A DNA stretch of 38,222 nt from Erysipelotrichaceae bacterium (GTDB lineage Bacteria > Bacillota_I > Bacilli_A > Erysipelotrichales > Erysipelotrichaceae): positions 1 to 38,222 of the forward strand of contig JAFSUN010000002.1 in assembly GCA_017445225.1 (NCBI GenBank), read 5' to 3'. Below, in pieces: positions 1 through 38,222 of the stretch. The translations under genes were made by a program, and so were the position numbers. The stretch's first letter is position 1, and every line of letters begins with the position of its first letter. The notes beneath the pieces are model-generated. The model was not told the DNA's origin. It saw nothing but the letters and a program-made list of their open reading frames with translations, and searched no databases.

Positions 1-131
1 ATTCATATTTGCTAAGCTTTGGCTGATGTTTTACAGTCAGATACACTACCCCTCACCCCAGAATATTATACCACATACTTGAATTCTATTCTAGTGCGGA
101 TCTAATATAATTGGCTTTCTTTATGTTTTAA

Positions 132-251
132 TTCTTTTATGAAAAACATTTTTGGAAAGAACACACATTCTGGAGTGATGGTTATTTTGTCTGTTCTATT
201 GGCGAGACAAACCCAGATACTGTTAGAAAGGATATTGAAAACCAGGGATGA
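132..251 (+). pseudogene. IS200/IS605-type TnpA transposase, C-terminal remnant
   Basis: An open frame of about 39 codons, entered after an in-frame stop and lacking a start, reads like the last part of an IS200/IS605 Y1-type transposase: a Phe-Trp-Ser-Asp-Gly-Tyr-Phe-Val stretch, then Ser-Ile-Gly, then a short helix ending Ile-Glu-Asn-Gln-Gly. In the family that helix carries the catalytic Tyr (typically Lys-Tyr-Ile); here the matching residue appears to be Asp. The N-terminal two thirds, including the HUH motif, are absent. A dead fragment is the simplest reading. The family assignment rests on remembered motifs only. Confidence 0.6.
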
Positions 252-264
252 TGGCATTCATCCC
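245..264 (+). repeat. Hairpin at the 3' end of the IS200-like remnant
   Basis: A 7-bp perfect inverted repeat (GGGATGA / TCATCCC) with a 6-base loop overlaps the remnant's stop codon. IS200/IS605 elements carry subterminal hairpins that the transposase recognises, so this may be a relic right-end hairpin. From here to about 414, and from 1 to 131, I see only AT-rich sequence with no gene. Confidence 0.4.
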
Positions 265-414
265 ATCGACTGAAGATCAATGGGTTTTCTGCCAGAATTT
301 ATATAAACTTGTATCTAATTATTATATAACACGAAAAAAGAGGAAAACGGTAAATTTCGTAAAACAATTGGTTTTCATAGATTATATATAACGCCTCATT
401 ACCGTTGACTGCGC

Positions 415-442
415 AAAAAAGACCGCAGATGATCTGCGGTCT
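415..442 (-). terminator. Terminator of the ribosomal protein supercluster
   Basis: On the minus strand a roughly 10-bp GC-rich stem (AGACCGCAGA / TCTGCGGTCT) with a tiny loop is followed by six T. It lies 24 bases past the rplQ stop and closes the S10-spc-alpha transcript. Confidence 0.9.
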
Positions 443-465
443 CAATTTCATGTTGTCTGTTCTGA

Positions 466-831
466 CTACTTGACGAATTCGATGTAGGCCATCGGAGCAG
501 CATCGCCTTTTCTGACACCGGTCTTGACGACTCTGGTGTAGCCACCGTTACGGGTGGTATAACGAGGTCCGATTTCATCAAACAGCTTCTGTACAACTGT
601 CTTACCGGCCTTGTTGTCAACTGGTCCGTCATGAACGAATGACAGAACCTGACGGCGGGCATGCAGGTCACCCTTCTTGGCGAGGGTAACTAACTCATCC
701 ATGATGGTTCTCATTTCGAGTGCCTTCTTTTCAGTTGTCTCAATCTTTTCATATCTGATCATATCGGTGGCCAGGTTGCGGAACAGTGCCTTACGATGGT
801 CAGCTGTACGACCTAATTTACGATTATGCAT
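466..831 (-). CDS. rplQ: 50S ribosomal protein L17
   Basis: The 121-residue product begins [20 protein letters not shown], the conserved bL17 N-terminus, and matches the usual length of about 120. L17 binds 23S rRNA near the peptide exit tunnel of the large subunit. A GGAGG lies 10 bases before the ATG. It is the last gene of the alpha cluster, 23 bases after rpoA and just ahead of a strong terminator, its normal place in Bacillota. Nothing unusual is seen. Confidence 0.98.
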
Positions 832-854
832 ATCTGGTTATCCTCCTAATATCA

Positions 855-1817
855 TTATTCACCGGGACGGAATCCCTTGCCCATGGCAGCAAGCTTGTCC
901 TTAACTTCCTTAAGGGACTTCTTGCCGAGATTACGTACCTTCATCATTTCTTCTTCTGTTTTCTGAGTTAATTCTTCAACAGTCTGGATACCAGCACGTT
1001 TGAGACAGTTATATGAACGCACTGATAAGTCTAAGTCTTCGATTACCATGTTGAAGCCCTTAGCAGCATCCTCATTGGTGGCTTCCTTAATGACGCTGTC
1101 CATCTGGTTTACACTTTCCTTAACGCTGGTTAATAACTGTAAGTGATCGATCAGGATCTTAGCAGCCAAGGCAACAGCCTGCTGTGGATGAATGCTTCCA
1201 TTGGTCCAGACTTCCAGTGTCAGTCTGTCATAGTTGGCATTCTGTCCTACACGGGTCGTCTCAACGCTGTAGGTAGCCTTTTTAACTGGTGTGAAAATAG
1301 AATCAGTATAAATTGTGCCAATTCCCTGTGAGGAACCCTGGAACAGGGCCTTGTTGGTATCGGCGCTGACATATCCACGGCCTTTGTGAGCTCTGAGTTC
1401 CATTTCGATCTTGCCGCCTTCTGCCAGATGCATTAAGACGAGATCAGGATTCAGACATTCAACACCGGCTGGATAAACAATATCACCAGCTGTAACAGTC
1501 TTTGGGCCAATTGCATCCAGACGTAAAGTGTATGATTCATCATTCTCAATGCTGAGGATCATGGACTTTATGTTCAGGATGATGGCAGTAACATCTTCAA
1601 CAACCCCGGGAATAGCCGTAAATTCGTGGAAGACGCCGTCGATCTTGATAGAGTAGACCGCACCGCCCGGCATGGAGGAGATCAGGACACGGCGGATCGC
1701 ATTACCGATCGTGGTGCCGAAGCCTCTTTCCAGGGGAGCCATTACGAATTTTCCGTAATGTTCGTCTTCTACGTATTCTTTGATTTCAAAATCTGCTCTT
1801 TCAAACTGCTGCATCAA
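855..1817 (-). CDS. rpoA: DNA-directed RNA polymerase alpha subunit
   Basis: The 320-residue product is near the family's usual length (about 314-330). The N-terminal dimerisation domain (about residues 1-230) includes the ERGFGTTIGNAIRRVLISSMPG segment, which in the family nucleates polymerase assembly. A short acidic linker leads to the C-terminal DNA- and activator-binding domain (about 250-315), with LDLSVRSYNCLKRAGI and VRNLGKKSL helices. A GGAGG precedes the ATG by 8 bases. It lies between rpsK and rplQ. rpsD (S4), which sits in this cluster in proteobacteria, is not here, as is normal for Bacillota. Confidence 0.98.
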   Translation of the reverse strand: MMQQFERADFEIKEYVEDEHYGKFVMAPLERGFGTTIGNAIRRVLISSMPGGAVYSIKIDGVFHEFTAIPGVVEDVTAIILNIKSMILSIENDESYTLRLDAIGPKTVTAGDIVYPAGVECLNPDLVLMHLAEGGKIEMELRAHKGRGYVSADTNKALFQGSSQGIGTIYTDSIFTPVKKATYSVETTRVGQNANYDRLTLEVWTNGSIHPQQAVALAAKILIDHLQLLTSVKESVNQMDSVIKEATNEDAAKGFNMVIEDLDLSVRSYNCLKRAGIQTVEELTQKTEEEMMKVRNLGKKSLKEVKDKLAAMGKGFRPGE

Positions 1818-1835
1818 CTATTCCTCCCGTTTCTT

Positions 1836-2231
1836 TTAACCACGTGGCCGTTTTGGTGGACGGCAACCGTTATGAGGAATCGGGGTTACATCATTGATGG
1901 ATGTAATTGTCAATCCGGCGGTCTGTAATGATCTGACAGCAGAATCTCTTCCCGGACCAGGTCCCTTGACGTTGACGTCAACAGTCTTCATGCCATGGTC
2001 AACAGCGGCCTTGGCAGCGGCTTCAGCAGTCTGCTGAGCTGCGAATGGGGTGGACTTACGGGAACCCTTGTATCCGATTGCTCCGGCACTTGACCAGGCA
2101 ATGGCGTTTCCGGCTTCATCACAGATCGTAACGATTGTGTTGTTAAATGTTGAGTGAATATGGGCAACACCCTTGGCAATATTCTTACGTACCTTACGCT
2201 TACGTACTACAGTCTTTTTCTTCTGAGCCAT
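1836..2231 (-). CDS. rpsK: 30S ribosomal protein S11
   Basis: The 131-residue uS11 has the conserved [16 protein letters not shown] core and the basic C-terminal [12 protein letters not shown]11 sits on the platform of the small subunit and helps shape the mRNA exit region together with S7. An AGGAGG precedes the ATG by 8 bases. It lies 15 bases after rpsM and 18 before rpoA, in standard order. The length is typical. Confidence 0.98.
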
Positions 2232-2246
2232 TTGTATTACCTCCTC

Positions 2247-2612
2247 TTACTTCTTCTTGTTAGCTACCGTACGGCGCGGTCCCTTGCGGGTACGGGCATT
2301 AGTCTTAGTTCTCTGTCCGTGAACAGGCAGTCCCTTACGGTGACGCATGCCACGATAACAGCCGATTTCCATTAAACGCTTGATGTTCAGGTTGGTTTCT
2401 CTTCTCAGATCGCCTTCAACCTTGATGTTATCAATTTCGTTACGGATGGCGTTTTCCTGTGCTTCTGTTAAATCCTTAACTCTGACATTCTCAGGTACGC
2501 CGGCAGCGGCCAGAACCTGGCTGGCGGTTGTTCTGCCGATTCCGTAAATATAAGTCAAAGCTATACCTACGTTCTTATCACGAGGTAAGTCAATTCCAGC
2601 TATACGAGCCAT
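2247..2612 (-). CDS. rpsM: 30S ribosomal protein S13
   Basis: The 121-residue uS13 starts [20 protein letters not shown], with the helix-two-turn-helix [10 protein letters not shown] and the basic tail [13 protein letters not shown] that in the family reaches toward P-site tRNA. It sits in the head of the small subunit and bridges to the 50S. A GGAGG is upstream. The gene lies 17 bases after rpmJ. Length and order are typical. Confidence 0.98.
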
Positions 2613-2629
2613 TTCTTATTCTCCTCCGA

Positions 2630-2743
2630 TTAACCTTGTCTCTGTTTGTGTTTAGGATTCTCACAAATAACCATGACACGGCCCTTGCGCTTGATGACGC
2701 GGCACTTGTCACAAATTGGTTTAACTGATGGTCTTACTTTCAT
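2630..2743 (-). CDS. rpmJ: 50S ribosomal protein L36 (zinc form)
   Basis: This 37-codon gene was read directly. The product starts [14 protein letters not shown] and ends KHKQRQG. The zinc ligands are Cys11, Cys14, Cys27 and His32, so this is the C+ form. L36 binds 23S rRNA in the large subunit. A GGAGG lies 9 bases before the ATG. It sits between infA and rpsM in the usual Bacillota order. Its small size is normal for bL36. Confidence 0.97.
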
Positions 2744-2761
2744 AAGTTGGTACCTCCTAAA

Positions 2762-2989
2762 TTACTTATGTCTATACGTAATGCGCCCACGTGTTAAATC
2801 GTATGGTGAAATTTCGAGAGTGACACGGTCACCTGGTAAAATGCGGATGTAATTCATGCGGATTTTACCAGAAACGTGGGCTAAGATAGTGTGTCCATTC
2901 TGCAATTTCACTTTGAACATGGCGCCGGGCAGCGTATCTTCTACGATGCCCTCCACCTCGATTACGTCCTGTTTGCTTTGCTTACCCAT
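2762..2989 (-). CDS. infA: Translation initiation factor IF-1
   Basis: The 75-residue single OB-fold protein begins [14 protein letters not shown] and contains the family stretch [21 protein letters not shown]-1 blocks the ribosomal A site during initiation. Its GGAGG is 14 bases upstream, encoded inside the last Glu-Glu-Val codons of adk; only six bases separate the adk stop from the ATG, so translational coupling to adk is likely. The map gene, which stands between adk and infA in Bacillus, is missing. Confidence 0.97.
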
Positions 2990-2995
2990 TCGAGC

Positions 2996-3673
2996 TTACA
3001 AAACCTCCTCGTTATTAAGGAATTCGTCAATGGCCTTCTGAACGTCAGCCCAGACTTCTTCAATGCTCTGTGAAGCATTGACATCCCTGATAAGACCTAA
3101 TCTTCTGTAATGTTCAAGAACCGGCGCAGTCTCTTCATAGTAACTGGCCATTCTCTGTTTTAAGCTTTCGCGGTTGTCATCAGCTCTCTGGTAGAGCTCT
3201 CCGCCGCAGATGTCGCAGACACCTTCAACCTTGGAAGGCAGGGTTACGACATTGTAAACGGCACCACAGCTGCGGCAGATCCTTCTGTTCTCAATGCGGG
3301 AGATCAGAAGTTCTTCATCAACGGTCAGGTTGATGACCAGACCCAGATCCTTAGGGGTACCGATGACCTTTGCATCATATACATCGGCCTGTACCAGTGA
3401 TCTCGGGAAGCCGTCCAGCAGATAACCGTCATTGCAGTCATCCTGATTAAGACGTTTGACAACCATGGCGATGGTCACCTCATCTGGGACCAGGAGGCCG
3501 GCCTTCATGTAGCTGCTGGCCTTCTGTCCCAGTTCGGTGTTGTTCTTGAGTTCGTTTCTGAACATATCACCAGTTGAAATATGAGCAATGTTATACTTTT
3601 TTTCAATCAGTTCTGACATGGTTCCCTTGCCGCTTCCGGCCGGTCCCATGATCAACATATTCAGTTTTTTCAT
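2996..3673 (-). CDS. adk: Adenylate kinase (zinc LID type)
   Basis: The enzyme interconverts ATP + AMP and 2 ADP in the cytosol. At 225 residues it is slightly longer than the usual 214-217. The P-loop GPAGSGKG is at residues 10-17, the AMP-binding STGDMFRNELK near 33-43, and DGFPR at 87-91. The LID carries Cys133, Cys136, Cys153 and Cys156, the structural zinc site common in Gram-positive enzymes. The ATG overlaps the secY stop by four bases (ATGA), so the two are translationally coupled, the classical secY-adk pairing. Confidence 0.97.
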   Translation of the reverse strand: MKKLNMLIMGPAGSGKGTMSELIEKKYNIAHISTGDMFRNELKNNTELGQKASSYMKAGLLVPDEVTIAMVVKRLNQDDCNDGYLLDGFPRSLVQADVYDAKVIGTPKDLGLVINLTVDEELLISRIENRRICRSCGAVYNVVTLPSKVEGVCDICGGELYQRADDNRESLKQRMASYYEETAPVLEHYRRLGLIRDVNASQSIEEVWADVQKAIDEFLNNEEVL

Positions 3674-4989
3674 CTCTTCATGAACCCCTTGTATTCTTTC
3701 TGTGTCAGCTGATCTTCAAGATCCTTGACAGTTTCCATAGCGACGCCTACGACAATGATGATACTGGTTCCGCCCATCGTGATGGTGCTTGGAATGTTAG
3801 TAAAGATTGCCAGCAGGTACGGTAATGCTGCGATGAAGCACAGGAACAGTGCTCCCAGCAGAGTGATTCTGTTCAGTACCATTGAAATGTAGGTCTGGGT
3901 CTCGGTACCGGGTCTGATGCCGGGGATATAGGTTCCCTGCTTGTTCAGATTGTCGGTGATCTTGGCCGGGTCGACCTGCAGATTGGTATAGAAGAACGTG
4001 AACAGGAAGACGAGTACGATGTAGAGAATCAAGCCGCCAGCCTTGGTGAAATCAGAGATATAATCGAATATCTTGATCAGAGTATTGGTAAAGTCGGTGG
4101 ACTTGTACCAGCTGGCGCTGCTAATCAATGACATGATGGTCTTAGGGGCTACCATGATCGTTGAAGCAAAGATAACTGGAATTACGGATGCACTGTTTAT
4201 CTTCAGCGGCAGGTAATTCAGATTTGCACTGTTTCTCTTGGTGGTTGAGCTGGTGTACTGGATCGGGATCTTTCTGGTAGCCTGTGATTCGAAGATTACC
4301 AGGACGATGATGGCGATGTACAGTACGATCAGCGCGATGAACTTGAGCAGTCCGGCGAATTCCTGACCTTCAGCTGCGGCGGTAACCAGAGTGGAGTAGG
4401 AATTGGAGAACTGATATGGCAGGTTGGCAACGATACCGGCAAAGATGATCATTGAGATACCGTTTCCAATGCCGCTGGCAGCGATTCTGTCACCGATCCA
4501 GGCCAGCAGGTAGCTGCCGGCGGTCATGACAGTAGCGATGAACAGGTAGGTTGTTGTGGTGTTGTTTACCAGGATACCATAGGCCTTGTCGAATGTCAGG
4601 GTCATGGTGTAGGCCTGCAGGTAAGCCAGGACGACACCCAGATAACGGGTGATCTTGTCCAGCTGCTGTCTGCCCTTCTGGCCGTTCTTGGTCAATTCCG
4701 TAAGAGCGGGTATGACATCCATGGATAACAGTTCGATGACGATGCTTGCCGTGATGTACGGACCGACACCCATAGAGAATACGGAGAAGGTCTGCCATGA
4801 TCCGGCACCAAGCATGTTCATCATGGTGATCAGGTCATTTCCGCTTAAGCCGGACACCAGCTTGCTGGTATCAACGCCCGGAACGGTAATGGCCGCACCA
4901 AGTCTGAAGATGAACAGCATACCAAGCGTAAACAGAATTTTAGTACGTATATCTTTATTCTTGAACAAAGAGATAAACGTGTTAAACAT
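3670..4989 (-). CDS. secY: Protein translocase subunit SecY
   Basis: SecY forms the membrane pore of the Sec pathway with SecE and SecG. The 439-residue protein starts with the cytoplasmic MFNTFISLFKNKDIRTKILF, followed by ten hydrophobic segments. The plug region is visible after TM1 (VPGVDTSKL), and the cytoplasmic loop PGIRPGTETQTYI, which contacts SecA or the ribosome, lies near residue 355. It follows rplO by one base and overlaps adk by four. Length and order are as in Bacillus. Confidence 0.97.
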   Translation of the reverse strand: MFNTFISLFKNKDIRTKILFTLGMLFIFRLGAAITVPGVDTSKLVSGLSGNDLITMMNMLGAGSWQTFSVFSMGVGPYITASIVIELLSMDVIPALTELTKNGQKGRQQLDKITRYLGVVLAYLQAYTMTLTFDKAYGILVNNTTTTYLFIATVMTAGSYLLAWIGDRIAASGIGNGISMIIFAGIVANLPYQFSNSYSTLVTAAAEGQEFAGLLKFIALIVLYIAIIVLVIFESQATRKIPIQYTSSTTKRNSANLNYLPLKINSASVIPVIFASTIMVAPKTIMSLISSASWYKSTDFTNTLIKIFDYISDFTKAGGLILYIVLVFLFTFFYTNLQVDPAKITDNLNKQGTYIPGIRPGTETQTYISMVLNRITLLGALFLCFIAALPYLLAIFTNIPSTITMGGTSIIIVVGVAMETVKDLEDQLTQKEYKGFMKR

Positions 4990-4990
4990 A

Positions 4991-5431
4991 CTAAATTACC
5001 TCAGCTTTTCCGCCTGCTTTTTCAATGGCTGCCACAGCTGATTCTGAGAACTTGTCAGCCTGGACAGTTAACTGTTTTTCTAATTCGCCTTCGCCTAAAA
5101 TCTTGATACCATCTCTGACGTTCTTGGCAATGCCGGTTTCTCTTAATAACTCAGGAGTTACTAAGGTTCCGTTTTCAAAGCGGTTGAGCTGATCAACGTT
5201 TACGATGGTGTATTCCTTGCGGTTAATATTGGTAAATCCGCGTTTCGGGAGTCTTCTCCATAAAGGAGTCTGGCCGCCTTCGAAGCCGAGCTTGCCTAAT
5301 CCGCCGCTTCTGGCTTTCTGTCCCTTGCTGCCCTTGCCAGCGGTCTTTCCGTTTCCGCTGCCCTGGCCACGGCCTAATCTGAACTTATTCTTACGAGCGC
5401 CTTCTACAGGCTGTAATTCATGTAACTTCAT
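4991..5431 (-). CDS. rplO: 50S ribosomal protein L15
   Basis: The 146-residue uL15 begins [20 protein letters not shown] and has the Gly/Lys-rich extended arm [20 protein letters not shown], which in the family threads into 23S rRNA. Its AGGAGG overlaps the rpsE stop codon. Normally rpmD (L30) lies between rpsE and rplO; here only 12 bases separate them, so L30 is absent from this cluster. Confidence 0.97.
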
Positions 5432-5443
5432 TCTCGAAACCTC

Positions 5444-6073
5444 CTAGTAACGAATTTCCTGAGGCTTCTTACCTCTGGTTGCAGCAACCTTTTCAATGGT
5501 GGTCATGTTCTTTAAGCCATTGATGGTAGCAGTAACAACGTTAACAGCGGTTCTGGAACCCAGGCACTTGGAGATAACGTCGGTAACACCGGCTAATTCC
5601 AACACGGCTCTGACCGGACCGCCGGCGATAACACCGGTACCGGTTGCGGCCGGACGCAGGACAACATTGGCTGCGCCGAACTGGCCAACAGTTTCATGAG
5701 GTAAGGTGGTTCCGACCAGAGCGACTCTGAAGACGCTCTTCTGAGCATTTTCGGTAGCCTTTCTGATTGCATCCGGAACTTCCTTGGCCTTGCCGGTTCC
5801 GAATCCGATTCTGCCCTTCTTGTCGCCGACAACGACGAGAGCGGAGAAACGCATTCTGCGTCCGCCCTTGACAACCTTGGTAATGCGGTTGATCTTGACA
5901 ACGCGTTCTTCGAATTCCTTTTCCTGAGTACGGTCGTTACGACGGTTAGGACGACGTCCGCCTCTTTCTCTGTCATTGCTACGACGGTTTCTTGATCCGG
6001 CTTCAGCAGGAGCCTTTTCGGTTTCAACTGTTTCTACTGGTGCTTCGTTAACACTCTTAATATTTTCTTCCAT
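5444..6073 (-). CDS. rpsE: 30S ribosomal protein S5 with charged N-terminal extension
   Basis: uS5 helps form the mRNA entry tunnel and affects decoding accuracy. The core (about residues 46-205) has [20 protein letters not shown], the loop [11 protein letters not shown]-like turn (here [11 protein letters not shown]), and a typical C-terminus. At 209 residues it is about 40 longer than usual. The excess is an N-terminal tail: first acidic (residues 1-25), then Arg/Asn-rich ([20 protein letters not shown]). A similar Arg/Asn-rich tail occurs at the C-terminus of S3 in this window. The ATG has a GGAGG upstream and immediately follows rplR. Confidence 0.96.
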
Positions 6074-6084
6074 TGACGCTCCTC

Positions 6085-6441
6085 CTAGAATTCCAGACCG
6101 TTCTCTCTGGCGGCTTCGGCTAAGGCCTTGACTCTGCCGTGATAGATGTAACCGCCACGGTCAAACTTAACAGCCTTGATGTCCTTGGCTAAGGCTCTCT
6201 TGGCGATTTCCGCACCGACAGCCTTGGCGGCCTCGATGTTTCCACCGTTTTCGAGCTTCATCTCAACGGAGTTGGCTGATACTAAGGTAACACCGTTAAC
6301 ATCATCGATGATCTGAGCATGGATGTTGGCATTTGAACGGAAGACATTCAGACGCGGGAAATCAGGAGTTCCTGAAACCTTGGTACGAACTCTGGCATGA
6401 CGACGTTTTCTATCAACGTTTCTTGTACTGTTCTTTATCAT
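6085..6441 (-). CDS. rplR: 50S ribosomal protein L18
   Basis: The 118-residue uL18 binds 5S rRNA in the central protuberance with L5. Conserved features seen are the basic start ([18 protein letters not shown]), [18 protein letters not shown], and the C-terminal [20 protein letters not shown]. It lies 19 bases after rplF and 11 before rpsE. The length is normal and nothing is odd. Confidence 0.97.
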
Positions 6442-6460
6442 TTCTCATGTCTCCTTTCAA

Positions 6461-7003
6461 TTACTTACCGGCAGTCTTGCCTTCCTTACGACGGATATGT
6501 TCGCCCTTGTAAGCGATACCCTTACCCTTGTAAGGCTCCGGCTTTCTGACAGCTCTGATGTTGGCGGCTAATTCGCCGACTCTCTGCTTGTCGATACCTG
6601 ATACGACGATTTCGGTCTGCTTCGGGACTTCGATCTTGAGGCCTTCTTCAGCAACGAAGGTTACTGGATGGGAATAGCCCATCAGAAGCTTCAGGGTGTT
6701 GCCTTCCATGGCAGCTCTGTATCCGATACCTTCAATGGTTAATTCTTTCTTGAATCCTTCAGATACACCGACAACCATGTTGTGGAGCAGAGCTCTGGTG
6801 GTGCCGTGTAACTGCTTTACGTGCTTTTCATCGTTAGGACGCTTTACATGGATTACTCCGGCATCCTGACTGATCTCTAAAATTGGATTAAACTGGCGAG
6901 TTAAAGTGCCTTTGGGTCCTTTAACAGTCACCTCATTGCCTTCTGAAACAGTAACTTCTACTCCAGCAGGAATGGTAATCGCTTTATTTCCGATACGTGA
7001 CAT
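6461..7003 (-). CDS. rplF: 50S ribosomal protein L6
   Basis: The 180-residue uL6 begins [17 protein letters not shown] and carries the family signature near its C-terminus ([21 protein letters not shown]). It is two repeated alpha/beta domains. L6 lies at the base of the L7/L12 stalk near the sarcin-ricin loop, where translation factors bind. It is 23 bases downstream of rpsH. Length and position are typical. Confidence 0.97.
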
Positions 7004-7026
7004 TGTTCTTTACCTCTCTTTACTGA

Positions 7027-7422
7027 TTACCAGACGTAAGCAACAACTTCGCCGCCGATCTTCTTCTGGTTGGCTTCCTTATCGGTCATGTAACCGTGGG
7101 AAGTTGACAGAATGGCGATGCCTAAGCCGTTCAGGACTCTTGGCAGCTTGTCAGCCTTGGCGTAAACTCTTAAGCCGGGCTTGGAGATGCGCTTGATGCC
7201 GTTGATAACCTTTGCATTGTTCTTACCGTACTTCAGGGTAACGGTAATGTTCTTCTTTAAATCACCATCTACTGCATAGTCAGTAATGAATCCTTCTTCT
7301 TTTAAGATCTTGGCGATTTCGATTTTTTCTTTGCTGGAAGGAATGACTACAGTTTCATGCTTGGCACTGGAAGCATTACGAATTCTAGTGAGCATATCTG
7401 CAATTGGATCTGTAACTATCAT
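7027..7422 (-). CDS. rpsH: 30S ribosomal protein S8
   Basis: The 131-residue uS8 begins [17 protein letters not shown] and ends with the conserved [19 protein letters not shown] and a GGEVVAYVW terminus. S8 binds the central domain of 16S rRNA; in Escherichia coli it also represses the spc operon through the L5 region of the mRNA. Whether it does so here cannot be told by eye. It lies 15 bases after rpsN. Confidence 0.97.
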
Positions 7423-7437
7423 GTTATATTTCCTCCT

Positions 7438-7623
7438 TTACCAACTTGCCTTTTTAACACCGGGGATCTGGCCCTTGTAAGCCAGTTCACGGAAACAGAT
7501 ACGGCATAACTGATACTTTCTTAATACGGAGTGAGGTCTGCCACAGCGCTCACAGCGGGTGTATTCTCTGACAGAGAACTTTGCCGGCTTGTGTGACTTA
7601 TTGATCATTGCTTTTTTTGCCAT
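7438..7623 (-). CDS. rpsN: 30S ribosomal protein S14, zinc type
   Basis: This is the short 61-residue zinc-binding S14 (sometimes called type Z), with ligands Cys24, Cys27, Cys40 and Cys43 (CERC and CRIC). S14 sits in the head of the small subunit next to S3 and S10. Many Bacillota have a second, zinc-free copy elsewhere for zinc starvation; none is in this window. It starts 13 bases after rplE. Confidence 0.97.
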
Positions 7624-7636
7624 AGCTTCTATCCTC

Positions 7637-8176
7637 CTACTTGGTGAAAGGCATACCTAACAGTTCGAGTAAGGTATAGGCCTCTTCATTTGTCTTAGCT
7701 GTTGTAACGATTACAACGTCCATTCCTCTGACGATGGCTACTTTATCGTAGTTGATTTCAGGGAAGATCAACTGTTCCTTGACGCCGAGGGTATAGTTGC
7801 CTCTGCCGTCAAAGGCAGTTCTGGAAACGCCTCTGAAGTCTCTTACACGCGGTAAGCTGATGGTAACGAGCTTATCGAAGAAATCATACATTCTTTCTCC
7901 TCTTAAGGTTACCTTGCAGCCGATCTGCATGCCTTCACGAAGCTTGAAGTTGGCGATTGACTTCTTGGCCTTGGTGATTACCGGCTTCTGTCCGGTAATG
8001 GCACCGAGTTCCTCAACGGCCTCTTCGAGAGCCTTTGGATTGCCGATGGCATCGCCTACGCCCATGTTGACAACGATCTTGACTAACTTCGGGCATTCCA
8101 TAACGGAAGAGTAGTTGTAGCGTTCCATCATCTTAGCTACGATTTCATCATTGTATCTCTGATTTAAACGGTTCAT
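7637..8176 (-). CDS. rplE: 50S ribosomal protein L5
   Basis: The 179-residue uL5 shows the conserved [15 protein letters not shown] and [14 protein letters not shown] segments and the [17 protein letters not shown] terminus. L5 binds 5S rRNA in the central protuberance and contacts P-site tRNA. It lies 12 bases after rplX, in standard order, with a GGAGG before the ATG. The length is normal. Confidence 0.97.
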
Positions 8177-8188
8177 CTTGCTCCTCCT

Positions 8189-8515
8189 TTACTTCTTTTT
8201 CTTGTCGGCCTTAACAATGTTGCCGCTCTTCTTGTTGATTCTTACTTTCTTGTCTCCGTCCAGGACGTAGCCAACACGGCCGGCCTTCTTGGCCTTGGTG
8301 TCGTACAGCAGGACGTTGCTGGCGTTGATCGGGGCTTCCATGGACTGGATTCCGCCATCCGGATTAGCCTGGGTCGGCTTTAAGGCCTTCTTGCGGACAT
8401 TGACACCCTCGACAACGACCTGATTGGTCTTTTCGTAAACAGCGAGGACTTCGCCGGTAATGCCCTTATCCTTGCCGGCAATTACCTGAACCTTATCACC
8501 CTTTTTGATTTTCAT
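8189..8515 (-). CDS. rplX: 50S ribosomal protein L24
   Basis: The 108-residue uL24 has an N-terminal KOW motif (KGDKVQVIAGKDKGITGEVL, residues 5-24) and a Lys-rich tail. L24 binds early-assembling 23S rRNA near the exit tunnel and acts in large-subunit assembly. It lies 14 bases after rplN, with a GGAGG upstream. It is slightly longer than the usual 101-105 because of the Lys-rich end. Confidence 0.97.
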   Translation of the reverse strand: MKIKKGDKVQVIAGKDKGITGEVLAVYEKTNQVVVEGVNVRKKALKPTQANPDGGIQSMEAPINASNVLLYDTKAKKAGRVGYVLDGDKKVRINKKSGNIVKADKKKK

Positions 8516-8529
8516 GTGAATCTGTCCTC

Positions 8530-8898
8530 CTATAATACTTCCGGAGCCAGTGAAGCGATCTTGGTGTATTCAGCTTCACGAACTTCTCTGGCAACCGGCC
8601 CGAAGATACGGGTTCCAACCGGAGACTTGTCATCCTTGATGATAACGGCAGCGTTGTCATCAAACTTGATGTAAGTTCCGTTTGCTCTTCTGACTGGATA
8701 TGATGTTCTGACGATGACGGCCTTGACGACGTCGCTCTTCTTGACGGTTCCGTTAGGAGTAGCGCTCTTAACGGCACAGACGACAACGTCACCAACGCTG
8801 GCACTTCTTCTGCGGCTTCCGCCTAAGCAGCGGATGACCAGAAGTTCCTTGGCACCGGTGTTATCGGCTACCTTTAAACGACTTTCATTCTGAATCAT
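8530..8898 (-). CDS. rplN: 50S ribosomal protein L14
   Basis: The 122-residue uL14 begins [20 protein letters not shown] and has the family [11 protein letters not shown] segment near residue 100. L14 lies on the subunit interface, bridges to the 30S and is the docking site of the silencing factor RsfS. It has the exact usual length. It is 11 bases after rpsQ and 14 before rplX. Confidence 0.98.
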
Positions 8899-8909
8899 TT
8901 ACGTACCTC

Positions 8910-9170
8910 CTATAACACGATGGCCTTTTCAACGACGCGGATCAGACGGAAACGCTTGGTTGCTGATAAAGGTCTGGTTGCCATGATCTCAACGGTGTCA
9001 CCGACATGAGCTTCATTGTTTTCATCATGAGCAGTAAACTTGGTTGTGAATTTAACACGCTTGTCATACTTAGTATGTCTCTTGCTGGTATTTACAACGA
9101 CGGTGATGGTCTTATCGTTCTTGTCGGATACGACGACACCACGGTATACCTTACGATGTGTTCTTTCCAT
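8910..9170 (-). CDS. rpsQ: 30S ribosomal protein S17
   Basis: The 86-residue uS17, an OB-fold primary 16S rRNA binder, begins [20 protein letters not shown] and has the conserved [21 protein letters not shown]. It lies 12 bases after rpmC, with a GGAGG upstream. Length and order are typical. Confidence 0.97.
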
Positions 9171-9182
9171 GTCTTAATCCTC

Positions 9183-9386
9183 CTACTTGGCTCTTCCGGT
9201 TTCCCGTTCGGTTAAAACGGTCTTGATGCGAGCGATGGTCTTGCGGATTTCCTTCATTCTGGCAGGATTCTCCAGAACACCGGTAGCCTGCTGGAAACGG
9301 AGAGTAAATAATTCTTCTTTCAGAGTATCGATCTGCTTCAGTAAATCAGCATCGCTCTGTTCACGGATTTCCTTGATCTTTTCCAT
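9183..9386 (-). CDS. rpmC: 50S ribosomal protein L29
   Basis: The 67-residue two-helix uL29 has the typical LKEELFTLRFQQATGVLENP and EIRKTIARIKTVLTERE segments. L29 sits beside the exit tunnel next to L23 and forms part of the docking site for trigger factor and SRP. It starts two bases after the rplP stop, so coupled translation is likely. Confidence 0.97.
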   Translation of the reverse strand: MEKIKEIREQSDADLLKQIDTLKEELFTLRFQQATGVLENPARMKEIRKTIARIKTVLTERETGRAK

Positions 9387-9388
9387 GT

Positions 9389-9808
9389 TTACTTAGCCTC
9401 CTGTCCTTTTAAGGCAAAACGTGTCTTGATCGGGAGCTTGTTGGCAGCCAGACGTAAAGCTTCACGGGCTACCAGTTCATCTACGCCATCAATTTCAAAC
9501 AGAACACGGCCTGCCTGAACCGGTGCAACCCATCCATCCGGAGCACCTTTGCCGCTTCCCATACGTACTTCCAACGGCTTCTTGGTCTTAGCCATGTGTG
9601 GGAAGATCTTGATCCAGACTTTTCCGCCACGCTTCATATAACGGGTCATCGCAATACGAGCGGCTTCAATCTGGTTATTGGTAATATAAGCGCCTTCCTC
9701 AGCGATCAGGCCATACTGTCCGAAGGTGATGTCACGTCCGGCCTTGCTGCGTCCTTCATAGCTGATTCTGTGAGGTCTTCTGTACTTAGTTCTCTTAGGC
9801 ACTAACAT
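9389..9808 (-). CDS. rplP: 50S ribosomal protein L16
   Basis: The 139-residue uL16 begins [20 protein letters not shown] and carries the conserved [19 protein letters not shown] and [17 protein letters not shown]16 contacts the A-site tRNA elbow and shapes the peptidyl-transferase region. Its start lies inside the end of rpsC (14-base overlap), with a GGAGG 9 bases upstream encoded in the rpsC tail. Confidence 0.97.
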
Positions 9809-10583
9809 TTTCAGTTACCTCCTTTTTTTCAGCAGCAGCTTCCTGATTCCTGCTGTCTCTGCGTTCATTACGGTCATTACGACGGTTATTGTTACGTCTG
9901 CGGTCATTTCTCTGGCCGGAGAACTTCGGAGCTTCCGGATCCTTGACCATCTGGCCCTTGGCAACAGTGCCGCGGCAGATCCAGACCTTGACGCCTAAGC
10001 GTCCGTACTGGGTAGCAGCTTCGCACAGTGCATAGTCGATGTCGCTTCTTAAGGTATGCAGAGGGGTAACGCCTTCTGAATAGCCTTCGCTTCTGGCGAT
10101 ATCAGCGCCGCCTAAACGGCCGGAGATCATGGTCTTGATGCCCTTGGCGCCGGCGCGCATGGTCTTCTGAATGGCTCTCTTCTGAGCGGTTCTGAAGGAA
10201 GCTCTCTGTTCCAGCTGCTCAGCGATGCTCTTGGCAACGAGAGTGGCGTCCAGATCAGGATTAGCTACTTCAACGACCTTGATGTTGATCTGCTTGCCGC
10301 CAGTCATCTTAACGAGGTCCTTCTTTACCTTTTCAACAGTCTCGCCATTGGTGCCGATGATGACGCCCGGTCTGGCGGTCTTGATGTAAATGTCGACCTT
10401 GTTCTTCTGTCTTTCGATCTCGATGTGGCTTACGGCAGCATCCTTGAGTTCCTGGAAGAGATACTTACGAATCTTGATATCTTCCTGTAAGAAATCGCCA
10501 TATTCCTTTTCAGCATACCATCTGGATTCCCAGTCACGGATGATGCCGACACGCATTCCTATTGGTGATACTTTCTGACCCAT
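9795..10583 (-). CDS. rpsC: 30S ribosomal protein S3 with Arg/Asn-rich C-terminal extension
   Basis: uS3 forms the mRNA entry site with S4 and S5 and has helicase-related function there. The core (to about residue 210) includes the KH domain ([19 protein letters not shown]) and the conserved [12 protein letters not shown]. The protein is 262 residues against about 210-220 for most Bacillota. The extra tail begins Arg/Asn-rich ([19 protein letters not shown]) and ends acidic. It mirrors the N-terminal tail of S5 in this window. The 3' end overlaps rplP by 14 bases. Confidence 0.97.
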
Positions 10584-10594
10584 AATCTGTCCTC

Positions 10595-10930
10595 CTAGTT
10601 TCTCTCGTCAACAACCACGGTGATGTGGCTCTGACGCTTTAAGATCTGATCAGCTGAACCCTTGGCTCTGGGCATCCAGCGCTTTAAGGTTCTGGCTTCA
10701 TCAGCGTAACAAGCTTTAACGAATAATTTTTCTTCATCCATGTTGTGATTGTGAGTAGCGTTGGCTACAGCAGAATTCAGAACTTTCAGGATGATCGGTG
10801 AAGAAGCACGCGGGGTAAACTTCAGGATAGCCTGGGCTTCTTTCAGATCCTTGCCTCTGATCAGGTCAAGGACAAGTCTAACCTTACGAGGTGACTGACG
10901 TACGGTCTTAGCGGTTGCTTTAACTTCCAT
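10595..10930 (-). CDS. rplV: 50S ribosomal protein L22
   Basis: The 111-residue uL22 has the conserved [20 protein letters not shown] start and the C-terminal beta hairpin ([21 protein letters not shown] in the family's exit-tunnel loop). That loop lines the nascent-chain tunnel and is a known macrolide-resistance locus; no insertion is obvious here. It lies 14 bases after rpsS. Confidence 0.97.
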
Positions 10931-10944
10931 TTTATTCAGCCCTC

Positions 10945-11214
10945 CTAAGCTTTCTTATCTTCAGCGTGTCCGCCGAACTTTCTGGTAGGCACGAATTCGC
11001 CTAACTTATGTCCGACCATGTCTTCGGTAACATATACCGGAACATGTTCCTTGCCGTTGTATACAGCAAATGTATGTTCAAGGAAGGCCGGGAAGATCGT
11101 TGAACGGCGTGACCAGGTCTTGATGACTTCCTTCTTGCCGCTCTTGTTCATTGCTTCAACCTTTTTCATCAGGCTTTCATCGCAAAATGGTCCTTTTTTA
11201 ACACTACGACTCAT
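10945..11214 (-). CDS. rpsS: 30S ribosomal protein S19
   Basis: The 89-residue uS19 begins [20 protein letters not shown] and has the signature [18 protein letters not shown] followed by [10 protein letters not shown]19 sits in the head of the 30S with S13 and contacts 23S rRNA in an intersubunit bridge. It lies 14 bases after rplB. The length is normal. Confidence 0.98.
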
Positions 11215-11228
11215 GTTAACTCCTCCTC

Positions 11229-12065
11229 TTACTTGCCGTTACGACGACGTACGATATACTGGTTGGATGCCTTGTTCTTCTTGCGAGTCTTGACACCCAT
11301 TGCCTTCTTGCCCCAAGGGGTCATAGGTGACTTACGTCCGATCGGAGCTCTTCCTTCACCACCACCATGAGGATGGTCGACAGGGTTCATGGCTGAGCCT
11401 CTGACAGTCGGTCTTTCACCCATCCAGCGGGTCCTTCCGGCCTTGCCGATGTTGACCAGGGAGTGGTCACCGTTACCAACGGTACCGATGGTAGCGCGGC
11501 AGACGCCTAAGAACTTTCTTACTTCACCGCTTGATAATCTAACTAATACATACTTTCCTTCAGAACCCAGGATCTGAGCACTGCAGCCGGCGCTTCTGGC
11601 AACCTGACCGCCCTTGCCCGGCTTTAATTCAACATTGTGAATGATGGTTCCATCAGGGATGTTCTGCAGCTGGCAGCAGTTGCCGACCTTGATGTCGGTA
11701 GCGTCGCCGGAGATTACCTGCATTCCAACCTTGAGTCCGTCCGGGGCAATGATGTAGCGCTTCTCACCGTCGAGATAGTTTAATAAGGCGATGTTGGCGC
11801 TTCTGTTCGGATCGTATTCGATGGCAGCTACGTTGGCAGGGACCTCATCCTTATTACGTTTGAAGTCGATGATACGATAGCTCTGCTTATGTCCGCCACC
11901 CTGATGACGGGTGGTGATACGGCCTGTGTTGTTACGGCCGCCCTTTGAATTCTTAGAAGCCAATAATGAACGTTCAGGTGTGGTCTTGGTGATGACATCA
12001 CTGTAATCCAGGGTGGTCATTCCTCTGCGTCCGTTTGTAGTTGGCTTGTACTTCTTAATAGCCAC
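11229..12065 (-). CDS. rplB: 50S ribosomal protein L2
   Basis: uL2 is needed for subunit association and peptidyl-transferase assembly. The 278-residue protein has [18 protein letters not shown] near residue 55 and the strictly conserved [16 protein letters not shown] near 230. The start codon is GTG, with a GGAGG 9 bases upstream. The gap to rplW (56 bases) is the longest inside the S10 block after the leader; it holds only a weak 5-bp inverted repeat (CGGAA / TTCCG). Confidence 0.97.
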
Positions 12066-12121
12066 AATTATTCCTCCTTACGCGAATTTTCCGGAAATAG
12101 CGTTCTTCTTCCGATACTTTT

Positions 12122-12409
12122 TTAGCCTTCTTCGTACAGGTTGATTGTGTAGCCTTCTGCCAGCTTAACGATAGCCTTGCGGATACCGCCAACCTTACCT
12201 GTATAACGTCCCATACGCTTGGTCTTATATGGGGTGTTAACAATGTTAACCTGTTCTACCTTAACATTGAAGATTTCCTCGATTGCCTGCTTTACCTGGG
12301 TCTTATTGGTTCCCTTGGCAACTTCAAAGGTGATTTTGTTATCAGTTTCCTGTAACTTCATTGTTTTCTCGGTTACTACCGGGCGAATGATTACATCACG
12401 TGCTGACAT
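12122..12409 (-). CDS. rplW: 50S ribosomal protein L23
   Basis: The 95-residue uL23 begins MSARDVIIRPVVTEKTMKLQ and has KTQVKQAIEEIFNVKVEQVN. L23 sits at the tunnel exit with L29 and is the main docking site of trigger factor and SRP. Its ATG shares one base with the rplD stop (TAATG), so the two are translationally coupled. The length is typical. Confidence 0.97.
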   Translation of the reverse strand: MSARDVIIRPVVTEKTMKLQETDNKITFEVAKGTNKTQVKQAIEEIFNVKVEQVNIVNTPYKTKRMGRYTGKVGGIRKAIVKLAEGYTINLYEEG

Positions 12410-13050
12410 TACTGTAAAGCCTCCTCTACCTTCTTAACTGCTGCTTCGGTCATGACCAGAGTGTAGGCATTAGCCATGTCCAGGCAATTCAGTCCTTCGC
12501 TGGTTGTGAAGCAGGCATTCTGCAGATTGCGCATGCTTAACCAGACATTTTCCCAGTCTTCTTCAACGTCGAAGACGAATAATACCTTGCGGTCAACATT
12601 CAGAGCGTTCATTACGGCAACGAAATCTCTGGTCTTGGCAGCATCCAGTTTGATGCCGTCTACGACCTTGATGGCGCCGTCAGCAGCGAATGATGATAAA
12701 TATGAACGGAGGGCAAGTCTGCGGACCTTACGGTTGATCCGGTAGCCATAGCTGCGGGGTGTAGGTCCGAACACGGTTCCGCCGCCTCTCCACTGAGGAG
12801 CTCTGGTTGAACCCTGTCTGGCTCTGCCGGTGCCCTTCTGACGCCAAGGCTTCTTGCCGCCGCCGCTTACTTCGCTGCGGCCCTTGGTGTCGTGAGTGCC
12901 CTGACGCAGGGAAGCCTGCTGCATGACTACGGCATCAAACATTGCCTGCTGATTCGGTTCGATTCCGAATACCGTTTCATTTAATGTTAAATCTCTTAAT
13001 TCCTTACCGTTCTGGTCAAGAACTTTTACTGTGAGCTTTTCGTTAGCCAT
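12409..13050 (-). CDS. rplD: 50S ribosomal protein L4
   Basis: The 213-residue uL4 has the long basic loop with the conserved GGGKKPWRQKGTGRARQGS stretch (near residues 64-82), which reaches into the exit tunnel, followed by PQWRGGGTVFGP. L4 is an early assembly protein. In E. coli it represses its own operon through the S10 leader; a structured leader is also present here (see rpsJ). It lies three bases after rplC. Confidence 0.97.
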   Translation of the reverse strand: MANEKLTVKVLDQNGKELRDLTLNETVFGIEPNQQAMFDAVVMQQASLRQGTHDTKGRSEVSGGGKKPWRQKGTGRARQGSTRAPQWRGGGTVFGPTPRSYGYRINRKVRRLALRSYLSSFAADGAIKVVDGIKLDAAKTRDFVAVMNALNVDRKVLFVFDVEEDWENVWLSMRNLQNACFTTSEGLNCLDMANAYTLVMTEAAVKKVEEALQ

Positions 13051-13053
13051 AGA

Positions 13054-13734
13054 TTAAGCCTCCTTGCTGTAATCGACTAATTCAACAGGATCAACGTGCT
13101 TGATCGGCTTAACTGTTGTCTTGACGATTACTAAGCCTTTGCGTGGTCCGGGAACGTTGCCCTTGATTAACAGGCAGTTGTGTTCCATGTCGACCTTGAT
13201 GATTTCCAGGTTCTGGTTGGTGGTCGTGTAGTTGCCTTCATGACCGGCCATTGCCTTACCCTTATTGATATATCCGTTGTTACGGCCGATGGTAGCCATT
13301 GAGCCAGGGGTTCTGTGGACAGGACCGGTACCGTGTGTAGCAAGCAGCATGTGCTGGTTGTTACGGTAAATGGCACCCATGTAGCCCTTACCACGGCTGA
13401 TGCCCTGAACGTCTACCTTATCGCCGGCAGCGAATAAGTCAGCCTTTACTTCTGCACCTACTTCGAGATCTGCCATTTCGTCGCTGATGACTTCTCTGTA
13501 GTATCTCTTAGGCTCGGTGCCAGCCTTCTTTGCATGACCGATGTTGGCCTTGGTTGCTTTGCTTTCCTTGACATCTTCCATTCCTAACTGGATCGCTGTA
13601 TAACCATCGTTTTCCAGAGTCTTCTTCTGAGTAACAACGTTGGTCTGAACTTCAACGACAGTTACGGGAATCAGTGTACCATCAGTTGTGAATACCTGAG
13701 TCATGCCAATCTTGCGTCCCATAATTCCTTTCAT
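13054..13734 (-). CDS. rplC: 50S ribosomal protein L3
   Basis: uL3 is a primary 23S rRNA binder whose loop reaches the peptidyl-transferase centre. I start it at the ATG giving MKGIMGRKIGMTQVFTTDG (226 residues), which has GGAGG 8 bases upstream and the universal N-terminus. The reading frame continues 15 codons further upstream, overlapping rpsJ, but that part has no conserved features. Other motifs are GTGPVHRTPGSMATIGRNN near the centre and VPGPRKGLVIVK near the end. Confidence 0.96.
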   Translation of the reverse strand: MKGIMGRKIGMTQVFTTDGTLIPVTVVEVQTNVVTQKKTLENDGYTAIQLGMEDVKESKATKANIGHAKKAGTEPKRYYREVISDEMADLEVGAEVKADLFAAGDKVDVQGISRGKGYMGAIYRNNQHMLLATHGTGPVHRTPGSMATIGRNNGYINKGKAMAGHEGNYTTTNQNLEIIKVDMEHNCLLIKGNVPGPRKGLVIVKTTVKPIKHVDPVELVDYSKEA

Positions 13735-13753
13735 GATGTTCACCTCCAATGTC

Positions 13754-14071
13754 CTATAACTTGATCTCGATCTCGACACCGCTCGGCAGTTCCAGTCTGC
13801 TTAATGCATCGATGGTTTCTGCTGTAGGTCCGATGATCTCAACAAGTCTCTTATGAGTTCTGATTTCGAACTGCTCACGGGAATCCTTGTACTTGTGAGT
13901 AGCTCTGATAACTGTTACTACCTGCTTTTCGGTCGGCAGCGGGACCGGTCCAACGACTTTCTTAGCGCCATGATTAGTTGCAGCTTCAACGATTTTCTTG
14001 CTGGCTGAATCAATTGAACGATGTTCATACGCCTTCAGACGGATGCGGACAGTGTTTTTTGCTTTTGCCAT
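13754..14071 (-). CDS. rpsJ: 30S ribosomal protein S10
   Basis: uS10 sits in the head of the 30S and also acts as NusE in antitermination. The 105-residue product starts [19 protein letters not shown], with GGAGG 10 bases upstream. The open frame runs 56 codons further up, but that part is leader RNA, not conserved protein. It contains PVPLPTEK and [14 protein letters not shown]. It is first in the S10-spc-alpha block, behind a leader of about 130 bases and two possible promoters. Confidence 0.97.
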
Positions 14072-14204
14072 GGATAATTTGTCCTCCTTCAATACAATGC
14101 GATGTCTGTTCGTGACAGATCTCCGTTCGATGCGAATTCCCCGGCTACACACCATGACAACGAACATCAGTGTGCCGGCAACCTCGCACGTCCATACGGT
14201 CGCA
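14072..14204 (-). promoter_or_regulatory. Structured 5' leader of the S10 operon
   Basis: About 130 bases of non-coding mRNA precede rpsJ. It contains a strong hairpin (14141-14178: CCGGC + ACAC pairing with GTGT + GCCGG, one 3'-side bulge, loop of about 19 bases) and a 5-bp hairpin (TCTGT / ACAGA, near 14105-14119). In other bacteria the S10 leader is the target of L4 autoregulation; that role here is inferred from position and structure only. Confidence 0.5.
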
Positions 14205-14210
14205 CCGTAT

Positions 14211-14239
14211 ATAATAACAAAAAAAGGGCTGTTAATCAA
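14211..14239 (-). promoter_or_regulatory. Proximal S10 promoter, embedded in a terminator hairpin
   Basis: The -35 is TTGATT (14234-14239) and the -10 is TATTAT (14211-14216), with exactly 17 bases between them. The -35 lies in the loop of the terminator-like hairpin and its T-run forms most of the spacer. A 17-base palindrome (ATACGGT-GCG-ACCGTAT, 14194-14210) begins right after the -10 and covers the expected start point. Confidence 0.6.
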
Positions 14240-14250
14240 CCCTTTTTTTA
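14221..14250 (-). terminator. Terminator-like hairpin upstream of rpsJ
   Basis: On the minus strand A7-GGG pairs with CCC-T7 around an 11-base loop. It may end the EIIA gene's transcript or attenuate transcription from the distal promoter (14303-14330). Because both arms have A/T tracts it could act on both strands. Confidence 0.65.
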
Positions 14251-14302
14251 CGATTTATCTGAAAATTGTTTACCTTTCCAGGTTTCCCTTTTCAAACAAG
14301 TT

Positions 14303-14330
14303 ATTCTACCACATTTCAGCAAATAATCAA
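14303..14330 (-). promoter_or_regulatory. Distal S10 promoter candidate
   Basis: TTGATT (14325-14330), a 16-base spacer and TAGAAT (14303-14308), reading toward rpsJ. Its transcript would start about 50 bases before the terminator-like hairpin, giving an attenuator-like leader. Confidence 0.5.
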
Positions 14331-14364
14331 ACACTTTTTTATGAATAATTGTCAGAAAAACGTT

Positions 14365-14799
14365 TTACCAGTCATTATTCTCGGCCGGCTGGCGGGAATT
14401 AAGGAATTGCTGGAGATCGGTGATGCCCTCTTTGCTGCGGGCAATGATGCCGTCCAGATCGAGCCTGGAAATGTCATTGTAGACCAGTCTCTTACCCAGC
14501 AGATCCAGCAACATCGGGAAGTTCATGCCCGTAATTATCCTTGTTTTTTCATTCATTATGCGTGAAGCGATGTTGCAGGGAGTACCGCCCAGCAGATCGC
14601 AGAGGATGATTATCCCGTCGCCTTCATCGACATTTCGCACCGCCTGAAGAAGCAGCTGTTCAACCTCATCGGGATCGTCCCCTTTCAGTGTCACAGCTTC
14701 AACAGCCCCCAGCGAGTCACCAAAAAACAGGCGCGAAGACTCCAGCATGCCCTCGGCCAGCGGACCGTGACTGATCAGAATGATACCTGTCATCATCAT
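14365..14799 (-). CDS. PTS mannose-family EIIA domain protein, stand-alone
   Basis: The 144-residue protein matches the EIIA-Man fold. The phosphorylated His is in the N-terminal GIILISHGPLAEGM (His11 from the first ATG), and the family segment GIIILCDLLGGTPCN is near residue 60. Such domains take phosphate from HPr and pass it to an EIIB; no EIIB, EIIC or EIID gene is in the window, so it may be a regulatory subunit or serve a PTS encoded elsewhere. Three ATGs in a row make the exact start uncertain. It has its own promoter and sits between tuf and rpsJ, where Bacillus has nothing of the kind. Confidence 0.88.
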   Translation of the reverse strand: MMMTGIILISHGPLAEGMLESSRLFFGDSLGAVEAVTLKGDDPDEVEQLLLQAVRNVDEGDGIIILCDLLGGTPCNIASRIMNEKTRIITGMNFPMLLDLLGKRLVYNDISRLDLDGIIARSKEGITDLQQFLNSRQPAENNDW

Positions 14800-14815
14800 T
14801 ACCCCCTACTCCTAT

Positions 14816-14844
14816 ATTTTACCTTATTTAAAGGACATAGTAAA
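14816..14844 (-). promoter_or_regulatory. Promoter of the EIIA gene
   Basis: TTTACT (14839-14844), 17-base spacer, TAAAAT (14816-14821). The -35 overlaps the T-run and first base pairs of the tuf terminator, so the two signals are stacked. Confidence 0.5.
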
Positions 14845-14864
14845 AGAGCTCTTGCGAGCTCTTT
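14841..14864 (-). terminator. tuf terminator
   Basis: A 9-bp stem (AAAGAGCTC / GAGCTCTTT) with a GCAA tetraloop on the minus strand and a short T-run. It lies 15 bases past the tuf stop and separates the str cluster from the EIIA gene. Confidence 0.85.
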
Positions 14865-14878
14865 ATATCTTATGACAA

Positions 14879-16066
14879 TTAGGCGATGATTTCGGTAACT
14901 GAACCTGAACCAACTGTACGTCCGCCTTCACGGATGGAGAACTTGGTTCCCTGCTCTACAGCGATTGGATGGATCAGATCAACGGTCATTTCGACGTTGT
15001 CACCAGGCATAACCATTTCCTGTCCGCCTAATTCCTCGATAACACCGGTAACGTCGGTGGTACGGAAATAGAACTGAGGACGATAGTTGGCTACGAACGG
15101 AGTATGACGGCCGCCTTCTTCCTTGGTTAATACGTAAACCTGGCCCTTGAATTTATGATGAGGATGAACGCTTCCTGGCTTAGCTAAAACCTGTCCACGA
15201 ACAACCTGGTCACGGGAGATACCACGTAATAAGGCACCAATGTTGTCACCAGCCTGAGCATAGTCCAGGCTCTTACGGAACATTTCCAGACCAGTTACGA
15301 CTGACTTCTGGGTTTCCTTGATACCAACGATTTCAACTGGTTCATTCAGCTTGATAACGCCACGTTCAACACGGCCGGTAGCTACGGTGCCACGTCCGGT
15401 AATGGTCATGGTGTCCTCGATAGCCATTAAGAACGGCTTGTCGTCTTCACGAGCCGGGTCCGGGATCCATTCGTCAACAGCATCCATCAGTTCCTTGATG
15501 GCCTTTTCAGCTTCCGGATCACCTTCCATGGCCTTTAAGGCTGAACCACGGATAACAGGGGTATTGTCGCCGTCGAATCCATACTTGTCTAACAGTTCGC
15601 GAACTGTCATTTCAGCTAAGTCGATGAATTCTTCCTGACCTTCCATCTGGTCGATCTTGTTTAAGAATACTACCATCTTCGGAACGCCTACCTGACGGGC
15701 TAACAGTACGTGTTCGTTGGTCTGCGGCATTGGTCCATCTGGAGCAGCTACCACTAAGATAGCACCGTCCATCTGAGCAGCACCAGTGATCATGTTCTTG
15801 ATGTAGTCAGCATGCCCTGGGCAGTCAACGTGAGCGTAGTGACGCTTGTCGGTTTCGTATTCTACGTGAGCAGTATTGATAGTGATACCACGAGCCTTTT
15901 CCTCAGGAGCGCCGTCGATCTGGTCATAAGCCATGACCTTAGCCTTTCCTTCCTTGGCTAAAACTCTGGTAATAGCGGATGTTAATGTGGTCTTGCCATG
16001 GTCGATGTGGCCGATGGTTCCGATATTAACAGGTGTTTTAGTTCTGTCAAACTTCTGCTTTGCCAT
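14879..16066 (-). CDS. tuf: Translation elongation factor Tu
   Basis: EF-Tu is a GTPase that delivers aminoacyl-tRNA to the ribosome. The 395-residue product has G1 GHIDHGKT, the switch I RGITIN, G3 [10 protein letters not shown]4 NKID and G5-like GSALKAM, followed by beta-barrel domains 2 and 3 ending GSVTEIIA. Length is typical. It follows fusA after an 80-base gap that holds its own promoter, and is closed by its own terminator, so its level can be set apart from fusA. Confidence 0.98.
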
Positions 16067-16108
16067 TTGTCAAAATTTCCTCCTTGCATTAAATTTTTCA
16101 ACAAACAT

Positions 16109-16137
16109 ATTCTATAGCATGAAAATAAATAAATCAA
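16109..16137 (-). promoter_or_regulatory. Promoter between fusA and tuf
   Basis: TTGATT (16132-16137), 17-base spacer, TAGAAT (16109-16114) preceded by an AT-rich tract. It starts within 10 bases of the fusA stop and would give tuf a separate transcript with a leader of about 35 bases. Confidence 0.6.
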
Positions 16138-16146
16138 TAAATATCA

Positions 16147-18216
16147 TTAACCGGCATTTCTTTTAATGATCTGCTGGGCAATGCTGTAAGGTACCTGGGA
16201 ATAGTGATCCATCTGCATGATGTAATTACCTCTTCCCTGAGTAAATGAACGCAGTGCTGTAGCGTAGCCGAACATCTCTGACAGCGGGACCATGGCCTTG
16301 ACGGCGATGGCATTTCCTCTTTCGATCTGGTCAACGATCTGACCTCTTCTGGAGGTAATGTCTCCCATTACGGAACCGAGATATTCGCTTGGAGCTGTGA
16401 TTTCAACATTCATTATCGGCTCAAGGATGACAGGGGCGCATTTCTTGGCGGCTTCCTTTAAGGCTAATGAAGCAGCGATCTTATATGCATTCTCACTGGA
16501 GTCAACCTCATGATACGAACCGTCAAATAATGTTGCCTTGATGTCTATGACCTGATAGCCAGCCTGCAAGCCGGCGCTCAGAGCAGATTTCAGACCTTCT
16601 TCGGTAGGCTTGATGTATTCCTTAGGAACACTACCGCCAACTGTAGCATCAACGAATTCAAAGCCTTTGCCTTCATTGGGTTCAAATCTGATCCAGACAT
16701 CACCATACTGTCCATGGCCGCCGGACTGTCTGACGAACTTGCCCTGACACTCAGCTGCCTTGGTAATGGTTTCACGGTACGCAACTTCCGGTTTGCCGAC
16801 GTTGCATTCAACGCCGAAATCCCTCTTCATGCGGTCTACGATGATATCGAGGTGTAACTCACCCATGCCGGCGATGATCGTCTGTCCGGTCTCGGTATCA
16901 GTGTAGGTCTTGAAGGTCGGGTCTTCTTCGGCAAGCTTGATGAGAGCCAGTCCCATCTTATCCTGGTCATGACGGGTGAGCGGTTCAACAGACATGTTGA
17001 TGACCGGTTCCGGGAAGACCATGGATTCAAGCTTGACATCATATGACTCAGTGCATAAGGTGTCTCCGGTTGAGGTGTACTTGAAACCGATTGCTGCAGC
17101 TATGTCACCGGCATGAACTTCTTCAATGTCCTTACGGTGATTGGCATGCATCTGCATGATACGACCGAAACGTTCCTTCTGTCCCTTGGTGGAGTTATAG
17201 ATGTAACTCCCTGCCTTGGCGGTGCCGGAATAAACGCGGAAATAGGTGAGCTTGCCGACAAAGGGGTCAGTCATGATCTTGAAGGCCAGAGCAGCGAACG
17301 GGGCATCGTCATCAGCCTTGATGAGAATGTCCTCGCCTCTCTTGCTGATTCCCTTATAGGGACGGACTTCAAGCGGTGACGGCAGATAATCGACAACGGC
17401 GTCAAGCATCTGCAGCACTCCCTTGTTCTTATAGGCAGCTCCGCACATTACCGGGAAGAAGTCTCCGGAAATGACGGCCTTTCTGATGGCAACCTTCAGG
17501 TCTTCGGCGGAGATGTCCTCACCGTCGAGAACCTTCATCATGAAGTCGTCATCATAGTCAGCAACCATTTCCTCCAGCTTCATGCGGTTCATTTCCACAT
17601 CGTCCACCATGATGGCCGGAATGTCGATCACGGTATCCGGTACGTCAACGTCGTCAGAGAAGCGATAGGCTTTTCTTTCCACGATGTCGACCAGACCGAT
17701 GAAATCGGCTTCCGCGCCGATCGGCAGCTGGATCGCGCAGGCCTTGGCACCAAGTCTCTTGCCGATGGAATCGACAGACATGTAGAAGTCCGCGCCGGTG
17801 GCATCCATCTTGTTGACGAACACGATTCTCGGTACGCCATAGGTGGAGGCCTGTCTCCAGACGGTCTCTGTCTGCGGTTCAACACCGGCCTTGGCATCAA
17901 GAACGGTGACGGCGCCATCCAGTACTCTCAGGGATCTTTCAACTTCAACGGTGAAGTCTACGTGCCCGGGAGTATCGATGATGTTGATGCGGCAGTCCTT
18001 CCAGGTGGCGGTGGTGGCAGCTGAGGTTATGGTAATGCCTCTCTGCTTTTCCTGTTCCATCCAGTCCATGGTTGCCGATCCGTCATGCGTCTCGCCGATC
18101 TTGTGGGTACGGCCCGTGTAATACAGGATTCGTTCGGTTGTCGTCGTCTTACCGGCATCGATGTGAGCCATGATGCCGATATTACGCGTATGCAGTAAAT
18201 CGAATTCCCTTTTCAT
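16147..18216 (-). CDS. fusA: Translation elongation factor G
   Basis: EF-G drives translocation and, with RRF, ribosome recycling. The 689-residue protein has the full domain set: G1 AHIDAGKT, switch [11 protein letters not shown]3 DTPGHVDF, G4 NKMD in domain I, then domains II-V, with the domain IV tip near [15 protein letters not shown] and domain V SRRGQIVD. Length fits the EF-G1 class. It starts eight bases after rpsG and lacks a close second copy. No obvious fusidic-acid-resistance change was looked for. Confidence 0.98.
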
Positions 18217-18224
18217 ATATACTC

Positions 18225-18695
18225 CTACCAGCGGTAATGAGCAAAGGCCTTATTGGCTTCTGCCATCTTGTGGGTGTCGTCACGTTTCTTGACAGCACCG
18301 CCAACGCCGTTAGCAGCATCGATAATTTCATTGGCCAGTCTGATTTCCATGGTCTTTTCGTTACGCAGTCTGGCGTAATTTACTAACCATCTCAGACCTA
18401 ATGTCAGTCTTCTCTCCTGTGATACTTCAACCGGTACCTGGTAGTTTGAACCACCGACACGGCGCAGTTTCAGTTCCAGAGTAGGCATGATATTATCTAA
18501 AGCCTGTTCAAATACTTCCATTGGTGCACGACCAGTTTTTTCTTCTACGATTTCAAAAGCGTTATAAAGGATAGTCTGAGCTGTTCCTCTCTTACCGTCG
18601 ATCATGATACGATTGACCAAACGAGTGACGAGCTTTGAATTATAGATCGGATCTGGTAATACATCTCTTTTCTGTACATGTCCTTTTCTTGGCAT
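18225..18695 (-). CDS. rpsG: 30S ribosomal protein S7
   Basis: The 156-residue uS7 begins [20 protein letters not shown] and has the conserved [16 protein letters not shown] and [22 protein letters not shown]7 nucleates assembly of the 30S head and contacts E-site tRNA. In E. coli it represses the str operon. It is of normal length, 28 bases after rpsL, with a GGAGG upstream. Confidence 0.98.
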
Positions 18696-18723
18696 TGTGT
18701 TTTCCTCCTTTCACAATCAACGG

Positions 18724-19137
18724 TTATTTCTTAGGTCTCTTTGTACCATATAATGAACGAGCCTGCTGGCGGTTGTTGACGCCGGCACAGTCCATGGTAC
18801 CACGAATGATATGATATCTAACACCAGGAAGGTCCTTAACACGGCCGCCTCTGATCAGAACAACGCTGTGTTCCTGCAGGTTGTGGCCTTCGCCTGGAAT
18901 ATAGGCGGTTACTTCCATTCCGTTGCTCAAACGTACACGAGCATATTTACGCAGAGCGGAGTTAGGCTTCTTTGGGGTCATGGTTCCTACACGAGTGCAA
19001 ACACCACGTTTCTGAGGTGCCGTATTGTCAGTAACACGACGTTTCAAAGAGTTATAACCACGGTTCAGCGCAGGTGCATTTGACTTCCACTGTTTCATGT
19101 CACGTCCTTTACGAACTAACTGGTTAATAGTTGGCAT
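18724..19137 (-). CDS. rpsL: 30S ribosomal protein S12
   Basis: uS12 monitors decoding in the A site. The start chosen gives [20 protein letters not shown] (137 residues) with AGGAGG upstream; the frame extends 53 codons further up, but that is leader RNA. The decoding loop [11 protein letters not shown] is intact and carries Lys at the position where streptomycin resistance arises. The second key loop [12 protein letters not shown] is also present. First gene of the str cluster, behind a near-consensus promoter. Confidence 0.97.
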
Positions 19138-19225
19138 TTCTTTTTCCTCCTTTCGTTTGCACACGTTACCGGGTGTGCCCTCGGTTCGACATTTATATGG
19201 CCCTAACTTACCGGGCCAAAGTCGC
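19138..19225 (-). promoter_or_regulatory. Structured 5' leader of the str operon
   Basis: The leader of about 88 bases holds two hairpins: GGCCC / GGGCC (19199-19217, 9-base loop) and GCACAC / GTGTGC (19159-19178, 8-base loop), the second ending just before the AGGAGG. A role in ribosomal-protein feedback is possible but unproven. Confidence 0.45.
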
Positions 19226-19231
19226 TCAATA

Positions 19232-19260
19232 ATTGTATTACATGCCGATGATAATGTCAA
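19232..19260 (-). promoter_or_regulatory. Promoter of the str operon (rpsL)
   Basis: A perfect TTGACA (19255-19260), 17-base spacer and TACAAT (19232-19237), about 95 bases before the rpsL ATG. It is among the strongest promoters readable in the window. Confidence 0.85.
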
Positions 19261-19287
19261 TAACATTTCACCATATTTCGGCACAGT

Positions 19288-19310
19288 AAAGGGCATCAGT
19301 GATGCCCTTT
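19288..19310 (-). terminator. Terminator after tRNA-Val
   Basis: A 10-bp stem (AAAGGGCATC / GATGCCCTTT) with a 3-base loop begins two bases after the encoded CCA end of tRNA-Val. The T-run is only three bases. Confidence 0.8.
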
Positions 19311-19312
19311 GA

Positions 19313-19388
19313 TGGTGAGGACTAAGGGACTCGAACCCATGACCCCTTGCACGTCAAGCAAGTGCTCTCCCAACTGAGCTAAGCCCTC
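19313..19388 (-). tRNA. tRNA-Val (anticodon GAC)
   Basis: A 76-base cloverleaf with encoded CCA. The acceptor stem GAGGGCT / AGTCCTC pairs fully with one G-U. The D arm GCTC / GAGC and anticodon stem CTTGC / GCAAG are intact, and the loop TTGACGT has anticodon GAC, the same loop pattern as E. coli tRNA-Val(GAC). The T loop is TTCGAGT. The T stem has one U-U mismatch at the second pair (50-64). Confidence 0.93.
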
Positions 19389-19399
19389 ATCGCCTGTTT

Positions 19400-19428
19400 A
19401 TTTTAGCACCCTCAAATGAATTTGACAA
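19400..19428 (-). promoter_or_regulatory. Promoter of tRNA-Val
   Basis: TTGTCA (19423-19428), 17-base spacer, TAAAAT (19400-19405) with an extended TGC just before the -10. The expected start lies a few bases before the tRNA 5' end. Confidence 0.7.
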
Positions 19429-19442
19429 TAGTCATTTCATTC

Positions 19443-20228
19443 CTATCGCAATATCAGCTCTCTTTTTGGGAAAAACAGGTGCGTTGCCTCGTCAAATTCG
19501 TCGCCGGCGTCCCTGAACTGCAGCTTATCCAGCAGATGGGCTGCCCTTTCGTTTTCCGGATGGTAACTGGCTACCAGCTTGCGGGCATTGAGCTGCCCGT
19601 CAGCGTATTCAATGGCCTGCTGACAGGCCTCATAACCATATCCCATTTCCCAGTACCTGGGCAGCAGATAACAGCCGATCTCATAGTGGATGGCATTCTT
19701 GTCATGGGAACGCAGACCGCAGCAGCCCATGAAATCGCCCTTGTAGCGGTCGAAAAGCGGCCAGAACTGGGTATGCTGCTTCAGTTCCTCTTCGATCTCA
19801 CTGTTCAGCCAGGCCAGGATCTCGTCAGAGGTATAGCGCTGGCCCCCGTGGAGATATCTGCTCACCTCCCGGTTCATCCAGAGATTCTTGGCCAGCGAGA
19901 GATCCTCCCGGCTCCAGCGGCCGAAGCCCAGTCTTTCACTCTTGAGAACGAACCTTCTCTTCTCCTGGGCCTGGATCTGACCCCGGATCTTCATTTCCTC
20001 GCGGCTTTTCAGCAGAAAAAGGGTGTCCCCGGGATTAAGGGTTGCCACCTTCCGCTTGATCCGCTCATGCTCATATTCCTTCCGGACGTAATCCATCAGA
20101 ATGTGACCGTGATAGCCGTGGATCACCAGCAGTTCATCGTATTTCATGGACAAAGAGTCCAGGACATGGTTCAGGGCCAGCCTGGCCTCGATGACGGTCA
20201 TCTCATGCAGATCAAGACGGCCTCTCAT
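19443..20228 (-). CDS. Smr-like domain fused to a GNAT acetyltransferase
   Basis: The 261-residue protein has two parts. Residues 1-75 resemble an Smr domain: DLHEMTVIEA replaces the usual DLHG motif, and VIHGYHGHILMDYVR fits the HGxGxGxL motif, followed by a short beta strand ending LFLLKS. Residues 90-255 look like a RimJ/RimL-type N-acetyltransferase, with EIGCYLLPRYWEMGYGYEA as the acetyl-CoA loop and VASYHPENERAAHLL as the last motif. The substrate is unknown. The ATG follows the phospholipase-like gene by one base, so they form one operon. The GNAT call is firm; the Smr call is moderate because the first motif is degenerate. Confidence 0.75.
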   Translation of the reverse strand: MRGRLDLHEMTVIEARLALNHVLDSLSMKYDELLVIHGYHGHILMDYVRKEYEHERIKRKVATLNPGDTLFLLKSREEMKIRGQIQAQEKRRFVLKSERLGFGRWSREDLSLAKNLWMNREVSRYLHGGQRYTSDEILAWLNSEIEEELKQHTQFWPLFDRYKGDFMGCCGLRSHDKNAIHYEIGCYLLPRYWEMGYGYEACQQAIEYADGQLNARKLVASYHPENERAAHLLDKLQFRDAGDEFDEATHLFFPKRELILR

Positions 20229-20229
20229 C

Positions 20230-21186
20230 TTACATGTCCTTCCTGAAGTACTGCATCTTCAAATCATAGCGGCTTCCGGAATTGAAACTGCGGTCACCGA
20301 TGATCTCCAGGATCTCTGACAGTTCAACGGTATCATTAAGAAAACCGGCATAAAGCCTCAGCATCTGGAGCATCAGTCCGACTGCCCTTCTCGCCAGTTC
20401 GCTGAAGGACTCGTAATGTTCCAGGCCACTGCAGGGATCCAGCCACTTCTCATGACGGTAGTTCATGGGATCCAGCTGCTCATCATAGTTTACGGGAATC
20501 ATCAGGCTGGTGGCCATGCCGTCCTGCCTGAACAGTCTTTCCAGGAAGCCTATATAACGGTACCTGGTTCCCTTGGGGTCATGCAGGAGCTTGTACATTG
20601 AATGAAACTGCTCCACGCTTTCATCGACCATCCAGTAATCCAGGTTCAGTTCATCAGCCTCGGCAAAGACCGGGCGCAGGAGTTTCCAGATGTGCCGGGA
20701 AGCATCGCGGGAATGGGCGATCAGTTTCTTGGGAGCATAGTCCTCCAGTTTCAGATCGTTTTCATTCAGAATGCCCCGGTCGATGCCGGCCTCCAGGATC
20801 CGATGATCCGGACCGCTGTTGACAACGCGGGAACCGGTCCGGTAATAGACATAGGGGTGACAGATCACATCGAGAGCCCAATGGCACAGAAAACCGGCAG
20901 CGTAGACGATGTCCTTCTCGTCCCGGCTCTTTCTGACTTCCCTGAGCATGATGGAAAAAGTCTTGTTGATGTGTTCCTCATGCAGAATATTGGCGAACTT
21001 GACGGCCTGCGGACAGCGCCTCTTGGTGTGCCAGGGCAGGCGGTGATAGAAGTAGAAAAAGTCCGGCCCCTGGCAGCCCAGCATGAACAGGCCGTGGTTC
21101 CTTCTTACTCCATCCATCAGTTCACTGATACCGCATTGAGCAATGGCGCTGTCGCCATAAAAACAATGCGCTAAGATACTCGGCAT
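20230..21186 (-). CDS. Zinc-dependent phospholipase C-like protein
   Basis: The 318-residue protein matches the zinc-dependent phospholipase C / S1-P1 nuclease-like fold by pattern: an early His in LAHCFYGDSA, GPDFFYFYHRLPW near residue 40, His-Glu-Glu-His (LHEEHIN) near 68, and AGFLCHWALDVICHPYVYYR near 96, all supplying likely metal ligands. There is no signal peptide, unlike secreted clostridial alpha toxins, so it is more likely a cytosolic housekeeping hydrolase common in Bacillota. The start has AGGAGG. It sits mid-operon. Confidence 0.7.
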   Translation of the reverse strand: MPSILAHCFYGDSAIAQCGISELMDGVRRNHGLFMLGCQGPDFFYFYHRLPWHTKRRCPQAVKFANILHEEHINKTFSIMLREVRKSRDEKDIVYAAGFLCHWALDVICHPYVYYRTGSRVVNSGPDHRILEAGIDRGILNENDLKLEDYAPKKLIAHSRDASRHIWKLLRPVFAEADELNLDYWMVDESVEQFHSMYKLLHDPKGTRYRYIGFLERLFRQDGMATSLMIPVNYDEQLDPMNYRHEKWLDPCSGLEHYESFSELARRAVGLMLQMLRLYAGFLNDTVELSEILEIIGDRSFNSGSRYDLKMQYFRKDM

Positions 21187-21204
21187 GGATCTTCCTCCTT
21201 TTAA

Positions 21205-21729
21205 TTAAAGCCTTACGGTCGTTTCGGAGAGGTCCTTTCTCTCACCGTGGCGCGGGCTTGGAGCGGCCTCAGGTCCCTTGTAGCCGATCGGCATCAGCAG
21301 GACGACCTTTTCATTCTCCGGCAAGCCAAAGGCCTTGGCGGCTTCGGCCGGGGAGAACATGTTTACCCAGCAGGTTCCCAATCCCAGCTTCTCCGCTTCC
21401 AGCATCATGTGGGTAGCGACGATGGCCGCATCCTGATCGCCGGAATTGACGCCCGGCTGGAAGGGATTGTTGAATAGATTATCGGTATCAACAGCGACCA
21501 TCAGAACCGTCTGGGCACCGCGGATGCTCTTGCACAGAGCGTTGATCTTGGCCAGGGCCTCATCGCTTTCCAGGACGTAGATCTTCTGGGGCTGATTGTT
21601 CTTGGCAGTCGGGGCCAGCCGGCCAGCCTCCAGTACCTGATTCAGGATTCCTTCTTCCAGTTTACGGTCCGAATAATTACGGCAGGAATAACGGTCTGCC
21701 ATCAGTTGTTCAAGGGTTCTTTCACTCAT
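21205..21729 (-). CDS. Nitroreductase-family flavoprotein
   Basis: The 174-residue protein has the family layout: MADRYSCRNYSDRKLE with the FMN-phosphate-binding Arg residues near the N-terminus, LEAGRLAPTAKNNQPQ near 34, MMLEAEKLGLGTCWV near 112, and VVLLMPIGYKG near 142. Members reduce nitroaromatics, quinones or flavins using NAD(P)H and FMN. The natural substrate cannot be told. A GGAGG precedes the ATG. It belongs to the same minus-strand operon as its neighbours. Confidence 0.9.
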   Translation of the reverse strand: MSERTLEQLMADRYSCRNYSDRKLEEGILNQVLEAGRLAPTAKNNQPQKIYVLESDEALAKINALCKSIRGAQTVLMVAVDTDNLFNNPFQPGVNSGDQDAAIVATHMMLEAEKLGLGTCWVNMFSPAEAAKAFGLPENEKVVLLMPIGYKGPEAAPSPRHGERKDLSETTVRL

Positions 21730-21741
21730 CTTACTATCCTC

Positions 21742-22176
21742 CTAATTCAGTAGTTCCAAATCTTCCTGTTGATCATACGAGGTTATCTCCGGTTCTTCAT
21801 AGGTGAGTACCTCGATCAGATGATAATCGGTCACGATCCCGTAATGGCGCAGCGGCTGGTCAAAGCCGACCGGCGGGTTCAGGGAATTCAGATAGCGGGA
21901 ATCATGGAATTCCACCAGATAGTCACCATCGTATTCCTCCATCAGGAAATCATCGAAGCTGGTATACCTGGTCACCCGGTAGGACTCATAGCTGTGGAAG
22001 ATGATTTCGTGGGTATTCTCTTCGGTCACCACGAAAGACGGCAGCTCATCGTCTCCCCCTTCTTCGATCTGCGGTACCGCGATCACCACCTTCAGAAAAC
22101 TGTCGATGGTTTCCCGGATTTCCAGCAGGATCGGTATTTCGGTGAATTCCGTAACTTCCTTTCCAAATTCGATCAT
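21742..22176 (-). CDS. Hypothetical acidic protein
   Basis: I do not recognise this 144-residue protein. It is strongly acidic, rich in Glu, Asp and Tyr, with no signal peptide, membrane segment or Cys. It reads as mostly beta strands (IPILLEIRETIDSFLKVVIAV; SYRVTRYTSFDDFL). It is the first gene of the operon leading to the nitroreductase, phospholipase-like and Smr-GNAT genes, directly behind a good promoter. No function is proposed. Confidence 0.7.
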   Translation of the reverse strand: MIEFGKEVTEFTEIPILLEIRETIDSFLKVVIAVPQIEEGGDDELPSFVVTEENTHEIIFHSYESYRVTRYTSFDDFLMEEYDGDYLVEFHDSRYLNSLNPPVGFDQPLRHYGIVTDYHLIEVLTYEEPEITSYDQQEDLELLN

Positions 22177-22197
22177 GGCCGTTTTCCTCTGTTTATC

Positions 22198-22227
22198 ATT
22201 TTACACCATTTTTCCGGCATTTCTCAA
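22198..22227 (-). promoter_or_regulatory. Promoter of the orphan-nitroreductase operon
   Basis: TTGAGA (22222-22227), 18-base spacer, TAAAAT (22198-22203), about 20 bases before the first ATG. It diverges from the tRNA-Thr promoter, and a palindromic segment (22233-22257) lies between the two. Confidence 0.6.
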
Positions 22228-22290
22228 TTCATCTGCCGAAGGATCCTTCACAGGCAGAAAAGAAGGATGTTTTTTGCTGAAAATCGGTTC

Positions 22291-22319
22291 TTTACAAACC
22301 TTTTTTTATCATATATACT
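22291..22319 (+). promoter_or_regulatory. Promoter of tRNA-Thr
   Basis: TTTACA (22291-22296), 17-base spacer, TATACT (22314-22319). The predicted start is about four bases ahead of the tRNA 5' end. Confidence 0.75.
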
Positions 22320-22329
22320 ATTAATGCTT

Positions 22330-22404
22330 GCCGGTTTAGCTCAGTGGTAGAGCACACCCTTGGTAGGGGTGGGGTCGAGAGTCCGACTCTCTCATCCGGC
22401 ACCA
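22330..22404 (+). tRNA. tRNA-Thr (anticodon GGU)
   Basis: A 75-base cloverleaf with encoded CCA. The D arm is GCTC / GAGC, the anticodon stem CACCC / GGGTG with loop TTGGTAG (anticodon GGT), and the T stem GAGAG / CTCTC is perfect. Two oddities: the T loop is TCCGACT, with C where the nearly universal U55 stands, and the acceptor stem GCCGGTT / ATCCGGC has a U-U mismatch at pair 6-67. It has its own promoter and terminator. Confidence 0.92.
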
Positions 22405-22405
22405 G

Positions 22406-22434
22406 AAAGCTGTGGATCACTCCACAGCTTTTTT
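22406..22434 (+). terminator. Terminator of tRNA-Thr, inside the end of the HD gene
   Basis: An 11-bp perfect stem (AAAGCTGTGGA / TCCACAGCTTT) with a 4-base loop and six T on the plus strand, two bases after the tRNA. Its arms encode the last codons of the convergent HD-domain gene. Confidence 0.9.
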
Positions 22435-22998
22435 ACTTTCTTCGATTTTTCTGACGGTCCAGTCGTCAACGGCCTTTCTGAGTTCCATCATGTACGGTGA
22501 GAACTTCATCTGCTCCTTGCCATAGGTCAGCTGCAGATCATACTCCAGCGGCAGCCAGGTGGCGATGTCCGATTCATTGTGAGAGATCAGGGCTTCGATC
22601 CGATCCAGCGACTTGTACAGCCTGGCTTCATTGGTTTCCAGAGCACTCATCTCGGCCAGCAATGCCAGCCACTCGCTTCTCTGCGGTTCCGGGAAGGAAC
22701 CAAACCAATTGACAAGGATCTCCTCTTCCTTTCCTTCATCACTGTTCTTCTTTAAGAAGGCCGGGATGTCACCGGTGAAGGCTTCACCGAGGTCATGGAT
22801 CAGGCACATCCTGATGACCTTGTTCATGTCAAATTCCTTATATTCTTCCACTCCGTCCAATAACATCGCCATTAAGGCAATGCGCCAGCTGTGATCGGCG
22901 ACGCTTTCCTTGCGGTCCGGCTGGGTATAGCAGTGGCGGGTATTGAGCTTCAGATTGTTGGCTACGCCGAGAATTTCCAGTAACTGTTCAGGCTTCAT
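22417..22998 (-). CDS. HD-domain phosphohydrolase (YfbR/HDDC2-like)
   Basis: The 193-residue protein has the metal site of HD hydrolases: His36 in SVADHSWR, His68-Asp69 in CLIHDLGEAFTGDIP, and a later Asp in LYKSLDRIEALI. The layout resembles the 5'-deoxynucleotidase YfbR / HDDC2 group, which dephosphorylates deoxynucleoside monophosphates; the substrate here is inferred. The ATG has a GGAGG that overlaps the stop of a 26-codon membrane peptide gene. The last codons lie in the tRNA-Thr terminator. Confidence 0.85.
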   Translation of the reverse strand: MKPEQLLEILGVANNLKLNTRHCYTQPDRKESVADHSWRIALMAMLLDGVEEYKEFDMNKVIRMCLIHDLGEAFTGDIPAFLKKNSDEGKEEEILVNWFGSFPEPQRSEWLALLAEMSALETNEARLYKSLDRIEALISHNESDIATWLPLEYDLQLTYGKEQMKFSPYMMELRKAVDDWTVRKIEESKKAVE

Positions 22999-23009
22999 GG
23001 GATTACCTC

Positions 23010-23090
23010 CTAGAGGGGATTGCTGGTAAGGAAGATTATCAGCAATGTTATGACCGTCATGGTCAGGGGTACCAGTATTTTAGTTTTCAT
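23010..23090 (-). CDS. Tiny membrane peptide, 26 residues
   Basis: A short frame beginning MKTKILVPLTMTVITLLIIF encodes a basic start, one hydrophobic helix of about 18 residues and a short polar end. An in-frame ATG five codons upstream would be nearly leaderless given the promoter at 23113-23141; the chosen ATG has GAGG nine bases before it. The stop overlaps the ribosome-binding site of the HD gene, so it may act as a coupled leader peptide or a real small membrane protein. No homologue is known to me. Confidence 0.5.
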   Translation of the reverse strand: MKTKILVPLTMTVITLLIIFLTSNPL

Positions 23091-23112
23091 GTTCTTAAAC
23101 CTCATCCCGTAT

Positions 23113-23141
23113 ATTCTACTATACTAACGGCCGGTTTTCAA
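23113..23141 (-). promoter_or_regulatory. Promoter of the HD gene and its leading peptide
   Basis: TTGAAA (23136-23141), 17-base spacer, TAGAAT (23113-23118). The -35 is within the last codons of the upstream ABC permease. Confidence 0.5.
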
Positions 23142-24173
23142 ACGGATGGCCGCCATTACGCTGATTCCTGACGCCTTAAAAGCCGGATATAGTCCCCAGC
23201 CCATTCCCCACAGAGTCACCCTGAACACAATGGCTATAGATGCCGACAGATCAGCCTTCAGGCCCGTCAGCGAAGCCAGTCCCATGACCGCCAGATCGGC
23301 CAAAAGATCGCCGGCCAGTAAAACCGTGAGGTTTTCACCCAGAAACAATAACACGATGTCCCGGTCATCGGCTCCCAGCGACTTGCGGATGCCGATCTCA
23401 CCGGTCCTCTCCCGGACTTCCCGCAGACTGACCGCTGTCATTCCCAGATAGGCGACCAGGACGGATATCGCACTCATGATGATGGCCGCCTGGCGAACGG
23501 TCTTCAAAACCGCTTCCGAAGCGCTGCGGATCTGCTTCTGATCCATGATCAGAAAGCCGTCCGGCCCGAAATAGCGGTCAAGCAGATATTCCAGCCGGAT
23601 GCTGCTGGAGGGCAGGAAGACCGTCAGCTGATCAGCCCCCTCCCCTTCAGTTCTCGGCACAAAAATACTGTCATTGAAATCCAGCAGGAGGCTTTCCTCC
23701 CTTTTCGCCAGAATCCCGATCACCCGATACTGCCGGCCGCCGATATTCACAGACGAGCCCACGGTCACGGACGGCTCCCTTTCATGAAGCCCCCAGCCGA
23801 TCACCGCCACCCCATCGCCGGCTTGCCGATGCCAGGGTTTGAGAAAACTGCCGGCCTGCAGGGAAAGCGGGAAGAATTCCGCCAGTTTCTCATCACAGTG
23901 AACGACCGTCCACTCTTCCTGCTTTTGCTGATGCAGACAGCAGTAATCAGCGATGCCGGCTTCCGCCAGCAGATCATCGATGAGTCCCGGCCGCAATGAA
24001 CCCCCGGGGATCTGAACGACGGTCATGTCCAGGCCCATCAGCGAAAAGCGGTCAAGAACCTCCGCAACCAGATCACCGGTAACCAGCTCGGCTGCCAGCC
24101 GCAGGAAAAGCGAGACCGTGATCATGGCCAGGATGAGCCGTTTTTCCCTCAGGATCTTCAATACTGCCGACAT
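23124..24173 (-). CDS. MacB/FtsX-type ABC transporter permease
   Basis: The 349-residue protein has one N-terminal membrane helix (about 13-31), an extracellular domain (about 35-225) and three C-terminal helices, the MacB/FtsX layout. The cytoplasmic coupling loop RERTGEIGIRKSLGADDRDI, near residue 255, matches the family. GGAGGAAGG lies six bases before the ATG. The first 101 bases overlap the ATPase gene in another frame, unusually long for this pairing. It works with the ATPase and the adaptor upstream; the cargo is unknown. Confidence 0.9.
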   Translation of the reverse strand: MSAVLKILREKRLILAMITVSLFLRLAAELVTGDLVAEVLDRFSLMGLDMTVVQIPGGSLRPGLIDDLLAEAGIADYCCLHQQKQEEWTVVHCDEKLAEFFPLSLQAGSFLKPWHRQAGDGVAVIGWGLHEREPSVTVGSSVNIGGRQYRVIGILAKREESLLLDFNDSIFVPRTEGEGADQLTVFLPSSSIRLEYLLDRYFGPDGFLIMDQKQIRSASEAVLKTVRQAAIIMSAISVLVAYLGMTAVSLREVRERTGEIGIRKSLGADDRDIVLLFLGENLTVLLAGDLLADLAVMGLASLTGLKADLSASIAIVFRVTLWGMGWGLYPAFKASGISVMAAIRLKTGR

Positions 24174-24816
24174 GGCCTTCCTCCATTCTGATTATCACAT
24201 CTGCCCGGCGGGCGGCTTTTTCATCGTGGGTGGCTATTATCACCGTCCGCCCGCTTTCCGCCAGCTGTTTTAACTCCGCCAGGACGGCTTCCCGGTTTCC
24301 CGGATCAAGAGCTCCCGTCGGCTCATCGGCCAGCACGGTTCTGACTTCCCCGGCCAGACAGCGGGCGATGGCAACCCGCTGTCTCTCCCCACCGCTCAGT
24401 TCCCCCGCCAGCCGGGGGCCGTAGTCTTCCAGATGCACCCGTTTAAGGCAGTGGTCAAGAAACTCCCGGTTGCCCTGACCATGACGGTAACGGACCGCCA
24501 GAGACAGATTCTCATGGACGGTCATCTGGTCAAAGAGGTTGTAGTTCTGAAAGATCATACCGGTCTCCCGCTTCCGAAAAGCCGACAGTTCCCGGCGGTT
24601 AAGGGCAAACACGTCCAGGCCGTCATACAGATACAGGCCCTCCTGTCCCCTTTCGTAGCCGGCCAGGATGGCCAGCAGCGTGCTTTTCCCGCAGCCGCTG
24701 GGACCCATTATTGCCGTCACAGCCCTGGACGGGATCCGCAGGCTGACCTTGTCAAGAGCCCTCACGATACCCGAAGCCGTCCGGTAAGCGAAGCTCAGTC
24801 CTGCCACTTCAATCAT
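24073..24816 (-). CDS. ABC transporter ATP-binding protein (MacB/LolD type)
   Basis: The 247-residue ATPase has Walker A GPSGCGKST (38-46), the Q-loop near FQNYNLFDQ, the signature LSGGERQR near 140 and Walker B VLADEPTGALD. It couples ATP hydrolysis to the MacB-like permease encoded next. The last 30 residues (from about SIEDPEGK) extend beyond the usual end and are the part overlapping the permease gene, so they may be fortuitous read-through of a lost stop. It overlaps the adaptor gene by eight bases. Confidence 0.95.
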   Translation of the reverse strand: MIEVAGLSFAYRTASGIVRALDKVSLRIPSRAVTAIMGPSGCGKSTLLAILAGYERGQEGLYLYDGLDVFALNRRELSAFRKRETGMIFQNYNLFDQMTVHENLSLAVRYRHGQGNREFLDHCLKRVHLEDYGPRLAGELSGGERQRVAIARCLAGEVRTVLADEPTGALDPGNREAVLAELKQLAESGRTVIIATHDEKAARRADVIIRMEEGHVGSIEDPEGKTAHPGHDHGLAFPAAGSRAGYR

Positions 24817-25612
24817 CCAGCAGACTCCTTACGGTATCATCGATGATCACAAATTCCTGACCGGAAAGGCCGACGCCCTTGATGGCCGCTTCTCCGTCAC
24901 TGAAGCCCAGGACCTCTGCTTCCATAAGATAACGGTCCCGGTTGCGGAAGCTGTCCAGCCACTGCTTCCTTAACAGAAAGAACTTGCCATCGGCAGAATA
25001 CAGACAGCGCTCATCGATCAGCATGACTCCCTTAAACTGCCTTAAGGTCACCTTCAGTCTCCCGGCCATTCCGATTCTCAATTCGGTATCTTCCCCCAGT
25101 TCAAACTGGCCCTCATAGAGCACAGCATCATTGTCCCTGATGCCCAGCGATCCCACGCTGGTAAAATGGCAGGGATACTGGCGGCCGTTGCATTCAAACA
25201 GATATTGCGAATCCGCCCTGAAGACATCCAGTTTCTGCTGAGGGATCAGCGCCGTAATCCTCTTATCGTCACTCAGGAAGTCCACCCAGCCATTACCGAT
25301 CTCCAGCAGACAGCCGGCTTGCCGGGCCTTCAGTTTCACCTTCCTGCCGAAGGGATCCAGATATTCCAGAACTTCCTCGCCGTCCTCTACATGGGCCTGA
25401 AGGCTGACAAGAGCCCGGGTTACGCTGCCGGGAAAATACTGCCGCCACGAAGGCGCAGTGACCTCTGCCTTAACGCCATAGGTTTCCTGCAGTTCCCCTT
25501 CTCTTACCGCTGCACAGGGAAAAAGCCTTTCCTGGGCCTTGGGAACCAGAAACCGGCTGATCAGTAAGGCCGCCATCAGGAGCGCCGCTGCAACTATCAC
25601 CACTTTTTTCAT
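24809..25612 (-). CDS. Membrane-anchored adaptor-like protein of a MacAB-type exporter
   Basis: The product starts MKKVVIVAAALLMAALLISR, a single membrane anchor, followed by an extracytoplasmic domain of about 240 residues with beta-rich segments such as LVSLQAHVEDGEEVLEY and LRIGMAGRLKVTLRQFKG, typical of periplasmic-adaptor / HlyD-like barrels. The coiled-coil hairpin is short or absent. Position first in an adaptor-ATPase-permease set supports the call. A GTG two codons upstream is an alternative start; neither has a clear Shine-Dalgarno. Confidence 0.65.
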   Translation of the reverse strand: MKKVVIVAAALLMAALLISRFLVPKAQERLFPCAAVREGELQETYGVKAEVTAPSWRQYFPGSVTRALVSLQAHVEDGEEVLEYLDPFGRKVKLKARQAGCLLEIGNGWVDFLSDDKRITALIPQQKLDVFRADSQYLFECNGRQYPCHFTSVGSLGIRDNDAVLYEGQFELGEDTELRIGMAGRLKVTLRQFKGVMLIDERCLYSADGKFFLLRKQWLDSFRNRDRYLMEAEVLGFSDGEAAIKGVGLSGQEFVIIDDTVRSLLDD

Positions 25613-25628
25613 ACTCACTAAATAGGCA

Positions 25629-25659
25629 CAAAAAAAGCGAAGACCTCAGATCTTCGCTT
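25629..25659 (-). terminator. Terminator after the YitT-family gene
   Basis: A 9-bp stem (AAGCGAAGA / TCTTCGCTT) with a 7-base loop and about eight T on the minus strand; it begins within the stop codon of the YitT-family gene. No clear promoter follows before the adaptor gene 40 bases later, so read-through may feed that operon. Confidence 0.9.
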
Positions 25660-26515
25660 AATATGGCAGTTCGTTGAACCTTCCTACCAGTTTTTCCGAA
25701 TTCATGACGTTTATGAAGGCGTTGGGATCGATGGACAGGACCAGGTTCAGTACCTGCTGCTGTTCATAACGTCCGACGACGGTATAGACGATCTTCTTTT
25801 CCTGCTTGGTATAGTAGCCGATGCCGAACAGCTCGGTGCTGTTGTGGCGGAAGTTCTTGCGGATCTCCACCATGACCTCCTCTGCCTTGTCGGTGACGAT
25901 CAGGAAGCAGGAACGCTTGTAGCGCTTGTCAAACAGGTCGATGACCTGAGTCTGAACGAACTGGAAGATGATGCTGTATAGGGCACTTTCCCATCCGAAG
26001 ATGAAACCGCTGATCAGCAGCATGCCCACGTTCATGATCAGGATCGTATTCCACATCGATTTCTGCTTCTTCTTGGCATAGTAGATGGAGATGAAATCCG
26101 TGCCGCCGCCGCAGCCGCCGCTGGACAGGACCAGCGTGCCGGCCAGGCCGCCGAGAATGCCGCCGAATACCGTTATCAGCAGCATGTCACTGGTTACGTT
26201 GAAGGTCGGAAACAGATCCGTAAAGATCGAAACCAGCATGAAGTCGAGAACCGACAGGTAGGTAAAGCGCTTGCCCACGGTCTTATAGACCAGGATGGCG
26301 CAGGGAACATTGAACAGAGCGTAAAGCAGACCGTAGCTGATCTTCAGGTTGAAGAACTGAGCTGCGGAACGGGAGATCAGAACTGACAGACCGGAGAACC
26401 CACCCGGCACCAGATTGCCGGCATGAACAAAGGATTTCATGTTAAGAGCATAGATGGTGGCGCTGACGACGATCAGGGCTACATCTCTTACTAACGATCT
26501 CTTGTTGGTCTCCAT
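25658..26515 (-). CDS. YitT-family membrane protein
   Basis: The 285-residue protein has five or six hydrophobic segments (about 10-185) including the family stretch HAGNLVPGGFSGLSVL and the Gly-rich SSGGCGGGTDFISIYYAKKK, then a soluble C-terminal domain (about 200-285) of the DUF2179 type with the ending LSIDPNAFINVMNSEKLVGRF. Family function is not settled; transport or transport regulation has been proposed. A consensus-like promoter lies directly upstream. Confidence 0.92.
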   Translation of the reverse strand: METNKRSLVRDVALIVVSATIYALNMKSFVHAGNLVPGGFSGLSVLISRSAAQFFNLKISYGLLYALFNVPCAILVYKTVGKRFTYLSVLDFMLVSIFTDLFPTFNVTSDMLLITVFGGILGGLAGTLVLSSGGCGGGTDFISIYYAKKKQKSMWNTILIMNVGMLLISGFIFGWESALYSIIFQFVQTQVIDLFDKRYKRSCFLIVTDKAEEVMVEIRKNFRHNSTELFGIGYYTKQEKKIVYTVVGRYEQQQVLNLVLSIDPNAFINVMNSEKLVGRFNELPY

Positions 26516-26543
26516 ACCGCTTCCTCCTGCTCTACGGCACTCT

Positions 26544-26571
26544 ATTATATTCTTTTTAAGGGGCTTTTCAA
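26544..26571 (-). promoter_or_regulatory. Promoter of the YitT-family gene
   Basis: TTGAAA (26566-26571), 16-base spacer, perfect TATAAT (26544-26549), about 30 bases before the AGGAGG. Confidence 0.75.
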
Positions 26572-26581
26572 CATAAAAAAG

Positions 26582-26611
26582 AAAAAAAAGCGCAGGACTA
26601 ACATCCTTCGC
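26582..26611 (-). terminator. Terminator overlapping the end of ridA
   Basis: GCG-x-AGGA pairs with TCCT-x-CGC (one mismatch) around a 6-base loop, followed by eight T on the minus strand. The 5' arm and loop encode the last Cys-Glu-Gly-Cys and stop of ridA. Confidence 0.75.
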
Positions 26612-27038
26612 ATTTTTCGCATTTTCGGTTGGTGTTCCGGGCCTGTTCGTACTTCAGCGTATCGATGACCAGGCATTCGATCTCCACCATCGCTCCCTTG
26701 GGCAGAGCCGCGACCTGAACGCAGCTGCGGGCCGGATAGGGCTCGTCAAAGTATGAGGCATAGACCTCGTTCATGGCCTGGAAATCTCCCATGTTCTGCA
26801 GGAATACCGTGGTCTTGACGATGTGACGGGTTTCCAGTCCCATCTCCTCAAGAATGGCGAGGATGTTCTGCATGACCTGATGGGTCTGCTGACCAATGCC
26901 GCCCGGTACCAGTTCATTGGTAAGGGGATCAATGGGAAGCTGACCGGACAGGTAGACGAAGTCCGACAGTTTTATGGCCGGTGAATAGGGACCGACGTCC
27001 TTAGGGCCGTTGGCAGCCCTGATGCACTTAGTAAACAT
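26598..27038 (-). CDS. ridA: RidA-family enamine/imine deaminase with Cys-rich tail
   Basis: RidA hydrolyses reactive 2-aminoacrylate-type enamines released by PLP enzymes. The core (1-128) has the family marks GPYSPAIK, VYLSGQLP, the catalytic-site Arg in PARSCVQVAALPKGAMVEIEC and the terminal Glu. Length is 146 against about 124-130. The extra end (NTNRKCEKCEGC) carries three Cys spaced by two residues, partly encoded by the terminator stem. Weak Shine-Dalgarno, and it starts two bases after the membrane peptide gene, so coupled translation is likely. Confidence 0.92.
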   Translation of the reverse strand: MFTKCIRAANGPKDVGPYSPAIKLSDFVYLSGQLPIDPLTNELVPGGIGQQTHQVMQNILAILEEMGLETRHIVKTTVFLQNMGDFQAMNEVYASYFDEPYPARSCVQVAALPKGAMVEIECLVIDTLKYEQARNTNRKCEKCEGC

Positions 27039-27040
27039 TT

Positions 27041-27196
27041 TTATCTTTTACGCCGGAAGGCATAGTAATCGGCTTCCTGACGCAGATGCCGGGCTGTTAC
27101 CCGCAGAGAAACCACGTGGATGCAGATCACGACAAAGGCGACCAGCACCAGCAGAATGGCTAATATGGACATGTAGTCATTGGTTCCTTCCAGCAT
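27041..27196 (-). CDS. Small single-pass membrane protein, 51 residues
   Basis: Read directly: the product starts MLEGTNDYMSILAILLVLVA, has one membrane helix (about 10-30) and a basic cytoplasmic end (ending EADYYAFRRKR). AGGAGG is well placed before the ATG, and an extended -10 promoter lies just upstream, which supports a real gene. It ends two bases before ridA. I do not recognise the family; a small membrane regulator is possible but unproven. Confidence 0.7.
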   Translation of the reverse strand: MLEGTNDYMSILAILLVLVAFVVICIHVVSLRVTARHLRQEADYYAFRRKR

Positions 27197-27217
27197 CTTT
27201 CTTCCTCCTACAAGGGG

Positions 27218-27226
27218 ATTATAGCA
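27218..27226 (-). promoter_or_regulatory. Extended -10 promoter before the small membrane protein
   Basis: TGCTATAAT, a perfect -10 with the TGn extension; no -35 at the normal distance (TTGACT lies 23 bases away). It sits inside an imperfect palindrome (27214-27234). Confidence 0.55.
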
Positions 27227-27256
27227 TAACCCCCGTTTTTTTCTCCAGTCAATTGC

Positions 27257-27814
27257 CTAGTTGCCGTACTGCCTTAAGCCGCAGACAAACAGATCCGTCA
27301 GCATCACCGGCATCATCACGATGTTGATGATGCGGTAAATGGAAGCTCCCTGAGCGATCCTTTCGATGCCGATGGCGGTGGATCCGGAAGCCAGCGAATA
27401 GACGATGTAGCCGCCCAGAATGGCGCTCTTGGCGATGAAAACGGCCCAGTAGAGAATGATCGAGCGGCTGATGTGCAGATAATTTTCCGGCCGCTTTTTC
27501 GTAAACAGATAGGCACCGGATAAAACCATGAGAATGATCTCTTCGATCCTGATCACCTTGACGGCCGTCTTGATCAGCGCCATGGAAGTTGAGGAATAGT
27601 CCAGGCCATAGACCAGTACCCGGCCCATGAAAGCCTTCATCACCCTCTCATCCCCAGCCAGTTTCAGCAAGTCGGCGGTAACCCGGCAGTCCATCAGGCT
27701 CTTGGCGAAGATGACCTCATAAAACATCTCTGACAGCCATAGGAAAACGATGACCATGAAGATGGCAAAGCAGCGCTTATCGTAATCATCCAGAAAACCG
27801 TCAATGATCTTCAT
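27257..27814 (-). CDS. Hypothetical integral membrane protein
   Basis: The 185-residue protein is not recognised. It has four likely membrane helices (about residues 14-34, 90-105, 119-140 and 158-178) separated by short basic or polar loops, and no signal peptide. The start overlaps the trmL end by 14 bases, so it belongs to the rdgB-traX-like-trmL operon. No catalytic motif is visible. A function cannot be given. Confidence 0.7.
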   Translation of the reverse strand: MKIIDGFLDDYDKRCFAIFMVIVFLWLSEMFYEVIFAKSLMDCRVTADLLKLAGDERVMKAFMGRVLVYGLDYSSTSMALIKTAVKVIRIEEIILMVLSGAYLFTKKRPENYLHISRSIILYWAVFIAKSAILGGYIVYSLASGSTAIGIERIAQGASIYRIINIVMMPVMLTDLFVCGLRQYGN

Positions 27815-28331
27815 CCCACTGATTCCTTTCCACGAAGTCCGGGCCCTTCAGTACTTCATCTCTGGCCAGACCCGGATAGTCCAGCTGTCTCAATACTTCA
27901 TAGACCATGATCGCCACGCAGTTGCTGAGATTCAGGCTGCGGGCCTCAGCTACCATCGGCAGCCGGATGCCGTGGTCCATGTGATCCTTCAGAATGTGCT
28001 TCGGTATTCCGGTAGACTCCTTACCGAACACCAGCCAGATGTCCCCTTCCAGCTCATCATAGCGGAATTCACCAGGAGCCCGGTGACCGTATCTGGTCAG
28101 AAAGAAGATGTTTTTGGGCTGGTTAGTGGCCATGAATTCTTCCCAGCAGGTGTATTCATGGATCTCGGCCTCCAGAATGTAATCCATGGCGGCCCGCTTC
28201 AGATGCTTCTCATTGAGGACAAAGCCATAGGGCTTGATCAGATGCAGAACGGCACCGGAAGCCATGCAAAGCCGCACGATGTTGCCGGTATTCTGGGGGA
28301 TCTCCGGCTGATATAAGACGACATTAATCAT
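27801..28331 (-). CDS. trmL: tRNA (cytidine/uridine-34 2'-O-)-methyltransferase TrmL
   Basis: SpoU-class SAM-dependent enzyme that methylates the wobble ribose of tRNA-Leu isoacceptors. The 176-residue, single-domain protein has the three SPOUT motifs: PEIPQNTGNIVRLC near the start, LVFGKESTGIP near 100 and RSLNLSNCVAIMVYE near 133, forming the trefoil knot. Length is slightly above the usual 155-160 because of the C-terminal end. It overlaps its neighbours by 8 and 14 bases, indicating one operon. Confidence 0.94.
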   Translation of the reverse strand: MINVVLYQPEIPQNTGNIVRLCMASGAVLHLIKPYGFVLNEKHLKRAAMDYILEAEIHEYTCWEEFMATNQPKNIFFLTRYGHRAPGEFRYDELEGDIWLVFGKESTGIPKHILKDHMDHGIRLPMVAEARSLNLSNCVAIMVYEVLRQLDYPGLARDEVLKGPDFVERNQWDEDH

Positions 28332-28971
28332 AAAGAATTACCTTCAGCAAATATATGACTGCTACATGCAGCGGATAGTAGGCATAAAACAGATGCTGGA
28401 ACTTCTTGTTCCCTTCCCGGCCGCTGTACAGCATCAGCAGAAGCGCACTGATCAGTGAGAGATGCTGAACCGGGGCTGAATGGCCGAAGCTGACAAACAG
28501 GAAATTCAGAACCGCCCAGGCGGGAATGATCAGTTTCCAGTCATCCTTCAGATAATGAAACACCAGCATCAAGCCGATCCCATACAGGCCATACTGGACG
28601 TTGAGTCCCAGGGCGGACAGGATCACCAGGCCGGTAAACAGATACTGTTTTTCTTCCAGCGTCCAGACGGTCAGAAAGCCCAGGGCCAGGGAGATCAGGG
28701 CATTGCCCATCTGATCACCCATCAGGTAATAGAGGATCACCTGCATCGCTGCTCCCCAGCCCAGCATCCTTAACACGTAGCGGTGCCGGCTGGAGGTATG
28801 GAGATAGCTCTCATTACAGAGATAAACAAAGATCGGGAAGGCCAGCCGGCCGATGGCCCTTAACCAGGTTGCTCCGGGATAAAGGAAGGCGCCGACATGG
28901 TCGACCGTCATGGCCAGACAGGCGATCAGTTTAAGTTGAAAACCGCTAAGCTGTTTCTTCATTCTTCTCAT
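28324..28971 (-). CDS. TraX-family membrane protein
   Basis: The 215-residue protein has seven or so hydrophobic segments and the family start: KLIACLAMTVDHVGAFLYPG followed by WLRAIGRLAFPIFVYL. TraX of the F plasmid acetylates pilin, and chromosomal homologues are widespread in Bacillota with unknown acceptor; no conjugation gene is nearby, so transfer is not implied. It overlaps rdgB by 26 bases and trmL by 8. Confidence 0.85.
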   Translation of the reverse strand: MRRMKKQLSGFQLKLIACLAMTVDHVGAFLYPGATWLRAIGRLAFPIFVYLCNESYLHTSSRHRYVLRMLGWGAAMQVILYYLMGDQMGNALISLALGFLTVWTLEEKQYLFTGLVILSALGLNVQYGLYGIGLMLVFHYLKDDWKLIIPAWAVLNFLFVSFGHSAPVQHLSLISALLLMLYSGREGNKKFQHLFYAYYPLHVAVIYLLKVILYD

Positions 28972-29539
28972 TAAGATAGGCCAGCAGAGCTCTCGTGGCC
29001 TGACCGCGGTGCGAGATGCTGTTCTTCTGTTCAGGAGTCAGCTGGGCGGAGGTCATTCCGTACTGGGGAACCAGGAAGATCGGATCGTAGCCGAAGCCGT
29101 TGTTGCCCCGGGGTTCCTCGGCGATCTCGCCTTCCATGACGCCGACAAAGGTCCTAGCCTTTTTTTCGCCTTCCACTAAGGCGATGGCACAGACGAAGCG
29201 GGCACTGCGGTCCGCCGCTCCCCTGACTCTTTCGATCAGGACCCGGTTCTTGTAGGCATAGTCGTGGCCGGCCAGATAGCGGGCGGAATGGATGCCCGGC
29301 TCATTGTTGAGACAGGTGATTTCCAGGCCGGAATCATCGGCGATGGTCATCATGTTGACGCTGCGGTTGACGGAAAAGGCCTTGATCAGGGCATTGGCCT
29401 CAAAGGTATCACCGGTCTCTTCCACTTCAATGTGTTCGATCTCGCTGAGATCATGCACCTTATAGCCTAACGGCTCCAGCATTTCCCTGTATTCTCTGAC
29501 CTTGTTCGGGTTTCCGGTCGCAATCATGATATCCTTCAT
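28946..29539 (-). CDS. rdgB: XTP/dITP diphosphatase (RdgB/HAM1 family)
   Basis: The enzyme removes non-canonical purine triphosphates (XTP, dITP) from the pool by cutting to the monophosphate. Motifs: IATGNPNKVREYREML at the start, DDSGLEI with the metal-binding Asp near 67, PGIHSARY, FGYDPIFL near 145 and SHRGQATRAL near the end. I prefer the ATG giving MKDIMIATGNP (197 residues) because GGAGG is eight bases before it; an ATG two codons upstream is too close. First gene of its operon. Confidence 0.95.
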   Translation of the reverse strand: MKDIMIATGNPNKVREYREMLEPLGYKVHDLSEIEHIEVEETGDTFEANALIKAFSVNRSVNMMTIADDSGLEITCLNNEPGIHSARYLAGHDYAYKNRVLIERVRGAADRSARFVCAIALVEGEKKARTFVGVMEGEIAEEPRGNNGFGYDPIFLVPQYGMTSAQLTPEQKNSISHRGQATRALLAYLNEKNEETA

Positions 29540-29562
29540 CTTCATACCCTCCGATCACAGAA

Positions 29563-29591
29563 ATAATAGTAGATTTTTCGTCAATTGGCAA
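29563..29591 (-). promoter_or_regulatory. Promoter of the rdgB operon
   Basis: TTGCCA (29586-29591), 17-base spacer, TATTAT (29563-29568). Confidence 0.6.
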
Positions 29592-29597
29592 GAAAGA

Positions 29598-29615
29598 CGC
29601 AGAATCGTCTCTGCG
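29598..29615 (-). terminator. Terminator after the RraA-family gene
   Basis: A 6-bp stem (CGCAGA / TCTGCG) with a 6-base loop, followed on the minus strand by a T-rich but interrupted tract. It starts two bases past the stop codon. Confidence 0.6.
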
Positions 29616-29617
29616 CC

Positions 29618-30589
29618 CTAAATCGTATAATGCCCTTCCTCCGGCCTAATGGCATCCGGGTTCTTGGTGCGGGGCCCCTTCATCTGCCGGCGGGCTTCTT
29701 CCGGATGATCACGCATGAATTTCATCCATTTTACGTCTTCCGTGAAGTCCAGATGCTGATAATCGGCCGCCTTAGAGCTGGTCTTAAGCCATTGCAGGAA
29801 CTCGTCCCACATCTCATCACTCCACAGATTGTCGATCTGCGTCGCGCTGTAGCGGCCCTCGCGCAGGCATTCAAAGCCGAAATCATCCCGCAGGTGCCGC
29901 TTTTCCGCCCGGTCAGCTACCTTTTCCGCCAGATAGCTCGGTATGAAGGTGACTCCCTCATTGGAACCGAAGACAATGTCGCCGGGCAGGCAGACAGCCT
30001 CGCCGATCCGGCAGGGACCGTTATGGTCGGTCATGACGTAGTCCCTGATCGGGGTCGGATGCACGTTGCGGTAGTAGATCTGGATGCCGTCGATCTTTCT
30101 GATCTGGTCCAGATCCCGGATGGCCCCCCAGACGACAGCCCCGCCCCTGACGGTCTTCTTCTTCAGCTGGGTGGACAGATTGCCGCCGAAGAAGGTCCCA
30201 TAAGCCCCCTTGTCGAACATGTCGACGACCATGACATCATCCTCCACCAGGCGGTCGACCGCGGACTTGTTATAGCCGCCCTTAAAGCCCTGTTCTCTGG
30301 CTTCAGATGTAGCCACATAGTGAAGATCCGGCCTTAACGGCATGCAGGTGCAGGTCACGGCCCTTCCTACCAGCCGGTCCTCATTGCCCATCGCATGGGT
30401 ATGCTGCAGGTGAGTCTCGCTCTGGAATTCATAGCCCTGGGAAAAAGGCAGTCCCCAGACTTCTTCCAGTGTCAGTTTTCTCAGTCGGTTCAAAACGGTG
30501 ACCGGCACTTCCGGCCGGCCGTCAGCCATGCGCTTCCCCTGCCATAAGGGGGTCAGGGCGATGACTTCTTCCCTGCTTCTAAAAAACAT
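29618..30589 (-). CDS. RraA / HMG-aldolase family protein with C-terminal extension
   Basis: The core (about residues 45-225) has the RraA-like pattern GAVVWGAIRDLDQIRKI, where the family places its Arg-Asp active pair, preceded by the Gly-rich AYGTFFGGNLSTQL. Catalytic members are metal-dependent aldolases or decarboxylases; E. coli RraA is an RNase E regulator. The 323 residues exceed the usual 160-230: the last 90 or so (Trp- and Glu-rich) are an extension. I start at the ATG with AGAGG five bases upstream, not at a TTG 13 codons earlier that lies in a terminator-like hairpin. Confidence 0.82.
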   Translation of the reverse strand: MFFRSREEVIALTPLWQGKRMADGRPEVPVTVLNRLRKLTLEEVWGLPFSQGYEFQSETHLQHTHAMGNEDRLVGRAVTCTCMPLRPDLHYVATSEAREQGFKGGYNKSAVDRLVEDDVMVVDMFDKGAYGTFFGGNLSTQLKKKTVRGGAVVWGAIRDLDQIRKIDGIQIYYRNVHPTPIRDYVMTDHNGPCRIGEAVCLPGDIVFGSNEGVTFIPSYLAEKVADRAEKRHLRDDFGFECLREGRYSATQIDNLWSDEMWDEFLQWLKTSSKAADYQHLDFTEDVKWMKFMRDHPEEARRQMKGPRTKNPDAIRPEEGHYTI

Positions 30590-30614
30590 ACAAACCTCTC
30601 TGACTTCTTTACGC

Positions 30615-30634
30615 AAAAAACGGGACAAACCCCG
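30615..30634 (-). terminator. Terminator-like hairpin in the RraA-family leader
   Basis: CGGG / CCCG with a 6-base loop followed by six T on the minus strand, between the promoter and the gene's ribosome-binding site. A second hairpin (30648-30669: GATGA-TTGT / ACAA-TCATC) lies just before it. Position suggests an attenuator. Confidence 0.5.
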
Positions 30635-30675
30635 ATAATATGCTCCTGATGATTGTAAACAACCTCATCAAGAAC

Positions 30676-30684
30676 ATTCTATCA
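30676..30684 (-). promoter_or_regulatory. Extended -10 promoter of the RraA-family gene
   Basis: TGATAGAAT, an extended -10; no good -35 at 16-18 bases. The predicted start is at the first leader hairpin. Confidence 0.45.
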
Positions 30685-30710
30685 CACTTGCCGCCGTTTG
30701 TTTAGTCAAC

Positions 30711-30734
30711 AAAAAAAGCGGAGGAACTCCGCTT
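30711..30734 (-). terminator. Terminator of the MgtC-family gene
   Basis: An 8-bp stem (AAGCGGAG / CTCCGCTT), 3-base loop, and a run of seven T on the minus strand, eight bases after the stop. Confidence 0.9.
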
Positions 30735-30741
30735 GGCATGA

Positions 30742-31395
30742 TCAGATGACTTCGACGGAAATGATCTTGTCAGAACTGCTCAGTTCTCTGACGACCTTTT
30801 CCGGGGAACTGTCCTTGTAGGTGACGGCGTCGCAATAGAGATACCAGCCGTTCTTGCCGTCGGAAGTAAAGCGGTTCTGGCCAACGACGTTAAAGTGATT
30901 GCGGCTCAGCACCTCCATTACTTCATCGATTCCGTCATCATGCATCATGTGCACCTTGAGCTTGATGCCCATGTTCAGGCTGTTATGCGGCAGATAGCGC
31001 AGCAGGACGTGCTGAATGATGACGATGAGGATCGTCGCCACCCCGCCCAGCAGGTACATCCCGGCGCCATAGGCCAATCCGATGGCCGAAGTGGCCCAGA
31101 TGCCGGTGGCCGTGGTCAGACCGTGAACCATGTCCTGGCGGACGAAGATGATGCCGGCACCCAGAAAGCCGATGCCGGAAACGACCTGGGCCGCAATGCG
31201 GGCCGGATCGCCGGCATTGATGTCGGTAAACCCATACTTGGAGATCAGCATCAGCAGGCAGGCTCCGACCGATACCATCGTATGGGTACGGATGCCGGCC
31301 TCCTTGGACCGGAAGTATCTTTCAAAGCCGATGATGATTCCGGCTGCCATGGCCGCCAGAAGACGCAAAAGCCATTCAGCTTCAAACATTTTCAT
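30742..31395 (-). CDS. MgtC/SapB-family membrane protein
   Basis: The 217-residue protein has the MgtC N-terminal membrane domain (residues 5-140, four or five helices) with the family stretches AAGIIIGFERYFRSKEAGIRT and QVVSGIGFLGAGIIF, and an ACT-like C-terminal domain (about 150-217). Family members help growth at low magnesium or inside hosts, and some inhibit the ATP synthase; the role here is unknown. A perfect TATAAT lies 26 bases upstream. It is a single-gene unit. Confidence 0.93.
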   Translation of the reverse strand: MKMFEAEWLLRLLAAMAAGIIIGFERYFRSKEAGIRTHTMVSVGACLLMLISKYGFTDINAGDPARIAAQVVSGIGFLGAGIIFVRQDMVHGLTTATGIWATSAIGLAYGAGMYLLGGVATILIVIIQHVLLRYLPHNSLNMGIKLKVHMMHDDGIDEVMEVLSRNHFNVVGQNRFTSDGKNGWYLYCDAVTYKDSSPEKVVRELSSSDKIISVEVI

Positions 31396-31420
31396 TTATA
31401 TCACCCTGTTTCTTTTTTTC

Positions 31421-31426
31421 ATTATA
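31421..31426 (-). promoter_or_regulatory. -10 of the MgtC-family gene
   Basis: A perfect TATAAT; no convincing -35 is seen upstream, where the rplT terminator lies. Confidence 0.45.
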
Positions 31427-31449
31427 CACCATTTTCTCCCTGAGGCACG

Positions 31450-31473
31450 AAAAAACACGGCTGAGCCGTGTTT
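31450..31473 (-). terminator. Terminator of the infC-rpmI-rplT operon
   Basis: A 9-bp stem (AAACACGGC / GCCGTGTTT) with a 3-base loop and six T on the minus strand, six bases past rplT. Confidence 0.9.
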
Positions 31474-31479
31474 CATTCA

Positions 31480-31839
31480 CTAAGCGTTGATGGCTTCCTT
31501 GGCCTTGTTGACTAAGGCTGTGAATCCCTTCGGATCATGGATGGCGATCTCGGACAGCATCTTTCTGTTGACTTCGATGTTGGCGAGCTTTAAGCCATGC
31601 ATTAACAGTGAATAGTTGATATCGTTGGCATGAGCTGCAGCATTGATACGGGCGATCCATAACTTGCGCATTTCTCTCTTGAGCTGCTTTCTGTCACGGT
31701 AAGCATACTTTAAGGAGTGCATTACCTGTTCATGAGCAGTACGGTATAAGGCATGCTTGCTGCCGAAATAGCCCTTGGCTAACTTTAAGGTTCTCTTACG
31801 ACGGTTTCTTGAAACGGTTCCATTATTTGCTCTTGGCAT
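31480..31839 (-). CDS. rplT: 50S ribosomal protein L20
   Basis: bL20 is an early 23S rRNA binder and the known autoregulator of infC-rpmI-rplT. The 119-residue product starts [20 protein letters not shown] and has [19 protein letters not shown] and [17 protein letters not shown]. Length is typical. It lies 13 bases after rpmI and ends just before the terminator. The leader with pairing partners for L20-type control is upstream of infC. Confidence 0.98.
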
Positions 31840-31852
31840 TCTTACTTACCTC

Positions 31853-32047
31853 CTAACCCTGTAACAGCTCTTTGATGCGCTTGTAATCGCTGTGTGAAAT
31901 CAGAGCTGACTTTCTTAAATGCACTTTCTGCTTGTGTGTTTTTCTCGGGGCTAAGTGTGAGGTATAGGCATGGCCTCTCTTGAGCTTGCCGGTACCTGTT
32001 TCATGAACGCGCTTTGCTAAGGCACGCTTGGTCTTCATCTTTGGCAT
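31853..32047 (-). CDS. rpmI: 50S ribosomal protein L35
   Basis: The 64-residue bL35 begins [20 protein letters not shown] and has the conserved [19 protein letters not shown]. It is a small basic protein of the large subunit. It lies between infC and rplT, with 20 and 13 bases of spacing and a GGAGG upstream. Length is normal. Confidence 0.97.
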
Positions 32048-32067
32048 AATCTGTTCCTCCCATTTGT

Positions 32068-32595
32068 TTACTTATTTCTTAAAGGTGATATAACACAGGA
32101 CATGGTGTTGCCTTCGAGAACAGGCTGCTTGTCAACCTGGGCAACTTCCTTCAGTTCAGCAATGAAGCTCTCCATGACTTTCCTGCCGACATCCTGTCTG
32201 GTCATCATTCTGCCTCTGAAGCGCATATCAACCCTGACCTTGTTACCTTCCGAGATCCAGCCCTTGGCCTGACGGACCTTGGTATCAAAGTCATGTGTAT
32301 CGATGACCGGTGACAGCCTTAACGGCTTGACTTCCGTCATCTTCTGATTTCTCTTAGCTTCCTTGGCCTTCTTCTGCTGTTCGAAGTGGTACTTGCCATA
32401 GTCAAGGATCTTGCAGACCGGCGGTACGGCACCAGGTGCAACGCACACTAAATCCAGGTCCATGTTGAAGGCTCTTTCCAGAGCTTCTCTGCGCAGCAGG
32501 ATGCCTAATGAATTGCCATTAGGATCAATAACCAGAACTTCCTTAAAGCGGATGCTTTCATTGACGAGTTCGTCATTTTGATTCTTCTTACCGAT
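32068..32595 (-). CDS. infC: Translation initiation factor IF-3, AUC start
   Basis: IF-3 prevents premature subunit joining and checks the start codon. Reading upstream of the first in-frame ATG continues a proper IF-3 N-domain ([20 protein letters not shown]) back to an ATC codon nine bases after GGAGG, giving 175 residues, the usual length. Rare start codons are a known feature of infC, letting IF-3 repress itself. The C-domain shows [19 protein letters not shown] and RFRGRMM. An AUG-UAA pair sits between the Shine-Dalgarno and the AUC. Confidence 0.93.
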
Positions 32596-32604
32596 GTTAC
32601 ATTA

Positions 32605-32725
32605 CCTCCTTACAAATGAAAAATGGGTATACGCCCACCTCAAAACCACATATCGTGTAGCCTTGACCCATGGCCGGTAGCCATCAGGTGAGAAGTGGTG
32701 CTTCTTCTTTCCACATTTCTTTTGC
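32605..32725 (-). promoter_or_regulatory. L20-type leader of infC-rpmI-rplT
   Basis: About 125 bases of leader end in a short hairpin with five T (32619-32640: TGGG / CCCA), a terminator-like arm. Upstream ACCAC (32695-32699) can pair with GTGGT (32645-32649), and TCACCT (32686-32691) can pair with AGGTGG (32635-32640), the latter being the terminator's 5' arm. Such nested, mutually exclusive or pseudoknotted pairing is what the known Bacillota L20 leader uses for feedback termination. Confidence 0.65.
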
Positions 32726-32731
32726 GAGAAT

Positions 32732-32760
32732 ATATTATCAGCAACCACCTCCCCTGTCAA
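32732..32760 (-). promoter_or_regulatory. Promoter of infC operon
   Basis: A perfect TTGACA (32755-32760), 17-base spacer, TAATAT (32732-32737). An 8-bp inverted repeat (ATGATTTT / AAAATCAT, 32760-32782) abuts the -35. Confidence 0.7.
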
Positions 32761-32862
32761 TGATTTTTCCAGCGAAAATCATCTTATCATCGTTTTTTGT
32801 TCATAAAACCGACACCTGCATTGATTATTCTTTAGTCAGCATTGCATGCTGAAGGAGGTAAT

Positions 32863-33036
32863 ATGACAAAACTGAAAAACACTGATAAGGAAACCATGTT
32901 TCAGATCGTCAATATCGCAATCATCCTGCTTATAATAATCTACTATGCCGTCCGGGCAATCTACTACCGCCAGGTTATCGACCACGCTGACAGCCAGACC
33001 ATATCCCTGTTAAGGAGTATCCGTGAAGCGGCGTAG
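32863..33036 (+). CDS. Small single-pass membrane protein, 57 residues
   Basis: The product starts MTKLKNTDKETMFQIVNIAI and has a membrane helix at about 16-34 followed by a basic, Tyr-rich juxtamembrane stretch (IIIYYAVRAIYYR) and a polar end. The ATG has AGGAGG six bases upstream. The frame extends seven codons further up, but that part precedes the ribosome-binding site. It overlaps the NAGPA gene by 14 bases, so the two are coupled. Family unknown; a partner or processing factor for the next protein is possible. Confidence 0.7.
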   Translation: MTKLKNTDKETMFQIVNIAIILLIIIYYAVRAIYYRQVIDHADSQTISLLRSIREAA

Positions 33037-34006
33037 ATGGCTGACCAGGGTATTGCTGGTAACTGACCTGGCAGCTCTCATCTGTTTCTTTACGGTCTAT
33101 GGACCAATCGATACTTTCCGCAACTGGTACGTGACCACGGCCCTTTCCACCGGAAGTCATAAGTATCTGGCCTACATTTTCTATTCTCCTGACCAGTTGG
33201 AAGCTATAAAAGCGGAAAATCAGGTCATAGCCAGCGGCGATGTCAGTGACCGTGATGCCATTGTCATAAAAACTGAGATACCTGAGAACTATGAAAATGA
33301 ATACGAACGCCAGATCCTTGAACGGGAGCCTGACCAGGATTACAAGGTCTTTGAGATCTCGGGAAAAGGCTACAGCGGCTGGGTAACGGTCATCTATGAT
33401 CCCACGCGTCTGAGCCTTACCGTAAGTGAGACCGACCGGGGTCAGACCGTTTCCGCCATGGCTGATAAGACCAATGCCCTGGTGGCGGTCAACGGCGGGG
33501 CCTATACCATGGGCAAGGGAAACAAAAGCAGCATCGGCGGTTTGATGGCTGATGGAAAGATCGTATGCGAAAGCGAGGAAATCGAAGAACTGATCTGCCT
33601 TACTGATGATGGAAAGCTTCTGCTTACCTACGATACCGTCCAGAATCTGGAAGAGGAAGGAAACATCGACTGGGCGCTGTATTTTGTCCCCTTTCTGATC
33701 GTTAACGGCCATAGAGCGACCTATACCGGTAATGCCGGCGGCCAGCAGCCAAGAACAGCCATCGGGCAGCGAAAGGACGGCATCATTCTGCTGGTAACCA
33801 TTGACGGCAGAGGCGGTAACGGATCATTCGGCATCAACTTCTCCGGCCTTACCGACATCTTTGAATGGTATGGATGCTACAACGCTGCCAATCTGGACGG
33901 CGGCGGCAGCACTTCGCTGGTGGTAAACGGAGAACTGCTTAACAGTCCGGTATCCTTCCGCAAGGAAGGAGAACGTAAAGTATACGATGCTTTGGTATTC
34001 TATTGA
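33023..34006 (+). CDS. Membrane-anchored phosphodiester glycosidase (NAGPA domain) protein
   Basis: The 327-residue protein has an N-terminal basic stretch and one membrane helix (about 9-28), then an extracellular domain. From about residue 105 it matches the NAGPA / phosphodiester-glycosidase family: ALVAVNGGAYTM, PRTAIGQRKDG, LLVTIDGRG and NAANLDGGGSTSLV near the end. Family enzymes release N-acetylglucosamine from phosphodiesters or act on cell-wall and exopolysaccharide glycans; the substrate here is unknown. It starts at GTG with AAGGAG upstream, inside the end of the previous gene. Confidence 0.88.
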   Translation: MKRRRWLTRVLLVTDLAALICFFTVYGPIDTFRNWYVTTALSTGSHKYLAYIFYSPDQLEAIKAENQVIASGDVSDRDAIVIKTEIPENYENEYERQILEREPDQDYKVFEISGKGYSGWVTVIYDPTRLSLTVSETDRGQTVSAMADKTNALVAVNGGAYTMGKGNKSSIGGLMADGKIVCESEEIEELICLTDDGKLLLTYDTVQNLEEEGNIDWALYFVPFLIVNGHRATYTGNAGGQQPRTAIGQRKDGIILLVTIDGRGGNGSFGINFSGLTDIFEWYGCYNAANLDGGGSTSLVVNGELLNSPVSFRKEGERKVYDALVFY

Positions 34007-34033
34007 AAAGATGAGATTAGCAATCTCATCTTT
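34007..34033 (+). terminator. Terminator after the NAGPA gene (bidirectional)
   Basis: A 12-bp perfect stem (AAAGATGAGATT / AATCTCATCTTT) with a 3-base loop starts right at the stop codon. Flanking A and T tracts let it work for the convergent ABC cassette as well. Confidence 0.88.
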
Positions 34034-34079
34034 CTTATGTTTCAAAACATTGTTACATTTTATAGATGCCTTTCAGGAG

Positions 34080-34769
34080 TTACTGCACTGTTTGCTGAAC
34101 AGCATCAACATTTATCACGGCATTCTTCTGATCGATCCTCAAGATAACATCAGCTTTCTTAGCCAGCTCTTCATTATGGGTAACCATTACAACGCATTTA
34201 CCGTTTTCATGAGCCAGTTTTTCAAACAGTGAAACAATTTCCTCACTGTTTTTCCAGTCCAGATTGCCGGTTGGCTCATCAGCCGCAATGATTGGGGAAT
34301 CCGTAAGCAGACTTCTGGCGATCGCCACCCGCTGCTGTTCACCGCCGGAAAGCTTTGAGGTTTTCTGCCGGGCTTTTTTCTCATCAATGCCCATCTTATC
34401 CAGCAATTCCAATGCTCTTGCGGCATCCGGTTTTCTGACGTTGTCACTGATATCCATGGCCAGCATAACATTCTCCACGGCATTCAGGTATCCAAGAAGA
34501 TTGTAGTTCTGATAGATGATGCTGACCCCGCTGCGGCGGTATTTGGTCAGTCCGATCTCCCTGATCTCCCTGTCCTTGTAACAGATCTCCCCTTCGTAGC
34601 GGTCATCCTGACCGGAGATAATGGAAAGGAAAGTCGTCTTGCCTGATCCGCTTTCCCCTAACAGAGCATAGAAAACACCGCAATCAAGATCTAAATTAAT
34701 GTTTTCAAAGATCTTTCTTCCCGGGTAGGAATAACTCATGTTTCTTATTGCCAGAATCTCATTACTCAT
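34080..34769 (-). CDS. ABC transporter ATP-binding protein of the FtsX-type cassette
   Basis: The 229-residue ATPase has Walker A GESGSGKTT (38-46), Q-loop in IIYQNYNLLG, signature LSGGEQQR and Walker B IIAADEPTGNLD, the MacB/LolD/BceA subgroup by pattern. It powers the two large permeases encoded just before it. ATG with AAAGGA upstream. It is the last gene of the cassette, ending 47 bases from the shared terminator. Confidence 0.95.
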   Translation of the reverse strand: MSNEILAIRNMSYSYPGRKIFENINLDLDCGVFYALLGESGSGKTTFLSIISGQDDRYEGEICYKDREIREIGLTKYRRSGVSIIYQNYNLLGYLNAVENVMLAMDISDNVRKPDAARALELLDKMGIDEKKARQKTSKLSGGEQQRVAIARSLLTDSPIIAADEPTGNLDWKNSEEIVSLFEKLAHENGKCVVMVTHNEELAKKADVILRIDQKNAVINVDAVQQTVQ

Positions 34770-34782
34770 AATATTTTCCTTT

Positions 34783-36159
34783 CTACAGAACGTTTCGGAT
34801 CTGCTTTCTGATAACCGAGACTACGGTTACAGTTACTGAAATGATGACGACGGTTATACACACGGCTGCGGTCACTCCTGCTGCCGTAAGAGTCTTGTTG
34901 CTGAAAACGCTGAAGCGGGCTGACTCCGGTATTTCCATGTTGTTGGATGTCATGGCTTCGAACAGGAAACTGTTATTGAACAGATAGGCCAGCAAGATTC
35001 CCAGAGGAATACCGATGACCATGGCAATCACTGCCAGAAGACAATATGACAGCACATAGTGAAAAAGTATGCCCCCCCAACTTCTTCCTAAAGAGTAGTA
35101 GATAAACATCTCCCGGAAACGGTTGGAGAAGTTATAGATGACGTAACTGATAAGTATTACCGTTAACAGCACAAATACTATCGTAAACGCCGTCTTGTAG
35201 AAAACACCTGTCTTACTGAAGGAATCCATCAGCTCATCAAGATTGGTCTTCTTCAGCCCCAGATTCAGTGAAGGATAGTTCTTACTGCTGGCATTTCCGG
35301 TTTCCTCGTTTATGAACTTCTGGATATTGTTTCTCAAAGTCCTGAAGCTCTCATAATCCCGGGCATAATAGGTAACATTGTTAATATAAGTCTGGGACAG
35401 TGATTCAAAGGAAGACACTGTTTCCCTGGCCTTGGACTGCGATATGATGCAGCCCTGTGAATTTAGGAACATGTCCTGTCCGTACTCACTGTCATAAGAT
35501 CCGAAATATTTATACTTTCCCACGACTTCAAAATCTTCATATGCTTCCCGGGAAAAGATATTCCCATAGAAGTACACTCTAACGGTATCCCCCACATTTA
35601 CTTCCTGGTATTCACCGTTTTCGTCGGTTATCCTGAAGGAAGAAGCCACGATCATCTTATTGCAGGGGGAAGTCATTTCCTGTTCACTCAGGAATCTTCC
35701 TTCAGATAATTCCAGGCCTCTTCGCTTCCAGAAGCTGTCGCTTCCAGCCCCGAAAAGCTGATATTCACTGTATCCGGACCATTCATCCATGACGCTGGCG
35801 GCTGTGATTACCGTCTCACAGCTGTAGCTTTTCACCTCGGGATTGCCGGCTATTTCAGCACAGGCATCCATGAGGTGGAAGTAGTATTCCTTTCCTTCGG
35901 GCTTTCTGATAAAAGCCTGAAGACTGCTGCCGGAGTTTTTCTTTTCGTCATACTGACTGCTGAACAGATATCCGTTTCTGAATTCACAGTATACAGGCGT
36001 ACTTTCAGCCAGCAGTTTTTCGGCCTGACTTCCGTCAGACAGCAACAATGAAGCCATGATGGAAGCCGCAGATAAAACTATGATCAGTACTGTCAGAAGA
36101 CTTTCCTGCAATCTGTTTTTAAGACTGACAACGATGTGGGCAAAAAAGTATCTGCTCAT
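34783..36159 (-). CDS. FtsX-type ABC permease, first of two (ATPase-proximal)
   Basis: The 458-residue protein has one N-terminal membrane helix (about 14-38), a large extracellular domain (about 40-315) rich in Ser, Tyr and Glu, and three C-terminal helices (about 324-346, 365-393, 430-452). The cytoplasmic loop FREMFIYYSLGRSWGGI resembles the FtsX coupling loop. No cysteine-rich or enzymatic motif is seen in the outer domain. It follows the other permease by two bases, so the two probably form a heterodimer. Confidence 0.88.
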   Translation of the reverse strand: MSRYFFAHIVVSLKNRLQESLLTVLIIVLSAASIMASLLLSDGSQAEKLLAESTPVYCEFRNGYLFSSQYDEKKNSGSSLQAFIRKPEGKEYYFHLMDACAEIAGNPEVKSYSCETVITAASVMDEWSGYSEYQLFGAGSDSFWKRRGLELSEGRFLSEQEMTSPCNKMIVASSFRITDENGEYQEVNVGDTVRVYFYGNIFSREAYEDFEVVGKYKYFGSYDSEYGQDMFLNSQGCIISQSKARETVSSFESLSQTYINNVTYYARDYESFRTLRNNIQKFINEETGNASSKNYPSLNLGLKKTNLDELMDSFSKTGVFYKTAFTIVFVLLTVILISYVIYNFSNRFREMFIYYSLGRSWGGILFHYVLSYCLLAVIAMVIGIPLGILLAYLFNNSFLFEAMTSNNMEIPESARFSVFSNKTLTAAGVTAAVCITVVIISVTVTVVSVIRKQIRNVL

Positions 36160-36161
36160 TT

Positions 36162-37604
36162 CTACTCCTGTTTCTCCAGCAGTTCCTTAACACTTACCCT
36201 GCCGATCAGATAACGATACAGAATTACACTTTCAATACAAAGAATAATGACGAACATTACCGCAAGTATTATCCCTGAATTATTCAGTTTTAAAAGCTTA
36301 TCCGTAATATTCAGAAGCTTCGATCCATCAGTTCCTCCCCTGCTGAACTGGTATTCCATTACTGTTCTGCTCAGTTTTACAGAAACTATATAACCGATAA
36401 CAGAAGATGCCAGATATACCAGAATACGTACTATGGAATTATCTCTTATTATGTCTCTGTCTTCCTTACCCATTGACTTGAGCAAACCGATCTCATTTCT
36501 CCGGGAATTGATGTCAAGGACTATCAGGGCAGCTGACACAATCAGAACCAGGATAACAAGAGCATAAGAAACGATTCTGAAAGACTTACTGATAGAAAGA
36601 ACAAGATCGGCCATACCGGAATACCCATACTTATCCAGGCTGGTATAATAAATCCAATTATCTGACTTATACTTATCAATCTGCTGTTTCAGTTTTTCCA
36701 GCTGTGAAAAAGAAACAAGCTCATATGTATTTACCAATCCGAAATCCCCGTTTTTATCCGTTCCCATCCGATCCCTATAAACATTAGAAAATCCATGATC
36801 CCTCAGTACTCTTTCCATGGTTTCTTCCGGAATGAATACCAGATTGGTATTGCCGACTTTAGCACTCGTTGTTTCTACGATCCCAACTACCTTTAGCTCG
36901 AACATAAAAACATCTGAAGCGGAATAATCAGCATTGTATACTCTTTTAGTAAGATAAACTATGTCGCCCGGCTCAATCTCTTTGACAGAATATCCTGAAT
37001 CTGTTTTGATGATCTGTGCCACATTGTTTCTGATCAGGCAGACATTTTCACCGTTTTCTGTTTCTTCCAGAGTAAACTGCCTGCCATCAATCAGTTTAAG
37101 ATCAGGATATAAATCAACAAAACTGCTGTCACTGTGAAGTTCTATTCCCAAAGGCCCAATTTGAAATCTCATTTCACCCGTCTTATAGTCATAACAATAT
37201 GAGTCAAACAATTCATCTAACTCTCCATCGTCTGATTTTCCATTCAGAACATGTATCACGGCTTTTGCGTAATCTTTAGGCATCATTATTGAAGAGAACG
37301 ATTCGTCACTGGCTGTTTTGTATACCTCATACTCCTTCTGGCTGATATCACTCCGTTCAAAACTGTTCTTCTTAAGAGAATCATTCAGGTTCAAAAACAA
37401 TTGGGTTTCTTCATATGCCCCGCGGCCACTGATATTTGCCTGCAGATAAAGAAACAGATCTGTTTTACCGCTGATATATTCTTCATATTCGGCAGAGATC
37501 CCACTCAAAAAAAGCGAGGAAAACAATGTGGAAAAGATTATCGCATAGATCAGCAGATTCCTTATCCCGTTTTTCATTGCCATATTTATTCTGATCTTTT
37601 CCAC
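36162..37604 (-). CDS. FtsX-type ABC permease, second of two
   Basis: I start at a GTG with GGAGG seven bases upstream (480 residues); the frame runs 12 codons further, into the neighbouring gene. It has one N-terminal helix, an extracellular domain (about 35-345) and three C-terminal helices. The coupling loop RRNEIGLLKSMGKEDRDI is typical of MacB/FtsX. The DNA is more AT-rich than the genes to the left. Substrate unknown; the gene just upstream encodes a secreted protein that may be cargo or partner. Confidence 0.88.
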   Translation of the reverse strand: MEKIRINMAMKNGIRNLLIYAIIFSTLFSSLFLSGISAEYEEYISGKTDLFLYLQANISGRGAYEETQLFLNLNDSLKKNSFERSDISQKEYEVYKTASDESFSSIMMPKDYAKAVIHVLNGKSDDGELDELFDSYCYDYKTGEMRFQIGPLGIELHSDSSFVDLYPDLKLIDGRQFTLEETENGENVCLIRNNVAQIIKTDSGYSVKEIEPGDIVYLTKRVYNADYSASDVFMFELKVVGIVETTSAKVGNTNLVFIPEETMERVLRDHGFSNVYRDRMGTDKNGDFGLVNTYELVSFSQLEKLKQQIDKYKSDNWIYYTSLDKYGYSGMADLVLSISKSFRIVSYALVILVLIVSAALIVLDINSRRNEIGLLKSMGKEDRDIIRDNSIVRILVYLASSVIGYIVSVKLSRTVMEYQFSRGGTDGSKLLNITDKLLKLNNSGIILAVMFVIILCIESVILYRYLIGRVSVKELLEKQE

Positions 37605-37617
37605 TTTTTCCCCTCCT

Positions 37618-38061
37618 TCAGTGAGCAACACTATATACATATGATCTTGTATAAACAGTTGTATTCTCCGATGAATCTGTTATTGTGATTCTGTAATTTG
37701 CTGTAGCTGAAAGATAATTGCTGGAATTCAGTGAAAACACACAGGAAATCTGTTCCAGTTTCAGGCTGTACCCAGTTGGGACATTGCTAGAGTTACCCCA
37801 ATTACCAGGAGCTGAAGTAAGAGAGTAATCTGTTATCAAAGAACCAGAATATGTTATCGTTCCGGATATTGAAATTGTCGGATAAAAATATATACCACCC
37901 GCATAAACAGAACCTGTCATCTCATTGTAGTAATTGTATATTACATACTCTTCGGGCTCATCTGGGTCTACCGGTGTTTCCGGTTCCAATGCTTTAACCG
38001 GTACTGTGAAAACCGATAATGTCAGAAGTAATGTAACAAAAAGCAATAATGTCTTTTTCAT
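37618..38061 (-). CDS. Small secreted protein, beta-rich, first gene of the ABC cassette
   Basis: The start MKKTLLLFVTLLLTLSVFTV is a clear signal peptide, with likely cleavage after VKA (residue 24). ATG with GGAGG seven bases upstream; the frame extends eight codons further without support. The mature part of about 123 residues starts with a Pro/Glu/Asp linker (LEPETPVDPDEPEE), then alternating Ser/Thr/Tyr-rich beta strands with one Cys and no known motif. It resembles a small adhesin-like or immunoglobulin-like domain. Family not recognised. Confidence 0.8.
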   Translation of the reverse strand: MKKTLLLFVTLLLTLSVFTVPVKALEPETPVDPDEPEEYVIYNYYNEMTGSVYAGGIYFYPTISISGTITYSGSLITDYSLTSAPGNWGNSSNVPTGYSLKLEQISCVFSLNSSNYLSATANYRITITDSSENTTVYTRSYVYSVAH

Positions 38062-38105
38062 AAAGGATCCTCCTCTTAGCCCCATTGTATAAAAAAAAGC
38101 TAATA

Positions 38106-38147
38106 AAAACTCTCGGGTTCCGAGAATCCTCGTTTTCCGAGAGTTTT
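38106..38147. terminator. Terminator-like long inverted repeat
   Basis: An 11-bp stem (AAAACTCTCGG / CCGAGAGTTTT) with a 20-base loop that holds further CTCGG / CCGAG copies, so several foldings compete. Both arms are flanked by T or A tracts, so it could stop transcripts on either strand. A weak TACAAT (38084-38089) nearby could serve the secreted-protein gene. From 38148 to the end I see nothing. Confidence 0.6.
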
Positions 38148-38222
38148 TTCGTGTTAATTTTGAAGAAATATAGTTCCTATCCTAACTAACTATCAGATTT
38201 TTCCTTTTTCAGGCAGAAACAA

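Follow-up and report, generated by a model that had tools for sequence, protein, structure and literature searches.

A candidate fused terminator and promoter ahead of the S10 operon in several genera of Erysipelotrichales

Background

In single-molecule studies in vitro, RNA polymerase that has terminated at an intrinsic terminator is usually retained on the DNA and is able to start again from promoters close by (PMC6978380, PMC6978322). A coupling of adjacent promoters has been suggested (PMC6978322), and the in vivo evidence consists of antisense restart (PMC6978380, PMC6978322). Several leaders of the S10 operon have been described. That of Escherichia coli has an attenuator controlled by L4 (PMC10931766), a Firmicutes S10 leader is represented in Rfam as S10-Clostridia (RF03136; PMC7247131), and an rpsJ motif has been reported in Peptostreptococcaceae (PMC11109978). 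Within the limited collection of literature searched, nothing on point was found for promoters placed inside terminators in bacteria.

Sequences and comparison sets

The window is the whole stretch of DNA analysed, 38,222 nucleotides of contig JAFSUN010000002.1 (assembly GCA_017445225.1) from an Erysipelotrichaceae bacterium, probably uncultured, whose genome is fragmented and estimated to be 75% complete. S10 loci were gathered from relatives in a first set of 56 and a larger set of 124 loci from 67 genera; these loci are related and not independent of one another. The cut-offs used for hairpins, terminators and distal promoters were partly chosen by the analyst.

Organisation of the S10 locus

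The elements that the first-pass annotation had described ahead of the S10 operon are all present on the minus strand of the window. Read along that strand, the order is a gene encoding an EIIA-man domain (14365..14799; PF03610, E 1.6e-22), which forms the unit ahead of the operon, a distal promoter (14303..14330), a hairpin (14217..14251) sharing bases with a proximal promoter (14211..14239), a leader some 130 bases long, and rpsJ (13757..14071, ATG at 14071). The last of these encodes ribosomal protein S10 (PF00338, E 2.3e-33), is the first gene of the S10-spc-alpha cluster and is preceded by a ribosome binding site read from the sequence as AAGGAGG (14083..14089). The proximal promoter, TTGATT-N17-TATTAT, lies about 140 bases before rpsJ with a predicted start at ~14204. 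The distal site, TTGATT-N16-TAGAAT, is situated 91 bases further upstream and possesses a TG-extended -10, an upstream A-tract and a predicted start at ~14296. A count of 28 downstream genes had been proposed: about 28, from rpsJ to rplQ, do follow on the same strand, as judged by the order and size of their ORFs (with a family search for S10 only), and no strong intrinsic terminator was found on the operon strand within this stretch.

The EIIA-man gene stands alone between tuf and rpsJ, no partner PTS genes being identified beside it, and such a gene likewise precedes rpsJ at locus L018. A search of named genomes with the protein returned one distant locus, in a different region of an Erysipelotrichaceae MAG. 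The gene has a putative promoter of its own (TTTACT-N17-TAAAAT, 14816..14844, minus strand) that overlaps the tail of the tuf terminator. As the hairpin of that terminator (14864-14843) runs directly into it, this constitutes a second overlap of terminator and promoter nearby (14816-14864).

The proximal promoter and its hairpin

Comparison among relatives identifies the proximal site as the S10 promoter of the operon. Across the 124 Erysipelotrichales loci, a TTG -35 and a TAnnnT -10 were each present in 122; the spacer is mostly 17 bases and the distance to the conserved leader RNA is near-constant. The site thus shows what is expected of a sigma-A promoter, namely both hexamers, a spacing of 16-18 bases and conservation before the gene. 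Most of the 56 loci in the first set, hairpin-less ones included, have an A-tract immediately 5' of the -35. Conservation of the promoters in relatives had been named as the check on the original proposal: it holds for the proximal promoter, while no congener has the distal site.

The hairpin (A7GGG...CCCT7; 15 pairs, loop of 5) reads GTAAAAAAAGGGTTG-ATTAA-CAGCCCTTTTTTTGT at 14251-14217, and its core stem has a pair probability of ~1.0. A G+C-containing hairpin followed by a T-run is the form of an intrinsic terminator, and we infer that it would terminate transcription in the cell. The proposal that the proximal -35 lies in the loop applies to its ATT, which alone occupies it; the TTG belongs to the top of the stem, where pairing is weak, and the T-run falls in the promoter spacer.

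Several comparisons indicate that the hairpin is real and that its arms match species by species. All eight members of the genus with an S10 locus carry it, and their stems differ yet each pairs (GGG/CCC, GGC/GCC, GTG/CAC and GTGC/GCAC). The energy of the study hairpin was reached by none of 96 swaps with arms from other genera; when arms were permuted, the observed mean was reached in 2 of 5000 trials within the genus and in none of 10000 beyond the genus (n=115). Folding energy at the promoter is bimodal in the first 56 loci, with 14 at or below -10.8 kcal/mol and the others at or above -7.1. In the larger set, about 24 of 124 loci from 12 genera possess the hairpin (22 by automatic threshold, with L119 and L170 added on inspection). 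Matches of the hairpin region to SraG, the L20 leader or other Rfam families were below cut-off and driven by the terminator hairpin, and these assignments were rejected.

In the window and a sample of the study genome, 158 intergenic terminators were surveyed in 659 kb of slightly overlapping sequences. Promoter-like sites are enriched 0-40 nt past the T-runs (29 hits), well above the rest of a 400-nt profile. A genome-wide habit of placing -35 elements in terminator loops was rejected, S10 being the sole clear case among the 158.

Exchange with separate terminators

Hairpin-bearing promoters trade off with separate terminators. Among loci whose upstream neighbour is co-directional and ends no more than 250 bases away, 1 of 13 with the hairpin and 42 of 58 lacking it have a separate terminator (p 2e-5); the contrast is modest once loci are merged by genus and state (p 0.017). 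Locus L170 was scored as hairpin-less in this test despite having a hairpin, and its reassignment would strengthen the contrast. A clean exchange between the fused element and a separate terminator is seen within one genus (L123 and L010). At L013 the fused element lies 9 bases after the upstream gene, and at L023 apparently the same gene has a separate terminator. In congeners the hairpin is located directly behind EIIA-man or, at L003, an unrelated YdjC gene, resembling the terminator of the gene in question; at L003, where the upstream gene is YdjC and not EIIA, it remains with S10. From the trade-off, the L013/L023 pair and L003, it seems that in most cases the terminator of the upstream gene has been taken up into the S10 promoter. 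Replacement is not the whole explanation, since no protein-coding unit depends on the hairpin for its termination at L160 and L161 (divergent upstream gene), at L007 (separate terminator) or at the f2 loci, which lie behind 5S rRNA.

The reading we favour, with a probability of roughly 0.7, is that positions 14251-14211 form a fused element, being both the terminator of the upstream units and the sigma-A promoter of S10. Comparison among relatives thereby bears out the idea of a promoter built into a terminator. In several genera of Erysipelotrichales, one stretch of about 40 bases would end the upstream message and start the S10 message, usually in place of a separate terminator.

The distal promoter

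About 60% of the study genome (0.62 Mb) was scanned with a weight matrix derived from the 55 other S10 promoters. The distal promoter scored 23.5, above every other site (next 22.5) and above 1000 of 1000 shuffles. The plain consensus is weak evidence, as a 9/12 match occurs in 17% of shuffles of the 113-nt spacer (1.6% with an extended -10). Because its matrix score tops both the genome sample and the shuffles, the distal promoter is likely to be real, and would be active, in this species. It was sought in all seven congeners and was absent. The possibility of a duplicate of the S10 promoter was discarded, local alignment between the two being no better than with other promoters of the genome. 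Two hairpins are predicted in the distal transcript, whose length would be about 78 nt, and a search for a conserved element in the spacer transcribed between the promoters gave nothing significant across genera.

Promoter-like sites scoring at least 11 were found upstream of the hairpin at L007, L099, L132, L160 and L161. The score sums hexamer matches and the extended -10, and the cut-off of 11 was picked post hoc; the study site itself scores 10. At this strict cut-off, such sites occur at 5 of 23 hairpin loci versus 0 of 100 others (p 1.6e-4), with p values of 0.016 and 0.13 at looser cut-offs. A triad of distal promoter, hairpin and proximal promoter recurs in genera g20 (L007), g49 and g26, the remaining pairs of loci being L099/L132 and, for g26, L160/L161 (long versions L176/L177). 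In g26 the triad is kept in both species and the upstream gene is divergent, so that the hairpin there can act on the distal transcript only.

The spacer between the promoters at L176/L177 keeps GAAAT-C-CTGAAAGGGCTTTC some 110-85 bases before the leader core, with diverging flanks. At L127, L146 and L007 of g20, an extra hairpin-embedded promoter precedes the S10 promoter by about 80 nt and has TTTATA or TTTACA in the loop and a T-run in the spacer: two fusions seem to stand in tandem.

Leader RNA

The structured core of the S10 leader (14124..14198, minus strand) consists of three stacked helices. In an alignment of 55 leaders, 97.7% of cells are paired; the helices covary, with 72 two-sided changes versus 23.5 in shuffles, and sliding the helix partners collapses the pairing signal. 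The RF03136 model gives 10.4-12.2 bits at the study locus against a cut-off of 35.1, which is reached in only 3 of 60 genomes from the order. Its best match falls just before rpsJ in most relatives, and position, core and helices all agree with the family. Comparison thus identifies the leader as a relative, though a diverged one, of the Firmicutes S10 leader already described (PMC7247131), and not as a new kind; it is called a relative rather than a member because the score is below the cut-off. RF03136 misses most Erysipelotrichales S10 leaders, and a model built from the 55-leader alignment would widen the family.

Possible consequences of the overlap

As RNA, 14251-14211 would terminate the EIIA unit, to which this species adds the ~78-nt transcript from the distal promoter. 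As DNA, the same bases would serve as the S10 sigma-A promoter, the A-tract being the 5' arm, the -35 the hairpin apex, and the spacer holding the T-run. Polymerase halted at the hairpin would come to rest on the S10 promoter, and a new or retained polymerase would then start at ~14204 and make the S10 leader RNA, the probable site of feedback control. Judging from known footprints, a polymerase terminating on the T-run (14217-14227) would cover the S10 -10 and start, so that termination and initiation should interfere: termination may hinder the S10 promoter by occlusion or help it by reinitiation. A wider reading, in which a tandem module exists in several genera, the distal promoter feeding the terminator-promoter and termination gating or reloading initiation of the ~28 translation-related genes, is proposed tentatively and is rather unlikely.

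One alternative is chance, with an A-tract and a T-rich spacer yielding hairpin-like pairing without function. Nearly all loci have the A-tract before the -35, even those without a hairpin. This UP-element-like tract and the T-rich spacer could account in part for hairpins of terminator-like form, although the G-C pairs of the core match by species. Given this species-specific matching of the arms and the trade-off with separate terminators, chance alone is very improbable. It had also been proposed that the hairpin attenuates distal transcripts. As its main role this does not stand, for congeners keep the hairpin without a distal promoter; the recurrence of the triad, notably in g26 behind a divergent gene, makes attenuation or insulation of the distal transcript a real possibility, g26 offering the best support for the attenuator idea even though it is another genus. 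The full switch would have the distal site act as an additional promoter for S10, with a regulated share of its transcripts halted at the hairpin and the proximal promoter occluded by polymerase passing through; it is possible but on the unlikely side. It would account for the best S10-like promoter of the sampled genome, for the strict-cutoff enrichment and for the g26 triad conserved in two species. It sits poorly with seven congeners lacking the distal promoter and with transcribed spacers that hold no common element across genera; the enrichment, moreover, comes from three genera at a post hoc cut-off that the study site fails, and weakens below it. No competing antiterminator fold was found in the distal transcript, and nothing therefore suggests an RNA sensor.

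Two further readings concern the fate of the polymerase and of the distal transcript. Terminated polymerase might stay on the DNA, rebind sigma and restart at the S10 promoter, the EIIA or distal promoter thereby feeding S10. Retention and restart in vitro (PMC6978380, PMC6978322), the overlap of terminator and promoter at this locus, and the crowding of promoters just after terminators in the study genome are consistent with such a handoff, which we consider quite unlikely in view of in vivo evidence limited to antisense restart in those studies. The distal promoter could instead drive an independent small RNA, terminated at the hairpin and unrelated to S10, as the two hairpins predicted in its transcript might suggest; with a spacer that is not conserved in congeners and weakly resembles those of g26 only (p 0.012 and 0.13 for the two spacers), this is improbable. 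The fused element remains the preferred reading of the locus.

Comparison with known systems

The leader shares with RF03136 S10-Clostridia (PMC7247131) its place before rpsJ, the GAGGUUGC...UUC.CGC..GAGC core and the helices, and differs from it by an additional inserted stretch and by 10-12 bits against 35.1. With the rpsJ motif of Peptostreptococcaceae (PMC11109978), the likeness is one of position before rpsJ. The E. coli S10 leader (PMC10931766) also has an intrinsic terminator near the 5' end of the operon, whereas here the terminator precedes the main start and would thus lie outside the main transcript. The locus would represent a natural and recurrent case in which a major growth operon has its promoter on the same bases as a terminator, and comparing related species with fused or separate arrangements makes the block or handoff of released polymerase directly testable. 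There is also a likeness to the terminator-then-promoter arrangements of polymerase recycling (PMC6978380, PMC6978322), where a promoter directly at a terminator has been suggested to couple units; in the Erysipelotrichales S10 locus, the two signals occupy common bases and are not simply adjacent.
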